Below are positions 1-46,411 of a DNA stretch of 46,411 nt, in pieces. The notes under the pieces are model-generated. The model did no database searches. It worked only from the letters and a program-made list of their open reading frames with translations, and had not been told where the DNA came from. The stretch comes from Vulcanimicrobiota bacterium (GTDB lineage: Bacteria > Vulcanimicrobiota > Vulcanimicrobiia > Vulcanimicrobiales > Vulcanimicrobiaceae), in the NCBI GenBank assembly GCA_019240755.1, contig JAFAXS010000071.1, positions 1 to 46,411 on the forward strand, in the 5' to 3' direction. A program made the translations under genes and the position numbers. The first letter of the stretch is position 1. Every line of letters begins with the position of its first letter.

Positions 1-2
1 CG

Positions 3-218
3 GCGTTCGCGCTGGCGGGGAATGCTTCGAAACTGACCGGCGCGGCGCACATTTGGATCCATCACAAGGGCAACATCAACGACGTCATCAAGGGCAGCAA
101 CATCGATCCGCACCTCGGCGTTAACTGCGCGTCGTCGGTCAAGTACATCTGCCACGCGCGAGCGGGCTTCGACGGGCCAACGGGCTGGGGCACGCCCTAT
201 GGCGTCGGAGCGCTCTAA
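3..218 (+). CDS. C-terminal end of a probable S53 (sedolisin-type) peptidase, truncated by window edge
   Basis: An open frame enters from the left edge and ends at TAA 216-218, giving the last 71 residues. The tail reads ICHARAGFDGPTGWGTPYG just before the stop. This is the characteristic end of secreted S53-family serine peptidases, where a Gly/Pro-rich (Y/F)DGPTGWGTP turn lies in the calcium-binding region after the catalytic domain. The catalytic Ser and Glu/Asp residues would lie upstream of the window and cannot be checked. Two Cys (NCAS, YICH) could form a disulfide, as expected for an exported protein. The next gene's likely start lies inside this frame (20-base overlap), which suggests co-transcription. 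The family call rests on the tail motif only. Confidence 0.65.
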   Translation, partial: AFALAGNASKLTGAAHIWIHHKGNINDVIKGSNIDPHLGVNCASSVKYICHARAGFDGPTGWGTPYGVGAL

Positions 219-666
219 CGCGGTGCTGCGCGCAACGATCTTCGGGCTCGTAGCGTTCGCCAGCTGCATGGCAAGCACGCCGCAAGCGACGGCCGTCATC
301 CTGAACTCCGGGTCGACGAACTCGCACGGCTACAAGATCACGGTCGCGACGGACGGCACAGGGACCGCTGTGTTGGCGAATCGCGACGGGAGCGCAGCGG
401 GTCCGGTGAAATCGTTTCACATAGCTCCGCAAATTGCTGCGCGCTTCTTCGCCGACCTTGCGGCGGCCCGAAAGAGCAAGACGCCCGCCGCCGGATGCAT
501 GAAGAGCGCATCGTTCGGGAGCGTCACTCACGTGACGTGGGATGGATGGCAGTCGCCGGACCTCGACTGCCCGCCGGGCGACGCGTCGATCGGCGCGCTG
601 GTCACCGACGTCGAGCGGATCCGGGAAGCGTCCGGCATCCCGGCCTTCCCGTTACGCCAGCCCTAG
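199..666 (+). CDS. small secreted protein of unknown function
   Basis: The product is 155 aa. An N-terminal hydrophobic stretch (about residues 10-30, ending near TPQATA) looks like a signal peptide, so the mature protein is probably periplasmic or extracellular. It then has a short beta-rich section (YKITVATDGTGTAVL), a helical PQIAARFFADLAAAR segment, and two Cys (CMKSASFG and LDCPPG) that could pair. I recognise no catalytic motif. ATG 199 lies inside the upstream peptidase frame, which implies translational coupling. A downstream ATG at about residue 24 is possible but would destroy the signal peptide. The stop overlaps the last bases of the convergent gene at 663. Confidence 0.6.
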   Translation: MASERSNAVLRATIFGLVAFASCMASTPQATAVILNSGSTNSHGYKITVATDGTGTAVLANRDGSAAGPVKSFHIAPQIAARFFADLAAARKSKTPAAGCMKSASFGSVTHVTWDGWQSPDLDCPPGDASIGALVTDVERIREASGIPAFPLRQP

Positions 667-1814
667 AACGACCGTAACAGGCCCGCGACCGCGGCGGTGA
701 CGTCGACGCTGCCGCGCGGAGCGGCGCGGCCAACGACGACCTGCCGGAGTCCGCGTTGCTGCGCCACGCGCTGCGCCAGCCGCTCGATGTGCGCGACGAT
801 AGACCGATAGAGCTGGAGGCGGTTTCGCGCTAGCGTTTCAATTTGTGTCGCCGTCTGTGCTGCCGACGTTCGGTCGGCATCCGCAACGGCGCGGAAGCGT
901 TGCGGCAGCCCGCGCGCCGACGCGCTCAACGCCGCGGCGACTGACCCGGCAGTGCGGTTCCCCGAATAGTCTGCGGCGAACACCCGCATTCGTTCCGACA
1001 GGTTTGGGACGGCCGTCGCCAATTCCGACTCGGAACGCGCGACGCCCATCCGAAGGTCGAGATTCGCCGCCCCCTTCGAGTGAAGTTGCGCGGCGAGCGC
1101 CGCCAAGGATGCGTCGCCTTCACGTGTCACGGTTTGCCGATAGGCCGCCAAGCTCCCGGCGTCGCGCCGGGTTTGCGCCGCGACGGTTTGGTGCTCCGCC
1201 GCGTCGAGCGCGGCGAGCCTGGTCGCCAGCAGCCGGCGCTTCGCGGACGTGAGATGAAGGTCTTGGAGCCGCAAGCGTAGCGCCAGTCGCGCTCCGCCGT
1301 TGCGCCGTGCGAGATCGAAGGCGAGTGTCAGCTCTTTCTCCCGCAGCTGCTGTTCGCGCGCGGAGAGCGCGCGAGTGTTGCGTTGCGCGATCGCAGCGGC
1401 GTAGTCGCGCAACGTCGCGTTCGTTTCGCGCGCGAGCTCCGCGCGGTACGCCGTCAGCGCCGAGTCGCGCGATCGTTGCGCGGATGCGATGTCCGCTAGG
1501 GCGGCGCGCTCGCTCTGCCGGTCAGACTGCGGCGCGCTCGCAATGCGCTCGATCTGGCCGTTTGCGGTGGCGCTCCGATGCGCCACGATCATCGCGCTGC
1601 GCTCCGCTTGTCGTGCGGGATCGCGCAGTCCCTCGAGCGAGGCCGTACTGCGCAGCCCCGCGATCTCGCGATCGTACTGCCCGAGCATCGGCGCCAGCGG
1701 ATGCGACGAGATCAACACGCTCAGCTTCGCGAAGCCCACGCCGCCCGGCGCATTCGTCGCGCCGACGAGCAGAATGGCCGGCAGAAGTGCGGCGGCGCGC
1801 GTCAACGGCCTCAT
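663..1814 (-). CDS. secreted coiled-coil protein, OmpH/Skp-like
   Basis: The product is 383 aa with a signal peptide (AAALLPAILLVGATNA). The start of the mature protein, GFAKLSVLISSHPLAPML, resembles the OmpH/Skp opening strand, where a Val/Leu-rich strand precedes a conserved HP turn. Almost all the rest is Ala/Arg/Glu-rich, Gly/Pro-poor helix (SEREAL-type heptads, about residues 45-340) predicted to form long coiled coils. Skp-like chaperones bind unfolded outer-membrane proteins in the periplasm, but this protein is more than twice the usual length of about 160 aa, so the role is inferred. ATG 1814 overlaps the tamB stop in an ATGA arrangement, so the two proteins are translationally coupled, which supports a shared envelope-biogenesis job. 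Confidence 0.65.
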   Translation of the reverse strand: MRPLTRAAALLPAILLVGATNAPGGVGFAKLSVLISSHPLAPMLGQYDREIAGLRSTASLEGLRDPARQAERSAMIVAHRSATANGQIERIASAPQSDRQSERAALADIASAQRSRDSALTAYRAELARETNATLRDYAAAIAQRNTRALSAREQQLREKELTLAFDLARRNGGARLALRLRLQDLHLTSAKRRLLATRLAALDAAEHQTVAAQTRRDAGSLAAYRQTVTREGDASLAALAAQLHSKGAANLDLRMGVARSESELATAVPNLSERMRVFAADYSGNRTAGSVAAALSASARGLPQRFRAVADADRTSAAQTATQIETLARNRLQLYRSIVAHIERLAQRVAQQRGLRQVVVGRAAPRGSVDVTAAVAGLLRSF

Positions 1815-4800
1815 GGAAACTTCCTCAGGTAGGAAAATGCGATGCCGTTCGTTCCGCTCGTCGGCGTGAACGACGTCATGCGATTCAAATTCATCACGTC
1901 GCTGGAAATCGCTTGCGGCTGTAACAGCGAAAAGAGCGTGGGCCCTTCCGACGTGTAGGCCGTGAGCCGCAACCCCGTTCCAATATTCGGATGCGCCTCG
2001 AGCGCGATGCTTTGCGACCTCGGGTAACCGAAGGTTTGCGAGAAGATTGCGGTGACGGTCTTGCCGAAGGCTTTCATGGCGCTGAGTCCGACGCCGCTCT
2101 GAATGTCGGTAGTGATCTGCACTTCCGTGAATCCGAGCGAGCTCGCGAGCGACGCGGAGAGCGGTTCCAACAGCGTGCGAGTGAAAACCGTGTTCAGCTG
2201 TCCGAGGGCGACGTTCGTAGCGGCCGACGTCGCGGAGAAGGCCTCGGCGTTGCTGTGAACGCCTTGCACCGCCCCGAACTGCTGGGCGCCCACGAGAATT
2301 CCGAGGATCTGCTGGCGGCTGTACGGCGGGTCGGACGCGAGCGCGAGGTCCATGTTCGTCGCCGGTCCCGTGACGTGCAGGCGAATGGCCGTCGCAGGAT
2401 TATTCACGAAGGTCGTCGCGACGGCGTTGACGTCGGGAATGACGCCGCTCGAGGGATCGAAGCGCACGACGCCCCGCTCTAAGTTGAAGTTACGATAGAA
2501 GTTGAGCGATCCGCCCGTCGACTCGAAGCTGCCGGCGAGCGTCGGCGCCGTCAGCGATCCTCCCAACGTCACGTCGCCCGTGGCCCCGATGTCCACGTTG
2601 CGGCTTTGAACGCGCACGTTCGATCCGACGGAGATTTTCATGCCGTCGAAGGCAACGTTCGGCAACCACGAGGACTGCTGTCCGCCGCCTTGGGCTTGCA
2701 GAAAGGCCGTGAACGGTATACGCGCGTCCGAGACGATCGCACTGCCGCTCAGCACGGGCGCGCCGGCGCTGCGCTCGAGCGCGACGTCGCCGTTGAGGAC
2801 GCCGGTGAAGTAATCCGGCAGGTCGAGCCGCGCGTTCGTCGCCGTCGCGCGCAACGACGTGTGGACGCCGGCGGGACGCAACAGCGATGCGAACGTCGCG
2901 GTGCCGCCGGCCGCGATGCTTCCCGAGCCGACGTTGCCCTGCGACTGCAAGGACGCATGGTTCCCGGCAAAGCTCAGGCTCGCGCGCAGATTCGCAATGG
3001 GCGAGCGTTCCATCGGGCCGCTGAAACTGCCGTCGCGCAAGCCGAAGCCGCCCTCGAGCGCCGGAGCGTCGACGTTACCGCGCGCGCTGACGTCGCCGTC
3101 CACGCGGCCGCTCAGCTTCGTTCCTTTGGGCAGCAGCGGTGCGAAGTTTGAAAGCTCGACGCCTTCGGCGCGAACCTGCGCCGAGATCGGACCGTGCCCA
3201 GGCGTGATGCCGGCAGAGGTAACGGCGATCGGAACGATCGCCGATGCCAGGGCCCTTCCATTCGTGAAATCCGCTTCCGCTCGTGCGATCCGTACGGCGC
3301 GGCGATCGATCTCAACGTCGCCCGCGACTTGCGGTATCGTGAAGTCGCGGTAGCGCAACGTGCGCAACGCGAAAATGTCGCGCACGCGAGGCGCCTCTCG
3401 CGTTCCTTCGATCGTGACCGTCGAATCGAGCGTGCCCTTGACCTGCGGCTTGACTCCGGTTGCAACGAAGAAGAAGTGCTGGATGTCGGGACTGACCGCG
3501 TGTGCCGAAAGCGCAAGCCGATCTTCCGCGCGGACGCCGAACGTTCCGGAAAACGTCGTTGTGAGCGACGGCGCTTCCAATATTCCCGAACTGATCGCGC
3601 CGCGGCCGTGCGACGCGGCCGCGGTGATCTCGAACCGGCTCAGGGGCAATCGGCCCGCCGTTCCGCCGAAGACGGCGGCGTGGACTTGCAGTGCGACGTC
3701 GGGGTATGAGCCGGCGACTCGTGCGTCGGCGTCGAGATGCCCCGTGATCGGCGCGTTGAGTCCGAGCATCGGCAGCCACGTGGCGAGGTCCACGTTTCGC
3801 GCGGCGGCGCGTAGGTTTGCAGCGCGTTGCGAGGGCGTCACGCTTCCGGAAACGTTGACGGTTCCGGCCGGGCCGCCGACGGCGGCGACCGTGACGACGC
3901 GACCGTTCGCGGTATGCCAGTCGGCAGCGACGTTGCCCAGTTCTAAACGACGAAACCGTGCCCCCGTAAAGCGCGCCGCGCCCGCGCTGCTCTCGACCGT
4001 TTGTCCGCGTACCGCCGCGTTCAACCGCAGACGCCCTTTGCCCGCGAACATGTCGCCGGCATCAAAGAAATCGTTCAGGTCGCTGAGATCGAGGTTAGGA
4101 GCGTCCAGCGCGACGTGCTGCGTTGCCGCCGTCCCGCCGGCCGAGAGCGCAAGCGCACTGGAGCCGACGAGCACGCGTCCTTGCGTCAGGGAGAACGCTC
4201 CGGGAGCGCCCGTCACGTCACCGCTGAAATCGCGAAACGCGAGGCCGTTCACCGATCCTTCGGGAGCGCGTACGACGCCCGCGACGATGGTCGCGGTATT
4301 CTCTCCGCGTACGCGCACGTCGGCGTCGAGGCTTCCCTGCACGAGCTCGGCCGTGCGCGGTTGCACGAGCGCGACGAGCGCCTGCGCGTCGGACGTATGG
4401 ACGTCGGCCGCCAAGTCGTAACGCGGCCGCGAGCCTTGCGCAGGAGCGATTCCCGCGATCGTGCCGGCAAGCCCCACAAAGAGCGGTCCGAACGCCGCCT
4501 GCGTATCGTGCAGAAAAACCGAGCCGTCACGATACGCAACTGCAGCGGTGCCGTTGACGCGCAAGTCGCGGTAACGCATGCCCGATGCTACGGCGGTGCC
4601 GTCTACTCGCGGCGATTGTGTCGTGCCCCCGACGTTCGCCGCGAAGCTCGCCGCATCTCCGAAGTTTCCAAGAATCGCTCCCTGTACCGCGCCGTTTCGC
4701 AGCGCCAGCCGCGCTTGCGCGTTCGCCTCTCCCCACGCGCCGCTTAAGCGGCCGGCGGCGCCCGCGGCGATCGTCGCGCCCGATGCGCCGCCAAACAGAG

Positions 4801-6427
4801 TTCCGGTGAACGTCGCGCGTGCCGACGGAATGGCGAGCTCGTTAGCCCTCAGGATGCCGAACGTCAGGTTGTGCGGGCGATCGAGCGCGACGCGCCCATA
4901 CAACGAACCGGATCCTTCGCGGACGTGCAACGGTCCAACGAATCCCGTTCCCCGCTGATCAACGTTCACGATCGCATCCATCGCTCGACCCGGACTCGAT
5001 CCCCACAGGACGCCGTGAATCGAAATCGCTCGCGGGTCGTCCGCCGTCGCGACCGCGATGCCGTTGATCGGCAGATCGCCGAGCACCGCGCCGGCATAGG
5101 GAACTCCGCCCGGCGGTGCATGGAGTGTCGCGAGCATCTGGACGGCGTCGGTTTCTCGCTGAAATCCCGCTTGGCCGCGCGCGCTCAGGGCGACCCCCTC
5201 ATAGTCGCCATGCACGTCGATGGCGTCAGCGTGCCGACCGTCAAATGCGACGAGTCCGCTCAGATGCGCTAGCGTGGTCGTGGCGTAGCGGAGCTGCGGC
5301 GAGCGCAGGCTGATCCACGTCAGCGGTCTGTTCGCCGGGCCCTCCACCAAAAGGCCGAAGCGGATGCGGCCCGCGATGGGCAACCGCGCCGCCTGCGCGA
5401 AGGCCGCGCGGAGCGCGGCGGCATCGCCGCTTCCATCCGCGGTCATGCGCACGTGCGGATCGTGCACCCCGTAGATTCCGCCCGCGATGGCCAGCGGTAC
5501 GCCGCCGAGGCGAGCGTCGAAGCCGCTCGTCACGAGTCCGTCGTCGTAGACGTCCAGCGGTCCGCGAACGTCGTCGATCGGCCGCGCGAGTCCCGCGATG
5601 GCGATGCGTCCGTGCACGAGACGGCACGTCGCCGCCAAGTGTGGCACGAGCGTGCCGCGATCGTCTGCGACCCCTGCGTAGCGCGCGTCGAGATGCTCGA
5701 GCGTGCCCGCGAGAAAGCGCAGCGACGATGAGTCGGCGATGAAGTTGACGGCTCCCGCGACGGGCAGCGCGCCGGCCGTCCAATGTTGCGTGATATAACC
5801 CGCGGGCGCGTTGAGATCGCCGCGTCCGCGCACTGCGTACAGCGCGTCGGCACGCTCGCCATAGCGAAGGCTGGCGGCGTACTGCGAACGGGCTGCGGTC
5901 GAGATGTCGGCGTTTACGGTGAGCGCGCGCACGTAGAGCTGCCGGTTTTCGCGGACCGCGCCGAAACGCTCGTCGATCACGTCAATGCTGCCGTTGCGAA
6001 CGCGAACCGTCGCGATCAACGGGCGCCCTCGCGCCGCCGTGCCGGCCTGCAGGTGCAGAATCGGAACATTATACGTTCCATCCGGGCGGCGCACGATGGT
6101 GACGTGCGGTGACTCGGCCTCAACGCCGCGCAGGCCAAAGAGCCGTTCGCCGCCGGGCAGCCAATCGCGCGTGACGAATCCGACGCGCAACAGGGGAATC
6201 GTCGCAATCGGTTCGTTGCGCCGCGACGTGACGAGCACGTTTCGGAACGTTGCGGTGTCCGAGCCGAGCGACATGCCGGCAAACGTGACGCGAACGCCGA
6301 TAACCGCGTTTGCAACTGCACCGATCACGCCGCGCGCGACGCTCTGCCACTGCCAAGCCGCAAGCCCTAATGTGAATAGGCACAATGCAAGCGTGCACCA
6401 CAGCCATCGGTGACGCGAGCGCTTCAT
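1811..6427 (-). CDS. tamB: TamB-type translocation/assembly module protein
   Basis: The product is 1,538 aa, within the range of TamB/AsmA-like proteins. A single N-terminal membrane segment (about residues 8-27, WCTLALCLFTLGLAAW) is followed by a very long run of beta-strand repeats with Gly/Asp turns, expected to form a hydrophobic-groove bridge across the periplasm. The last 350 residues match the conserved TamB C-terminal domain: GGSLNFYRNFNLERGVVRF, then PATAIRLHVTGPATN, then SDPPYSRQQILGILVG, ending in a beta-rich tail with a terminal aromatic/proline. Family members move phospholipids to, or help assemble proteins in, the outer membrane. No BamA/TamA partner is present in the window. 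It is the first gene of a two-gene minus-strand operon with the Skp-like gene (4-base overlap). Confidence 0.9.
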   Translation of the reverse strand: MKRSRHRWLWCTLALCLFTLGLAAWQWQSVARGVIGAVANAVIGVRVTFAGMSLGSDTATFRNVLVTSRRNEPIATIPLLRVGFVTRDWLPGGERLFGLRGVEAESPHVTIVRRPDGTYNVPILHLQAGTAARGRPLIATVRVRNGSIDVIDERFGAVRENRQLYVRALTVNADISTAARSQYAASLRYGERADALYAVRGRGDLNAPAGYITQHWTAGALPVAGAVNFIADSSSLRFLAGTLEHLDARYAGVADDRGTLVPHLAATCRLVHGRIAIAGLARPIDDVRGPLDVYDDGLVTSGFDARLGGVPLAIAGGIYGVHDPHVRMTADGSGDAAALRAAFAQAARLPIAGRIRFGLLVEGPANRPLTWISLRSPQLRYATTTLAHLSGLVAFDGRHADAIDVHGDYEGVALSARGQAGFQRETDAVQMLATLHAPPGGVPYAGAVLGDLPINGIAVATADDPRAISIHGVLWGSSPGRAMDAIVNVDQRGTGFVGPLHVREGSGSLYGRVALDRPHNLTFGILRANELAIPSARATFTGTLFGGASGATIAAGAAGRLSGAWGEANAQARLALRNGAVQGAILGNFGDAASFAANVGGTTQSPRVDGTAVASGMRYRDLRVNGTAAVAYRDGSVFLHDTQAAFGPLFVGLAGTIAGIAPAQGSRPRYDLAADVHTSDAQALVALVQPRTAELVQGSLDADVRVRGENTATIVAGVVRAPEGSVNGLAFRDFSGDVTGAPGAFSLTQGRVLVGSSALALSAGGTAATQHVALDAPNLDLSDLNDFFDAGDMFAGKGRLRLNAAVRGQTVESSAGAARFTGARFRRLELGNVAADWHTANGRVVTVAAVGGPAGTVNVSGSVTPSQRAANLRAAARNVDLATWLPMLGLNAPITGHLDADARVAGSYPDVALQVHAAVFGGTAGRLPLSRFEITAAASHGRGAISSGILEAPSLTTTFSGTFGVRAEDRLALSAHAVSPDIQHFFFVATGVKPQVKGTLDSTVTIEGTREAPRVRDIFALRTLRYRDFTIPQVAGDVEIDRRAVRIARAEADFTNGRALASAIVPIAVTSAGITPGHGPISAQVRAEGVELSNFAPLLPKGTKLSGRVDGDVSARGNVDAPALEGGFGLRDGSFSGPMERSPIANLRASLSFAGNHASLQSQGNVGSGSIAAGGTATFASLLRPAGVHTSLRATATNARLDLPDYFTGVLNGDVALERSAGAPVLSGSAIVSDARIPFTAFLQAQGGGQQSSWLPNVAFDGMKISVGSNVRVQSRNVDIGATGDVTLGGSLTAPTLAGSFESTGGSLNFYRNFNLERGVVRFDPSSGVIPDVNAVATTFVNNPATAIRLHVTGPATNMDLALASDPPYSRQQILGILVGAQQFGAVQGVHSNAEAFSATSAATNVALGQLNTVFTRTLLEPLSASLASSLGFTEVQITTDIQSGVGLSAMKAFGKTVTAIFSQTFGYPRSQSIALEAHPNIGTGLRLTAYTSEGPTLFSLLQPQAISSDVMNLNRMTSFTPTSGTNGIAFSYLRKFP

Positions 6428-6497
6428 ACGACGAGTCTTTCCCCATTGGCGCAGCGTGCATACCCCGGGTTGCGATTAGTCGGCGCTTCCTGTGGAA

Positions 6498-6899
6498 ATG
6501 CTGAATGTGGTGACTGGTCCCGTGCGATTGCAAGGTAGCTTCCCTTGCTCACCTCAAGGAGCACGGGGTGCGCGGAAGTTGATCGTGGATTTTGCGCGGC
6601 CGTGGGTGGCGGGCGAAGTGCTCGCGGCCCTGGAGTTAGCGTGTGGCGAGGCCTTGGCAAACTCCGTCGAACACGGTGGCGGTCCGAAGCTCGACGTCGT
6701 CTGCCATTTTGCCGGCGACGAATTGACGGTCGAGATTCGGCACGAAGGCAAAGGGTTTGAGCCCCCCGCGACGGTCGCTGCGCCGCCGCGCGGATCGCTA
6801 CGCGGTTACGGCTTGTACATTATGCACGCCGTGCTCGACGGCGTTGAATACCTCGATGGCGGAACCGGTTTGCGGCTCCGAATGAAGCTTCGGCGTTAG
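6498..6899 (+). CDS. ATP-binding anti-sigma regulatory factor kinase (RsbW/HATPase_c_2-like)
   Basis: The product is 133 aa from ATG 6498; a GTG two codons earlier is less likely. The GHKL fold landmarks are present: N box ELACGEALANSVEHG (about 46-60) with the Mg-binding Asn, G1 box EGKGFEPP (about 83-90, with Gly-Phe-Glu in place of the usual DxGxG Asp), and G2 box GYGLYIMHAVLDG (about 103-115). Such small single-domain kinases phosphorylate anti-anti-sigma (STAS) proteins and sequester a sigma factor in the cytoplasm. No STAS protein, PP2C phosphatase or sigma factor lies in the window, so the target is unknown. No clear Shine-Dalgarno sequence is visible. The stop overlaps the tail of the convergent small gene at 6896. 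Confidence 0.85.
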   Translation: MLNVVTGPVRLQGSFPCSPQGARGARKLIVDFARPWVAGEVLAALELACGEALANSVEHGGGPKLDVVCHFAGDELTVEIRHEGKGFEPPATVAAPPRGSLRGYGLYIMHAVLDGVEYLDGGTGLRLRMKLRR

Positions 6900-7114
6900 G
6901 CGTGCGCCGCACCGCTCGCGTGCTGATGGCCGCACTCGTGACAGACGTCGATTGCGATCATCGTTTTTTCCTCGAGCGCGAGTTGCGCGTCGAGCAGCTG
7001 GTCGCGCTTCTCGGCTTTGGGATCTTCGACCAGCGCCTTTTCGGCGAGCGCCTTTTTTTCGGCGGCGGCGCGCAAATCGAAAATGGCGTCGATCTTCTCT
7101 TTAGACGTAGCCAT
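6896..7114 (-). CDS. small cytoplasmic protein with C-terminal CxxC/His motif
   Basis: The product is 72 aa from the internal ATG (MATSKEK); an ATG three codons upstream (MPPMATS) also exists. The first two thirds is a charged, Ala/Lys/Glu-rich helix, and the protein ends with CHECGHQHASGAAHA, a CxxCxH motif plus further His that could bind zinc or another metal. No signal peptide. It is convergent with the HATPase gene, with a 4-base overlap of the 3' ends. The helical body plus metal-binding tail recalls small zinc-ribbon adaptor proteins, but I do not recognise the family. Confidence 0.6.
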   Translation of the reverse strand: MATSKEKIDAIFDLRAAAEKKALAEKALVEDPKAEKRDQLLDAQLALEEKTMIAIDVCHECGHQHASGAAHA

Positions 7115-7208
7115 TGGTGGCACTCTATTCTACGGCACCGCGGGCTTCCTCTGTGCGGGGGACTCATGCCCGCAGTCGTCTAAACGGCGAAGATTCGAGG
7201 AGGTGACC

Positions 7209-7646
7209 GTGACTAGGATCTTTCACGCTCGAATCGGGGCGGTTACGACGGCGTTTTTCCTGACGGCCGTCACGCTTCCGGCGGTGTCCCAGGCTGCGCT
7301 CGAACTCGTTATCGGCGCGCGCCAAGTCGTGAAGAACGAGCCCGTGAGCACCTGCAACACGAAAGCGCGTACGGCGTTGAACAGCGTATTCTTGAATGCG
7401 GGCGAAGTGGGCTCCGGCGATACCGGCGAGTGGAAGGCCTTTGGCGCGGTCGATTCGGAGGGTCACTCTTTTTCTGCGGGAGCGATCCATTGCTACCCGC
7501 TCGACGATAGTTATCTGGTCACGTTTACCTGCGCGGCGCAGTCGCCGCCGAGTCCCGACACCGCGACCGCGCTGTGCACGAAGCTGGAAGCGGCCTTCAA
7601 CGGAGGAAAGGCGGAGGCCGGCACGATGAAGCGAGAGTCTCCGTGA
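7209..7646 (+). CDS. secreted Cys-containing protein, tandem paralogue 1
   Basis: The product is 145 aa. The start is GTG 7209, chosen because a full AGGAGG sits at 7198-7203, five bases upstream; the open frame extends further back but without a ribosome site. A signal peptide (AVTTAFFLTAVTLPAVSQA) is followed by a domain containing ALELVIGARQ, TCNTKARTALN, GEWKAFG, IHCYPL and VTFTCAAQ. The four Cys of the mature part (TC, HC, TC and LC) could form two disulfides. The next gene encodes the same domain and starts in a GTGA overlap with this stop, so the pair arose by tandem duplication and is co-translated. Function unknown; probably periplasmic or extracellular. Confidence 0.7.
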   Translation: MTRIFHARIGAVTTAFFLTAVTLPAVSQAALELVIGARQVVKNEPVSTCNTKARTALNSVFLNAGEVGSGDTGEWKAFGAVDSEGHSFSAGAIHCYPLDDSYLVTFTCAAQSPPSPDTATALCTKLEAAFNGGKAEAGTMKRESP

Positions 7647-8314
7647 TAACCGCAACGCGCATCCGTCGTACAGTTTTCGCGGGATCGGTCGTCGTGACGC
7701 TTCTGCTATGCACGCGATCCTTCGCGCCTGCCGCCGTTGAGCTGTCGACGGGCATTCGGCACGTGAGTGACACCGGCGGCCTGGACGATTGCAGCGCTAA
7801 GGCGAAGGCCGCGCTCGACGCCTACCTTACCAATGCGACCGAATCTTCGAGCGGCGAGTGGCTCGCCACGGCCCAGAACCCGCAGGCGCAGACGGTGACC
7901 GCGGCCGCCACCGTGCGCTGCTACGCGCTTCCCAAAGGCTACGTCGTGACCTTCACCTGCGCGGTCCAGATTCCGGAGAACCCGTACGGTGCAGACGCGC
8001 TCTGCCTCAACATCGCGCACAAGTTTTATGGCGGCGCGTTATCGTCGTTGGCCGCGATGCCGACGCCCACGCCGGTGCCAACGGGGTGCAGCCCCGCGAA
8101 TCTCGTCGGCACTTGGGTTTCCGATGACAAGCCCGGGCTCACGCTCACCGCCGATCTCAATGGAGGTTTCACCGATAACGACGGCGTTTCGGGCAACTGG
8201 GGACTCCGCGGGATGACGGTGACGCTGACGTACTACGGCGAGCACACGTTGACGCTCTCGGCCGACGGAAAGCACATGCGCGGCGGCGGTTACAATTTCA
8301 CTCGAAAGTGCTAG
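7643..8314 (+). CDS. secreted Cys-containing protein, tandem paralogue 2 with extra C-terminal beta domain
   Basis: The product is 223 aa from GTG 7643, which overlaps the TGA of the preceding gene (7644-7646). It has a signal peptide (SVVVTLLLCTRSFAPAA). Residues of about 35-135 repeat the domain of the upstream paralogue, with the same landmarks (AVELSTGIRH, DCSAKAKAALDAYL, GEWLA, VRCYALP, VVTFTCAVQ). A Pro/Thr linker (PTPTPVPTG) leads to a second domain of about 65 residues, NLVGTWVSDDKPGLTLTADL to GGYNFTRKC, which looks like a small lipocalin/META-type beta sheet. The stop lies inside the start of the phosphoesterase gene (7-base overlap), so the three genes form one operon. Function unknown. 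Confidence 0.7.
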   Translation: MITATRIRRTVFAGSVVVTLLLCTRSFAPAAVELSTGIRHVSDTGGLDDCSAKAKAALDAYLTNATESSSGEWLATAQNPQAQTVTAAATVRCYALPKGYVVTFTCAVQIPENPYGADALCLNIAHKFYGGALSSLAAMPTPTPVPTGCSPANLVGTWVSDDKPGLTLTADLNGGFTDNDGVSGNWGLRGMTVTLTYYGEHTLTLSADGKHMRGGGYNFTRKC

Positions 8315-9711
8315 GAGTACGGGCCCTGGCGCTCTGCGCCGGGCTCGCCGCCTGTTCCGGCGGTAGCGCGAGCGTCCCCGGCGCCGCGATTCCCAGCGGC
8401 CAGCAAGCCGCGCGCGGAGACTCTTCCTCAAAATATATTTCGCACGTGATCATCATGGTCCAGGAGAACCGGAGCTTCGACGACCTGTTCGCGACGTTTC
8501 CGGGCGCCGATGGAGTGCGCTGGGGCAAGATGGAGCATCGGGGCCCCGTGAAGTTGCAGCAGGTCAACCTTACCGGACCGTGCGACTGGGGACACTCCTA
8601 CGAGACCTTTCGTAAAGACTACAACCACGGGAAAATGAACGGCTTCGGGCTCGAAGGGGGCGGTCCGCGGTGTCCCGGACCGGCCGGAACGAAGGTCTAC
8701 CAATACGTGGATCCGGCGCAGATCGCGCCGTACTGGGACATCGCGTCGCAGTACGTGTTAGCCGATCACACGTTTCAGACCGAGGGCAGCGGCAGCTTTA
8801 CCTCGCATCAAGATCTGATTCGCGGCGCGACCACGTACGACAAGTTCGCGGTAAAGAGCCTCGTTGATTTCCCCAGCCAGCGTCCCTGGGGATGCGACGC
8901 GAAGCCCGGCACGACGACGTCACGGCTGCACTGGACCAAGAAAAAGCTACTGTACGAGAATGGCGCGGGACCATACCCCTGCACGAAGTATTTCCCATAC
9001 CGCGGGCTCTATTATCCGACGATGCGCGACGTGCTCGATGCCAAAGGAGTGTCGTGGAAATACTACTCTCCCCCGGTACACGGCGTCGGCGGTCTTTGGA
9101 ATGCATTTGATTTGGTCGCCTCCGTGCGCTTCGGGCCCGAGTGGATCAACAATTTTCCGGGCACGCCCAACTTCGAGAAGCAGATCTTCTACGATATTTC
9201 GGCGGGAACGCTTCCGGCCGTTTCCTGGCTGATTCCCGACGACGTGAACTCCGATCACCCTGGGCCGCAGAACGACGACGGACCATCCTGGGTGGCCAGC
9301 GTCGTGAACGCCGTCGGTCAAAGCTCGTACTGGCAGTCGACGGCCATCATCGTGGTATGGGACGACTGGGGCGGATTTTACGATCACGTTCCCCCGCCGT
9401 TTTTCGATATTTGGGGCGGCCTAGGATTCCGCGTGCCGATGATGATCGTCTCCGCGTACGCCAGGCAGATGTCTCCCTCCAAACCCGGATATATTTCGCA
9501 CACGATCTACGAGTTCGGCAGCATCTTGCGCTTCGTCGAAGACACGTTCGGGCTCGCGCGATTGGGCACGACGGACTCGCGCGCGAACAGCATCGCCGAC
9601 AGCTTCAATTTCAGGCAGCCGCCCCGTGCGTTCAAGCAGATTCCGGCGCCGCACTCGCGCGAATACTTCCTGCGCCAGAAACCCTCGGGCCGGCCCATAG
9701 ACAGCGAGTAG
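8308..9711 (+). CDS. phosphoesterase-family lipoprotein (phospholipase C/acid phosphatase-like)
   Basis: The product is 467 aa from GTG 8308, seven bases before the end of the upstream gene. The lipobox LAAC (Cys16) marks it as a lipoprotein. The mature protein opens with the family signature VIIMVQENRSFDDLF (about 47-61; Glu53-Asn54 coordinate metal and Ser56 is the nucleophile position in this superfamily). Later come a second metal cluster with DDVNSDHPGPQNDDG and WDDWGGFYDHVPPP (about 351-364). This is the phosphoesterase family that contains bacterial phospholipase C and AcpA-type acid phosphatases, which hydrolyse phospholipid head groups or phosphomonoesters outside the cytoplasmic membrane. 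The substrate cannot be read from sequence. Last gene of the three-gene operon. Confidence 0.9.
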   Translation: MLGVRALALCAGLAACSGGSASVPGAAIPSGQQAARGDSSSKYISHVIIMVQENRSFDDLFATFPGADGVRWGKMEHRGPVKLQQVNLTGPCDWGHSYETFRKDYNHGKMNGFGLEGGGPRCPGPAGTKVYQYVDPAQIAPYWDIASQYVLADHTFQTEGSGSFTSHQDLIRGATTYDKFAVKSLVDFPSQRPWGCDAKPGTTTSRLHWTKKKLLYENGAGPYPCTKYFPYRGLYYPTMRDVLDAKGVSWKYYSPPVHGVGGLWNAFDLVASVRFGPEWINNFPGTPNFEKQIFYDISAGTLPAVSWLIPDDVNSDHPGPQNDDGPSWVASVVNAVGQSSYWQSTAIIVVWDDWGGFYDHVPPPFFDIWGGLGFRVPMMIVSAYARQMSPSKPGYISHTIYEFGSILRFVEDTFGLARLGTTDSRANSIADSFNFRQPPRAFKQIPAPHSREYFLRQKPSGRPIDSE

Positions 9712-9801
9712 GCCGATAGCGGCTCCAGCCTGCCAGGACGACTGCTCGCACCCCCTGAATAGCGCCTCTGCATAACCCTTTGCCTCTTTATAGGAGACAG
9801 C

Positions 9802-10401
9802 ATGCTACTATTTCGGCGCTCCTTACTGTTTTGCGGTTTCGTCGCGCTGGCGGCGTGCGGCGGAATCAACGGAGCATCCACGGCGCCCTCGCTTCCCACC
9901 GCGCAAACGCCGGCTGCCGGCGCGACGATTGACGCGATCCTCGACTCCGCGCCCGAAGTCTCAGGCGCACACTTCGCGATGCACAAGATCGTCGTTGCGG
10001 CGAAGAGAAAGCTTCCGGGGTTCTTGATCAACTTCGTGGCGAACGGTCCGTCGCAGGGCGGCGTCCCCTGTGCTGGCTGCGTCAACGGAGCGTCGACGGG
10101 CGACACTCTCGGCCTCACGGGACCGTCAAGCTACGTCCTAAAGAACTCCTACTGGGAGTACCAAATCTCGTTTAGCGACCTCACTTACGTCGGCAAATGT
10201 AAGCTCGCGTGGGGGATCACGGCCGGGAAGAAGGTCCTCGACAAGTTCTCAACGACGGCGACGATCACGTCGGCCGGAGGCTGGTACATTTACTTCTTTA
10301 GCCGTCCGCGCGTCAAGTACTCGGGTCCCGCGCTCTTGATCGGCAAAGTCACCTGCGGAAAGAGTGCCCAAACGCTCCAGGCGCCGCTCGAGTTCCAGTA
10401 G
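9802..10401 (+). CDS. lipoprotein of unknown function
   Basis: The product is 199 aa. ATG 9802 is preceded by AGGAGA at 9792-9797. The N-terminus has a lipobox (FVALAACGG), so the protein is a membrane-anchored lipoprotein with a low-complexity Ala/Thr/Pro linker. The mature domain is beta-rich (FLINFVANG, YWEYQISFSDLTYVGKCKLAWGI, GGWYIYFFSRPRVKYSG) with CAGC and two more Cys (GKCK, VTCGK). No enzymatic motif. The 90 bases separating it from the phosphoesterase gene and its own ribosome site suggest a separate transcript. It converges with the gene at 10454 across a GC-rich hairpin. Confidence 0.7.
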   Translation: MLLFRRSLLFCGFVALAACGGINGASTAPSLPTAQTPAAGATIDAILDSAPEVSGAHFAMHKIVVAAKRKLPGFLINFVANGPSQGGVPCAGCVNGASTGDTLGLTGPSSYVLKNSYWEYQISFSDLTYVGKCKLAWGITAGKKVLDKFSTTATITSAGGWYIYFFSRPRVKYSGPALLIGKVTCGKSAQTLQAPLEFQ

Positions 10402-10414
10402 CCGTGACATCAAG

Positions 10415-10453
10415 CGCGTCGCCGCGGGGGTTCAGAGCCTTTGCGGCGGCGCG
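10415..10453. terminator. bidirectional GC-rich hairpin between convergent genes
   Basis: CGCGTCGCCGC (10415-10425) can pair with GCGGCGGCGCG (10443-10453), giving an 11-bp stem with one wobble pair around a 17-base loop. It fills the gap between two convergent genes and abuts the stop codon of the minus-strand gene. There is no clear T tract, so termination is inferred from position and stem strength. Confidence 0.5.
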
Positions 10454-10999
10454 TCACCGTGTGTAGTCTATGATGAGGTTCGTCTCCCACGTCTTGCCGT
10501 TATCCCGTGAAAACGCTTGTTCGAAGTGGAACGCGTGCGCCGTCACATTGGAGAAGAGCCAGCGGTCGAGGATCAGTCGCCCTCGGTAGAGCTCGTGATC
10601 GTAGAACGTGCCCAGGCCATGCTCGAAGCGCCCGACGTTGGAGACTCCGAGCGTTCCCGTATCGCTGCTTGCGAACGTGACCGACCACCGCTGCGTTTGA
10701 GGATCGTATAGATGCAGCGCGCCGCCTTCGATCCGCGAACGGGAGTTGCTGACCTCCAGCTCGCTGATGTTGGCCTTTCCGTTCCACAGCTTGTGCACGA
10801 CCAGCGTGCCGTGATAGTCAACCCAATCGTGCGAACCGGCGAACCGATGCGCCAACAGACGCAAGTGGGCGTTCCACGTGCCCCATTCGAAATCGAAGTC
10901 GTGCTGATGTAAATCTGCGCCCTTTGCCTGCACGGCACCGGCGACTATGAGCAAGCAGAGCGCGGCGCCGAGCGAGCGAGCTGCGAAAGCGATGCGCAT
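10454..10999 (-). CDS. secreted calycin-like protein (DUF1579-type), tandem paralogue
   Basis: The product is 181 aa with a signal peptide (GAALCLLIVAGAVQA). The mature domain begins HDFDFEWGTWNAHLRLL and ends FSRDNGKTWETNLIIDYTR, with alternating beta strands between (TLVVHKLWNGKANISELE, LHLYDPQTQRWSVTFAS). The opening F-D-F-x-x-G-x-W motif and the closing D-N-G-x-T-W-E-x-N motif are shared with the neighbouring gene and fit the calycin-like DUF1579-type proteins. These have no assigned enzymatic activity, and a small-ligand-binding role is only a guess. It follows the paralogue at 11004 with a 4-base gap, so both are on one transcript. Confidence 0.7.
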   Translation of the reverse strand: MRIAFAARSLGAALCLLIVAGAVQAKGADLHQHDFDFEWGTWNAHLRLLAHRFAGSHDWVDYHGTLVVHKLWNGKANISELEVSNSRSRIEGGALHLYDPQTQRWSVTFASSDTGTLGVSNVGRFEHGLGTFYDHELYRGRLILDRWLFSNVTAHAFHFEQAFSRDNGKTWETNLIIDYTR

Positions 11000-11003
11000 G
11001 GAA

Positions 11004-11585
11004 TCACATCCTCGTGTAGACGCAGGTCCAGTTCGTTTCCCAGGTCCGGCCGTTGTCAGGCGAGTAGGCTTGCTCGAAGTACGGATGATCTCCGGGCAAG
11101 AGGCGCCATTTGTACCGTACGATGATCGGCTTGCCGGCGTGCGTATCGGGAGCGTAGAACTCTCCGACGCCCGCTGCGTCGAAGTGCCCGACCTGCGGCG
11201 GCGGCACTAGACCGCGCGTTTTGGTCCCCCACCACAGCGACCATTGGTGCGTGCGCGCGCTGTACATGCGCAGCGTCATGCCGACGATGTGACTGCCCGG
11301 GCAGCGCAGGTCGCCGTCTTCGAGATCGCCATATCCGCCCCAGAACGGCCGAACGACCGAGGTGCCGTCGCAGGCGTACCACTGATGGTTGTTTTGGAGG
11401 CGCACCTTGAGCAGCCGATAGTGCGTGTGCCAGGATCCCAGCAGAAAGTCAAAGCCCCGGTGGCCGTCCCGCGTTGTCGGAGCCGCGACGCTCTGCGCCG
11501 GCACCGGAGCCGCGGGCGCTACCAGCACCGCGGCCGCTCCAACGAGCAACGCAAAGAATCCACGCAGCAGTACTCGCAAAGGCAC
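11004..11585 (-). CDS. secreted calycin-like protein (DUF1579-type), tandem paralogue
   Basis: The product is up to 193 aa. The start is uncertain: GTG 11585 touches the GGGAGG ribosome site directly, whereas TTG 11579 sits five bases after it and may be the true start. Either gives a signal peptide (FFALLVGAAAVLVAPAAPV). The mature domain has GFDFLLGSWHTHYRLLKV, MYSARTHQWSLWWG and YSPDNGRTWETNWTCVY, parallel to the 181-aa protein encoded immediately downstream. Two Cys (YACDG, LRCPG) are absent from the paralogue. It is the first gene of the two-gene minus-strand operon. Function unknown. Confidence 0.68.
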   Translation of the reverse strand: MPLRVLLRGFFALLVGAAAVLVAPAAPVPAQSVAAPTTRDGHRGFDFLLGSWHTHYRLLKVRLQNNHQWYACDGTSVVRPFWGGYGDLEDGDLRCPGSHIVGMTLRMYSARTHQWSLWWGTKTRGLVPPPQVGHFDAAGVGEFYAPDTHAGKPIIVRYKWRLLPGDHPYFEQAYSPDNGRTWETNWTCVYTRM

Positions 11586-11689
11586 CTCCCTGACTCTGGC
11601 TCAGCGTTCGCCGGTCCGGCCTTGTGACCGCCCGGTTCGCGTGCCGGTCTAGACGATAGCCGGACGGCTCCGCTGTATCCTTGAACGCC

Positions 11690-11881
11690 ATGGAACGCAG
11701 GCAGCATTGTTTCATCGTCCGACTCTGGCGCGAAGGCGGCGTAGAGAAAGGCGAGTGGCGAGGCTGCGTCGACCACGTGGCCTCCTGCGAGCGCCGCTAC
11801 TTTAGCGCCCTCGACGTTCTTGCAGCGTTGATCGCGGAACGGATTGCGGCGAATGAAGATAGCAAGCGCCCACATGATTGA
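11690..11881 (+). CDS. small conserved-looking cytoplasmic protein
   Basis: The product is 63 aa from ATG 11690. The sequence FIVRLWREGG, then EWRGCVDHVASCERRYFSAL, then DVLAALIAERI has the pattern of a short beta-beta-alpha protein often found as a stand-alone ORF in GC-rich bacteria (a V-R-I-W-x-E strand, a G-E-R-R-Y-F strand, then a helix). The opening frame could also begin three codons earlier at a TTG. A TATCCT hexamer at 11676-11681 lies eight bases before the ATG with no Shine-Dalgarno sequence, so the message may be leaderless. No function is assignable. Confidence 0.6.
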   Translation: MERRQHCFIVRLWREGGVEKGEWRGCVDHVASCERRYFSALDVLAALIAERIAANEDSKRPHD

Positions 11882-11932
11882 GCCTCGGGCCCGCGGAACG
11901 ATGCCAGGGTAGCCGTATGCTATTCTGCGTAG

Positions 11933-14900
11933 GTGGTGAGCACGTCAGCGCGCGGGCGCGGTGGCGCGTCGCGCAGTCTTCTGGCCATCCGCCTCTTTGG
12001 CGGCGCGCAGTTTAGTTTTGACGCGCGGCCGTGGCGCTTTGCCGCACCGCCGCGCACGATTCCGCTGCTGGCGTATCTCGTTCTTCACCGCGGCAAGGCG
12101 TTGCCGCGCGACGTCGTGGCGTTTGCGTTATGGCCCGACGACGACGAAGCCACCGCCCGCGCGAACTTGCGGCGTCACCTGCACTATCTCCGCGCCGCCC
12201 TTCCGTTAATTGACGGCCAATCGCCCTGGTTGACCATTGGCGGACGCTCCACGCTTGCGTGGTCGCCGGGCGCACGCTGTACCATCGACGTGGTTGAGTT
12301 CGAACGACTAAGCGCGCGCGATTCCTCGCTGGAAGCCGCCGACGCCTTATACGCCGGCGATCTGTTGCCCGACGTGAGTGACGATTGGATTCTCGGGGAA
12401 CGCGAACGCTTGAGGGCTGCGGCCCTGACGAATCTGACGAAATTGATACAGGCGGCGAGGCTCGACGGCAAGCTGCCGGCCGCGCTGCGATTTGCGGAGC
12501 GCCTATTGACGCTCGATCCGTGGCGTGAAGATGCGGTTCGCCACGCAATGGAGCTTCGCTATGCGCTCGGGGATCGTGCGGCCGCAATAGCGGAGTTCGA
12601 GGACTTCGCTGCGCGCTTGCGGCGCGATCTCGCCGCCGAGCCGATGCCGGAAACGCGCGCCTGTTACGAGTCGCTGGTCCGCGACGCGCCCGTGCTTCAG
12701 CCGGGGCGCGGGGTCGAAACGAGTACCGAAAAGGCAGAGCGGCAGCCGATACTGCCGTTTGTCGGCCGCGACAGCGAGCTCGCGCAACTGCACGTCTGGT
12801 GGACGAAGGCCGCACACGGGAACGGATCGTTGGGTCTGCTCGGCGCTGAGGCGGGCATCGGAAAGACGCGGTTGCTGTCCGAGTTCAAACGACTCGTCGA
12901 GTCGGAGGGTGGCCGCGTCTTGGTCGGAGCCACGTCCTCGCTCGAAAGCGTTCCGTATCAGGCGATCCTTCAAGCGGTTCAGGGTGCCGCGGCGATCGTC
13001 TCCGGCCTGCGGGTCGATCGAGTCTGGGTCGCCGTCTTCGCAGATTTAATTCCAGAACTCCGCAGCCATTATCCCGGACTGCCGCCCGCACCGGGATCGG
13101 GCGACGTGCGGACTCGCCTTTTCGAGGCGTTCTTTCAAATCCTCAGTGCCTTGGCAGCGCAGCGCCCGACGCTGCTGATCGTCGAGGATCTCCACTGGGC
13201 GGGCGAAGCGACGATCGATCTTCTGGAAAATCTTTCGCGACGTCTTGGATCGACGCGATTGCTCGTCGTCGGCTCGTATCGCGACGAAGAGGTGGACCGC
13301 GCCCATCCATTGCGGCGGCTTCGCAAACGTTCCGGCCCCAATCGGCCCGTCAGCCGTCTTGCGCTGGGGCCGATACAGCGGGACGACGTGCGGCAGATGT
13401 TGGCGAAAATGCCACGCAGCCGTGCCGTACGTCCGGACTGGTCCGAGCAACTCTATAACCGCAGCGAAGGAAACCCGCTCTTTCTCACGCAGTTGCTCGC
13501 GGCGGCGCTCGAAGCCGGCACGGCGGAGCCGTTCCACGAGACGTTGCCCGGCGGCATTCGCGAGCTCATTCGCGCGCGTCTGGCGCATCTAAGCCCGGAC
13601 GCGCATTCCCTTGCGCTGCTTGCCGCCGTCGTCGGCGACGCGTTTGACGGCGATCTGCTCCAAGACCTCGCCGCCTGGGATGCGCCGCGCATTGACGGCG
13701 CAGTCCACGAATTGCTGGACCGGCGCGTCATCAGGGATACCGGCCTGGGGGAGAGCGGCGATTATACGTTCGCGCACCATCTGATTGAAGCGACCGCGTA
13801 TGCAGAGGCGGCGGCACGCGATCTGTCGCGCCGCCACGAGCGCGTTGCCCGCGCACTGGTGGAGCTCTACCCGGCGCGGCAAGACGAGTTGAGCTATCGG
13901 ATAGCGCGTCACTTCCAACGCGGTGCCAACCCGCACGAAGCGGCGGGCTTTTACGCTCGCGCCGCACGCTTCGCGTTGGCGCGATTCGCCTACGACGACG
14001 CCGCCGCGCGCGCCACGGCGGGACTGAACCTTGCCGATTCGGACGAGCAAAAACAGACGCTGCTGCTCGTTCGCGAAGAAGCCCATGCGCGCCGTGGCGA
14101 TTCCACAAGCCGCGAGTCCGATTTAGAGGCTCTGTCCGCTCTCGTCGCATCCGAGGACGTGCAGACGCGCGGTGAAATCATGCGACGCCGAATCAACCTC
14201 TTTCATACGGCGGACCGGCGCGACAAGGAAAGTGCATCAATCGAAGCGTTGGTCGCCCTCGCCGAATGCTCGGGTTCGGCGAGCGCCGAGATCGAGGGCC
14301 ACTACGCGCGCGCGCGCCTGCTCATGCTCGCGTCGCGTGGAGCGGACGCAGTGACCGAGTGCGAGCGCGCGTTACAGCGGGCAAGTGCGGCCGAAGACGT
14401 CGGCGCACAGATCCGCTGCCATTGCCTATTGGCCGATATCTACGATCGCTCTGCCGAGTTTCCGAACGCACAAAGTGCGCTCGCAAAAGCGGAAGCACTG
14501 AGCCGCAGTGCCGCCGATCCTGCCGCCCAGCTTGCGGTCCTCTTGATGGCGTGCCGCTTGGCAAACTGGCAGAATCGCTATGACGAGTTGCACCAACACG
14601 CGGAACGAATGCGGGAAATCGCGACGGCCTGCGGCGACCGGGGCCACGAGGGCATCGCCAACAATGCGCTCGGGGTCGTCGCATTGTACCGGTTTGAGAT
14701 CGCTGAAGCGCGCCGGTACTTCGAACGTGCGATTGAAGTTTTTGAATCGGTGGACCGGCCGCGCAACGTGATCGCGGCACGCCTCAATCAAACCCTGTTA
14801 CTGACCCGCTTGGGATGTTTGGACGACGCGATCGCCGTGGCCGACGCCGGCAAGAGAATGGCGCAAGCGGCGGGAGCGGCGCTCTTTGGCGAAGCGGTCG

Positions 14901-15460
14901 ACTGCCTCGCCGCGGAAGCGTACCTGCGCCGAGGCAGCATTGAGGAGGCGCGGGCGATTGCGACCGATGCGCTCGAACGAAGCTCCGTTTCGGGCTCTCG
15001 CAACAAAGCGATCGCGTCCATGAAGCTCGTGCGCTGCGACGCGATGCAAGGCGACTTTCAAAGAGCGCTCGCGCGCCTAGACGAGACGCTGCCGCTGCTT
15101 GGCGTTCCCGGACTCGAAATACAGCGCTGCGACGCGTTGGGCGATCGCGCGTGGATTGCGACGCAACTCGGAAACGCCGCCCTTGCGCTTGCGAGCATGC
15201 GCGAGTTTTTGCCGGCGGTGCAATCCGAACCACTACGCTTCGGCGAGCCCGAAGTGGTCTTTTGGGTGGCGTCCCGGGCCTGCGGCGCGGCGGGGCTGCA
15301 GGAAGAGGCCGGCGCGCATATCGCGACGGCCTGGAGCATTTATCAGAGTCGATTGCTCCGCATCCCGGAGGAGGCGGTGCGCGAGCGGTATGCGCGCCTT
15401 TGGTTCCACCGTGACTTGGAAGCGGCGTACGCGCAGGGGGCGGTCGCGGCTCGTCCTTAG
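11933..15460 (+). CDS. giant BTAD/SARP-type regulator with AAA ATPase and TPR array
   Basis: The product is 1,175 aa from GTG 11933 (GTG 11936 is equally possible). Order of parts: an OmpR-like winged helix (about 20-95, LFGGAQFSFDARPWRF to ANLRRHLHYLRAAL); a bacterial transcriptional activator domain (about 115-255, CTIDVVEFERL to AEFEDFAARLRRDLAAEP); an AAA-type ATPase starting FVGRDSELAQL (about 276) with Walker A GAEAGIGKTR (304-313) and Walker B LLIVEDLHWAG (about 413-423); then TPR-like helical repeats from about 650 to the end. Such proteins are cytoplasmic ATP-dependent transcription activators whose TPR region is thought to sense a partner or ligand. A TATTCT element ends only six bases before the GTG, so a leaderless transcript is likely. 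The target is unknown; the coupled secreted genes downstream are candidates. Confidence 0.9.
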   Translation: MVSTSARGRGGASRSLLAIRLFGGAQFSFDARPWRFAAPPRTIPLLAYLVLHRGKALPRDVVAFALWPDDDEATARANLRRHLHYLRAALPLIDGQSPWLTIGGRSTLAWSPGARCTIDVVEFERLSARDSSLEAADALYAGDLLPDVSDDWILGERERLRAAALTNLTKLIQAARLDGKLPAALRFAERLLTLDPWREDAVRHAMELRYALGDRAAAIAEFEDFAARLRRDLAAEPMPETRACYESLVRDAPVLQPGRGVETSTEKAERQPILPFVGRDSELAQLHVWWTKAAHGNGSLGLLGAEAGIGKTRLLSEFKRLVESEGGRVLVGATSSLESVPYQAILQAVQGAAAIVSGLRVDRVWVAVFADLIPELRSHYPGLPPAPGSGDVRTRLFEAFFQILSALAAQRPTLLIVEDLHWAGEATIDLLENLSRRLGSTRLLVVGSYRDEEVDRAHPLRRLRKRSGPNRPVSRLALGPIQRDDVRQMLAKMPRSRAVRPDWSEQLYNRSEGNPLFLTQLLAAALEAGTAEPFHETLPGGIRELIRARLAHLSPDAHSLALLAAVVGDAFDGDLLQDLAAWDAPRIDGAVHELLDRRVIRDTGLGESGDYTFAHHLIEATAYAEAAARDLSRRHERVARALVELYPARQDELSYRIARHFQRGANPHEAAGFYARAARFALARFAYDDAAARATAGLNLADSDEQKQTLLLVREEAHARRGDSTSRESDLEALSALVASEDVQTRGEIMRRRINLFHTADRRDKESASIEALVALAECSGSASAEIEGHYARARLLMLASRGADAVTECERALQRASAAEDVGAQIRCHCLLADIYDRSAEFPNAQSALAKAEALSRSAADPAAQLAVLLMACRLANWQNRYDELHQHAERMREIATACGDRGHEGIANNALGVVALYRFEIAEARRYFERAIEVFESVDRPRNVIAARLNQTLLLTRLGCLDDAIAVADAGKRMAQAAGAALFGEAVDCLAAEAYLRRGSIEEARAIATDALERSSVSGSRNKAIASMKLVRCDAMQGDFQRALARLDETLPLLGVPGLEIQRCDALGDRAWIATQLGNAALALASMREFLPAVQSEPLRFGEPEVVFWVASRACGAAGLQEEAGAHIATAWSIYQSRLLRIPEEAVRERYARLWFHRDLEAAYAQGAVAARP

Positions 15461-15496
15461 ACGCTGCCTAGACGCTACCGCGCTACTGTTGCGGCG

Positions 15497-16498
15497 ATGG
15501 CGCGACTTGTTGAAAAGCGATTTTTCTATGCCTGTGGCGCGGCGCTTCTGCTCTGTGCGGCTGCAACGTCCGGAGCGAGAGCGCCGGCGCAATCGCTGCT
15601 TCACGGCGCGGACGTCGCGTACGACGAGATCGTCCGGCTGCTGCCGGATGCGACGCCCCCTCCGGTCGGCAGTTTTGTGGAGGACGCCGCACGGATTGCG
15701 GCTCTGCCGCCGATGCCGAGCACGAAGGGCGTCAATAGCGCGTTCGATGCGATGAATGCCATCGGGAGCAACCCGCTGCTCATGATGAGCGGCATGGGTC
15801 AGTTCATGATGATGGCGCAGATGGGCGCGATCAATGCCTACCAGCAGCAAATGAAGTCGGCCGGCGCTGCGTATCAGAAGGCGGGTGTCCTGAAGCACGT
15901 CTGGTTCTATCGCGGCTGGAGCCGCGCCGACACCGGTTCCTATGCCGTCATCGTCAAACCCCAACAGGGGCTGCAAGTCTTCTTGAACCTCGCGAACCAT
16001 AGCTATCGGGAATCGCAGACGCCGCCGACATCCGGCGACGTTGCGACCTATTCGCTCGACGACAATCCGGCGTCGGTTGAGTATTCGGCTGGGCCGACGA
16101 TCACAGAGTTAGCGCCCCTAAGGGTCGCGGGCCGGCGCGCGAGCGGCTACCGAACCGACGCGAGCTTCACACTCTCTGCGACACTCGGGTTTTGCCCGCC
16201 GGGGCGTCACGAGGTCCACGAGGTCGAATACGTGGCCGACATGCGCGATCCGCAGAGCCCAAAGCCGGCCCCGGTCGCGGTGGATCAATTTGCGCAGGCG
16301 GCGTGCGGCGCGGCCGCGCCCGGATCGCATCGCGAGGCGGGCCGGCTCATGCTCTTCCGTTCGACGGACATTTCCGCCGTTTCGGGAGCGCACAACTACG
16401 TGGTCGTCCTCGAGCGCGGGAACGTCCGCGCGCTCGGCGCGACCGACGCGAGCGTATTCTCGATTCCACCGAACTTTACGAAGGAGCAATCACCGTGA
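15497..16498 (+). CDS. secreted protein of unknown function with Met-rich segment
   Basis: The product is 333 aa. A signal peptide (FFYACGAALLLCAAATSGARA) is followed by a helical region with an unusual Met cluster (NPLLMMSGMGQFMMMAQMG, about residues 93-111). After that comes a beta-rich domain (GSYAVIVKPQQGLQVFLNLA, GDVATYSLDDNPASVEY, HEVHEVEYVADM). The Met run could be an amphipathic or copper-binding surface, but nothing else supports that. The GTG of the next gene overlaps this stop (GTGA), so the two are coupled. It starts 36 bases after the BTAD regulator and may belong to its transcript. Function unknown. Confidence 0.7.
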   Translation: MARLVEKRFFYACGAALLLCAAATSGARAPAQSLLHGADVAYDEIVRLLPDATPPPVGSFVEDAARIAALPPMPSTKGVNSAFDAMNAIGSNPLLMMSGMGQFMMMAQMGAINAYQQQMKSAGAAYQKAGVLKHVWFYRGWSRADTGSYAVIVKPQQGLQVFLNLANHSYRESQTPPTSGDVATYSLDDNPASVEYSAGPTITELAPLRVAGRRASGYRTDASFTLSATLGFCPPGRHEVHEVEYVADMRDPQSPKPAPVAVDQFAQAACGAAAPGSHREAGRLMLFRSTDISAVSGAHNYVVVLERGNVRALGATDASVFSIPPNFTKEQSP

Positions 16499-17307
16499 AC
16501 AAGTCCACTCTAAGGCCACTGATCCTGGCGGGCGTTACGGCAACCGCATGCGTCCCCGCGGCGGCCCAGGCGCCGCGTTCCGCCGGGCAGACGTTCGTCT
16601 ACGAACTGACGGTTACCAATAACGTCAGCGCGGACTACTCGAGCCTGCCGGCCAGCATCCGCGGGCAGGCCGAGGCTACGCAAGCGCGGGGGAATAAGAC
16701 GCCGATCGTTTACGTGCTGACGCTCAACGCCGACCGCGTGAACCCCGATGGTTCCGCGCACGTCAACGTTTCCTTTACGAACTCGCTGGAGGCCGGCCTA
16801 CGGGGAGCGGACCAGTCGGTCTTTGCGCGCTTCAATCAGTTCGCGGGCACGCTTGGGAGCGACGGACGCTTAATGCCTCAATACGATCCCAACATGAAGC
16901 TCACGACGGGTTCGCACGGCATGTCGTCACCCGAAGAGCTTCACAATCAAAAGGCCGAGGAGATGACAGATCGCTTCGCCGACTTCAACACGTTTGCGGG
17001 CGGCTGCGGAAAGCGCGGTCAGATCAAGGCCGGCGCCGTCTGGCGCGTGGATAGTCACGACCAATACGGCGGCTCGCGAACGTACGACTTCTCGGCGATG
17101 GGCGTGGCCGCGGCCGTTGCAGCGGTGACGATGAAGAGCAGTTCTGCGTCGCAGATCGGAACCAATAGCATCGAGGCAGACGGTCATTACGACCTCATGC
17201 GCCGACTCGTGCTGGATTTGCACGTTGTGACCACGTTCAAGAACGCGCCGCCCGGCGCTCCGAGCTCGAGCGGAACGACGACAATGGACTACACGCTCAA
17301 GCAATAG
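16495..17307 (+). CDS. secreted protein of unknown function
   Basis: The product is 270 aa from GTG 16495, which overlaps the upstream TGA and has AAGGAG at 16480-16485. The open frame continues upstream inside the previous gene but has no ribosome site there. A signal peptide (ILAGVTATACVPAAAQA) leads to an exported domain opening with TFVYELTVTNNVSADY, followed by IVYVLTLNADRVNPDGSAHV and, near the end, DGHYDLMRRLVLDLHVVTTF. One Cys pair (TACVP in the leader region, GGCGK) is present. The beta-strand content and size resemble other unassigned exported proteins of this genome. It forms a pair with the 333-aa protein. Confidence 0.7.
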   Translation: MNKSTLRPLILAGVTATACVPAAAQAPRSAGQTFVYELTVTNNVSADYSSLPASIRGQAEATQARGNKTPIVYVLTLNADRVNPDGSAHVNVSFTNSLEAGLRGADQSVFARFNQFAGTLGSDGRLMPQYDPNMKLTTGSHGMSSPEELHNQKAEEMTDRFADFNTFAGGCGKRGQIKAGAVWRVDSHDQYGGSRTYDFSAMGVAAAVAAVTMKSSSASQIGTNSIEADGHYDLMRRLVLDLHVVTTFKNAPPGAPSSSGTTTMDYTLKQ

Positions 17308-17330
17308 CGGGTTTTTTGTGGCGGAACTAA

Positions 17331-18368
17331 CTAGTAGGTCAACCGTCCTATTTGGTTTCCAATCGTATTTGTGAACCAGATCGTTTTCCCGAGACCCGCA
17401 CAGATTCCGGAGAGAGTTCCGTTGCTCGTGGGCACCTGATAGCTCGTCGCGGAGCCCTTGGTCGTCATGCGGCCGATTTTGAGGCCGGTCTGCAACGTAT
17501 ACCACAGCGCCTTGTCGTTGCCGACGGTGATCGCGCCGGCGTCGCCGTCCGAGGCAGGCAGTGGAAATTCGTGGATCTTGCCGGCTGTGGTGATTCTTCC
17601 GATACGTGGGAGGCCGACCGTGTACCACAAGTTGCCGTCCGGACCGGCCGTGATGCCATCCTGAGAGGGAGGTTCCTCGTTTTTCGTCGGCAGTACGAAC
17701 TCTTTCCAACTGCCGCTGGGCGTAATGCGTCCGATTCTGCCGGTCGTCGTCTGACACTGTTCGGCTACCCACACGTTCTGATCAGAGCCGATAGTGATGC
17801 CGTACGGCGAGCAGTATTTCGTCGGTGCGGTGTACAGCGTAGTCCTGCCTTTAACGACGTGGCCGACGTCGTAGTTGCCGGGATCGGTGAACCAAACGGA
17901 GCCGTCCTTGGCTCTCTTTAAAAAGTAAATTGCGGCGACTGTAAGGCCTAGATCTTTGAATTTACCGTTGGCGTAGTCGTATAAGCTGAATCCTCCCGAT
18001 CCGTTGACACCGAAGTAAACGACGCCCTTTGCCCCCGTGATCCCCACTTGGAATCCGTAGCCCAGCTTCGGCTTGATTTTCGTGATGTGTCCCGTTTCAG
18101 AGATTTGCCAAAGGTACGAATAGGGCGTTCCTTGCGGTTGAGTCGCGTATAGGTAGCCGCTCGCCCCCAGAGCGATGTCGTAGGGATCGGTCTGCGCCAT
18201 CGGCATATTGAACAGCGTCACTTTGACGCCGGCGGGTGATGCCGCATCCGGTTGCAGCATGGGACCGGATACACCGGGGTTAAATGCCGTCCCGGACGGT
18301 GAACCGCAGGCAGTAACGGCCACGGCGACGGAGAGCGCTGCCACGTGCCGAGAAATTGCAATACTCAT
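17331..18368 (-). CDS. Vgb-like beta-propeller lipoprotein, tandem paralogue
   Basis: The product is 345 aa from ATG 18368, chosen for AAGGAAG seven bases upstream; the frame opens ten codons earlier. The lipobox is VTAC (AVAVTACGS). The body is a repeat of about 45-residue blades of the virginiamycin B lyase (Vgb) type: GITIGSDQNVWVAEQC, RIGRITPSGSWKEFVLP, GITAGPDGNLWYTVG, RIGRITTAGKIHEFPLP, AITVGNDKALWYTLQ, ending IWFTNTIGNQIGRLTY. True Vgb linearises streptogramin B antibiotics, but most homologues are uncharacterised seven-bladed propellers, and a lyase function is not claimed here. It lies 30 bases after its paralogue at 18399 on the same strand and is probably co-transcribed. Confidence 0.82.
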   Translation of the reverse strand: MSIAISRHVAALSVAVAVTACGSPSGTAFNPGVSGPMLQPDAASPAGVKVTLFNMPMAQTDPYDIALGASGYLYATQPQGTPYSYLWQISETGHITKIKPKLGYGFQVGITGAKGVVYFGVNGSGGFSLYDYANGKFKDLGLTVAAIYFLKRAKDGSVWFTDPGNYDVGHVVKGRTTLYTAPTKYCSPYGITIGSDQNVWVAEQCQTTTGRIGRITPSGSWKEFVLPTKNEEPPSQDGITAGPDGNLWYTVGLPRIGRITTAGKIHEFPLPASDGDAGAITVGNDKALWYTLQTGLKIGRMTTKGSATSYQVPTSNGTLSGICAGLGKTIWFTNTIGNQIGRLTY

Positions 18369-18398
18369 GAGTTTCTTCCTTATTAATGTTATGGGCAA

Positions 18399-19448
18399 TC
18401 AGTACGTCAGGCGACCGACTTGACCGGAGTTCGTCTCGGTAAACCAGATCGTTCGGCCGGCTCCAGCGCTGATGCCGGTGAGCCCGGCGCTCCCGCCCGC
18501 CGGGACGGCGTACGCAGTGTAGGAGCCTTTTGTCGTCATCCTGCCGATCTGTCCCGACTGCTGCAGCGTATACCACAGCGCCTTATCGTTGCCGACCGTA
18601 ATCGCATAGCCAGGGCCGTCGCTTGATCCAAGCGCGAACTCCTTGATCTTTCCCGCCGTCGTGATTCGTCCGATATCGTTGGGCGTGCCAAGTGTGAACC
18701 AGAGGTTTCCATCCGGACCGGCGGTGATGCCGTCGCCCTGCGAGGTCTTTTGATTCTTGGGAAGCACGAACTCCGTCCACTGTCCCTTCGCCGTGATCCG
18801 GCCGATCCGGCTGGTCGTCGTCGCACACTGCTCGGCGACCCAGACGTTCTGATCTGATCCGATGGTAATGCCGTACGGCGAGCAATACTTGGTCGGCGCG
18901 CGCAGCGTCGTGAAAGACCCCTTGACGATGTGACCGACCTGATAGTCTCCCGGATCGCTGAACCAGATGGATCCGTCTTTGGCTTTCTTCAAATAGTAAA
19001 TGGCATTCACCGGCGGCCCATTCAGTCGTTTGAACGTCAACTTCCCCGAATAGTAGATGCCGAGACTCTCGTGATTTGAGCTCTGCTGCAACCCAAAATA
19101 CACCGCGCCCTTAGAGCCGGTGATTCCAACTGGACCGGTGTACCCTGTTGAGCCGGCCGAAGCGATCTTTCCGGCCTCGGTGACTTGCCAAAGATAGGTC
19201 TTCGGCACGCCGACCGGCTGACTGACGTAGAGATTGCCGCCTTGGCCCAGAGCAACGTCGGACGGCTGCACTCCGTTCAGGGGGATTTTGAATTGCTTGA
19301 CCGTGACGCCGGCGGGCGTCAGCCGGTCCCACTGCGTCCTCGGCATCGTGCTGCCGGCGGGCAACGAGCCGATAGTCGACGAGCCGCACGCCGCCGGTAC
19401 CGTAACTGCCAGCGCGATCGCGGCGGCCCGAAAAATTGAGAGTCGCAT
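18399..19448 (-). CDS. Vgb-like beta-propeller lipoprotein, tandem paralogue
   Basis: The product is 349 aa from ATG 19448, with GGAGA upstream; an earlier in-frame start lacks a ribosome site. The lipobox is VPAACGS. The blades follow the same pattern as the downstream gene, with near-identical segments such as APTKYCSPYGITIGSDQNVW and DGITAGPDGNLWFTLG, and it ends IWFTETNSGQVGRLTY. Lipid anchoring places it on the periplasmic or outer face of the envelope. The strong similarity of the pair indicates recent duplication. It is the first gene of the pair; its promoter must lie in 19449-19646, which it shares divergently with the PH-like gene. Confidence 0.82.
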   Translation of the reverse strand: MRLSIFRAAAIALAVTVPAACGSSTIGSLPAGSTMPRTQWDRLTPAGVTVKQFKIPLNGVQPSDVALGQGGNLYVSQPVGVPKTYLWQVTEAGKIASAGSTGYTGPVGITGSKGAVYFGLQQSSNHESLGIYYSGKLTFKRLNGPPVNAIYYLKKAKDGSIWFSDPGDYQVGHIVKGSFTTLRAPTKYCSPYGITIGSDQNVWVAEQCATTTSRIGRITAKGQWTEFVLPKNQKTSQGDGITAGPDGNLWFTLGTPNDIGRITTAGKIKEFALGSSDGPGYAITVGNDKALWYTLQQSGQIGRMTTKGSYTAYAVPAGGSAGLTGISAGAGRTIWFTETNSGQVGRLTY

Positions 19449-19646
19449 CGTGGTTTCTCCGTATAACGCTGAGTGACGTGGGACCAGCATAGCGGGCTAC
19501 CGTCTACCCACCGTCTAAAGATCGAGCCTGGCCGTACCCCGCGCGCGTCCATCGCCTCGGCAGCAATCCGGCTCCCGTTTGATGAAGGACTAGCACATTC
19601 CATCGCCGGACTGCGCTGTTCAAGTTGAGACATCGAGCGTAATAAT

Positions 19647-20018
19647 ATGGCGGACGTTAGGATCGAAGGCGATCACCTGGTGATCAGGCTTTCCCTGATG
19701 GACTCGGTGTTGGCCTTTCATGGCTCGTTTAACATTCCGCTCTCGCACGTCACGAACGCATACGTCAGCGATTACGAAGATCTCGAGTTGCAGTATCGCC
19801 TCGAGGGCCTAAACTTCGGCATTCTGAAGTCGGCTGGGGTTTTCGCCAATCCCGAAGGCTTAATATTCGTCGACGCGGCGCAGGGTGATTGCTTGGTGAT
19901 CGAGACGCTGGGTGAGCGGTTCCCCCGAATCGCCGTGCAGCTGGCCCACGACGTCGATCCTAACGCAATCGCGCACGAAATCGTACGAGCGATTCCCGAT
20001 AGCGGACCCGTCGAGTAA
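19647..20018 (+). CDS. PH-like domain protein of unknown function
   Basis: The product is 123 aa with no signal peptide. The sequence is a run of short beta strands ending in a helix: VRIEGDHLVIRLS, IPLSHVTNAYVSDYED, then FVDAAQGDCLVIETLGERF, then DPNAIAHEIVRAI. This order, with an I-P-L-x-x-V-x-x-A-Y-V strand, matches the bacterial PH-like fold of small conserved proteins. These bind no known ligand. The start has only a weak upstream AG-rich stretch. It converges with the DUF1801 gene across a strong hairpin. Confidence 0.65.
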   Translation: MADVRIEGDHLVIRLSLMDSVLAFHGSFNIPLSHVTNAYVSDYEDLELQYRLEGLNFGILKSAGVFANPEGLIFVDAAQGDCLVIETLGERFPRIAVQLAHDVDPNAIAHEIVRAIPDSGPVE

Positions 20019-20028
20019 TCCACGAGCT

Positions 20029-20049
20029 GGGGTTAGCGGTCCTAACCCC
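20029..20049. terminator. bidirectional terminator hairpin overlapping a stop codon
   Basis: GGGGTTAG (20029-20036) pairs perfectly with CTAACCCC (20042-20049) around a five-base loop. The right arm contains the TAG stop (20042-20044) of the minus-strand gene. The hairpin lies 11 bases after the TAA of the plus-strand gene, so it can serve both. Confidence 0.7.
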
Positions 20050-20488
20050 GACGGGGGCGTTTCTTGGCCGAGACCGACTTCACGTACAACCGGCCTTCTC
20101 GCTTCGGATCGAACGGCACACGCGCATGATCGATCGCAACTTGAATAAGCATCTGCGCGCCGTTGCTTTCCAAGTCCTCGACCGACGTCAAGCGAATATT
20201 ACGTACGACGGGTCCGCTGCCGCGCAGGATGTTGTGCGGATCCGGGAGCACAGCACCTTGCAGAAAGCAGAGGGCTACCCCGCGTGCACTCATTGCGATC
20301 GAGAACACGGCATCGGAGGGCCGATCATTTGGCGAAAAACCCGCTACGAGGAAGTTATAGTTATCGTAGATCATGACGTCGGCCGTGGGCAGCCGACGTC
20401 GCAGCCAAGCTACCGCGTCGCGCCCAAGCGCGGCATGCTTCGGAGTGAACTCCGCGAGAAACGACGCGAAGCGTCGCTCGTCCGTCAC
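20042..20488 (-). CDS. DUF1801 (YdhG/YdeI-like) protein
   Basis: The product is 148 aa starting at GTG 20488. It has the DUF1801 pattern: an N-terminal helix (FASFLAEFTPKHAALGRDAVAWLRRRLP), a strand with Tyr/Asp (ADVMIYDNYNFLVAGFSP), VFSIAMSARGVALCFLQGA, and a C-terminal helix DLESNGAQMLIQVAIDHARVPF. Members are small cytoplasmic proteins with a YdhG-like alpha/beta fold and no established function. The positively charged tail (SAKKRPRRG) could touch nucleic acid, but this is speculation. The ribosome site is weak. It ends inside the shared hairpin. Confidence 0.75.
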   Translation of the reverse strand: MTDERRFASFLAEFTPKHAALGRDAVAWLRRRLPTADVMIYDNYNFLVAGFSPNDRPSDAVFSIAMSARGVALCFLQGAVLPDPHNILRGSGPVVRNIRLTSVEDLESNGAQMLIQVAIDHARVPFDPKREGRLYVKSVSAKKRPRRG

Positions 20489-20531
20489 GGGTTGACTTTA
20501 CCCTATCCCGTCGCGGCCTAACTGCGTTCTG

Positions 20532-21545
20532 TCAGCCCGGCAAAGTGAAGGCCTCGTCGTAGCGCAGTAGCTTGTAGACGCCGATCGAGACGAGCCAGCT
20601 CGCGACGAAGAGCCCGATAATGATGAAACCGAGTGTGCCGAAGTTTTCGTTCACGGCTCTCACCGCATCCCACAACGCGCCGCTCAGCCGAAGCTGGCCG
20701 GCGACAACACTCGTCACTTCGATCGCGCCCACGATCGCCGCAACCAGCACCGAGACGAGCGTAACGACGAGGTTATAGTACAGCTTGCGTATCGGCCGCA
20801 CGAACGCCCAGCCGTAGGCGCCTACCATCACGATGCCGTCGGTGGTGTCGATCAGCGACATGCCGGCGGTAAAGAGCAGCGGGAAGATCAAAATCGCAAA
20901 GACCGGCAGCCCTTTTCCCGCTTCGACCGCCGCAATTCCCAGCAGCGCCACTTCGGTCGCGGTATCGAATCCTAGCCCGAAGAGTAATCCTACCGGATAC
21001 ATCTTCCAACTGCGATCGACGATGCGCAGCAACGGCCGAAAGAAGCGTCCCAGCAATCCGCGCCGGTCGAGCATTGCGCCCACGGTTTCGTTGTCGATCC
21101 TCTCACCACGCCGCGCTCGACCAAACGCTGCGAAGACGTCGAGGAGCACGATGAGATTTATCCCGGCAATCAGCAGCAAGAACGCCGCCGAGATCGCCGT
21201 GCCGACGAGTGTGCCGACTTGCTGGAGCGACGGTAGGTGCACCTTCACGAGCGCCGCCGCGAGCGCGATTGCTACGGTCAGCGCGACGACGACTGTCGAG
21301 TGGCCGAGCGAAAAGAAAAACCCGACGCCGACGGGCCGCCGTCCCTCTTGCATCAGTTTGCGCGTGACGTTGTCGATCGCGCAAATATGGTCGGCGTCGA
21401 CCGCATGGCGCAAACCGAACGTAAAGGCGAGCAGCGCCGTTCCGAGCAGCACCGGATGCGACCAAAATGCGAGCAACGCCGCCGCCCAGGCGCCTAGATT
21501 CATCGCAATCAAGAGCGCATAGATGCCGAGAACTCGCGTACGCAT
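20532..21545 (-). CDS. NiCoT-family nickel/cobalt transporter (HoxN/NixA-like)
   Basis: The product is 337 aa from ATG 21545, two bases after the TPR gene's stop; the longer open frame runs back into that gene. The NiCoT signature HAVDADHI (47-54, in the second membrane segment) binds the metal. It is accompanied by FSLGHSTVVV, LGFDTATEVALL and GMSLIDTTDG, the other three conserved NiCoT motifs. About eight membrane segments are visible, as usual for this secondary importer family. It acts in the cytoplasmic membrane and imports Ni2+ or Co2+; the metal cannot be told apart here. As the last gene of an operon headed by a NicO efflux protein, it suggests a combined metal-handling unit. Confidence 0.92.
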   Translation of the reverse strand: MRTRVLGIYALLIAMNLGAWAAALLAFWSHPVLLGTALLAFTFGLRHAVDADHICAIDNVTRKLMQEGRRPVGVGFFFSLGHSTVVVALTVAIALAAALVKVHLPSLQQVGTLVGTAISAAFLLLIAGINLIVLLDVFAAFGRARRGERIDNETVGAMLDRRGLLGRFFRPLLRIVDRSWKMYPVGLLFGLGFDTATEVALLGIAAVEAGKGLPVFAILIFPLLFTAGMSLIDTTDGIVMVGAYGWAFVRPIRKLYYNLVVTLVSVLVAAIVGAIEVTSVVAGQLRLSGALWDAVRAVNENFGTLGFIIIGLFVASWLVSIGVYKLLRYDEAFTLPG

Positions 21546-21547
21546 CC

Positions 21548-22861
21548 TCAGCTCCCGAGCTGCGTCAGCACGCGGCGCGCATCGTCCGCGTAGAAAGGAT
21601 GGAAGTGCGGGTTCGTTGCGAGCGCCGCCGCGAGCCGGCGCCGGGCCTCGGCGGTGTGCCCGGTATGCCAGGCGATGATGCCGGCGTGGTATTGGACTTC
21701 TGGATCTTGAGTGCCGTACCGCACGGCTCGCTGCGAGTACGCCCGCGCCGCATCCCAACGGCCGATTGCAGCGTACACCCACGCCGTCGTGTCGTCGGCA
21801 TAGATCTCGTCCCCGCGCTTTGCCAGGTCGGAGAGTGCCGCTCGCAGCGCCTCGTGAAGATGCTCGCGATGCTCCGCGTAATACATCGCGAGAAGGCGAT
21901 CGTTAATACCCTGCGCGTTGAAGAGCCGCTGCTCCGCACCGATGAGCGCATCGGTCGTGCGCGCCGCCGCGGCGTCGCCGAGGGCGCGCTGCGCGTCGGC
22001 TTCGTAGCCCAGCGCCTGCGGGAGGGGATAGAGCTGCGCGCTGCGGGTTGCCGAGGCCAGCGTTCGCGGCCAGTCGCGCTGCGCGCGATGGAGCTTCGCT
22101 TGAAAAAGCAGCGCCATCGCGTTGTCGGGAAAGACGCGCAGGGCTTCCGCGAAGCCTGCCTTAGCGGCATCCTCATCGCCCGCCTCGAACGCCAGCTGCG
22201 CCTCGCGCATGTGATACCACGAGCGCGCGTAGGCCGCGATGCTCGGCATGCCGTCGACCATCGCAGTCGCTTGCGCCATCAGCAGGCGCGCGCCGGTGAG
22301 GTTACCTGTGAGCTCGTCATAGCGAGCGCGAATCGACATCCAGGTAGGATTCGGGTCGCGGTCGCGTGGCCGATCGAGAATGCTCCGGGCCTCCGCATAC
22401 CGCCCCATCTCCATCAGGATGGACGCAATCTGCGCGCGCGCCTCGTCGTTGAATGGCTCCGCCGCAAGGGCGTCGCGTTCGGCGGCGAGCGCGGCGGGAA
22501 ACTTATGCAGCGCGAGCTCGCACGAGGCGACCACGCTCAACGCCGCGTCGTTGCCTTGACGCTGCAGCTGCAGCGAGCGCATCGCCGCGGCGAGCGCACG
22601 CGTCACGTCGTTGAGGTCGCCGGTCTCCCGAAACCGCTGCAAGTATTCGGCGCCGAGCATGCGCCGGGTGATCTGATCGTCGGGGTCGCGACGCGCCTGC
22701 GCTTCGTCAAAGGCGATCGTTGCATTGCGCGTTCGGTAATCGGCATACACAGGTGCGGTCGAGGCGGCGCTGGCCTGCGCGCGGTGCGCGGCGAACCACG
22801 GCCATGCCGCCCCGACGGCGGCGGCCGCAACTAGAACGACAGCCGCGCTGCGTCCGCTCAC
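21548..22861 (-). CDS. membrane-anchored TPR protein
   Basis: The product is 437 aa from GTG 22861, one base after the stop of the preceding lipoprotein gene; the open frame extends into that gene and is trimmed accordingly. One N-terminal membrane segment (AAVVLVAAAAVGAAWPWFAA) is followed by helical TPR units: LGAEYLQRFRETGDLNDVTRA, LAAERDALAAEPFNDEARAQ, LFQAKLHRAQRDWPRTLASA, TAWVYAAIGRWDAARAYSQR, IAWHTGHTAEARRRLAAAL. TPR domains mediate protein contacts, and this one would face the periplasm. Its fixed place between the DUF4331 proteins and the NiCoT transporter suggests a scaffold for them (inference). Confidence 0.82.
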   Translation of the reverse strand: MSGRSAAVVLVAAAAVGAAWPWFAAHRAQASAASTAPVYADYRTRNATIAFDEAQARRDPDDQITRRMLGAEYLQRFRETGDLNDVTRALAAAMRSLQLQRQGNDAALSVVASCELALHKFPAALAAERDALAAEPFNDEARAQIASILMEMGRYAEARSILDRPRDRDPNPTWMSIRARYDELTGNLTGARLLMAQATAMVDGMPSIAAYARSWYHMREAQLAFEAGDEDAAKAGFAEALRVFPDNAMALLFQAKLHRAQRDWPRTLASATRSAQLYPLPQALGYEADAQRALGDAAAARTTDALIGAEQRLFNAQGINDRLLAMYYAEHREHLHEALRAALSDLAKRGDEIYADDTTAWVYAAIGRWDAARAYSQRAVRYGTQDPEVQYHAGIIAWHTGHTAEARRRLAAALATNPHFHPFYADDARRVLTQLGS

Positions 22862-22862
22862 G

Positions 22863-23459
22863 TCAGAGCGGCGCCTGGATATAGGGGAACGTTGTGGTGT
22901 TGTTCTTGTCGTACGCGACGTTGTCCAATGCAAGACAAGGCGCTTCCTGATGATCGTCCGGGATCACGCCAAGCGCGGAGAGGGTGTTGCCGAAGATCGC
23001 GCCGAGCGAGATATCGATGATGTCGTCGTCGAGCGCGCGTCCGCCGAACTTGCTGCCCGTCGCACCGCCGGTCTCGTAGCCGAGATAGGCCGCTTTCGTC
23101 GTGTGTTGCGAGAGGTCGGCCTTCATGACGTTGGGATATAAGATGGCTTGCAGGGTCTCGGCCCACTTCTTGCTGCGGAACATCTCGGAGAACGACTTGA
23201 TCTGGCCTCGCAAGACCGGATCGGCGTACGGTTCCGAGCGATTCGTAGTGTTGTGATCTTCGAAGAGCTCGAACGCCTCCTTCACGGCGGGACGTGAGAG
23301 CAGCTCGATCTGATGGTAGGCGACCGTCGTGCCGCCGGCCGGTTCGCTTTGCGTCAGCCGCAGTTGCGGATTGAACGCGGACGAGCCGGAGCTGCAGCCT
23401 CCGACGATCGCACCGGCTAACGCGAGGGCGACGAGGCCAATGATATAGCGTTTGTTCAT
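22863..23459 (-). CDS. DUF4331-related lipoprotein
   Basis: The product is 198 aa with a lipobox (AIVGGCSSG). The mature part contains AYHQIELLSRPAVKEAFELF, FSEMFRSKKWAETLQAILYP and KFGGRALDDDIIDISLGAIFG, then LDNVAYDKNNTTTFPYI near the end. The R-P-A-V-x-E segment, the G-G-R-x-L-x-D-D-x-I-D-x-S motif and the C-terminal Asp/Asn-rich F-P-Y-I match the C-terminal half of DUF4331 proteins, whereas the next gene upstream holds the N-terminal half. The two may therefore be a split form of a single DUF4331 protein. Function is not established for the family. SD AGGAG lies just before ATG 23459. Confidence 0.72.
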   Translation of the reverse strand: MNKRYIIGLVALALAGAIVGGCSSGSSAFNPQLRLTQSEPAGGTTVAYHQIELLSRPAVKEAFELFEDHNTTNRSEPYADPVLRGQIKSFSEMFRSKKWAETLQAILYPNVMKADLSQHTTKAAYLGYETGGATGSKFGGRALDDDIIDISLGAIFGNTLSALGVIPDDHQEAPCLALDNVAYDKNNTTTFPYIQAPL

Positions 23460-23467
23460 GGTTGCTC

Positions 23468-24286
23468 CTATTCCGGATGGCCGTGGGGCGTGGCGGTCGT
23501 GGCCCAGAGGGCAATCACTCCCGGCGATCCGCCCGCGGGCGCGAGCATCTTTTTAGGCATCTCGATGACGATGGACAGCACGTCGTACGGCGCGAGATAG
23601 TCGTGCGGCTTCTTGATCACGCAGTCGTTCGATCCCGCGGTTCCGTAATTGACGCCGTTGAGAATGATTTTCTGATCGGCGTGGGCAAAACGGAACGACG
23701 TCGCCGTCGCCGGAGGCGTGTGCGGATGGTTCATGTAGTTGCGATCGGGAATGATCTTGAAGAACTGCGCAAGGTCGAAGAAGAACGGATCGCGCCGTGG
23801 CCCGACGAAAACTTTGATGCCTTTGCCAAGTTTCGCGACCTTTCCGAAGTCGAACGTGCCGGTCTTCGCGACGAGCGTGTTGGTCGTTCCGACTTCGTTG
23901 GGCGCCGCGGGTCCGTAGAGCGTGATATGTTGCGACGATCCGGTGGTGTCCGCGGTGAACTGGATTACCGTGTCTTCCTTGATCGAGTTCGACGCCACGC
24001 CTTTGGTGGCGATTTTGATTTGATAGAGCACGTGCGGGTCGAGGCCGATGCCGGCATACATTCCGCTCGGAATGAGCGGGCGAACGTCCATGGCCAACGC
24101 GACGCGCGACCCGTTGTGTGGGTCGGGAAATGCGTAGACGTCGGTGATATCGGCGAGCGGATTCTTAACGACGGTTGGCGAGTCTTGGTGATCGGATCCC
24201 CGCGCCGCCCTGAACGTATAGAGCGAGATCGAGAACGCGAACAGAAAGACCGCCGCCATCGTTCCGATTGAGCGAAGCAGTCTCAT
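23468..24286 (-). CDS. DUF4331 protein, secreted or membrane-anchored
   Basis: The product is 272 aa from ATG 24286, which overlaps the nicO stop (ATGA); the longer open frame upstream is the out-of-frame shadow of nicO. An N-terminal hydrophobic segment (SIGTMAAVFLFAFSISLYTF) is followed by the DUF4331 hallmark SDHQDSP, then DITDVYAFPDPHN and ALAMDVRPLIPSG, and later GPRRDPFFFDLAQFF. The family is periplasmic or extracellular, with conserved Asp/His residues at the start that might bind metal. No reaction is known. Being coupled to a NicO efflux protein, and on one transcript with NiCoT, suggests a metal-related role (inference). Confidence 0.88.
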   Translation of the reverse strand: MRLLRSIGTMAAVFLFAFSISLYTFRAARGSDHQDSPTVVKNPLADITDVYAFPDPHNGSRVALAMDVRPLIPSGMYAGIGLDPHVLYQIKIATKGVASNSIKEDTVIQFTADTTGSSQHITLYGPAAPNEVGTTNTLVAKTGTFDFGKVAKLGKGIKVFVGPRRDPFFFDLAQFFKIIPDRNYMNHPHTPPATATSFRFAHADQKIILNGVNYGTAGSNDCVIKKPHDYLAPYDVLSIVIEMPKKMLAPAGGSPGVIALWATTATPHGHPE

Positions 24287-25770
24287 GGGGTCTCCTTTAC
24301 GATGAGGATGCGGTGCGCGGACCGCGTTGTGACGAACGCAGGTAGAAAAGCGATGACGGCGATGGCGAGTAACGCCGCAAAGACCGCGGCCGGCTCGGAA
24401 ACGGCAATGCCTTGCGCGATGAGGCCTTGCACCAGCAGTACCGCGCCGATCGTGCAGATCACGCTCGCGGTGACGAACGGCGCGACGCGCGTCAGCTTTG
24501 CGAAGGCAGACTGCCGGCCGAGCCACGCGGCGCCGTGCACGACGGCCAGGCCGAGACCGCTCAGCACGGTAGCCAGACCGAGACTGAATATCACGATCAG
24601 CGCGAGCCCGTAGCCGACGCGATGCAGGTGCAGCGCCGTGAGCAGCACGACGATCGCCGCCGGGCACGGCGCGATGCCTCCGCTCATCGCCGCGACGACC
24701 GCGCTGCGAAAATGCAGCGGTGCCGAACCGGGAACCGCGTGCGAGTGCGTGTGATCGTGGTGCTGGTGATCGTGGTGGTGACGATGGGCGAGCGCGTGCG
24801 ATACCGCGTTCGAGAGGCTGCGCGCGCCGATCGAGGCGACGGCAACGCCGGAGATGATCGTAATCCACGTAAAGAGGCTTTCCGTCGCGAAACCGGCGGC
24901 GAAGCAGAGCAGCACGCCGAGCAGCACGACGGCGATGGTGTGCGCGAACGTGAGCGCGGCGGCGAGAATCACGGCTTGTTTGAACGTTGCGCGCGCCCCC
25001 ACGAGCGTGAACGCGAGCAACGCCTTCCCGTGGCCCGGTTCCAAGCCGTGCAGGGCGCCGAGTCCGAACGCCGCCAGCACCGTGAAGAGCACCCAGAGCG
25101 GCGTCGGCGCATCCCGCGCCATGAGATCGGAGAGCGCGGAGGAGCGTACGATCGACGACGCGCCCCACGACGCAGCGTCGTCGTCGCGCACGCGCGCGTG
25201 CGCGATGCGCCCGTCGAGAACGTCGAAGGTTGCAGCGTCGTTGCGCCGCGGCGAGCCGATGAGCGCGCTCGGATAGGAGCGCAGCTCGTGCGTCGGGTCG
25301 GGCAGGCCGGGAAGGATGATGTCTTTCCAGCCGATGCGGCGATCGGCGTAGACGAGGTCGCGGACGCTGATGCTTGCGTGTTGTGGAAGCGGCGCGGTAT
25401 AGTCGCCGGTCCAGTAGAGAATCGGCAGCCCTCCTGCCCCCGGACGGGTTCTTACCGACGTTGCTTGGAGGTGGAGCGGAAGCGCGACGCCGTTGCCCGC
25501 GATCTGCAGGCCGGTTTCGACGGTCCTACTCTCGTCGTTCGCCCACGCGCGCATTTTCGTAGGCGTCCAGGCGCCGGAGGCGTGCATGATTTGGAACGTT
25601 GGAATCTCGGCTATGTCGAGAACGTAGTGGACGCGCAGATCGTGCGCGCGTGCCTCGATGCGCGCCAGGTGGTTGATCGTAAAGTTGCCGAGAGGGTGGG
25701 CGACGGCACTGCGCGTCCCCACGAATGGCAGACATAGCGTCCACAAAACAAAGGCCGCGGCCCGTTGCAC
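24283..25770 (-). CDS. NicO/RcnA-type nickel-cobalt efflux transporter with N-terminal periplasmic domain
   Basis: The product is 495 aa from GTG 25770, with AAAGGAG at 25780-25786 (nine bases upstream). Signal peptide, then HPLGNFTINH and a beta-rich domain of about 200 residues outside the membrane. The transporter part starts near residue 225 with GLGALHGLEPGHGKAL (236-251), the metal-binding NicO motif, and has a His-rich cytoplasmic loop HRHHHDHQHHDHTHSH (329-344) and GIAPCPAAIVVLL. Six or more membrane segments follow. Homologues export Ni2+/Co2+. The N-terminal domain makes it longer than RcnA (about 270 aa) and similar to YcnJ/UreH-linked forms. First gene of the five-gene operon. Confidence 0.9.
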   Translation of the reverse strand: MQRAAAFVLWTLCLPFVGTRSAVAHPLGNFTINHLARIEARAHDLRVHYVLDIAEIPTFQIMHASGAWTPTKMRAWANDESRTVETGLQIAGNGVALPLHLQATSVRTRPGAGGLPILYWTGDYTAPLPQHASISVRDLVYADRRIGWKDIILPGLPDPTHELRSYPSALIGSPRRNDAATFDVLDGRIAHARVRDDDAASWGASSIVRSSALSDLMARDAPTPLWVLFTVLAAFGLGALHGLEPGHGKALLAFTLVGARATFKQAVILAAALTFAHTIAVVLLGVLLCFAAGFATESLFTWITIISGVAVASIGARSLSNAVSHALAHRHHHDHQHHDHTHSHAVPGSAPLHFRSAVVAAMSGGIAPCPAAIVVLLTALHLHRVGYGLALIVIFSLGLATVLSGLGLAVVHGAAWLGRQSAFAKLTRVAPFVTASVICTIGAVLLVQGLIAQGIAVSEPAAVFAALLAIAVIAFLPAFVTTRSAHRILIVKETP

Positions 25771-26026
25771 GTCGCGATGCTCCTTTCCCCGTTTCGCACG
25801 TAACGGGGCAACGACGCGCTTGGATTGCGGTGCCGCGAATTATTTTTACGGCCGCATCACGAAGGGAGGCGCAGCGTGCGCTTTTCGCCACGAGGTTCAC
25901 GTTCCGTCCGCGCGCGATGACACGGCCGATCGTCTTGTATGCGTGCACCGCAGGGCGCGGCTTCGCGCTGGGCTTCGGACTCGGCATCGCCACGACCGCG
26001 GACGCCAAGGTCAACGCCAGCATCAC
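25771..26026 (-). pseudogene. 5' fragment of a small secreted-protein gene
   Basis: A GAGGAG ribosome site precedes GTG 26026. The encoded start, VMLALTLASAVVA, is a clean signal peptide followed by MPSPKPSAKPRP, AYKTIGRVIARG and ARCASLRDAAVKII, a sensible exported N-terminus. After about 75 residues the reading becomes Arg-rich, and no stop occurs until it is deep inside nicO (25526) in another frame. The gene has probably lost its 3' part here. It could instead be a short functional peptide with read-through, which is less likely. Confidence 0.4.
25787..25808 (-). promoter_or_regulatory. leader hairpin directly upstream of the nicO ribosome site
   Basis: On the transcript strand CCCCGTT (25808-25802) pairs perfectly with AACGGGG (25793-25787) around an eight-base loop. 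The AAAGGAG ribosome site follows immediately. It could be an operator, or an RNA structure that affects translation of the metal operon. I could not match it to a known riboswitch. Confidence 0.35.
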
Positions 26027-26100
26027 CGATTGCACTCCTCACACGCTACGACCTAGAATCTATAACGGCGAAGCGCAGCGTTTGGATTGCGTCGGACTTT

Positions 26101-26433
26101 AGCGGTGGAGGTCGGGGCAGATCGCCAATGGAAGACCGTCGCGATATTTGTGTGGCGCTTAGGATTCTTTCTACTTTGGATTGCTTCGGTGGCGCCGGCT
26201 ATCGGCGTCAAGGCGATAGTTTTGGCGGCATCCGCGACTTTAGCTCGTCGGGTTGGAAGGGCAACGCCCTCGTCTGGACGAGCGACGCGCAGGTCAGGCC
26301 ACTGCAGCAGTTCGCATACACAAAGATGTCCGACGAGTCTTTTCGGGTCGAGTGGCAGGTTTTCAAGAACGGCGGTTACATCGTCGGAGATACCCTGACG
26401 TGCGCGCGGCAGCCACGCCCAGCCGAACCTTAG
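26101..26433 (+). pseudogene. 3' fragment of a secreted beta-rich protein gene
   Basis: The last 65 codons (FGGIRDFSSSGWKGNALVW, then FRVEWQVFKNGGYIVGD and LTCAR) read as the C-terminal half of a calycin-like exported domain, with a G-W-x-G-x-x-L-x-W strand and a terminal Cys. Upstream in the same frame the sequence is low-quality (poly-Arg/Ser/Pro), and no start with a ribosome site or signal peptide is found. The 5' part is therefore missing or frameshifted. It ends 10 bases before the convergent Cys-rich peptide gene. Confidence 0.4.
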
Positions 26434-26443
26434 GCTCGAGAAG

Positions 26444-26680
26444 TCAGGAGCCTTGGCACTCCCCGCATTCGGGATCTGTGTTATTGCTCGAATCGTCACA
26501 ACCGGAGATATAGCCACACCGCTTATAGCCGCTCACGCCGGTACTAGTTACACACGTGTCAGTATAGGTCGTTAGCTGGCAGCCGGGCGCCAATCGCGGT
26601 TCTATCGCGGCGCGTATTTCCGATTCGGTCTTCCCTTCACGGATCATCGACATCATTTCATTGTGAAGGACTTTAGACAT
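26444..26680 (-). CDS. 78-aa Cys/Thr/Ser-rich peptide with helical leader-like N-terminus (RiPP-precursor-like)
   Basis: ATG 26680 has a perfect AAGGAGG at 26686-26692, so translation is probably efficient. Residues 1-30 are a charged amphipathic helix (NEMMSMIREGKTESEIRAAI) without a signal peptide. From Cys34 the sequence is Thr/Ser/Gly-rich with six Cys (34, 43, 55, 61, 72, 75), including LTTYTDTCVTSTGVSGYKRC and ECGEC at the end. A leader-plus-core layout with many Thr/Ser and Cys fits a ribosomally made, post-translationally modified peptide. It equally fits a small disulfide or metal-binding protein. No modification enzyme is in the window. It follows the 86-aa gene by 112 bases on the same strand. 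Confidence 0.65.
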   Translation of the reverse strand: MSKVLHNEMMSMIREGKTESEIRAAIEPRLAPGCQLTTYTDTCVTSTGVSGYKRCGYISGCDDSSNNTDPECGECQGS

Positions 26681-26792
26681 TTTAGCCTCCTTATGACGCC
26701 TCGCCTCATCCCCGAAAGCCGAATCGCCGGCGACGCAACTTCGGCGTTGGCTTTGTCGCTGCCCCCTACGTGGGCCGCCGATGCTAGCTCTG

Positions 26793-27053
26793 TCAGTAGA
26801 GGTCCCGCGTTGTTGCCAATCCCAGTGGATAGGAATTGGGCGTTTGGGCCAAGGTTTCGACGAACTTCGCGTCCTGATAAGAGAACTCGTCGATGGTGCC
26901 GTTCAAACCGTTCACTTCGTCGACCCAAAGCCGCTTCGCTCGATGGCTGAGCGCAATCGCCCAGCATTGCGCGCTGCACTCGATGACTTCTCTCGGTTTC
27001 TTATGACCGAGCGAAAAGACTTCGACAACCTCGCGGCCGATGTCGCGTCTCAC
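26793..27053 (-). CDS. 86-aa protein coupled to the upstream propeller lipoprotein
   Basis: GTG 27053 overlaps the TGA of the upstream lipoprotein gene (27050-27052), a GTGA coupling. Codon third positions are GC-rich like those of neighbouring genes, which supports real coding. The sequence has no signal peptide; it contains a helix with two Cys (PREVIECSAQCWAIALSH) and LWVDEVNGLNGTIDEFSYQD. I do not recognise the family. Placed between an exported propeller and the Cys-rich peptide, it could be an accessory or immunity-like factor, which is inference only. A second frame (to 26653) continues after its stop and might reflect a frameshift. Confidence 0.5.
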   Translation of the reverse strand: MRRDIGREVVEVFSLGHKKPREVIECSAQCWAIALSHRAKRLWVDEVNGLNGTIDEFSYQDAKFVETLAQTPNSYPLGLATTRDLY

Positions 27054-28198
27054 CGCACGAGTGCGTTAACTGTGTTCGAATTCGTGTCGGTGAAGAAGAT
27101 AACGGTGTCGGAATCGTTCTTCCCGCGTGCAGCCAGGCCGAAGACGCCTTGCGTCGGGCTCTTATCGACTACCTTGGTGTCGAGTACCTGACCCTGTGGC
27201 GTAAGCTCGACCAGCGTGTTGGCCGTCCCTTGTGTGTTGGCGACGACGAGATTGCCATTGGGAAGCAACGTGGACGCCATCGGTGCGTCGAGCGGTGACC
27301 CGCTGTAGACCAGGCTTGCGCACGTGACCTTGGGATACTTACACTTGAAGGTCTTTCCCCCGGGTTTGACGATGATTTCGTCCTTGGCCAAAAGTTTGCT
27401 TGCGTTGGAAAAGGCCACGAGCGTATTCGTTACGCCGTCAACGATGTAGAGGGTATCGATGTTCCTATTGTACTGCAGTCCCGACGGTCCCAACTCATCT
27501 AACCCTTTGTATTTAGTGGCGGCAAAACCGTCGGCCACTTGCAACACCTTCCCGTTACCGTAGAAGCCGATGCTCAGGCTGGCGATCCCTCCAGCCGTAG
27601 TGCCGGCGTAGATGTATTCCGGAGAGAAGCTCTGTTCGGGAAGGGCGTCGGTATCCGAGAGCGGCTTGGCGAGATTCTTACCGCCGAACGTTAGTACCGG
27701 TACTCCATTGTCATTCATCTCAGCGATCTCGCCGCTCGTGCGTCCTGAACCAAACACGAAATGACCGCGCGTATACGCGTCTCCGTCGCAGCCCTTGATC
27801 GAGTCGCCTTGGAAGAAGCGAACCGGCTGTGACCCTGGCTTGGGATTGAGGACCTCTATGGTCGTTCCGTTGCCGGGCACCCCAGCCGAATCTTCAAAGT
27901 TACAGACCAGGAGCTGGCCTTGGGTCAGCACGCCCTTGGTTCTACCGACGATTGAGAGCGCCCGCGGTCCCTTGTCGCCGTTCTTCGCATCAACTGTCGA
28001 TCCGATGACGACGTCCTTCCTGAGTTTCTTTAGAATCGATGTGGTGTCGGGAGGGCGGCTGTCGCCGGCGAGGACGCTCGGGAGTTGCAGCGCAGGATTA
28101 GCTCCTACGCTCGAGGGGACCGCGTGTTCCGCGCAGGCCGAGGTTGCCAACAGCAGCGCCGCCACCGGCATCATTGATCCGCAAGAGCGAAGCCTCAT
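27050..28198 (-). CDS. NHL/beta-propeller-like lipoprotein
   Basis: The product is 382 aa from ATG 28198, with GGAGG seven bases upstream. The lipobox is ATSAC (LLLATSACAE). The body consists of beta-propeller-like blades: LLVCNFEDSAGVPGNGTTIE, GPSGLQYNRNIDTLYIVDG, NTLVAFSNASKLL, ASTLLPNGNLVVANTQGT, ending TVIFFTDTNSNTVNALVR. Four Cys are present in the mature part. Such exported propellers bind proteins or sugars, and no catalytic residue is evident. It is the first gene of a probable operon with the 86-aa protein (4-base overlap) and the Cys-rich peptide. Confidence 0.75.
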   Translation of the reverse strand: MRLRSCGSMMPVAALLLATSACAEHAVPSSVGANPALQLPSVLAGDSRPPDTTSILKKLRKDVVIGSTVDAKNGDKGPRALSIVGRTKGVLTQGQLLVCNFEDSAGVPGNGTTIEVLNPKPGSQPVRFFQGDSIKGCDGDAYTRGHFVFGSGRTSGEIAEMNDNGVPVLTFGGKNLAKPLSDTDALPEQSFSPEYIYAGTTAGGIASLSIGFYGNGKVLQVADGFAATKYKGLDELGPSGLQYNRNIDTLYIVDGVTNTLVAFSNASKLLAKDEIIVKPGGKTFKCKYPKVTCASLVYSGSPLDAPMASTLLPNGNLVVANTQGTANTLVELTPQGQVLDTKVVDKSPTQGVFGLAARGKNDSDTVIFFTDTNSNTVNALVR

Positions 28199-28338
28199 GC
28201 TACGTCCTCCATTAGTTGCTGAACTTCAACTTCACTGATTGGGTATCAACTACCTGTGTTCTAACAGACTGAAGCAGGGGCACAGCCCCTTATCGGAGAA
28301 GCGTAAGATGCAGCTACGACGAACGGGAGGCGACGGTC

Positions 28339-29526
28339 ATGCGGAGCGGTGGTCTGTTGTTGAGCGTCATTATTCTTGTCGGCTGCTCGCGCATGCCGGC
28401 CTCGTCACTTCCCGCGACGAGTCAGACGAGTCAGCCCACGCCGAGCAGCTCGAATTTCCAGACGCTCCATATTTTTAGCAAGCTGCAGAATGGAATCGTC
28501 CCGGTCGGCACTTTGCTCGATCTGAGCGGCAGATTCTACGGCACCACGAACTTTGGCGGTGATGCCGGCAAAGGCTGCACTCCCGGGCCCGGCTGCGGAA
28601 CTATTTTCGATTTCAACTCCGTTAAACAGAAGGTTTTCTACCGCTTCACGGGTCCTGCGAGCGGTGCCCGGCCGTATGCAGGACTGATCGACGTCAATGG
28701 CACGCTCTACGGAACCACACAAATAGGCGGTCACAAGAATCTGGGAGCGGTTTTCGCCATCACGACGTCGGGCTCGGAGAAAATGATCTACTCGTTCAGC
28801 GGAAAAGATGGGAACGACCCACGCGCGAATTTGACGAGCGTTAATGATGCACTCTACGGCACCACCTACTACGGTGGTAAAGGGGGAACCGGGACGGTGT
28901 TCGCCGTGAGCACTTCCGGCGCCGAAAAAGTGCTCCACAGTTTTAAGGGCGGCGCAGACGGCGCGCTGCCGCTCGGCGCTTTGATCGACGTGAACAATGT
29001 GCTCTACGGCACCACTTCGTCAGGCGGAACGAGCAATGACGGAACCGTCTTCGAGATCAGCCCAACCGGCGCAGGCTACAGCGTTCTCTATAACTTCAAA
29101 GGCGGGACCGACGGCGCTTACCCCTTTGCGGGACTCACCGCGTGGAAAGGTGCGCTCTACGGAACCACGCAGCAAGGCGGCGAACATAATAAGGGAACGG
29201 TGTTCGTCATCACGACGGCAGGCTCTGAGAGAGTGCTCCACAGCTTCGGCGGAAAAATGGACGGGACGAAACCTTTTGCGGGCATCACGCCCGCGAAAGG
29301 CAAGTTGTACGGAACGACAGCTTACGGCGGCTCGAAAAATGACGGTACGATTTACACGATAACGCCGTCGGGGGCAGAACAGGTACTTCACGACTTTACC
29401 GGTGCACCCAACGGTCGAGTCCCCTATGCGAACCTTACCGCTGTACGCGGGATACTCTATGGCACGACGGTATGGGGCGGTGTGGGTGGCGCCGGCCTCG
29501 GCACCGTATTCAAGTTCACCCCTTAG
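28339..29526 (+). CDS. GloVer tandem-repeat lipoprotein
   Basis: The product is 395 aa from ATG 28339, with GGAGG eight bases upstream. The lipobox is ILVGC (Cys16). Seven repeats of about 45-50 residues each carry the GloVer signature, a YGTTxxGG strand followed by GTVF and a V-L-(H/Y)-S/N-F strand: FYGTTNFGG, LYGTTQIGG, LYGTTYYGG, LYGTTSSGG, LYGTTQQGG, LYGTTAYGG, LYGTTVWGG. These repeats are predicted to fold as a beta-propeller on the outside of the cell. Function is not known. Its nearest kin in the window is the gene at 38823, on the far side of the mobile element; before integration the two flanked the tRNA-Ser gene. Confidence 0.88.
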   Translation: MRSGGLLLSVIILVGCSRMPASSLPATSQTSQPTPSSSNFQTLHIFSKLQNGIVPVGTLLDLSGRFYGTTNFGGDAGKGCTPGPGCGTIFDFNSVKQKVFYRFTGPASGARPYAGLIDVNGTLYGTTQIGGHKNLGAVFAITTSGSEKMIYSFSGKDGNDPRANLTSVNDALYGTTYYGGKGGTGTVFAVSTSGAEKVLHSFKGGADGALPLGALIDVNNVLYGTTSSGGTSNDGTVFEISPTGAGYSVLYNFKGGTDGAYPFAGLTAWKGALYGTTQQGGEHNKGTVFVITTAGSERVLHSFGGKMDGTKPFAGITPAKGKLYGTTAYGGSKNDGTIYTITPSGAEQVLHDFTGAPNGRVPYANLTAVRGILYGTTVWGGVGGAGLGTVFKFTP

Positions 29527-29650
29527 TCAGTCCGCCGCGCTTAGCTCTTATCACGCTCTCCGCCTAGGCTCACACGGTGGAAGGCGTCGCACGGGATGCC
29601 GTCGGCAGCGCCATGAATCCGCGAGAAATCCGGATGACGAAAAACTCCAG

Positions 29651-29656
29651 TAGAAT
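29651..29656 (+). promoter_or_regulatory. -10-like element before the stranded tRNA-Ser 5' half
   Basis: TAGAAT lies 19 bases before the first tRNA base of the left copy (29675). The right copy has TAAATA (38504-38509) at the same distance from its tRNA start. A matching -35 is weak in both. This would be the ancestral tRNA promoter, now left driving a half gene. Confidence 0.4.
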
Positions 29657-29671
29657 ATGGCTTCACGAGAA

Positions 29672-29713
29672 CTTGGAGAGGTGGCAGAGCGGTTGAATGC
29701 GGCGGTCTTGAAA
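29672..29713 (+). repeat. attL: left 42-bp direct repeat
   Basis: It is identical to 38525-38566. It starts three bases before the tRNA sequence (CTT, then GGAGAGG) and ends with the anticodon loop CTTGAAA; the sequences diverge on both sides (A/T before, T/A after). Confidence 0.92.
29675..29713 (+). pseudogene. stranded 5' half of tRNA-Ser(UGA)
   Basis: It carries the 5' acceptor strand, D arm, 5' anticodon stem and anticodon loop of tRNA-Ser, but continues into element sequence (TGCACACC) instead of the 3' half. It cannot make a tRNA. With its own -10-like element it might be transcribed into a fragment. Confidence 0.85.
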
Positions 29714-29738
29714 TGCACACCGTTCACCTCGGTAAGAG

Positions 29739-29750
29739 CCGCCAAGTGCC
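29739..29750 (+). repeat. left copy of 12-bp inverted terminal motif
   Basis: CCGCCAAGTGCC here is the exact reverse complement of 38511-38522 next to attR. The match extends outward with one mismatch to 17 bases (AAGA, then G/C, then the 12-mer). It lies 26 bases inside attL and is probably bound by integrase or an accessory factor. Confidence 0.6.
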
Positions 29751-29809
29751 GGGAGGTGCGTGGAACAGGAACGTCCGGCTCGTTAGCGCCACGGGGCAGC
29801 GATTATCCT

Positions 29810-29844
29810 GTGAGCAAACCGTGAGCAAACTTAGCGTTGCTCAC
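29810..29844. repeat. left arm-type repeats GTGAGCAAA (two direct, one inverted)
   Basis: GTGAGCAAA occurs at 29810-29818 and 29821-29829 (11-base period), and TTGCTCAC, the inverted form, at 29837-29844. The same 9-mer with the same 11-base period occurs at the other end, as expected for integrase arm-binding sites. Confidence 0.65.
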
Positions 29845-29994
29845 TGTCGCACCGCCTTTAGTTCTCGTTCGTCGCGCCTCGGATCACTGAGTATCGTGTA
29901 GATCTCGTCATCCGAGACATGCCCCGGGGCACCAGCGATCGTGGAGGTAGCTAGGCTCCACGATCGCAGCGGCCTTGTGCATTTACGGTAGCTT

Positions 29995-31800
29995 TTATTT
30001 CCCCAAGGCTAGGAAATGGGGGTTACCGCTAAAGCCAACAGAGGCGCTGTCGCCTTGCCCCAACTCGAACGCACCGGAGGTGAGCATCGTGGTGACACCG
30101 TCAATTACGATATTCGAGACACCCGAACCCCAAACGTAAAACGCGATCGGACCGTACCAACCTTGCGGCGCGCCAGTCCACGCCATCGTATTAGAAAAAG
30201 CTCCGGAAGGCGGTGTGCCGCTTAAAAGGGTCCGAGCTGACGCCGGCTGGTCGTTGTATCCGGGACAGTCGGTCACCCGCAAGTCCTTGCCGGCAGTTCC
30301 CACGTACAACGGTTGGTTGTTGTTCTGACCGTTGCCGTTTAGATTGCATCCGCGCACTTGCATCGCGACGACTGCGCCCGTCACTGAGATGCCGTGAGGT
30401 TGTGTGCCTCTGGTCGGTTCGGAGCTATATGGCGGAATCGAGCCCGTACAGTCGGCACCGACGATCGTAACGTTCTGAGCGGGACCGGTTATCGCAATGC
30501 CGCCGCTGAGCAACATGGACGGGTCGCTCGCGTTGGAACCGAACCGTCCACCGATGACCTCAATGTCCTGACCGCCGCGGATTTCCATCCCGGCAGCGGC
30601 CCAATCGTGGCTCATGCAGTTCGAAAAGAAGATATCTGAAACGTTCGCAGCGGGCCCGCCGTTTGTGTCGACGAGAATGCCTGGACTGACTGCGGTCGAG
30701 TCTGGAGCACGAGCGAAGTCGCAGTCGTTAACGAACACTTGGAAGATATCAACGCTGTTCGATAACGGTTGAATCCTCAATCCGTACGTGAAGCATTCAC
30801 ACGAGACGTTGGAGAGCGTTGCACGCAACAGACTGTTGCTACCGCCCTGAATCCAGATAGCGGTGTCGAGATCGTCGAAATGCGTGTTGCTTACATACGG
30901 CACGCTAGCCGTCTGGATGACGATGCCCACAACTCCGGTTGGTCCTCCCTTTGCTACCGACGTTTGGCTGAAGCGGCAATGATCGACGAAATCTTGCGAA
31001 CCGGTGAGGTACACTAAGGTCAAGCCTGGGACACCGGCGCCGTAATCAATCGTGCAGTCGAACAACCCGCATTCGTTTGATCTGTTGTCGTTAATAAACG
31101 CCGGACAAGCGGAGAAGTAGACTCGCTCGCAGGTGATGTTTATGCAATCCGTTGTCCGGATTGCATATGGTTGCGGTGGTGGCGGGTTTAGCGGTACCAC
31201 GTAGGAAATGCGCAGGTCTCGGAAGCGTACTCCACGGCCGCTCGTAAGACTCGTGAACTGGAACATGTCTTGGTAGGCATTCTGCCTGAGCTCCGCGGTG
31301 CCGCCTGCGCCGGTAATGATAATACCCTGATCGTCTCCAGGCGTTCCGGCGTAGTTAAAGATAATGGTTCCGTTGATCTGATAGAGGCCAGCTGGGATCA
31401 AGACGATGCCACCGGTACTAAAGGCTGCGGTGATCGCGTTCGTAAGCGCGGTCGTATTGTCGGCCGCGCTGGCGCTTGGCGACATGCCATAGTTCACTGC
31501 GTGATAGATCAGCGGCTGTCCGGTGCCGCGCCACGCCGAGGTCGCCCACGGGCCCGAGTTAGCAGGCATATAGAGATAGCTGGTCGAGCCGTCGGTGTTT
31601 TGAGTTCGAGCATACGCCGGCTGCGATGCGTTTGCGAGTGACCATGTAAAATTAATCTTATCGTCGAACTTAGCGTTGGCGGCATGGTACCGTACTCCGT
31701 TGATCTCGTGATCCTCGTGCCAGACACCCGATGTCTCGGTCGCGTCGTACAGCACAGCTGGATCGTTCTTCGTGATTTGGATATTCGAAGTAAATGACAT
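29995..31800 (-). CDS. pectate-lyase-3-type right-handed beta-helix protein
   Basis: The product is 601 aa from ATG 31800, with AAGGAG six bases upstream. The N-terminal 110 residues form a separate domain (INGVRYHAANAKFDDKINF, SSYLYMPANSG-like segment). The beta-helix then opens with YHAVNYGMSPSASAADNTTA and GGIVLIPAGLYQINGTIIF, the GH28/Pectate_lyase_3 entry strand, followed by short Asn/Cys-rich coils (ISYVVPLNPPPPQPYAIRTT, NCMSHDWAAAGMEIRGGQD). The protein ends in a beta domain (SGAFELGQGDSASVGFSG). No signal peptide or membrane segment is seen, which is odd for a polysaccharide-acting protein. Phage-tailspike-like or non-classically released adhesin roles are possible. The gene is more AT-rich than the chromosome flanks. 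Confidence 0.78.
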   Translation of the reverse strand: MSFTSNIQITKNDPAVLYDATETSGVWHEDHEINGVRYHAANAKFDDKINFTWSLANASQPAYARTQNTDGSTSYLYMPANSGPWATSAWRGTGQPLIYHAVNYGMSPSASAADNTTALTNAITAAFSTGGIVLIPAGLYQINGTIIFNYAGTPGDDQGIIITGAGGTAELRQNAYQDMFQFTSLTSGRGVRFRDLRISYVVPLNPPPPQPYAIRTTDCINITCERVYFSACPAFINDNRSNECGLFDCTIDYGAGVPGLTLVYLTGSQDFVDHCRFSQTSVAKGGPTGVVGIVIQTASVPYVSNTHFDDLDTAIWIQGGSNSLLRATLSNVSCECFTYGLRIQPLSNSVDIFQVFVNDCDFARAPDSTAVSPGILVDTNGGPAANVSDIFFSNCMSHDWAAAGMEIRGGQDIEVIGGRFGSNASDPSMLLSGGIAITGPAQNVTIVGADCTGSIPPYSSEPTRGTQPHGISVTGAVVAMQVRGCNLNGNGQNNNQPLYVGTAGKDLRVTDCPGYNDQPASARTLLSGTPPSGAFSNTMAWTGAPQGWYGPIAFYVWGSGVSNIVIDGVTTMLTSGAFELGQGDSASVGFSGNPHFLALGK

Positions 31801-32942
31801 GAAGGTCTCCTTATTTGAAGGCTTTGATAAAAAGAGGCGGCCGAGGCCTGTCCAGAGCTAGCGAGACGACGATGCGCAAAGTGTTTTCCTCTAAATTGCG
31901 CTTTTGTCGCCCCCATGAGCTCTAGCCGTCGGGGGAACCCGTTCCACCTTCAATGATCGCGCGTTGGCAAAAGAGCGCGTGTGAAAAGGCAAGGCGATAC
32001 GATTTCGATTCGTGGTGCTGGTTTCGAGCGATTGCATTGATACACAGGACGGCTTCGAGCCGCCTCAGGTCGGAATCGCGGGGCACTCGGCGCATCGCAC
32101 ACAGTTACGGCGGCACCCGAGCGCGTTAGGCGCGCCAGGCAATGAGTGAATCATATTTCGAGCTCCAGATAGCTCAGCCGTGTCGACGCTCGGATTCACC
32201 ACTCTGACCGAAGTGCACTCCAATCATAGATCAACAGCCTCCAGGCTGCAAGGGTTTTGGAGCCAAGTTTTTCATAAACCTAACTGTGGTCTTCATTTGA
32301 AGTCACCACCCTTGTGCGGACAGGGAAAAAATTAAGCATGGCAGATAATGGTTCGTTATTAAACGCGAGCTCTTAATCGCGCGGTGGTTAAAGTATTTGG
32401 TTCCAATCAAGACAGCGAAAGGAGGGCGGGCGGCGCGTCCAATTCGAGCTACGCTCATTTTGCTTAGTATACGATACGGGCAAGCCGCGCCATACGTGAT
32501 CGCTTTACGCTGTTACGGCATGGGCGAGAGGTGCGTTGCCGAATTCAAACACGGGTCAGCTCAAACTCGAGAACCGGCTTACCGCAACGGCATTGCTCAA
32601 GCGGGGTAGCGGCTCGACTACGAGAGAGAAACGGTTCGCCGGCACCTCTTACGACAACGCGCACCTGGTGCGGTTCCGTAAGAGGTTGAAAATTTGACGA
32701 GGTACTTGTCAGTGGAAAGGGGCCGAGCGACACGGTCCTAGCGAGCGACGCCTCGCTATAACGGAGCCTTAGCTTTAACTCATTACCGCTTTAGACTCGG
32801 TAGGCTCTAAGTAGGTAGCAGTCAAGGTTTTCGCCAAGTTAGCCGTCGTACGAGGAAGGCAAGCAACAGGGTGTCGCCTGACTAAGGTGCAACCATTTTG
32901 CGGATCGGAGCGCGGGGCCCATTAATTGCTGGGAGATTAAAG
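31801..32942. other. 1.14-kb region without convincing genes, with several strong hairpins
   Basis: No open frame with a ribosome site or sensible composition is found between the divergent beta-helix and NHL genes. Inverted repeats are dense: CAGCCT/AGGCTG at 32235-32248; GTGGT-CTTCA/TGAAG-tc-ACCAC at 32286-32309; and a 43-base structure at 32644-32686. It may hold an origin of transfer, a structured RNA and the two promoters, or remnants of lost genes. Confidence 0.5.
32644..32686. repeat. 43-base nested inverted repeat
   Basis: The outer arms ACCTCTTACG (32644-32653) and CGTAAGAGGT (32677-32686) are perfect. The inner arms CGCACC (32660-32665) and GGTGCG (32667-32672) are perfect around a single T. 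This could fold as a long hairpin in ssDNA or RNA within the gene-free part of the element. Confidence 0.6.
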
Positions 32943-33968
32943 GTGAGTTGGCATTGTATCCGCCGCGCTTTTAGCATCGTCGCCGCCTTTGCGATCTTCG
33001 CGGGCTGCGGCGGCTCGCAGCAGGCAATGAGAACGGTCCCGACCCTGGTTCGGGTCACTCAAAAACGAGACGCGCCGCGCTCGACGCAGGAGCCATCGGC
33101 GTCACCGGAATCGGGCCGCTCAGTCAAGTACAAGACTTCGAAGCCGCTGCTATTTGTCGTCAATTTTGATTCGCCTCCGTACGCTGGCGTTACCATATAT
33201 GAAGCAAGTCAGGATAATCCAAGCCCGATCGCCGTCATTACAAAGGGACTATTCCAGCCCAACGGCGCCTGCGTCGATGGGGACGGCACGCTTTACGTCG
33301 GCAACGATCCGGGTAGCGGCTTGGGATGGATTTCCGAGTATAGCCTTGGCCAAACCAAGCCAGTAAGGACAATTACCAAAGGCATCAACATACCTGCATT
33401 TTGCGCCATAGATGCTCAGGGGAACTTGTGGGTGTCCAACGCTGGCGGTGTGAATGTCACCGAGTACTTGAAAGGCTCGGTCAACCCCCACGCCACCATC
33501 ACGAAGGGCTTGACTAATCCAGATGGCATTGCAATTGACCGCGCCGGCAATCTATACGTTGGAAATCTTGTGCCCTACGGCGCGTCTAACGTTCAGGTGT
33601 ACCCCGCTGGTAGCAAGTCTCCGGCGAGAACGATAACCGCCGGGGTAACATGGCCGGTCGGTATCGGGATCGACCCCAACGGGACGCTCTATGTGACGAA
33701 CGATGCGCAGTGCAACGTGGAAGAATATCGCTCTGGTCAAAGCGAACCGTACCGAGAAATAACAGACGAGATCGATGGGCCGAACAGCGTGACATTTAAC
33801 AAGGACGGCAGACTCTACCTTGTCGACGAAGGCTTCAATGGTTGTTCTGGACCATGGCCGGTAATTCTTGAGTTTCGACGGGGCTCCGTAAATCCATCAA
33901 AAAAAATCATCAGCGCTGGTCTTCATTCTCCCGTAGGGAGCGCCTACTATCCTCCGTTGCTACCTTGA
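32943..33968 (+). CDS. NHL-repeat beta-propeller lipoprotein carried by the element
   Basis: The product is 341 aa. GTG 32943 is taken as start because GGGAG precedes it and the lipobox FAGC (FAIFAGCGG) then falls at a normal distance; the frame opens 15 codons earlier. NHL-type blades follow: NGACVDGDGTLYVGNDPGSG, AIDAQGNLWVSNAGGVNVTE, GIAIDRAGNLYVGNLVPYG, GIGIDPNGTLYVTNDAQC, TFNKDGRLYLVDEGFNGC. The protein is exported and lipid-anchored. It belongs to the same broad class as the propeller lipoproteins of the host chromosome, suggesting that the element moves within related bacteria. Function unknown. Confidence 0.8.
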   Translation: MSWHCIRRAFSIVAAFAIFAGCGGSQQAMRTVPTLVRVTQKRDAPRSTQEPSASPESGRSVKYKTSKPLLFVVNFDSPPYAGVTIYEASQDNPSPIAVITKGLFQPNGACVDGDGTLYVGNDPGSGLGWISEYSLGQTKPVRTITKGINIPAFCAIDAQGNLWVSNAGGVNVTEYLKGSVNPHATITKGLTNPDGIAIDRAGNLYVGNLVPYGASNVQVYPAGSKSPARTITAGVTWPVGIGIDPNGTLYVTNDAQCNVEEYRSGQSEPYREITDEIDGPNSVTFNKDGRLYLVDEGFNGCSGPWPVILEFRRGSVNPSKKIISAGLHSPVGSAYYPPLLP

Positions 33969-34425
33969 TGAAAGCTTGTTTCAAGCTAACCGTCGAAGCG
34001 AAGGGCAAGGTTCGCTCCGCATTCCGGCGTGCGAATCGACGGGTTAAAGGCGCGCCTGCGCCCTGCAACACAGCGGACGGCAAGTCATAAGTGGGCTCAG
34101 AATTCGGTGTCTATAGATTTCGCGGCAGGCGGCTGTGCCAACTCGAGCCGATCGGCTGAGCGGGCCTGCAAGCACCCGAGCCGGGTCGCCCTGGTAGCGC
34201 CTTTGTGCGCAACCACCGGCTTGCGTTTTGAAAGATGGCCAATCGAGGTCGACGCGCCGGCACGACGACGGCATGTAAAAGTATAGCGCGAAACTTGCGT
34301 TCGTGGTATACTTGGCCTAAGAAAACGTACTCGAATTATGTCCGCATAATTATGCGGATGTAACTCAAAGGTCCCGATGCGACATCGTTCGCGCGGGGCT
34401 TTTTCTTTTGCCCGAGGTGAACGTC
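33969..34425. other. intergenic region upstream of the relaxase
   Basis: It contains a short hairpin right after the NHL stop (AGCTTG/CAAGCT, 33973-33987), a spaced inverted repeat AAGTATA (34279-34285)/TATACTT (34307-34313), and the palindromic operator at 34339-34358. An origin of transfer would be expected here or in 31801-32942; no clear IncP-type nick site is visible. No gene is seen. Confidence 0.45.
34339..34358. promoter_or_regulatory. palindromic operator upstream of the relaxase gene
   Basis: TCCGCATAATTATGCGGA (34341-34358) is a perfect 18-base palindrome. With its TG flank it matches the reverse complement of 36966-36985 at 15-16 of 20 positions. The shared motif TGTCCGCAT-N4-ATGCG before both transcription units points to one regulator. 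Confidence 0.6.
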
Positions 34426-36852
34426 ATGATCTCCAAGGCAGTGTCGGCGCGATCGCGCACGCGCACCTTCGCAACCGGCATCGACTACATCACCGAGCAT
34501 GCCCACGAGCGCGCGTGTCGACAGGCCGGACGTTCCTTCGAAGATGGCATCGGATACGCGAGTGCACCGAAAAAGGCAGCCTGGGTACAGCTACGCGGCG
34601 TCACCTCGGTTGAGACGGCTGCACTGGAGATGGAAGCGGTCGCCGTGCTCTCACGACGCTGCAAGGATCCTGTTTATCACTTGATCGTGGCCTACGCCAA
34701 GGGTGAGCATCCGACGCGCGGTCAAGTCGTCAGCGACGCGGAGCGGCTCCTGAAATCGGTCGGCATGGAGCGCAATCAGTATGTGCTGGCGGCACACCAG
34801 GATACCGACAACTACCACGCCCACGTGATCGCCAATCGCATCGGTCCGCACGGCAAAGCGAACGACCTGTGGCACGAGCGGATCAAGCGTGAGCGCACCT
34901 GTGCGGAGGTCGCAGCGGAGCGTGGCTGGGAGATCGTCATCGGCCATCACAACCGCGACATCGTGCAGCGGGCGCGCCATCTATATATGCCGCCGGCGGA
35001 CCCCGAGCGAAGATTGAGCGATAGCGCGTATCGGCAGCTGCACGAGCGCGGCGAGCTGCCGTGGCACGAGAGTGCGCGTCCCTACGCGCTCGATGCCGTC
35101 GACCGCGCCAAGGACTGGAACGATCTGCATCAGCGGCTGGGCGCGCACGGTGTCGTCGCGAAGCTTGTTCGGCGCGGTGAGCGGATACGGGGGCTAGCAT
35201 TCGCCGAAGGGTTCGAGCGCGGTGCGCCGGGTTGCGCAGCATCACGCATCGATGCGGGCTGCGCCTTGCCGGCGCTCGAGCGGCGCTTCGGACCGTTCAC
35301 GCCGTCGCACGAGCTCGTAAAGGAGACGGTGGATGCGACGCGCTGGGCGCAAAACGCGCGATTAACGATCCTCACCGCGGTCGATTGCGCGCGTTCATGG
35401 GGCGATCTAACGCAGCAGCTCGACCGCGACGGCATCGTCGTCAAGCTGATCGCGCGCGGCACGCGCGTGCAGGGACTCGCATTCGCGCAAGGGCGCGATC
35501 CGGGCGCATCGGGCTGCGGCGCGTCCCGCATCCATCCAGGTTGCAAGAAAGCGGCACTCGAGCAGCGCTTCGGCCCATGCCCGTTTATGCCGGAGCAACC
35601 GCCGAAGCGCAGCCGCAGCATCGTTCGCGATCGGGCCGAGCGCGAGGCAACCACGGACCCGCGCTGGGCGCTGCGCGACGCGCAACGCATCGTCGACCAC
35701 GCCCGGATGCGCTCGGAGTACGCTGGGTATCGCGACCGGTTCTTCGGCGAGCGTCATGCTGCAACGGCAGCGCGCCGTGAGGCGGCATGGGAGCGCGAGC
35801 AGATGCAGCGCCGGTGCGAGGCTCAGCGGCGCCGCGAAGCGCGCCTGCTCTTGCGCGCAGTGGCGCGGCTGGCCGCGCGCGGCGCGGTCGCCCGGCAACT
35901 CGCGTACTGGTCGATCGGCGTCGTTATCAATCGTCGGCGCGCGCACGAGTACGGCGCTGCTCGGGTGCGCTGGGAGGCAACCAAGATCGTGCTCGCGTCG
36001 GAGCGCACGTCAGCACGCGAGAAGAAGCCGCTGGACTATCGTTTATATGTTGTGCAGCGAGCGCGCGCCGGCGATCTTGGAGCGCAGCGCGTTTGCGACG
36101 CATTCGATGCTCCCGTGCGTAACCGGCACGGGCGAACCCCAGAGGCGCAATTGCAGCCGGCAACCCTTGAGCAGGTGCGCGAGCGCTTGAACGTGATTCG
36201 CACCGAACATGAGGCCCGCTACGAGCGCGCTCGCGCCGAGCGCGCGGGCTTGCCCCGCGTCGAGCGGCCGCCGACGATCGGGCAGGCGCTCGCGGCGGCG
36301 CGAAACGAGATCGAAGCTCACGTCAGCGACGTAACGCAGTTCACACCGGCCGAACGCGTTCTGCTCGCGCGGCTGACGAAGGAGCAGCAATCCTGGAATC
36401 CGTTCGTGCGCAACGCGGCCAAAAGGGAAGCGGCGAAGCTCCATGGCGAGCAGCACTCGCGCTATGAGGCGGAGCTCACTAAAGCAATGCGCAACTTTGA
36501 GAGTAACGACGCCACGCAAATTGAACAACGGATTCGAAGCAATGAGCGAATCTACCGCGAGCACGTGGCTGCGTCGCTCGATCTTGAAACCCAGATGCGA
36601 CAAGCGCGGGCCGAACTACGCGACGAGATACCCAAGGTCGAAAAGCAGTTGACCATGCTGCAACGTACCGGCGTTGCACAACTCGACTGCGAGGGTGCGT
36701 TATGGGGCGCCGGCCTGGAGAAGCTCGCGGCCGCCGTCGATCGCCCGTACCAGGCGCTGCCGCGGGAGCTGCGGCGGGACGTCGAGTTCACCGCGCGTCA
36801 AGAAGAGCGCGCTTTGCGTCGGAGCCGTGAATCGATTTCGATGGAGCGGTAA
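34426..36852 (+). CDS. MOBP relaxase, RP4-TraI-like
   Basis: The product is 808 aa from ATG 34426, with GAGGTGA upstream; the frame opens six codons earlier. The N-terminus MISKAVSARSRTRTFATGID-Tyr21 aligns by eye with the RP4 TraI start, Tyr21 matching its catalytic Tyr22. Motif III is HQDTDNYHAH (His124, Asp126, His131, His133), the metal-binding triad region. After the nuclease come two copies of the TraI accessory module (about 224-294 and 318-388), each with (D/S)W-x-DL and an LE-x-RFGP end. The rest (about 400-808) is Arg/Ala/Glu-rich helix. The enzyme nicks oriT and stays covalently bound to the transferred strand. No mobC/traJ-like partner is seen. Confidence 0.88.
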   Translation: MISKAVSARSRTRTFATGIDYITEHAHERACRQAGRSFEDGIGYASAPKKAAWVQLRGVTSVETAALEMEAVAVLSRRCKDPVYHLIVAYAKGEHPTRGQVVSDAERLLKSVGMERNQYVLAAHQDTDNYHAHVIANRIGPHGKANDLWHERIKRERTCAEVAAERGWEIVIGHHNRDIVQRARHLYMPPADPERRLSDSAYRQLHERGELPWHESARPYALDAVDRAKDWNDLHQRLGAHGVVAKLVRRGERIRGLAFAEGFERGAPGCAASRIDAGCALPALERRFGPFTPSHELVKETVDATRWAQNARLTILTAVDCARSWGDLTQQLDRDGIVVKLIARGTRVQGLAFAQGRDPGASGCGASRIHPGCKKAALEQRFGPCPFMPEQPPKRSRSIVRDRAEREATTDPRWALRDAQRIVDHARMRSEYAGYRDRFFGERHAATAARREAAWEREQMQRRCEAQRRREARLLLRAVARLAARGAVARQLAYWSIGVVINRRRAHEYGAARVRWEATKIVLASERTSAREKKPLDYRLYVVQRARAGDLGAQRVCDAFDAPVRNRHGRTPEAQLQPATLEQVRERLNVIRTEHEARYERARAERAGLPRVERPPTIGQALAAARNEIEAHVSDVTQFTPAERVLLARLTKEQQSWNPFVRNAAKREAAKLHGEQHSRYEAELTKAMRNFESNDATQIEQRIRSNERIYREHVAASLDLETQMRQARAELRDEIPKVEKQLTMLQRTGVAQLDCEGALWGAGLEKLAAAVDRPYQALPRELRRDVEFTARQEERALRRSRESISMER

Positions 36853-36876
36853 GACTCTTACTGCAAGGTCCTGGCC

Positions 36877-36894
36877 TGCGATGGCGCCATCGCA
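36877..36894. terminator. 18-base perfect palindrome after the relaxase gene
   Basis: TGCGATGGCGCCATCGCA reads the same on both strands, 25 bases after the relaxase stop. Its position suggests a terminator or protein-binding site. No T tract follows. A GTCCTGG motif six bases to its left slightly resembles an IncP nick region. Confidence 0.4.
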
Positions 36895-36965
36895 ACTGCA
36901 ACGAGCAGTTGACGTGCGGATCGATCCGCGCGACAATTAGTTCGTCACCACACGTGCGACTTAAG

Positions 36966-36985
36966 TACGCATTTTAATGCGGACA
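36966..36985. promoter_or_regulatory. second copy of the palindromic operator, upstream of xis-int
   Basis: TACGCATTTTAATGCGGACA is the reverse-oriented counterpart of 34339-34358 and lies 42 bases before the HTH gene. CGCATT/AATGCG forms the symmetric core. Confidence 0.55.
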
Positions 36986-37027
36986 CAATGCGTGTCGTTG
37001 CACTAGCGCTGATTCGAAAGTGTTCCG

Positions 37028-37279
37028 ATGGAAAACGTAAGGCACCGCAGTCTAACATGGGAGAACGCTCCCGAAGTGTTGACAGTAAAGGAGGCGGCGG
37101 CGTTGCTTCGCGTCACGCCGAGCGCAGTTTATGCCGCCATTCGGCTGGGCGTCCTGCCGGCCGCGAACTTCGGCAAGCGCCAAACCCGACTCGCCAAAGC
37201 CGCGTTACGAGAGGAATTGGGTAAGCGAGGCGAACTGTGCATCTTGACCGCCGCCTTCGGCCGCGCACCGGAGGCTTAA
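37028..37279 (+). CDS. excisionase-like helix-turn-helix protein
   Basis: The product is 83 aa. The segment VLTVKEAAALLRVTPSAVYAAI-like (about residues 17-38) with RLGVLPAANFGKRQ following is the winged MerR/Xis-type DNA-binding fold: an entry strand, a helix-turn-helix and a wing with the G-x-L-P-A motif. Such small proteins bend DNA at att sites and favour excision, and may also autoregulate. The gene stops directly against the integrase ATG with no gap, the standard xis-int arrangement. Only a weak ribosome site is seen. It may be the factor that binds the shared palindrome upstream (inference). Confidence 0.82.
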   Translation: MENVRHRSLTWENAPEVLTVKEAAALLRVTPSAVYAAIRLGVLPAANFGKRQTRLAKAALREELGKRGELCILTAAFGRAPEA

Positions 37280-38437
37280 ATGAAAGGCTTTCTTCGCAAA
37301 CGGGGGAACGTCTGGTACACGACGTTCGACTTGCCGCGTTTGCCTAACCAACCGCGACGTCAGAAGTGCGTACGACTCGGGCGAACCTCAAAAGCCGAAG
37401 CGCAGGAGCGCGAACGTCAGGTACTGCGCCGCAACGACGAAGGTTCGTTAACCGAGGAATCGACCAAGACGGTAGGCGATCTGCTCGACGCCTGGCTGAC
37501 CGACCTCAGGCCAACCGCGAAATCGCAGACGATCTCACCGACGACGTATCAGCGTTATGCGTCGATCGTGAAATTGCACCTGAAGCCGCACTTGGGTGCG
37601 GTGTCGCTTCGACGGCTGAGCGCCGGCGATATCACGACTGCCTACGGCAGGGTGCGAGCAAAGGGCCTGTCGGGCCAGTCTTGCCTGCACACTCACCGCG
37701 TGCTTCATACCGCACTCGAGTACGGGACGAAGACGCTGGGATGGCTGCGAGCCAATCCGGCGGCTGCGGTGCGCAGCCCAAAGGTGACGAGAAAAACGGC
37801 GGCTTTGGACGGCAACACCGTACCGATTCTGCTGGAGGCGACCAAGGGAACACGGTTTGAATATCCTGTAGCGCTTACTGCAACGACCGGACTACGCCGC
37901 GGTGAGCTGCTCGCACTGCGATGGTCGAAAAGCGTCGACTTCGAGCGTAGGCGTCTGATCGTCGCGGAATCTCTCGAAGAAACGAAGATCCTCGGGCTGC
38001 GGTTTAAGGCGCCGAAATCGGGCAAGCTGCGCGTTCTCCCGTTAGCCGACGTCGCGGTTCCACTGCTCCGTTCGCATCGTGCCAGGCAGGACGCTGAGCG
38101 CCAGCGGCTCGGCTCGCGCTACAACGATAACGACCTGGTCTTCTGTAACCCCGATGGAACGCCGTGGCCACCCGAGACGTTCACCAAGCAGTTTGCCCAA
38201 GTCACGCGGTCGATCGGGATGAAGGGCTTTCGCTTCCACGACCTACGCCACGCGTTTGCAACGCTGACACTCAAGAACGGGACATCGGTGAACGAAGTCT
38301 CTCAGCTCCTCGGGCATTCGTCGCCGGTCATCACACTGTCCACCTATGCGCACGTGATCGAGGGTGTCGCGCGTGATGCAGTCAACCTGCTGGCGAACAG
38401 CTTGATCTCGCGTCCGACAGGAACGGACGGTGCGTGA
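37280..38437 (+). CDS. int: tyrosine-recombinase integrase of the element
   Basis: The product is 385 aa. It has an N-terminal arm-binding strand region (GNVWYTTFDLPRLP), a SAM-like core-binding domain (about 60-165), and a catalytic domain with all residues: Arg206 in TTGLRRGE, a beta-hairpin Lys in APKSGKLRVLPL, His320-x-x-Arg323 in HDLRHAF, His346 in LLGHSS and nucleophile Tyr356 in STYAHV. It integrates and excises the element at tRNA-Ser by strand exchange through covalent 3'-phosphotyrosine links. It is co-transcribed with the HTH gene and points at attR. The first right-hand arm repeat overlaps its stop codon (38434-38442), so att sequence and coding sequence are interlocked. Confidence 0.95.
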   Translation: MKGFLRKRGNVWYTTFDLPRLPNQPRRQKCVRLGRTSKAEAQERERQVLRRNDEGSLTEESTKTVGDLLDAWLTDLRPTAKSQTISPTTYQRYASIVKLHLKPHLGAVSLRRLSAGDITTAYGRVRAKGLSGQSCLHTHRVLHTALEYGTKTLGWLRANPAAAVRSPKVTRKTAALDGNTVPILLEATKGTRFEYPVALTATTGLRRGELLALRWSKSVDFERRRLIVAESLEETKILGLRFKAPKSGKLRVLPLADVAVPLLRSHRARQDAERQRLGSRYNDNDLVFCNPDGTPWPPETFTKQFAQVTRSIGMKGFRFHDLRHAFATLTLKNGTSVNEVSQLLGHSSPVITLSTYAHVIEGVARDAVNLLANSLISRPTGTDGA

Positions 38438-38482
38438 GCAAATGGTGAGCAAATGGGCTACGGCCACCGCTCGGTGAGCAAA
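38434..38482. repeat. right arm-type repeats GTGAGCAAA (three direct)
   Basis: Copies lie at 38434-38442, 38445-38453 (11-base period, as on the left) and 38474-38482. The first one includes the int stop codon. They are probable integrase arm-binding sites. Confidence 0.65.
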
Positions 38483-38503
38483 GCCGTTCGCCGAAAGCAC
38501 CCG

Positions 38504-38509
38504 TAAATA
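38504..38509 (+). promoter_or_regulatory. -10-like element supplied by the mobile element for tRNA-Ser
   Basis: TAAATA sits 19 bases before the mature tRNA start, the same distance as TAGAAT in the stranded left copy. It implies that the element carries a substitute promoter. Confidence 0.4.
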
Positions 38510-38510
38510 A

Positions 38511-38522
38511 GGCACTTGGCGG
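38511..38522 (-). repeat. right copy of 12-bp inverted terminal motif
   Basis: GGCACTTGGCGG is the exact reverse complement of 29739-29750. It lies two bases from attR and between the substitute -10 and the tRNA start. Confidence 0.6.
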
Positions 38523-38524
38523 GT

Positions 38525-38566
38525 CTTGGAGAGGTGGCAGAGCGGTTGAATGCGGCGGTCTTGAAA
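38525..38566 (+). repeat. attR: right 42-bp direct repeat
   Basis: It is identical to attL. It forms the 5' half of the intact tRNA-Ser and ends at the anticodon loop, where strand exchange probably occurs. Confidence 0.92.
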
Positions 38567-38615
38567 ACCGCAGGACCTGATGAGGGTTCCGAGGGTTCGA
38601 ATCCCTCCCTCTCCC
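38528..38615 (+). tRNA. tRNA-Ser(UGA)
   Basis: Acceptor GGAGAGG (38528-38534) pairs with CCTCTCC (38608-38614). The anticodon stem GCGGT/ACCGC encloses loop CTTGAAA (anticodon TGA, reads UCA). A long variable arm and the T arm GAGGG-TTCGAAT-CCCTC follow, which is the class II layout of tRNA-Ser. CCA is not encoded. Base 73 reads C rather than the usual G. The 5' half comes from the mobile element and the 3' half from the chromosome. Confidence 0.93.
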
Positions 38616-38822
38616 GTGTCGCTAGAACTGCAGACGTATGCGCTTGAATCTACAGCGCGATCCATGCGCAGATTCAGCAGCGCAGAGTTTGCAGAAGCTC
38701 TGAAGTCCGTTCCACTTAGCCTGGTTTCGCTTGGGCCGCTACCACAATTATGACCAGCGCCACATTGAACCAAAGACTTCGAACGGGAAGAAGCGACCTC
38801 GTCATTGTATCAGCGCTGAATC

Positions 38823-40079
38823 ATGCGAATTGTTTCGTTCCTTGCTTGTGCTGTACTGCTGGCAAGTTGTGGCGGCGTACGATCACTGCCGGCAACTTCT
38901 GATCTTTCGCCGTCGAGCTTTGGGTATGCTGCGGCGCGACACAACACAGGTGGCCCATGGTTGTGCGGACAGACGCCGTCGTTGCGTACACAGGTTGACG
39001 TCGGCGAGCCGTTCTCAAAAAGCTATCGCTCGTTATACCACTTTAGAGCCGGCAACACCGACGGTGGGCTTCCATATGGCAACCTCACGCTGTACAAGAG
39101 CAACTTCTACGGAACGACCGATCAAGGCGGGACGGTGGGCTGGGGAACGGTATTCGAGATTACGCCCGCGGGCAAGGAAAAAGTACTTTACAGTTTCCAG
39201 GGCAAGCCCGATGCCGCGTATCCCTGCGACGGTTTGACGCTCGTCAAAGATACGTTTTACGGGACCAGCCAGACCGGCGGCGCGTACGGATGGGGCGCCG
39301 TGTTCAGCGTGACGCCGCAGGGGCAAGAACGGGTGCTCTACAGTTTCAAGGGCGGCCGCGATGCCGCAGTTCCCTACGCGGGTCTGCTGTATCTCAAAGG
39401 CAAGCTCTACGGCACGACGGTCGAGGGTGGCAAGTACGGATGGGGCGCCATCTTTGAAGTAGCGGGTGGAAAAGAGCACGTCGTCTACAGTTTTAAAGCG
39501 GGAACGAAAGACGGCGCATATCCTTATTCGAAGCTGATCGCCATCAAAGACGTCCTCGTTGGAACGACGATGGGTGGAGGCGATCCCGGTTGGGGCACGA
39601 TCTTCGCCTGCACGCTCGGGGGCAAGGAGCACATCGTTCATAGTTTCAAGGCCGGCCCGAGCGACGGCGCGTATCCATTCGATGCACTGACCGAGCTCAA
39701 CGGCAAATATTACGGAACGACCAAGGAAGGCGGCAAGATCGGTTATGGCGCCGTCTACAGCTTGACGACGACCGGCAAAGAAGCCCTCGTATATTCGTTC
39801 AAAGGCGGCAACAAAGACGGCGCGTATCCGTACGCCGGATTGACGCCGCTGAACAGTGTCTTATATGGGACAACGGTGGACGGCAATCCGGCAAACTGGG
39901 GAACGGTATTCGCCGTCACTCCTGGGGGAAGGGAAGCGGTTCTCTATAATTTCAAAGCCGGTAGCGACGGGGCGTATCCGTTTGCGCGCCTTGTCAACGA
40001 TCAGGGAACGCTGTACGGAACGACCGAGGGCGGCGGTTTCAGCCAAGGCTGGGGCACGGTGTTCCGCATTACGCCGTAA
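38823..40079 (+). CDS. GloVer tandem-repeat lipoprotein
   Basis: The product is 418 aa with lipobox LLASC (LACAVLLASCGG). After a linker of about 60 residues there are eight repeats of about 45 residues: FYGTTDQGG, FYGTSQTGG, LYGTTVEGG, LVGTTMGGG, YYGTTKEGG, LYGTTVDGN, LYGTTEGGG and an N-terminal degenerate unit. Each is followed by GWGTVF/GWGAVF and VLYSFKGG strands with an A-Y-P-x-A-x-L turn. A beta-propeller on the cell exterior is expected; function unknown. It is more regular than the paralogue at 28339. Its stop lies in the loop of a compact hairpin. Confidence 0.88.
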   Translation: MRIVSFLACAVLLASCGGVRSLPATSDLSPSSFGYAAARHNTGGPWLCGQTPSLRTQVDVGEPFSKSYRSLYHFRAGNTDGGLPYGNLTLYKSNFYGTTDQGGTVGWGTVFEITPAGKEKVLYSFQGKPDAAYPCDGLTLVKDTFYGTSQTGGAYGWGAVFSVTPQGQERVLYSFKGGRDAAVPYAGLLYLKGKLYGTTVEGGKYGWGAIFEVAGGKEHVVYSFKAGTKDGAYPYSKLIAIKDVLVGTTMGGGDPGWGTIFACTLGGKEHIVHSFKAGPSDGAYPFDALTELNGKYYGTTKEGGKIGYGAVYSLTTTGKEALVYSFKGGNKDGAYPYAGLTPLNSVLYGTTVDGNPANWGTVFAVTPGGREAVLYNFKAGSDGAYPFARLVNDQGTLYGTTEGGGFSQGWGTVFRITP

Positions 40080-40085
40080 CGGCGT
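40071..40085. terminator. terminator hairpin with the stop codon as its loop
   Basis: ACGCCG (40071-40076) and CGGCGT (40080-40085) pair around TAA, the stop of the GloVer gene, and TTCTTC follows. It lies between two convergent genes. Confidence 0.6.
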
Positions 40086-40089
40086 TTCT

Positions 40090-41964
40090 TCATCCTCCGT
40101 TGATGTCCAAGAAGAGTTCCGTTGCGAGCGCGATCAGAAAGCCCGCGCACATCGTCGCCGTGACGGGCGCGGTAAGCCCGGTGCGCCGCAGCACGCTCCA
40201 GAGCTCGCCGATCACGAAGACCAGCGCGCCGACCGCAACGGCGAGGAAAAATACGGAGAGCGTCGGCGAGTAAAAGCTGTAGCCGATTATCGTCCCGAGA
40301 AACGTCGGGCCGCCGGCGATGAGCCCTGCGAGACCGATCTGCGCCCACGAGGGAACGACGCGCCCGACCAGCGGCGCCGCCACGCCGAAGCCTTCCGTCG
40401 CGTTGTGCAAACCGAAGCCGACGATTAGGGCGAGCGCGATCGCCGTCGCTCCCGCAGCGGCCGACGCGCCGATCGCGAGACCTTCCCCGAAGTTGTGCGC
40501 GCCGATCCCGATCGCGATCACGGCGGCTAAGACGATCGGATTTTCGGCGTGACTGGCGGCTTGGCGGGCGAAGTGCGTGGCGGCGCTCCCGAGGCCGACG
40601 AGACCGAGCATCAATCCCACGACGAACACCACGACGAGCGCCACTGGAAACGGATTGCCGCCGGCGTGCCACGCATCGAGCCCCTGCGAGATCGGCGCGA
40701 TCGCGTTTCGCGCGATTTCGACGACGAGATAGAGCAGAATTCCGATCGCCAGCGCGTTGAGCATCGCGATCGTCGTCGCCGAGAGGCGCCGCGCGCGCGC
40801 GATCGGTAACCCGAGAAAGATCGTGAATCCCGCGATCGCGCCCAGCAGCACCGTCATGCCGAAGCTTAGCGCGCGCACCGGCGCGGGCACGGCGGGGGCC
40901 ATCGCGCGATACATCATCGCGAGCGTGTTCGGCGTGCCGGCATAGTGAATCGCGGTCACGAGCCCCGCGGGCATGCCGCTCGCATCCTCGATGTGATCCA
41001 TCACGTGACAATGAACGAGCCAGGTTCCAGGTTTCGCGTTCGCCGTAACGACGACGTCGATGCGCTGCCCGGGCGCGACCAGCACGGTGTCCTCGACGTC
41101 ACGGTAGTCGACCGGCGCGGCGTCGCGCGCCACGATCTGCTGATAGTGGCCGTGCGTGTGCATCGTGTGGAACTCTTCGCCCGAGATGTTGATCCAGCGA
41201 ATGCGAAAACGCTCACCGCGCCTTACCTCCATGGCGCGCGTACTCGGGTACTCCTTGCCGTTGAGTGTAAAATGATTCTCCGCCGCGCTCTGGATCTGCC
41301 ACGACGAGATCATCTCGAGAAAATCGTGCGCGAGATTGCGTTCCGGCGCGGTGGGCGTCGACGGCTGAACGACGATCGCCCCGTACAGCCCCGAATCGAG
41401 CATCGCCTCGTTATCATGCGTGTGATAGATGAACGTGCCCGGCTGATCGGCAACGAAGCGGTAGATGAAGTGACCGTCCGGCGGAACGAGCCGTTGCGAG
41501 ATTCCGCCTACGCCGTCCATGTCGACCGGAATGTCGTGGATGCCGTGCAGGTGAATCGAGTCGGGCACGTGGCCGTCGTTCACGTAATCGAGCACCACGG
41601 TGTCGCCCTGGCGCACCGCGATGACCGGCCCCGGCACGATGCCGTTATACGTATTGGCCATGACCGTCAGCCCCGGCTTGAGTGTCCACGGCGCCGGCCG
41701 CTCGACGATGCGAAAGGTCTTGACGCGTCCCCGAGCCGTCGGAACGGCCTGAAACGAGCCGTCGAGCCGCCCAATTAGCCGCGACTCGCCCGGCGCCGGC
41801 GTCGCCGCCGGAAACGGGGGCGCAATCGGCTGCAGGCCGAGAGAGGTCGAGTTCGGGGACGCCGCCGCATTGTCGGCGTCGGCCAGCGCAACCCCCGGGG
41901 CGATCAGGAACGCCGCGGTCATCAGGAAGAGCGCCGCGGCCGCGGGACGTAGAAGGGGTTTCAT
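40090..41964 (-). CDS. multicopper oxidase fused to a ZIP metal transporter
   Basis: The product is 624 aa from ATG 41964, giving a good signal peptide (AAALFLMTAAFLIAPGVALA); the frame opens 24 codons earlier inside the operator region. Residues about 60-345 are a two-domain multicopper oxidase with all copper ligands: HLHG (138-141), HTHD (181-184), HTMHTHGH (266-273), and HCHVMDH with Met331 for the type-1 copper. Residues about 360-624 form a ZIP transporter with HNFGEG (490-495) and HNATEG (520-525) in two membrane helices. The oxidase would sit outside the membrane and oxidise a metal such as Mn2+, Fe2+ or Cu+ next to its own channel (inference). Divergent from the FAD/cytochrome pair. 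Confidence 0.9.
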   Translation of the reverse strand: MKPLLRPAAAALFLMTAAFLIAPGVALADADNAAASPNSTSLGLQPIAPPFPAATPAPGESRLIGRLDGSFQAVPTARGRVKTFRIVERPAPWTLKPGLTVMANTYNGIVPGPVIAVRQGDTVVLDYVNDGHVPDSIHLHGIHDIPVDMDGVGGISQRLVPPDGHFIYRFVADQPGTFIYHTHDNEAMLDSGLYGAIVVQPSTPTAPERNLAHDFLEMISSWQIQSAAENHFTLNGKEYPSTRAMEVRRGERFRIRWINISGEEFHTMHTHGHYQQIVARDAAPVDYRDVEDTVLVAPGQRIDVVVTANAKPGTWLVHCHVMDHIEDASGMPAGLVTAIHYAGTPNTLAMMYRAMAPAVPAPVRALSFGMTVLLGAIAGFTIFLGLPIARARRLSATTIAMLNALAIGILLYLVVEIARNAIAPISQGLDAWHAGGNPFPVALVVVFVVGLMLGLVGLGSAATHFARQAASHAENPIVLAAVIAIGIGAHNFGEGLAIGASAAAGATAIALALIVGFGLHNATEGFGVAAPLVGRVVPSWAQIGLAGLIAGGPTFLGTIIGYSFYSPTLSVFFLAVAVGALVFVIGELWSVLRRTGLTAPVTATMCAGFLIALATELFLDINGG

Positions 41965-41965
41965 T

Positions 41966-41979
41966 TTAGGCGTGCCTAA
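41966..41979. promoter_or_regulatory. DtxR/MntR-like operator, proximal copy
   Basis: TTAGGCGTGCCTAA has inverted arms TTAGGC/GCCTAA around GT. This resembles the boxes bound by DtxR/MntR/IdeR-type metal-dependent repressors. It abuts the MCO-ZIP start codon. Confidence 0.5.
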
Positions 41980-41987
41980 GGTTTTTG

Positions 41988-42001
41988 CTAGGCATGCCAA
42001 T
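41988..42001. promoter_or_regulatory. DtxR/MntR-like operator, distal copy
   Basis: CTAGGCATGCCAAT is similar to the proximal box, with the core TAGGC-RT-GCC in common. Its centre is 22 bases away, about two helical turns, allowing repressor dimers to bind the same face. Confidence 0.45.
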
Positions 42002-42044
42002 CTCCTAGGACGGTCGAGGGCGGCGCGCGTAACCACCGCCCGGC

Positions 42045-43271
42045 ATGTCTACCGCCGGCGAGCAGAGCGCGCAATGTTGCATCGTTGGCGGAGGCCCAGC
42101 GGGGATGATGGCCGCGCTGCTGTTCGCGCGGGCAGGCGTTCGAACCATCTTGCTGGAGAAGCACGCGGATTTTTTGCGCGACTTTCGCGGCGACACGATC
42201 CATCCCTCAACGATGGAGATCATGTCGGAGCTCGGTTTGTTGGAGGCGTTTCTCGAGCGCCCCCATCAAGAGGTGACATCGCTCGCCGGCAACCTAGGCG
42301 ACACGGTGGTGCAGGTCGCGGATTTTACGCATCTGCCGTCGCGTTGCAAGTTCCTGGCCTTTATGCCGCAATGGGATTTCCTTAACTTTCTGGCAGAGGA
42401 GGCCAAGCGGTATCCAACCTTTGAGCTGCGCACGCAAGCGCGCGCCGGCGACCTTCTCTGGGAAGGCGAGCGCGTCGTAGGGGTGCGCGCGCAAACGCCA
42501 ACCGGATCGCTCGAGATTCGCGCAACCCTCACGGTCGCCGCGGACGGTCGCAGCTCGCTCATTCGCGAACGCGCGGGGCTCCGCCCGATCGATTTAGGCG
42601 CTCCGATGGACGTGCTGTGGCTGCGCCTCAGCAAATTCCGGGATGACCCTCACGAAACGTTCGGATACATTCGCAACGGTCGCATCATGGCGCTCATCGA
42701 CCGCGGGGCGTACTGGCAATGCGCGTACGTGATTTCGAAAGGAACGTTCCAGGAGCTGCGCGCTCGCGGTCTGGATGCGTTTCGGCAGGACGTGAGTTCG
42801 CTCGTGCCGTTCTTGAGCGACCGCGTTGAAGAGATCGACGCGTGGGACGACGTCAAGCTACTGACGGTTCAAGTGAACCGGCTCACGCAATGGTATCTGC
42901 CGGGCCTGCTCTGCATCGGCGACGCGGCGCACGCGATGTCGCCGATCGGCGGCGTCGGAATCAATCTCGCGATTCAAGACGCGGTCGCCGCCGCCAATCT
43001 GCTCGCGGGCAAGCTCGCGCGCGGCACGACGAGCGCCGCCGACCTGCGCGCCGTTCAGCGGCGCCGCGAGCGGGCGGCGCGACTGACGCAGACTCTGCAG
43101 CTTTTCATCCAACGCAACGTGATCGGGCGGGTGCTCGGGGGCGATCACGCGCCGCCGGTGCTCGCAGGGCTTCGGGGACTCGTTCGCCGCCTTCCAATTC
43201 TTACGCGAATTCCGGCGCGCTTGATCGGACTTGGATTTCGTCCCGAGCACGTCGAAGCAACGCGGTCATGA
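42045..43271 (+). CDS. FAD-dependent monooxygenase/oxidoreductase (PHBH-like)
   Basis: The product is 408 aa. The Rossmann motif is CCIVGGGPAGMMAALLFARAG (Gly15-Gly20 region) ending with acidic LLEK. A mid DG motif TVAADGRSS (about 165-173) and the second FAD site LLCIGDAAHAMSPIGGVGIN-like (about 285-304) are typical of class A flavoprotein monooxygenases such as p-hydroxybenzoate hydroxylase or geranylgeranyl-reductase relatives. They use NAD(P)H and O2 on aromatic or isoprenoid substrates; the substrate here is unknown. The start has no clear ribosome site, and the short divergent spacer holds two metal-repressor-like boxes. The stop overlaps the cytochrome ATG (ATGA), so the two are coupled. 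Confidence 0.85.
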   Translation: MSTAGEQSAQCCIVGGGPAGMMAALLFARAGVRTILLEKHADFLRDFRGDTIHPSTMEIMSELGLLEAFLERPHQEVTSLAGNLGDTVVQVADFTHLPSRCKFLAFMPQWDFLNFLAEEAKRYPTFELRTQARAGDLLWEGERVVGVRAQTPTGSLEIRATLTVAADGRSSLIRERAGLRPIDLGAPMDVLWLRLSKFRDDPHETFGYIRNGRIMALIDRGAYWQCAYVISKGTFQELRARGLDAFRQDVSSLVPFLSDRVEEIDAWDDVKLLTVQVNRLTQWYLPGLLCIGDAAHAMSPIGGVGINLAIQDAVAAANLLAGKLARGTTSAADLRAVQRRRERAARLTQTLQLFIQRNVIGRVLGGDHAPPVLAGLRGLVRRLPILTRIPARLIGLGFRPEHVEATRS

Positions 43272-43786
43272 CGCGAGGAATCGTAATCGGCGTCGTCGCG
43301 ACGCTGGTCGTTTTGGGATTAGCGGTCTATCTCGGAGTCGAGGCCGGCCTGATGCCGGCGAACGCCGACGGCAAACCGTCGAAGTTGGAGCGCTGGGCGG
43401 CGCGCACGTCGCTGCGCGCGACGGTGGACCGCGATGCGCCCAAGGAAGCGCCGCCGATTCCGGTGACCGACGACAACCTCATCGCCGGTATCCGGCTGTA
43501 CGGCCAAAACTGCGCCGTTTGCCACGGCGCGTCGGATGCGATGCCGTCGCACATCGCTCGCGGACTTTACCAGCGGGCCCCGCAGTTGGCGAAAGACGGC
43601 GTGGAAGACGATCCCGAGGGCGTGACGTACTGGAAGATTTATCACGGCATTCGCTTCACCGCGATGCCGTCGTTCGGCGCTTCGCTCAACGAGCGACAGA
43701 TTTGGCAGTTGACGCTCTTCCTCAAACACATGGACGGCCTTCCGCCCGCGCCGCAGCGCGTGTGGAAAGCCGTCCGCTCAACGTAG
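43268..43786 (+). CDS. membrane-anchored c-type cytochrome
   Basis: The product is 172 aa from ATG 43268, overlapping the upstream TGA. One N-terminal membrane anchor (VIGVVATLVVLGLAVYLGV) is followed by a cytochrome c domain: heme motif CAVCH (82-86) and axial Met133 in TAMPSFG. A closing helix ERQIWQLTLFLKHM is typical of small mono-heme class I cytochromes. It acts on the periplasmic face as an electron carrier. Coupling to the FAD enzyme suggests a shared transcript, though a direct redox link is unproven because the flavoprotein is cytoplasmic. The tail (PPAPQRVWKAVRST) is unstructured. Confidence 0.88.
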   Translation: MTRGIVIGVVATLVVLGLAVYLGVEAGLMPANADGKPSKLERWAARTSLRATVDRDAPKEAPPIPVTDDNLIAGIRLYGQNCAVCHGASDAMPSHIARGLYQRAPQLAKDGVEDDPEGVTYWKIYHGIRFTAMPSFGASLNERQIWQLTLFLKHMDGLPPAPQRVWKAVRST

Positions 43787-43796
43787 GAGGACGGCG

Positions 43797-44306
43797 TTAC
43801 GACGAGGGGGTCGGCTCGATGTCGCTCGTCGGCAACGCGGAAAAAATGTACTGCTCGTTAGCCTCCGGTGACGGGCTTTGCGCTTGATTCTCCATCGAGA
43901 TGCCCGATAGGACGGCCGTCGTCTCGGGATAGACCTGTCCGCGGAATGAGCCGTCACCGTTCATGGTTCCGACCACGTGGAGCTTCCCACCCGGCCCCGC
44001 GCCCAGCCCCAGGTCCACCGAGGACGGCCCGATATCAAACCAAATGTAGTTGCCGTCTCGGCCGCCGACTACCGGAATAAATAACTTATAGTAACTTGTG
44101 TGATAATATCCGCGCAGATTACCGGACGGAAACACCTCGATATCGAGACGACCGGTGATCGGATACTTCGATCCGTAGACCTGGGTTATCGAAGTCGTGA
44201 AGTGCAAGTTCGTGGCCTGGGCCGACGCGAAACCGCCCGCTGCCAGTGATGCGAGGCACGCGATCGCGATGCAGCAGACGACGCGACGAACCAGCGACCT
44301 TACCAT
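43797..44306 (-). CDS. secreted protein of unknown function
   Basis: The product is 169 aa from ATG 44306 (AGGAG four bases upstream); the longer frame above it is the shadow of the regulator gene. A signal peptide (CCIAIACLASLAAGGFASA) is followed by a beta-rich domain: LHFTTSITQVYGSKYPITGR, GNLRGYYHTSYYKLFIPVVG, DGNYIWFDIG, GGKLHVVGTMNGDGSFRG. The G-x-L-x-G-Y and G-x-F-x-G strands suggest a small barrel or jelly-roll. It has a disordered Pro/Ser tail. Function unknown. It converges with the cytochrome gene and is divergent from the DUF2249-CRP regulator. Confidence 0.7.
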   Translation of the reverse strand: MVRSLVRRVVCCIAIACLASLAAGGFASAQATNLHFTTSITQVYGSKYPITGRLDIEVFPSGNLRGYYHTSYYKLFIPVVGGRDGNYIWFDIGPSSVDLGLGAGPGGKLHVVGTMNGDGSFRGQVYPETTAVLSGISMENQAQSPSPEANEQYIFSALPTSDIEPTPSS

Positions 44307-44364
44307 GCTACTCCTCTCTTTTTTGACCATTCTCAGGGAGTAGAGCGCGCGGCTTGCCGAGAAC

Positions 44365-45312
44365 GTGACGGAGGTGGTACAACCGGCAGAACTCGACCTG
44401 CGTGGTTTCCCCGTATGGGAGCGCCCCGATCTCGTTCGAAAAGCACTCGACCGTCTTCCATCGGGAGCCTCACTAACCCTCATCACCGAGAACGAGCCGC
44501 GCGCACTGTCCTCGCGCATTACGCAGGATCGCCCCGACCGGTTCGTCGTCGAGACCCGCCGGATCGGCAGCCGCATGTGGCAACTGCGCTTGACGCAGCG
44601 CCCGCACGAGGCGACCGAACGCAACTCCTCGGCGCAGCACCTCGCGCGGTCCCCGGCCTTTACCGCCCTGGACGTCGGCGTTCGTGAAGAGCTTTCCGCG
44701 GCCGCCGTTTGGCAGACCGGACGGCGCGGCCAAACGCTGGTCGCAGAAAACAGCGATTGGCCCTTCATCGGAATGGTGACGGACGGAATCGTTGCACGCG
44801 CCAACGGCGGAGGTCGCGAGCGCGAGCGCATTCTCTATGAAATTTTTCCGTACGAGCTTTTCGGCGTAGCCGAGTATTTCGATCGCGGCTTAAAGATGGC
44901 GCGCATCGCGGTGTTCTCAAAAACCGCTCGCGTCCTGAAAGTGCCGTGGGACGTCGTCTCGCGCGTCGCCGCGCGCTATCCCGAGTTAACCAATGCACTC
45001 GGCATCGTGATGGCTCAGCGGATTCGCCTGTTGGCCGACGCCCTCAACGTGCAAGGCTCCCTGCCGATCTTGGGACGGATTGCTCGCGTTCTGCTGCCGT
45101 ATGCGATGCCCGAGCGCGGGTTGGTTCCGGCCTCGGCCTCGCTTTCAACGATCACGCAATCGCAGATTGCCGCCGCCGGAGGCACCGTGAAAGAAGTGGC
45201 AGCTCGCGCGATCGCCGAGCTCGAGGCGCGCAAGGGCCTGCGCCGGGAGCACGGGCACATCCGGTATCTCGATCGCGAAGTATTGCTGGAGTTGATTCAG
45301 GACGTTTCGTAG
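44365..45312 (+). CDS. DUF2249-CRP/FNR fusion transcription regulator
   Basis: The product is 315 aa from GTG 44365. Residues about 8-78 form a DUF2249 domain (ELDLRGFPVWERPDLVRKAL, SLTLITENEPRALSSRI, then MWQLRLT near its end), usually found with anaerobic or nitric-oxide-related proteins. A cNMP-binding-like barrel (about 95-215, with GQTLVAENSDWPFIGMVTDG) follows, then a dimerisation helix, then a winged HTH whose recognition segment lies near TITQSQIAAAGGTVKEVAAR-like (about 265-285). The barrel lacks the cAMP-binding Arg/Ser pair, so the signal is probably not cAMP. It regulates unknown genes; the adjacent redox and metal genes are candidates. The stop lies in a palindrome shared with serS. 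Confidence 0.82.
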   Translation: MTEVVQPAELDLRGFPVWERPDLVRKALDRLPSGASLTLITENEPRALSSRITQDRPDRFVVETRRIGSRMWQLRLTQRPHEATERNSSAQHLARSPAFTALDVGVREELSAAAVWQTGRRGQTLVAENSDWPFIGMVTDGIVARANGGGRERERILYEIFPYELFGVAEYFDRGLKMARIAVFSKTARVLKVPWDVVSRVAARYPELTNALGIVMAQRIRLLADALNVQGSLPILGRIARVLLPYAMPERGLVPASASLSTITQSQIAAAGGTVKEVAARAIAELEARKGLRREHGHIRYLDREVLLELIQDVS

Positions 45313-45324
45313 CGCGCGCGCTAC
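45309..45324. terminator. palindromic hairpin containing both convergent stop codons
   Basis: GTAGCGCGCGCGCTAC is a perfect 16-base palindrome. It contains the TAG of the regulator (45310-45312) and the TAG of serS (45321-45323). Confidence 0.55.
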
Positions 45325-46411
45325 ATCTTGGGCGTGGGAATGCGAGCCGCGCCGAAATACGGTTGCAACGCCTGCGGAATCGCGATCGAGCCATCGGCGC
45401 GTTGACGGTTCTCCAAGATTGCGAGCAGCGTTCGCCCGACCGCCAGACCCGAGCCGTTGAGCGTGTGCACCAGCTCCGCTTTTGCGCCGCGCTCGGGCCG
45501 GAAGCGAATCCCCGCCCGGCGCGCCTGAAAATCGGTGCAGTTCGAACAGGAGCTCACCTCGCGGTACGAGTCTCCGCTCGGAACCCAGACTTCCAAGTCG
45601 TAGGTCTTGGCCGCATTGAAACCCGTGTCCCCGGCACAGAGCAAAACCACGCGATATGGGAGCTCGAGCTCTTCGAGCAGCGATTCGGCGTCGCGCGTCA
45701 GTAGCTCCAGCGCCGCCGAAGACTGCTCCGGATCGCAAAACCACGCCAACTCTACCTTATCGAACTGGTGCTGCCGGAGCAGTCCCCGCGTGTCCTTGCC
45801 CGCGGCGCCCGCTTCTTTCCGAAAACACGGGGTGGCCGCGCAGTATTTGTGCGGCAGCTCCGCACCTTCCAGAATCTCGTCGGCGTGCAGCGCGACCAAG
45901 GGAACCTCGGCCGTGGGAATCATAAAGAGGCCGGCCTGCGCATCTTCAAACATCGCATCGGCGAACTTGCTCAGTTGCCCCGTCGACCACATCGTCGTCC
46001 GCGAAACGAGCAAGGGCGGCGCTACCTCAACGTAGCCCCGGCGCTGCGCGCGGTCCAAGAAAAATGCGGTTAGAGAGCGTGCAAGCCGCGCGCCATCGCC
46101 GCGCAGTAGCGTGAAGCGGCTTCCGGAGAGTTTCGCCGCTCGCTCGAAGTCGAGGATCCCGAGACGCTCTCCCAACTCCCAATGAGGCTTTGGCGTGAAA
46201 CCGAACGCGGGCGGCGCTCCCCAGCGGCGCACTTCGACGTTGTCGCTCGGGTCGGCGCCGTCGGGCACGGTCTCGTCAACGAGATTCGGCAGTTGCTCCA
46301 CCAACGCGCGCAGCGGCGACTGCGCGGCGCTAGGTTCCAGTGCTCGGGCGCGCTCTGCAAACGCTTCGATTTCGCGCGAAAGCTCGTCTATTTTCGGGCG
46401 CGCTTCGCGCG
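45321..46411 (-). CDS. serS: seryl-tRNA synthetase, 5' end beyond the window
   Basis: The last 363 codons are visible; the frame stays open to the right edge, where [20 protein letters not shown] is part of the N-terminal antiparallel coiled-coil arm that binds the long variable arm of tRNA-Ser. Class II motifs follow: motif 2 [20 protein letters not shown], substrate-binding FDKVELAWF and [18 protein letters not shown], and motif 3 [18 protein letters not shown]. The linker between arm and core includes [10 protein letters not shown]. It charges tRNA-Ser with serine in the cytoplasm. The tRNA-Ser(UGA) gene used by the mobile element lies about 6.7 kb away. The start codon cannot be placed. 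Confidence 0.96.

Follow-up and report, generated by a model that had tools for sequence, protein, structure and literature searches.

A multicopper oxidase-ZIP permease fusion with an IdeR/DtxR-type box in uncultured soil bacteria: a candidate iron-uptake protein

A gene encoding a multicopper oxidase (MCO) and a ZIP metal permease in one polypeptide was found in the window, the whole 46,411-nucleotide stretch that was analysed, which is an entire contig of a 2.59-Mb genome. The fusion is conserved in related genomes, and a palindrome of the type bound by IdeR/DtxR regulators abuts its start codon. We propose that the protein is an iron-starvation-induced, membrane-tethered oxidase-ZIP uptake unit, which would be like yeast Fet3-Ftr1 in function with a permease that is not homologous. 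This reading is drawn from sequence, and we place slightly more belief than doubt in it.

Gene and domain layout

Only one gene lies within positions 40090-41964. It is on the minus strand and runs unbroken for 624 codons from an ATG at 41964 to a stop codon at 40090-40092. The order in the chain is a signal peptide, a two-domain MCO, a short Met-rich linker and a complete eight-helix ZIP. The features of the gene and of the region upstream of it are the following:

40090..41964, minus strand: gene for the 624-aa MCO-ZIP fusion (one uninterrupted frame; each half matched in Pfam and the PDB; more than 60 genomes with orthologues)
41878..41964, minus strand: signal peptide, about residues 1-29, ending in GVALA before DAD (hydropathy and a model helix; cleavage site placed by eye)
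40939..41724, minus strand: two-domain multicopper oxidase, about residues 81-342 (Pfam, match to 2zwn, copper ligands)
40873..40938, minus strand: Met-rich linker, about residues 343-364 (Met content in 48 orthologues)
40093..40863, minus strand: ZIP half with eight predicted TM helices, about residues 368-624 (profile, model and motifs)
41966..41979, no strand: palindrome TTAGGCACGCCTAA, which matches the consensus for the 14-bp half-site of IdeR/DtxR and is placed 1 bp before the ATG
41989..42000, no strand: further copy of the box, less perfect (TTGGCATGCCTA), noted by eye

The signal peptide is hydrophobic at residues 9-27 and forms a helix at residues 5-28 in an AlphaFold2 model of the whole fusion protein. 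This model, made with 18 close sequences, has a pLDDT of 56 and was used solely for the succession of helices and strands. Eight helices lie C-terminal to the oxidase in the model.

The oxidase half

Pfam places Cu-oxidase_3 at residues 96-202 (7e-29) and Cu-oxidase_2 at residues 228-327 (3e-27) of the fusion protein. The nearest solved structure to the N-terminal half is the two-domain laccase 2zwn (2e-45). Over the two cupredoxin domains, the motifs HxH, HxH, HxxHxH and HCHxxxH supply the copper ligands H138, H140, H181, H183, H266, H269, H271, H318, C319, H320 and H324. The T1 site is in domain 2 and is formed by H266, C319 and H324, with M331 as the likely axial ligand judging from the sequence, while the other His residues belong to the T2/T3 sites. 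The original prediction that all copper ligands of the oxidase are intact was therefore borne out, since the eleven His/Cys ligands and M331 are all present. The eleven are invariant in 48 distinct orthologues except for a single H318Q; the axial position is variable, with Met in 37 of the 48. Domain 1 has no T1 Cys, and the residue there, T182, is Thr or Ser in 48/48 orthologues.

In fold and copper ligands, this half is like the 2zwn metagenome laccase, the Nitrosomonas europaea blue copper oxidase (BCO) 3g5w and the small laccases. The T1 Cys is in domain 2 both here and in the small laccases, whereas the alignment puts the HCH of 2zwn and 3g5w in domain 1. Unlike the two-domain laccases and BCOs, the fusion bears a C-terminal ZIP. 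Two-domain MCOs need to form trimers to build the trinuclear copper site, and we infer that the MCO half assembles as trimers.

The linker and the ZIP half

Met accounts for 13.4% of the linker compared to 2.6% overall (48 orthologues), and most orthologues have an MxxxM at positions 351/355. For the ZIP half, the Pfam Zip model matched residues 470-581 (2e-7) with 30.8 bits, slightly under its cut-off of 35.1. A profile made from relatives of the ZIP half matched BbZIP (5tsa) in the PDB over its full length (E=1.7e-18). A profile was required for this match, as phmmer with the single ZIP-half sequence found none in the PDB. When the predicted model of the ZIP half, which has a modest pLDDT of 62, was searched with Foldseek, the only significant matches were 5tsa and 5tsb.

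The ZIP half shares the 8-TM fold and the HNxxEG-type motifs of TM4 and TM5 with BbZIP and E. coli ZupT. These motifs (H490, N491 and E494 in TM4; H520, N521 and E524 in TM5) are conserved in 48/48 orthologues. Unlike in BbZIP and ZupT, which both have a metal-ligand Glu in TM6 (E240 in BbZIP), the equivalent residue is T554, in the sequence GGPTFLG, and it is Thr in 48/48 orthologues. Both ZIP metal motifs had been predicted to be intact; this holds for TM4 and TM5, but not for TM6, where the Glu is replaced. The Thr is common to stand-alone homologues of Mycolicibacterium: two plasmids of this genus (L055 and L056) carry ZIPs of the same TM6-Thr (GGPTFxG) clade that are about 42% identical and have no adjoining MCO.

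Recurrence of the fusion

Contigs from 20 GTDB species encode the same protein with 66-85% identity, three of them clipped by the contig end. By label, 19 of the contigs are Eremiobacterota or Eremiobacteria and one is given as bacterium only. The Eremiobacterota hosts are uncultured soil bacteria, and the record titles place several of the genomes in palsa and bog. When a ZIP profile was run over 148 genomes of the phylum, 66 full-length matches were found with E below 1e-97, all in families f1-f3, and 63 of these share one open frame of at least 600 codons with an MCO. The three exceptions are a copy at the start of a contig (G044), one with a frameshift (G097) and one with a stop codon inside the frame (G134). 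Inside families f1-f3, the ZIP of the fusion clade is essentially never separate from the MCO. The oxidase and ZIP halves have evolved in step: over 1081 pairs, the identities of one half correlate with those of the other (r=0.96).

The original prediction of an oxidase and a ZIP in one chain is thus upheld by a single frame that recurs across genomes of the phylum. The probability that two separate genes were merged by faulty assembly, by a frameshift or by chance read-through is negligible, given the 63 in-frame copies, the invariant ligands in both halves and the presence of the same frame in dozens of independent genomes.

Two orthologous oxidases (L070 in G008 and L071 in G137) have one hydrophobic helix instead of the ZIP half. 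In the tree they branch from among the fusions, and neither has the box described below.

A protein encoded on a plasmid of Deinococcus sp. KNUC1210 (WP_239052023), annotated as 'multicopper oxidase domain-containing protein', likewise combines a related MCO with a same-clade ZIP in a single polypeptide, in the reversed order with the ZIP first. Its oxidase groups beside the Eremiobacterota set in a small tree with a long branch and few outgroups. Its neighbours are ArsR/SmtB, CDF and P-type ATPase genes, a metal-resistance setting. Since the two parts have been joined twice, in opposite orders and in two phyla, it seems that the halves cooperate. In the Deinococcus fusion (L054) and in an Eremiobacterota copy (L073, G103), Gln takes the place of the first HCH His, with the loss of one T3 copper ligand.

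An IdeR/DtxR-type box at the start codon

The redefined IdeR/DtxR consensus is TTAGGNNNNCCTAA (PMC8464063). In the 2.59-Mb genome of the window, TTAGGCNNGCCTAA occurs within one mismatch at one site, that of the fusion, compared to 10 sites for a reversed control pattern. The consensus TTAGGNNNNCCTAA is conserved with a variable centre across three families. Of 51 distinct MCO loci, 35 have an exact box close to the start, and several further loci have the box with one or two base changes. In some orthologues (L013, L020 and L051) no box can be recognised. Among 36 box sites, the ten flanking bases are fixed and the central four vary, which argues for selection on the arms. Sequences like TTGGCATGCCTA were also seen by eye at the equivalent place in many upstream regions of the same genus.

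In ten genomes, 19 TTAGGNNNNCCTAA sites were found, compared to 21 for the control. The total is not enriched and, thus, the evidence from the box is one of position and not of number. Each genome has one of these sites ahead of the fusion or its operon, ten in all; nine lie directly before the fusion and one stands before a regulator-fusion operon. Five of the 19 precede a gene for a Cyc2-like protein. From the reversed-pattern control, the chance of a site in any 250-bp window is about 2e-4, to be read with the fact that these counts come from related genomes and are not independent draws. The position of the box suggests that the fusion is a candidate member of an IdeR/DtxR regulon, made when iron is scarce.

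A candidate regulator

In family f3, a DtxR-family gene is directly upstream of the fusion, and the box precedes that gene in four of five loci. Every genome tested has one regulator with the IdeR primary-site pattern (EMYLK and EACxxEH, the N-terminal EMYLK having been read for a subset of the regulators). The primary site consists of Met10, Cys102, Glu105 and His106, and the ancillary His79 and His98 positions vary. In sequence, the regulator with this primary site resembles IdeR 1fx7 and the Saccharopolyspora erythraea IdeR structures. With NCBIfam, MntR scored slightly higher than DtxR, both under all equivalog cut-offs. Because these family scores are not decisive, the metal sensed by the IdeR-like regulator was judged from its ligands.

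Some genomes also have an MntR-like paralogue (EDYVK, EAExxEH) beside an NRAMP gene. This paralogue was considered as the regulator of the box and rejected, since no box is near it and three genomes with the IdeR-like protein only still have the box.

A second box target and other iron systems

The other recurrent target of the box is a gene for a Cyc2-like monoheme cytochrome-porin (L132-L136, from G042, G016, G075, G063 and G055), with TTAGGNNNNCCTAA shortly upstream in 5/5 close copies. On this evidence, the boxed gene is a putative second member of the iron regulon. The protein has 370-380 aa and one CXXCH, immediately preceded by AxPxFAH(Q/R/E)Y. The defining motifs of Cyc2 are AXPXFAR[Q/K][T/Y], CXXCH and PXL (PMC8406198). 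Due to the His in place of Arg, we call the boxed protein Cyc2-like; no model in Pfam or NCBIfam matched it. Cyc2-like genes in Eremiobacterota have been reported already (PMC8357290). In the window's own genome, the sole Cyc2-like relative is unboxed and 30% identical.

FeoB_C and FTR1 (PF03239) had no match in 17 genomes, while the controls were positive elsewhere. Each genome has one strong match to a FecCD-type permease and two to six matches to NRAMP and, therefore, the fusion is not the sole possible iron route. The fusion may be an unrecognised bacterial route of iron uptake and is a candidate importer where FeoB and FTR1 were not found.

Proposed mechanism

In the proposed unit, the Met-rich linker would tie an exported two-domain MCO covalently to a ZIP permease at its N-terminus, which would lie in the periplasm. 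When iron is plentiful, an IdeR-like, Fe2+-sensing repressor of the DtxR family would sit on the start-codon box and silence the gene. Under iron scarcity, the fusion protein would be made. Using O2, the oxidase may then act on a metal or a metal-ligand complex at the entrance to the ZIP half, and the ZIP half would take that metal, most likely iron, on into the cytoplasm. We infer the iron substrate, the repression by iron, the catalytic activity and the hand-over from oxidase to permease.

Several results point to iron uptake: the placement of the box in ten genomes, the regulator-fusion operon of family f3, the IdeR-like primary site, the boxed Cyc2-like gene, the missing FeoB and FTR1 matches, the lack of a box at the ZIP-less orthologues, the two fusion orders and the correlated halves. 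Other points speak against it. A ZIP would be expected to carry Fe2+, and a ferroxidase would make Fe3+. The TM6 Glu is missing from the ZIP half, and the NRAMP genes could already import Fe2+. The Met-rich linker and the MCO relatives would suit copper too. Finally, the NCBIfam score of the regulator leans to MntR, some orthologues are boxless and the genomes compared are related.

A wider version of this proposal is that these bacteria have a counterpart of yeast reductive iron uptake, built from unrelated parts under one iron repressor, with the Cyc2-like outer-membrane cytochrome-porin and the oxidase-ZIP fusion replacing FeoB/FTR1. The cytochrome-porin would handle iron redox at the surface, and the periplasmic oxidase would feed its attached permease. 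We regard this wider version as speculative and rather improbable.

Comparison with known systems

ZIPs are known as transporters of divalent ions. As in yeast Fet3-Ftr1, an MCO is physically joined to a metal permease and apparently made under iron scarcity. Unlike in Fet3-Ftr1, the permease is a ZIP, the MCO has two domains rather than three, and the partners are covalently fused instead of forming a complex. Ftr1 carries REXLE motifs and transports Fe3+ that is channelled to it from Fet3 (PMC11817551). No REXXE or DXXE motif was found in the ZIP half, making a literal Fet3-Ftr1 mechanism doubtful. Of the Fet3-Ftr1-like layout suggested at the outset, the conserved single chain of MCO and ZIP stands, but the strict analogy is doubtful on chemical grounds. 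A connection with iron, for which no evidence was given at the outset, gains support from the conserved box and the regulator-fusion operon of family f3.

The nearest published kind is the MCO1 and ZIP pair of ammonia-oxidising archaea, in which the MCO of lineage MCO1 (Kerou 2016) adjoins a ZIP gene (PMC7785015, PMC5767755, PMC5817080). For this pair, Reyes et al. 2020 made a Fet3p-like proposal for copper and saw mild induction under copper limitation (PMC7785015), so the idea of an MCO plus a ZIP working like Fet3 is already in print for adjacent archaeal genes. Going by the published description, both systems couple a two-domain MCO to a ZIP permease. Unlike the archaeal pair, with its two adjacent genes and its assignment to copper, the fusion is a single bacterial chain with an IdeR-type iron box. 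Our search, which left subscription journals mostly uncovered, found no literature on the fusion, on MCO with ZIP and IdeR, or on Eremiobacterota with MCO.

The fusion could likewise serve copper acquisition or homeostasis, with the oxidase converting Cu+ to Cu2+ and the ZIP half importing Cu2+, as Reyes et al. propose for the archaeal genes. The Met-rich linker with its MxxxM spacing would suit copper, as would the metal-resistance setting of the reversed Deinococcus plasmid fusion. The IdeR/DtxR box on the gene and the adjoining IdeR-like gene in family f3 argue against this explanation, and no recurrent copper genes were seen in the neighbourhood of the fusion. We therefore consider a copper function possible, though unlikely.

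Another possible explanation, to which we give a rather low probability, keeps iron as the imported metal. Here, the oxidase would act on phenolic or catechol chelators, or on hydroquinones that then reduce Fe3+, and the Fe2+ set free would enter through the ZIP. This would remove the mismatch between Fe3+ and a ZIP. It also fits the laccase-like MCO (2zwn, small laccases) and the origin of several host genomes in palsa and bog, which are presumably rich in phenolics. Against it, neighbours for siderophore or phenol metabolism are not conserved beyond close genera.

We think it very unlikely that the fusion serves to detoxify iron or copper. In that case, an IdeR-like protein would activate the gene in iron excess, the oxidase would clear periplasmic Fe2+ (or Cu+) and the ZIP would be secondary. 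In its favour, IdeR is able to activate certain genes, and detoxification is a role of MCOs such as CueO. Against it, the box sits right at the start codon, where a repressor would be expected to act, and the intact, conserved ZIP motifs imply transport.

If the fusion is an iron-uptake unit, as we propose, it also bears on the archaea. Copper and hydroxylamine chemistry have both been put forward for the archaeal MCO1-ZIP pair, with no test so far that decides the matter, and in N. maritimus a system for taking up inorganic iron has yet to be recognised (PMC9723733). An iron-boxed bacterial fusion of the same make-up suggests that such modules may serve iron. The fusion also provides a one-gene construct for probing hand-over from an oxidase to a permease.

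Gene neighbourhood

A divergent FAD monooxygenase gene and the genes near it are common only to the same genus and one sister genus. Since the sharing stops there, the neighbourhood was given no weight as a clue to function. The gene that follows immediately downstream of the fusion, in the opposite orientation, encodes a GloVer-repeat protein (TIGR03803, seven stretches; 38823-40079). Further along are a MobA/VirD2-type relaxase gene (34408-36852) and a tyrosine integrase gene (37280-38437) that ends beside a tRNA-Ser(TGA) (38528-38615), and GC is lower from about 26 kb in the window. The window probably contains an integrated mobile element with its right end just before the neighbourhood of the fusion. 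A NicO-type high-affinity nickel transporter (PF03824, 2e-98) is encoded at 20532-21782 of the window.

Two plasmids, Afipia pOC167 (L057) and one from Leifsonia (L058), encode related oxidases that are C-terminal to a membrane domain, annotated as DUF4396 in L057. These represent another membrane-tethered two-domain MCO architecture found on plasmids, and in Afipia copC/copD adjoin the gene.
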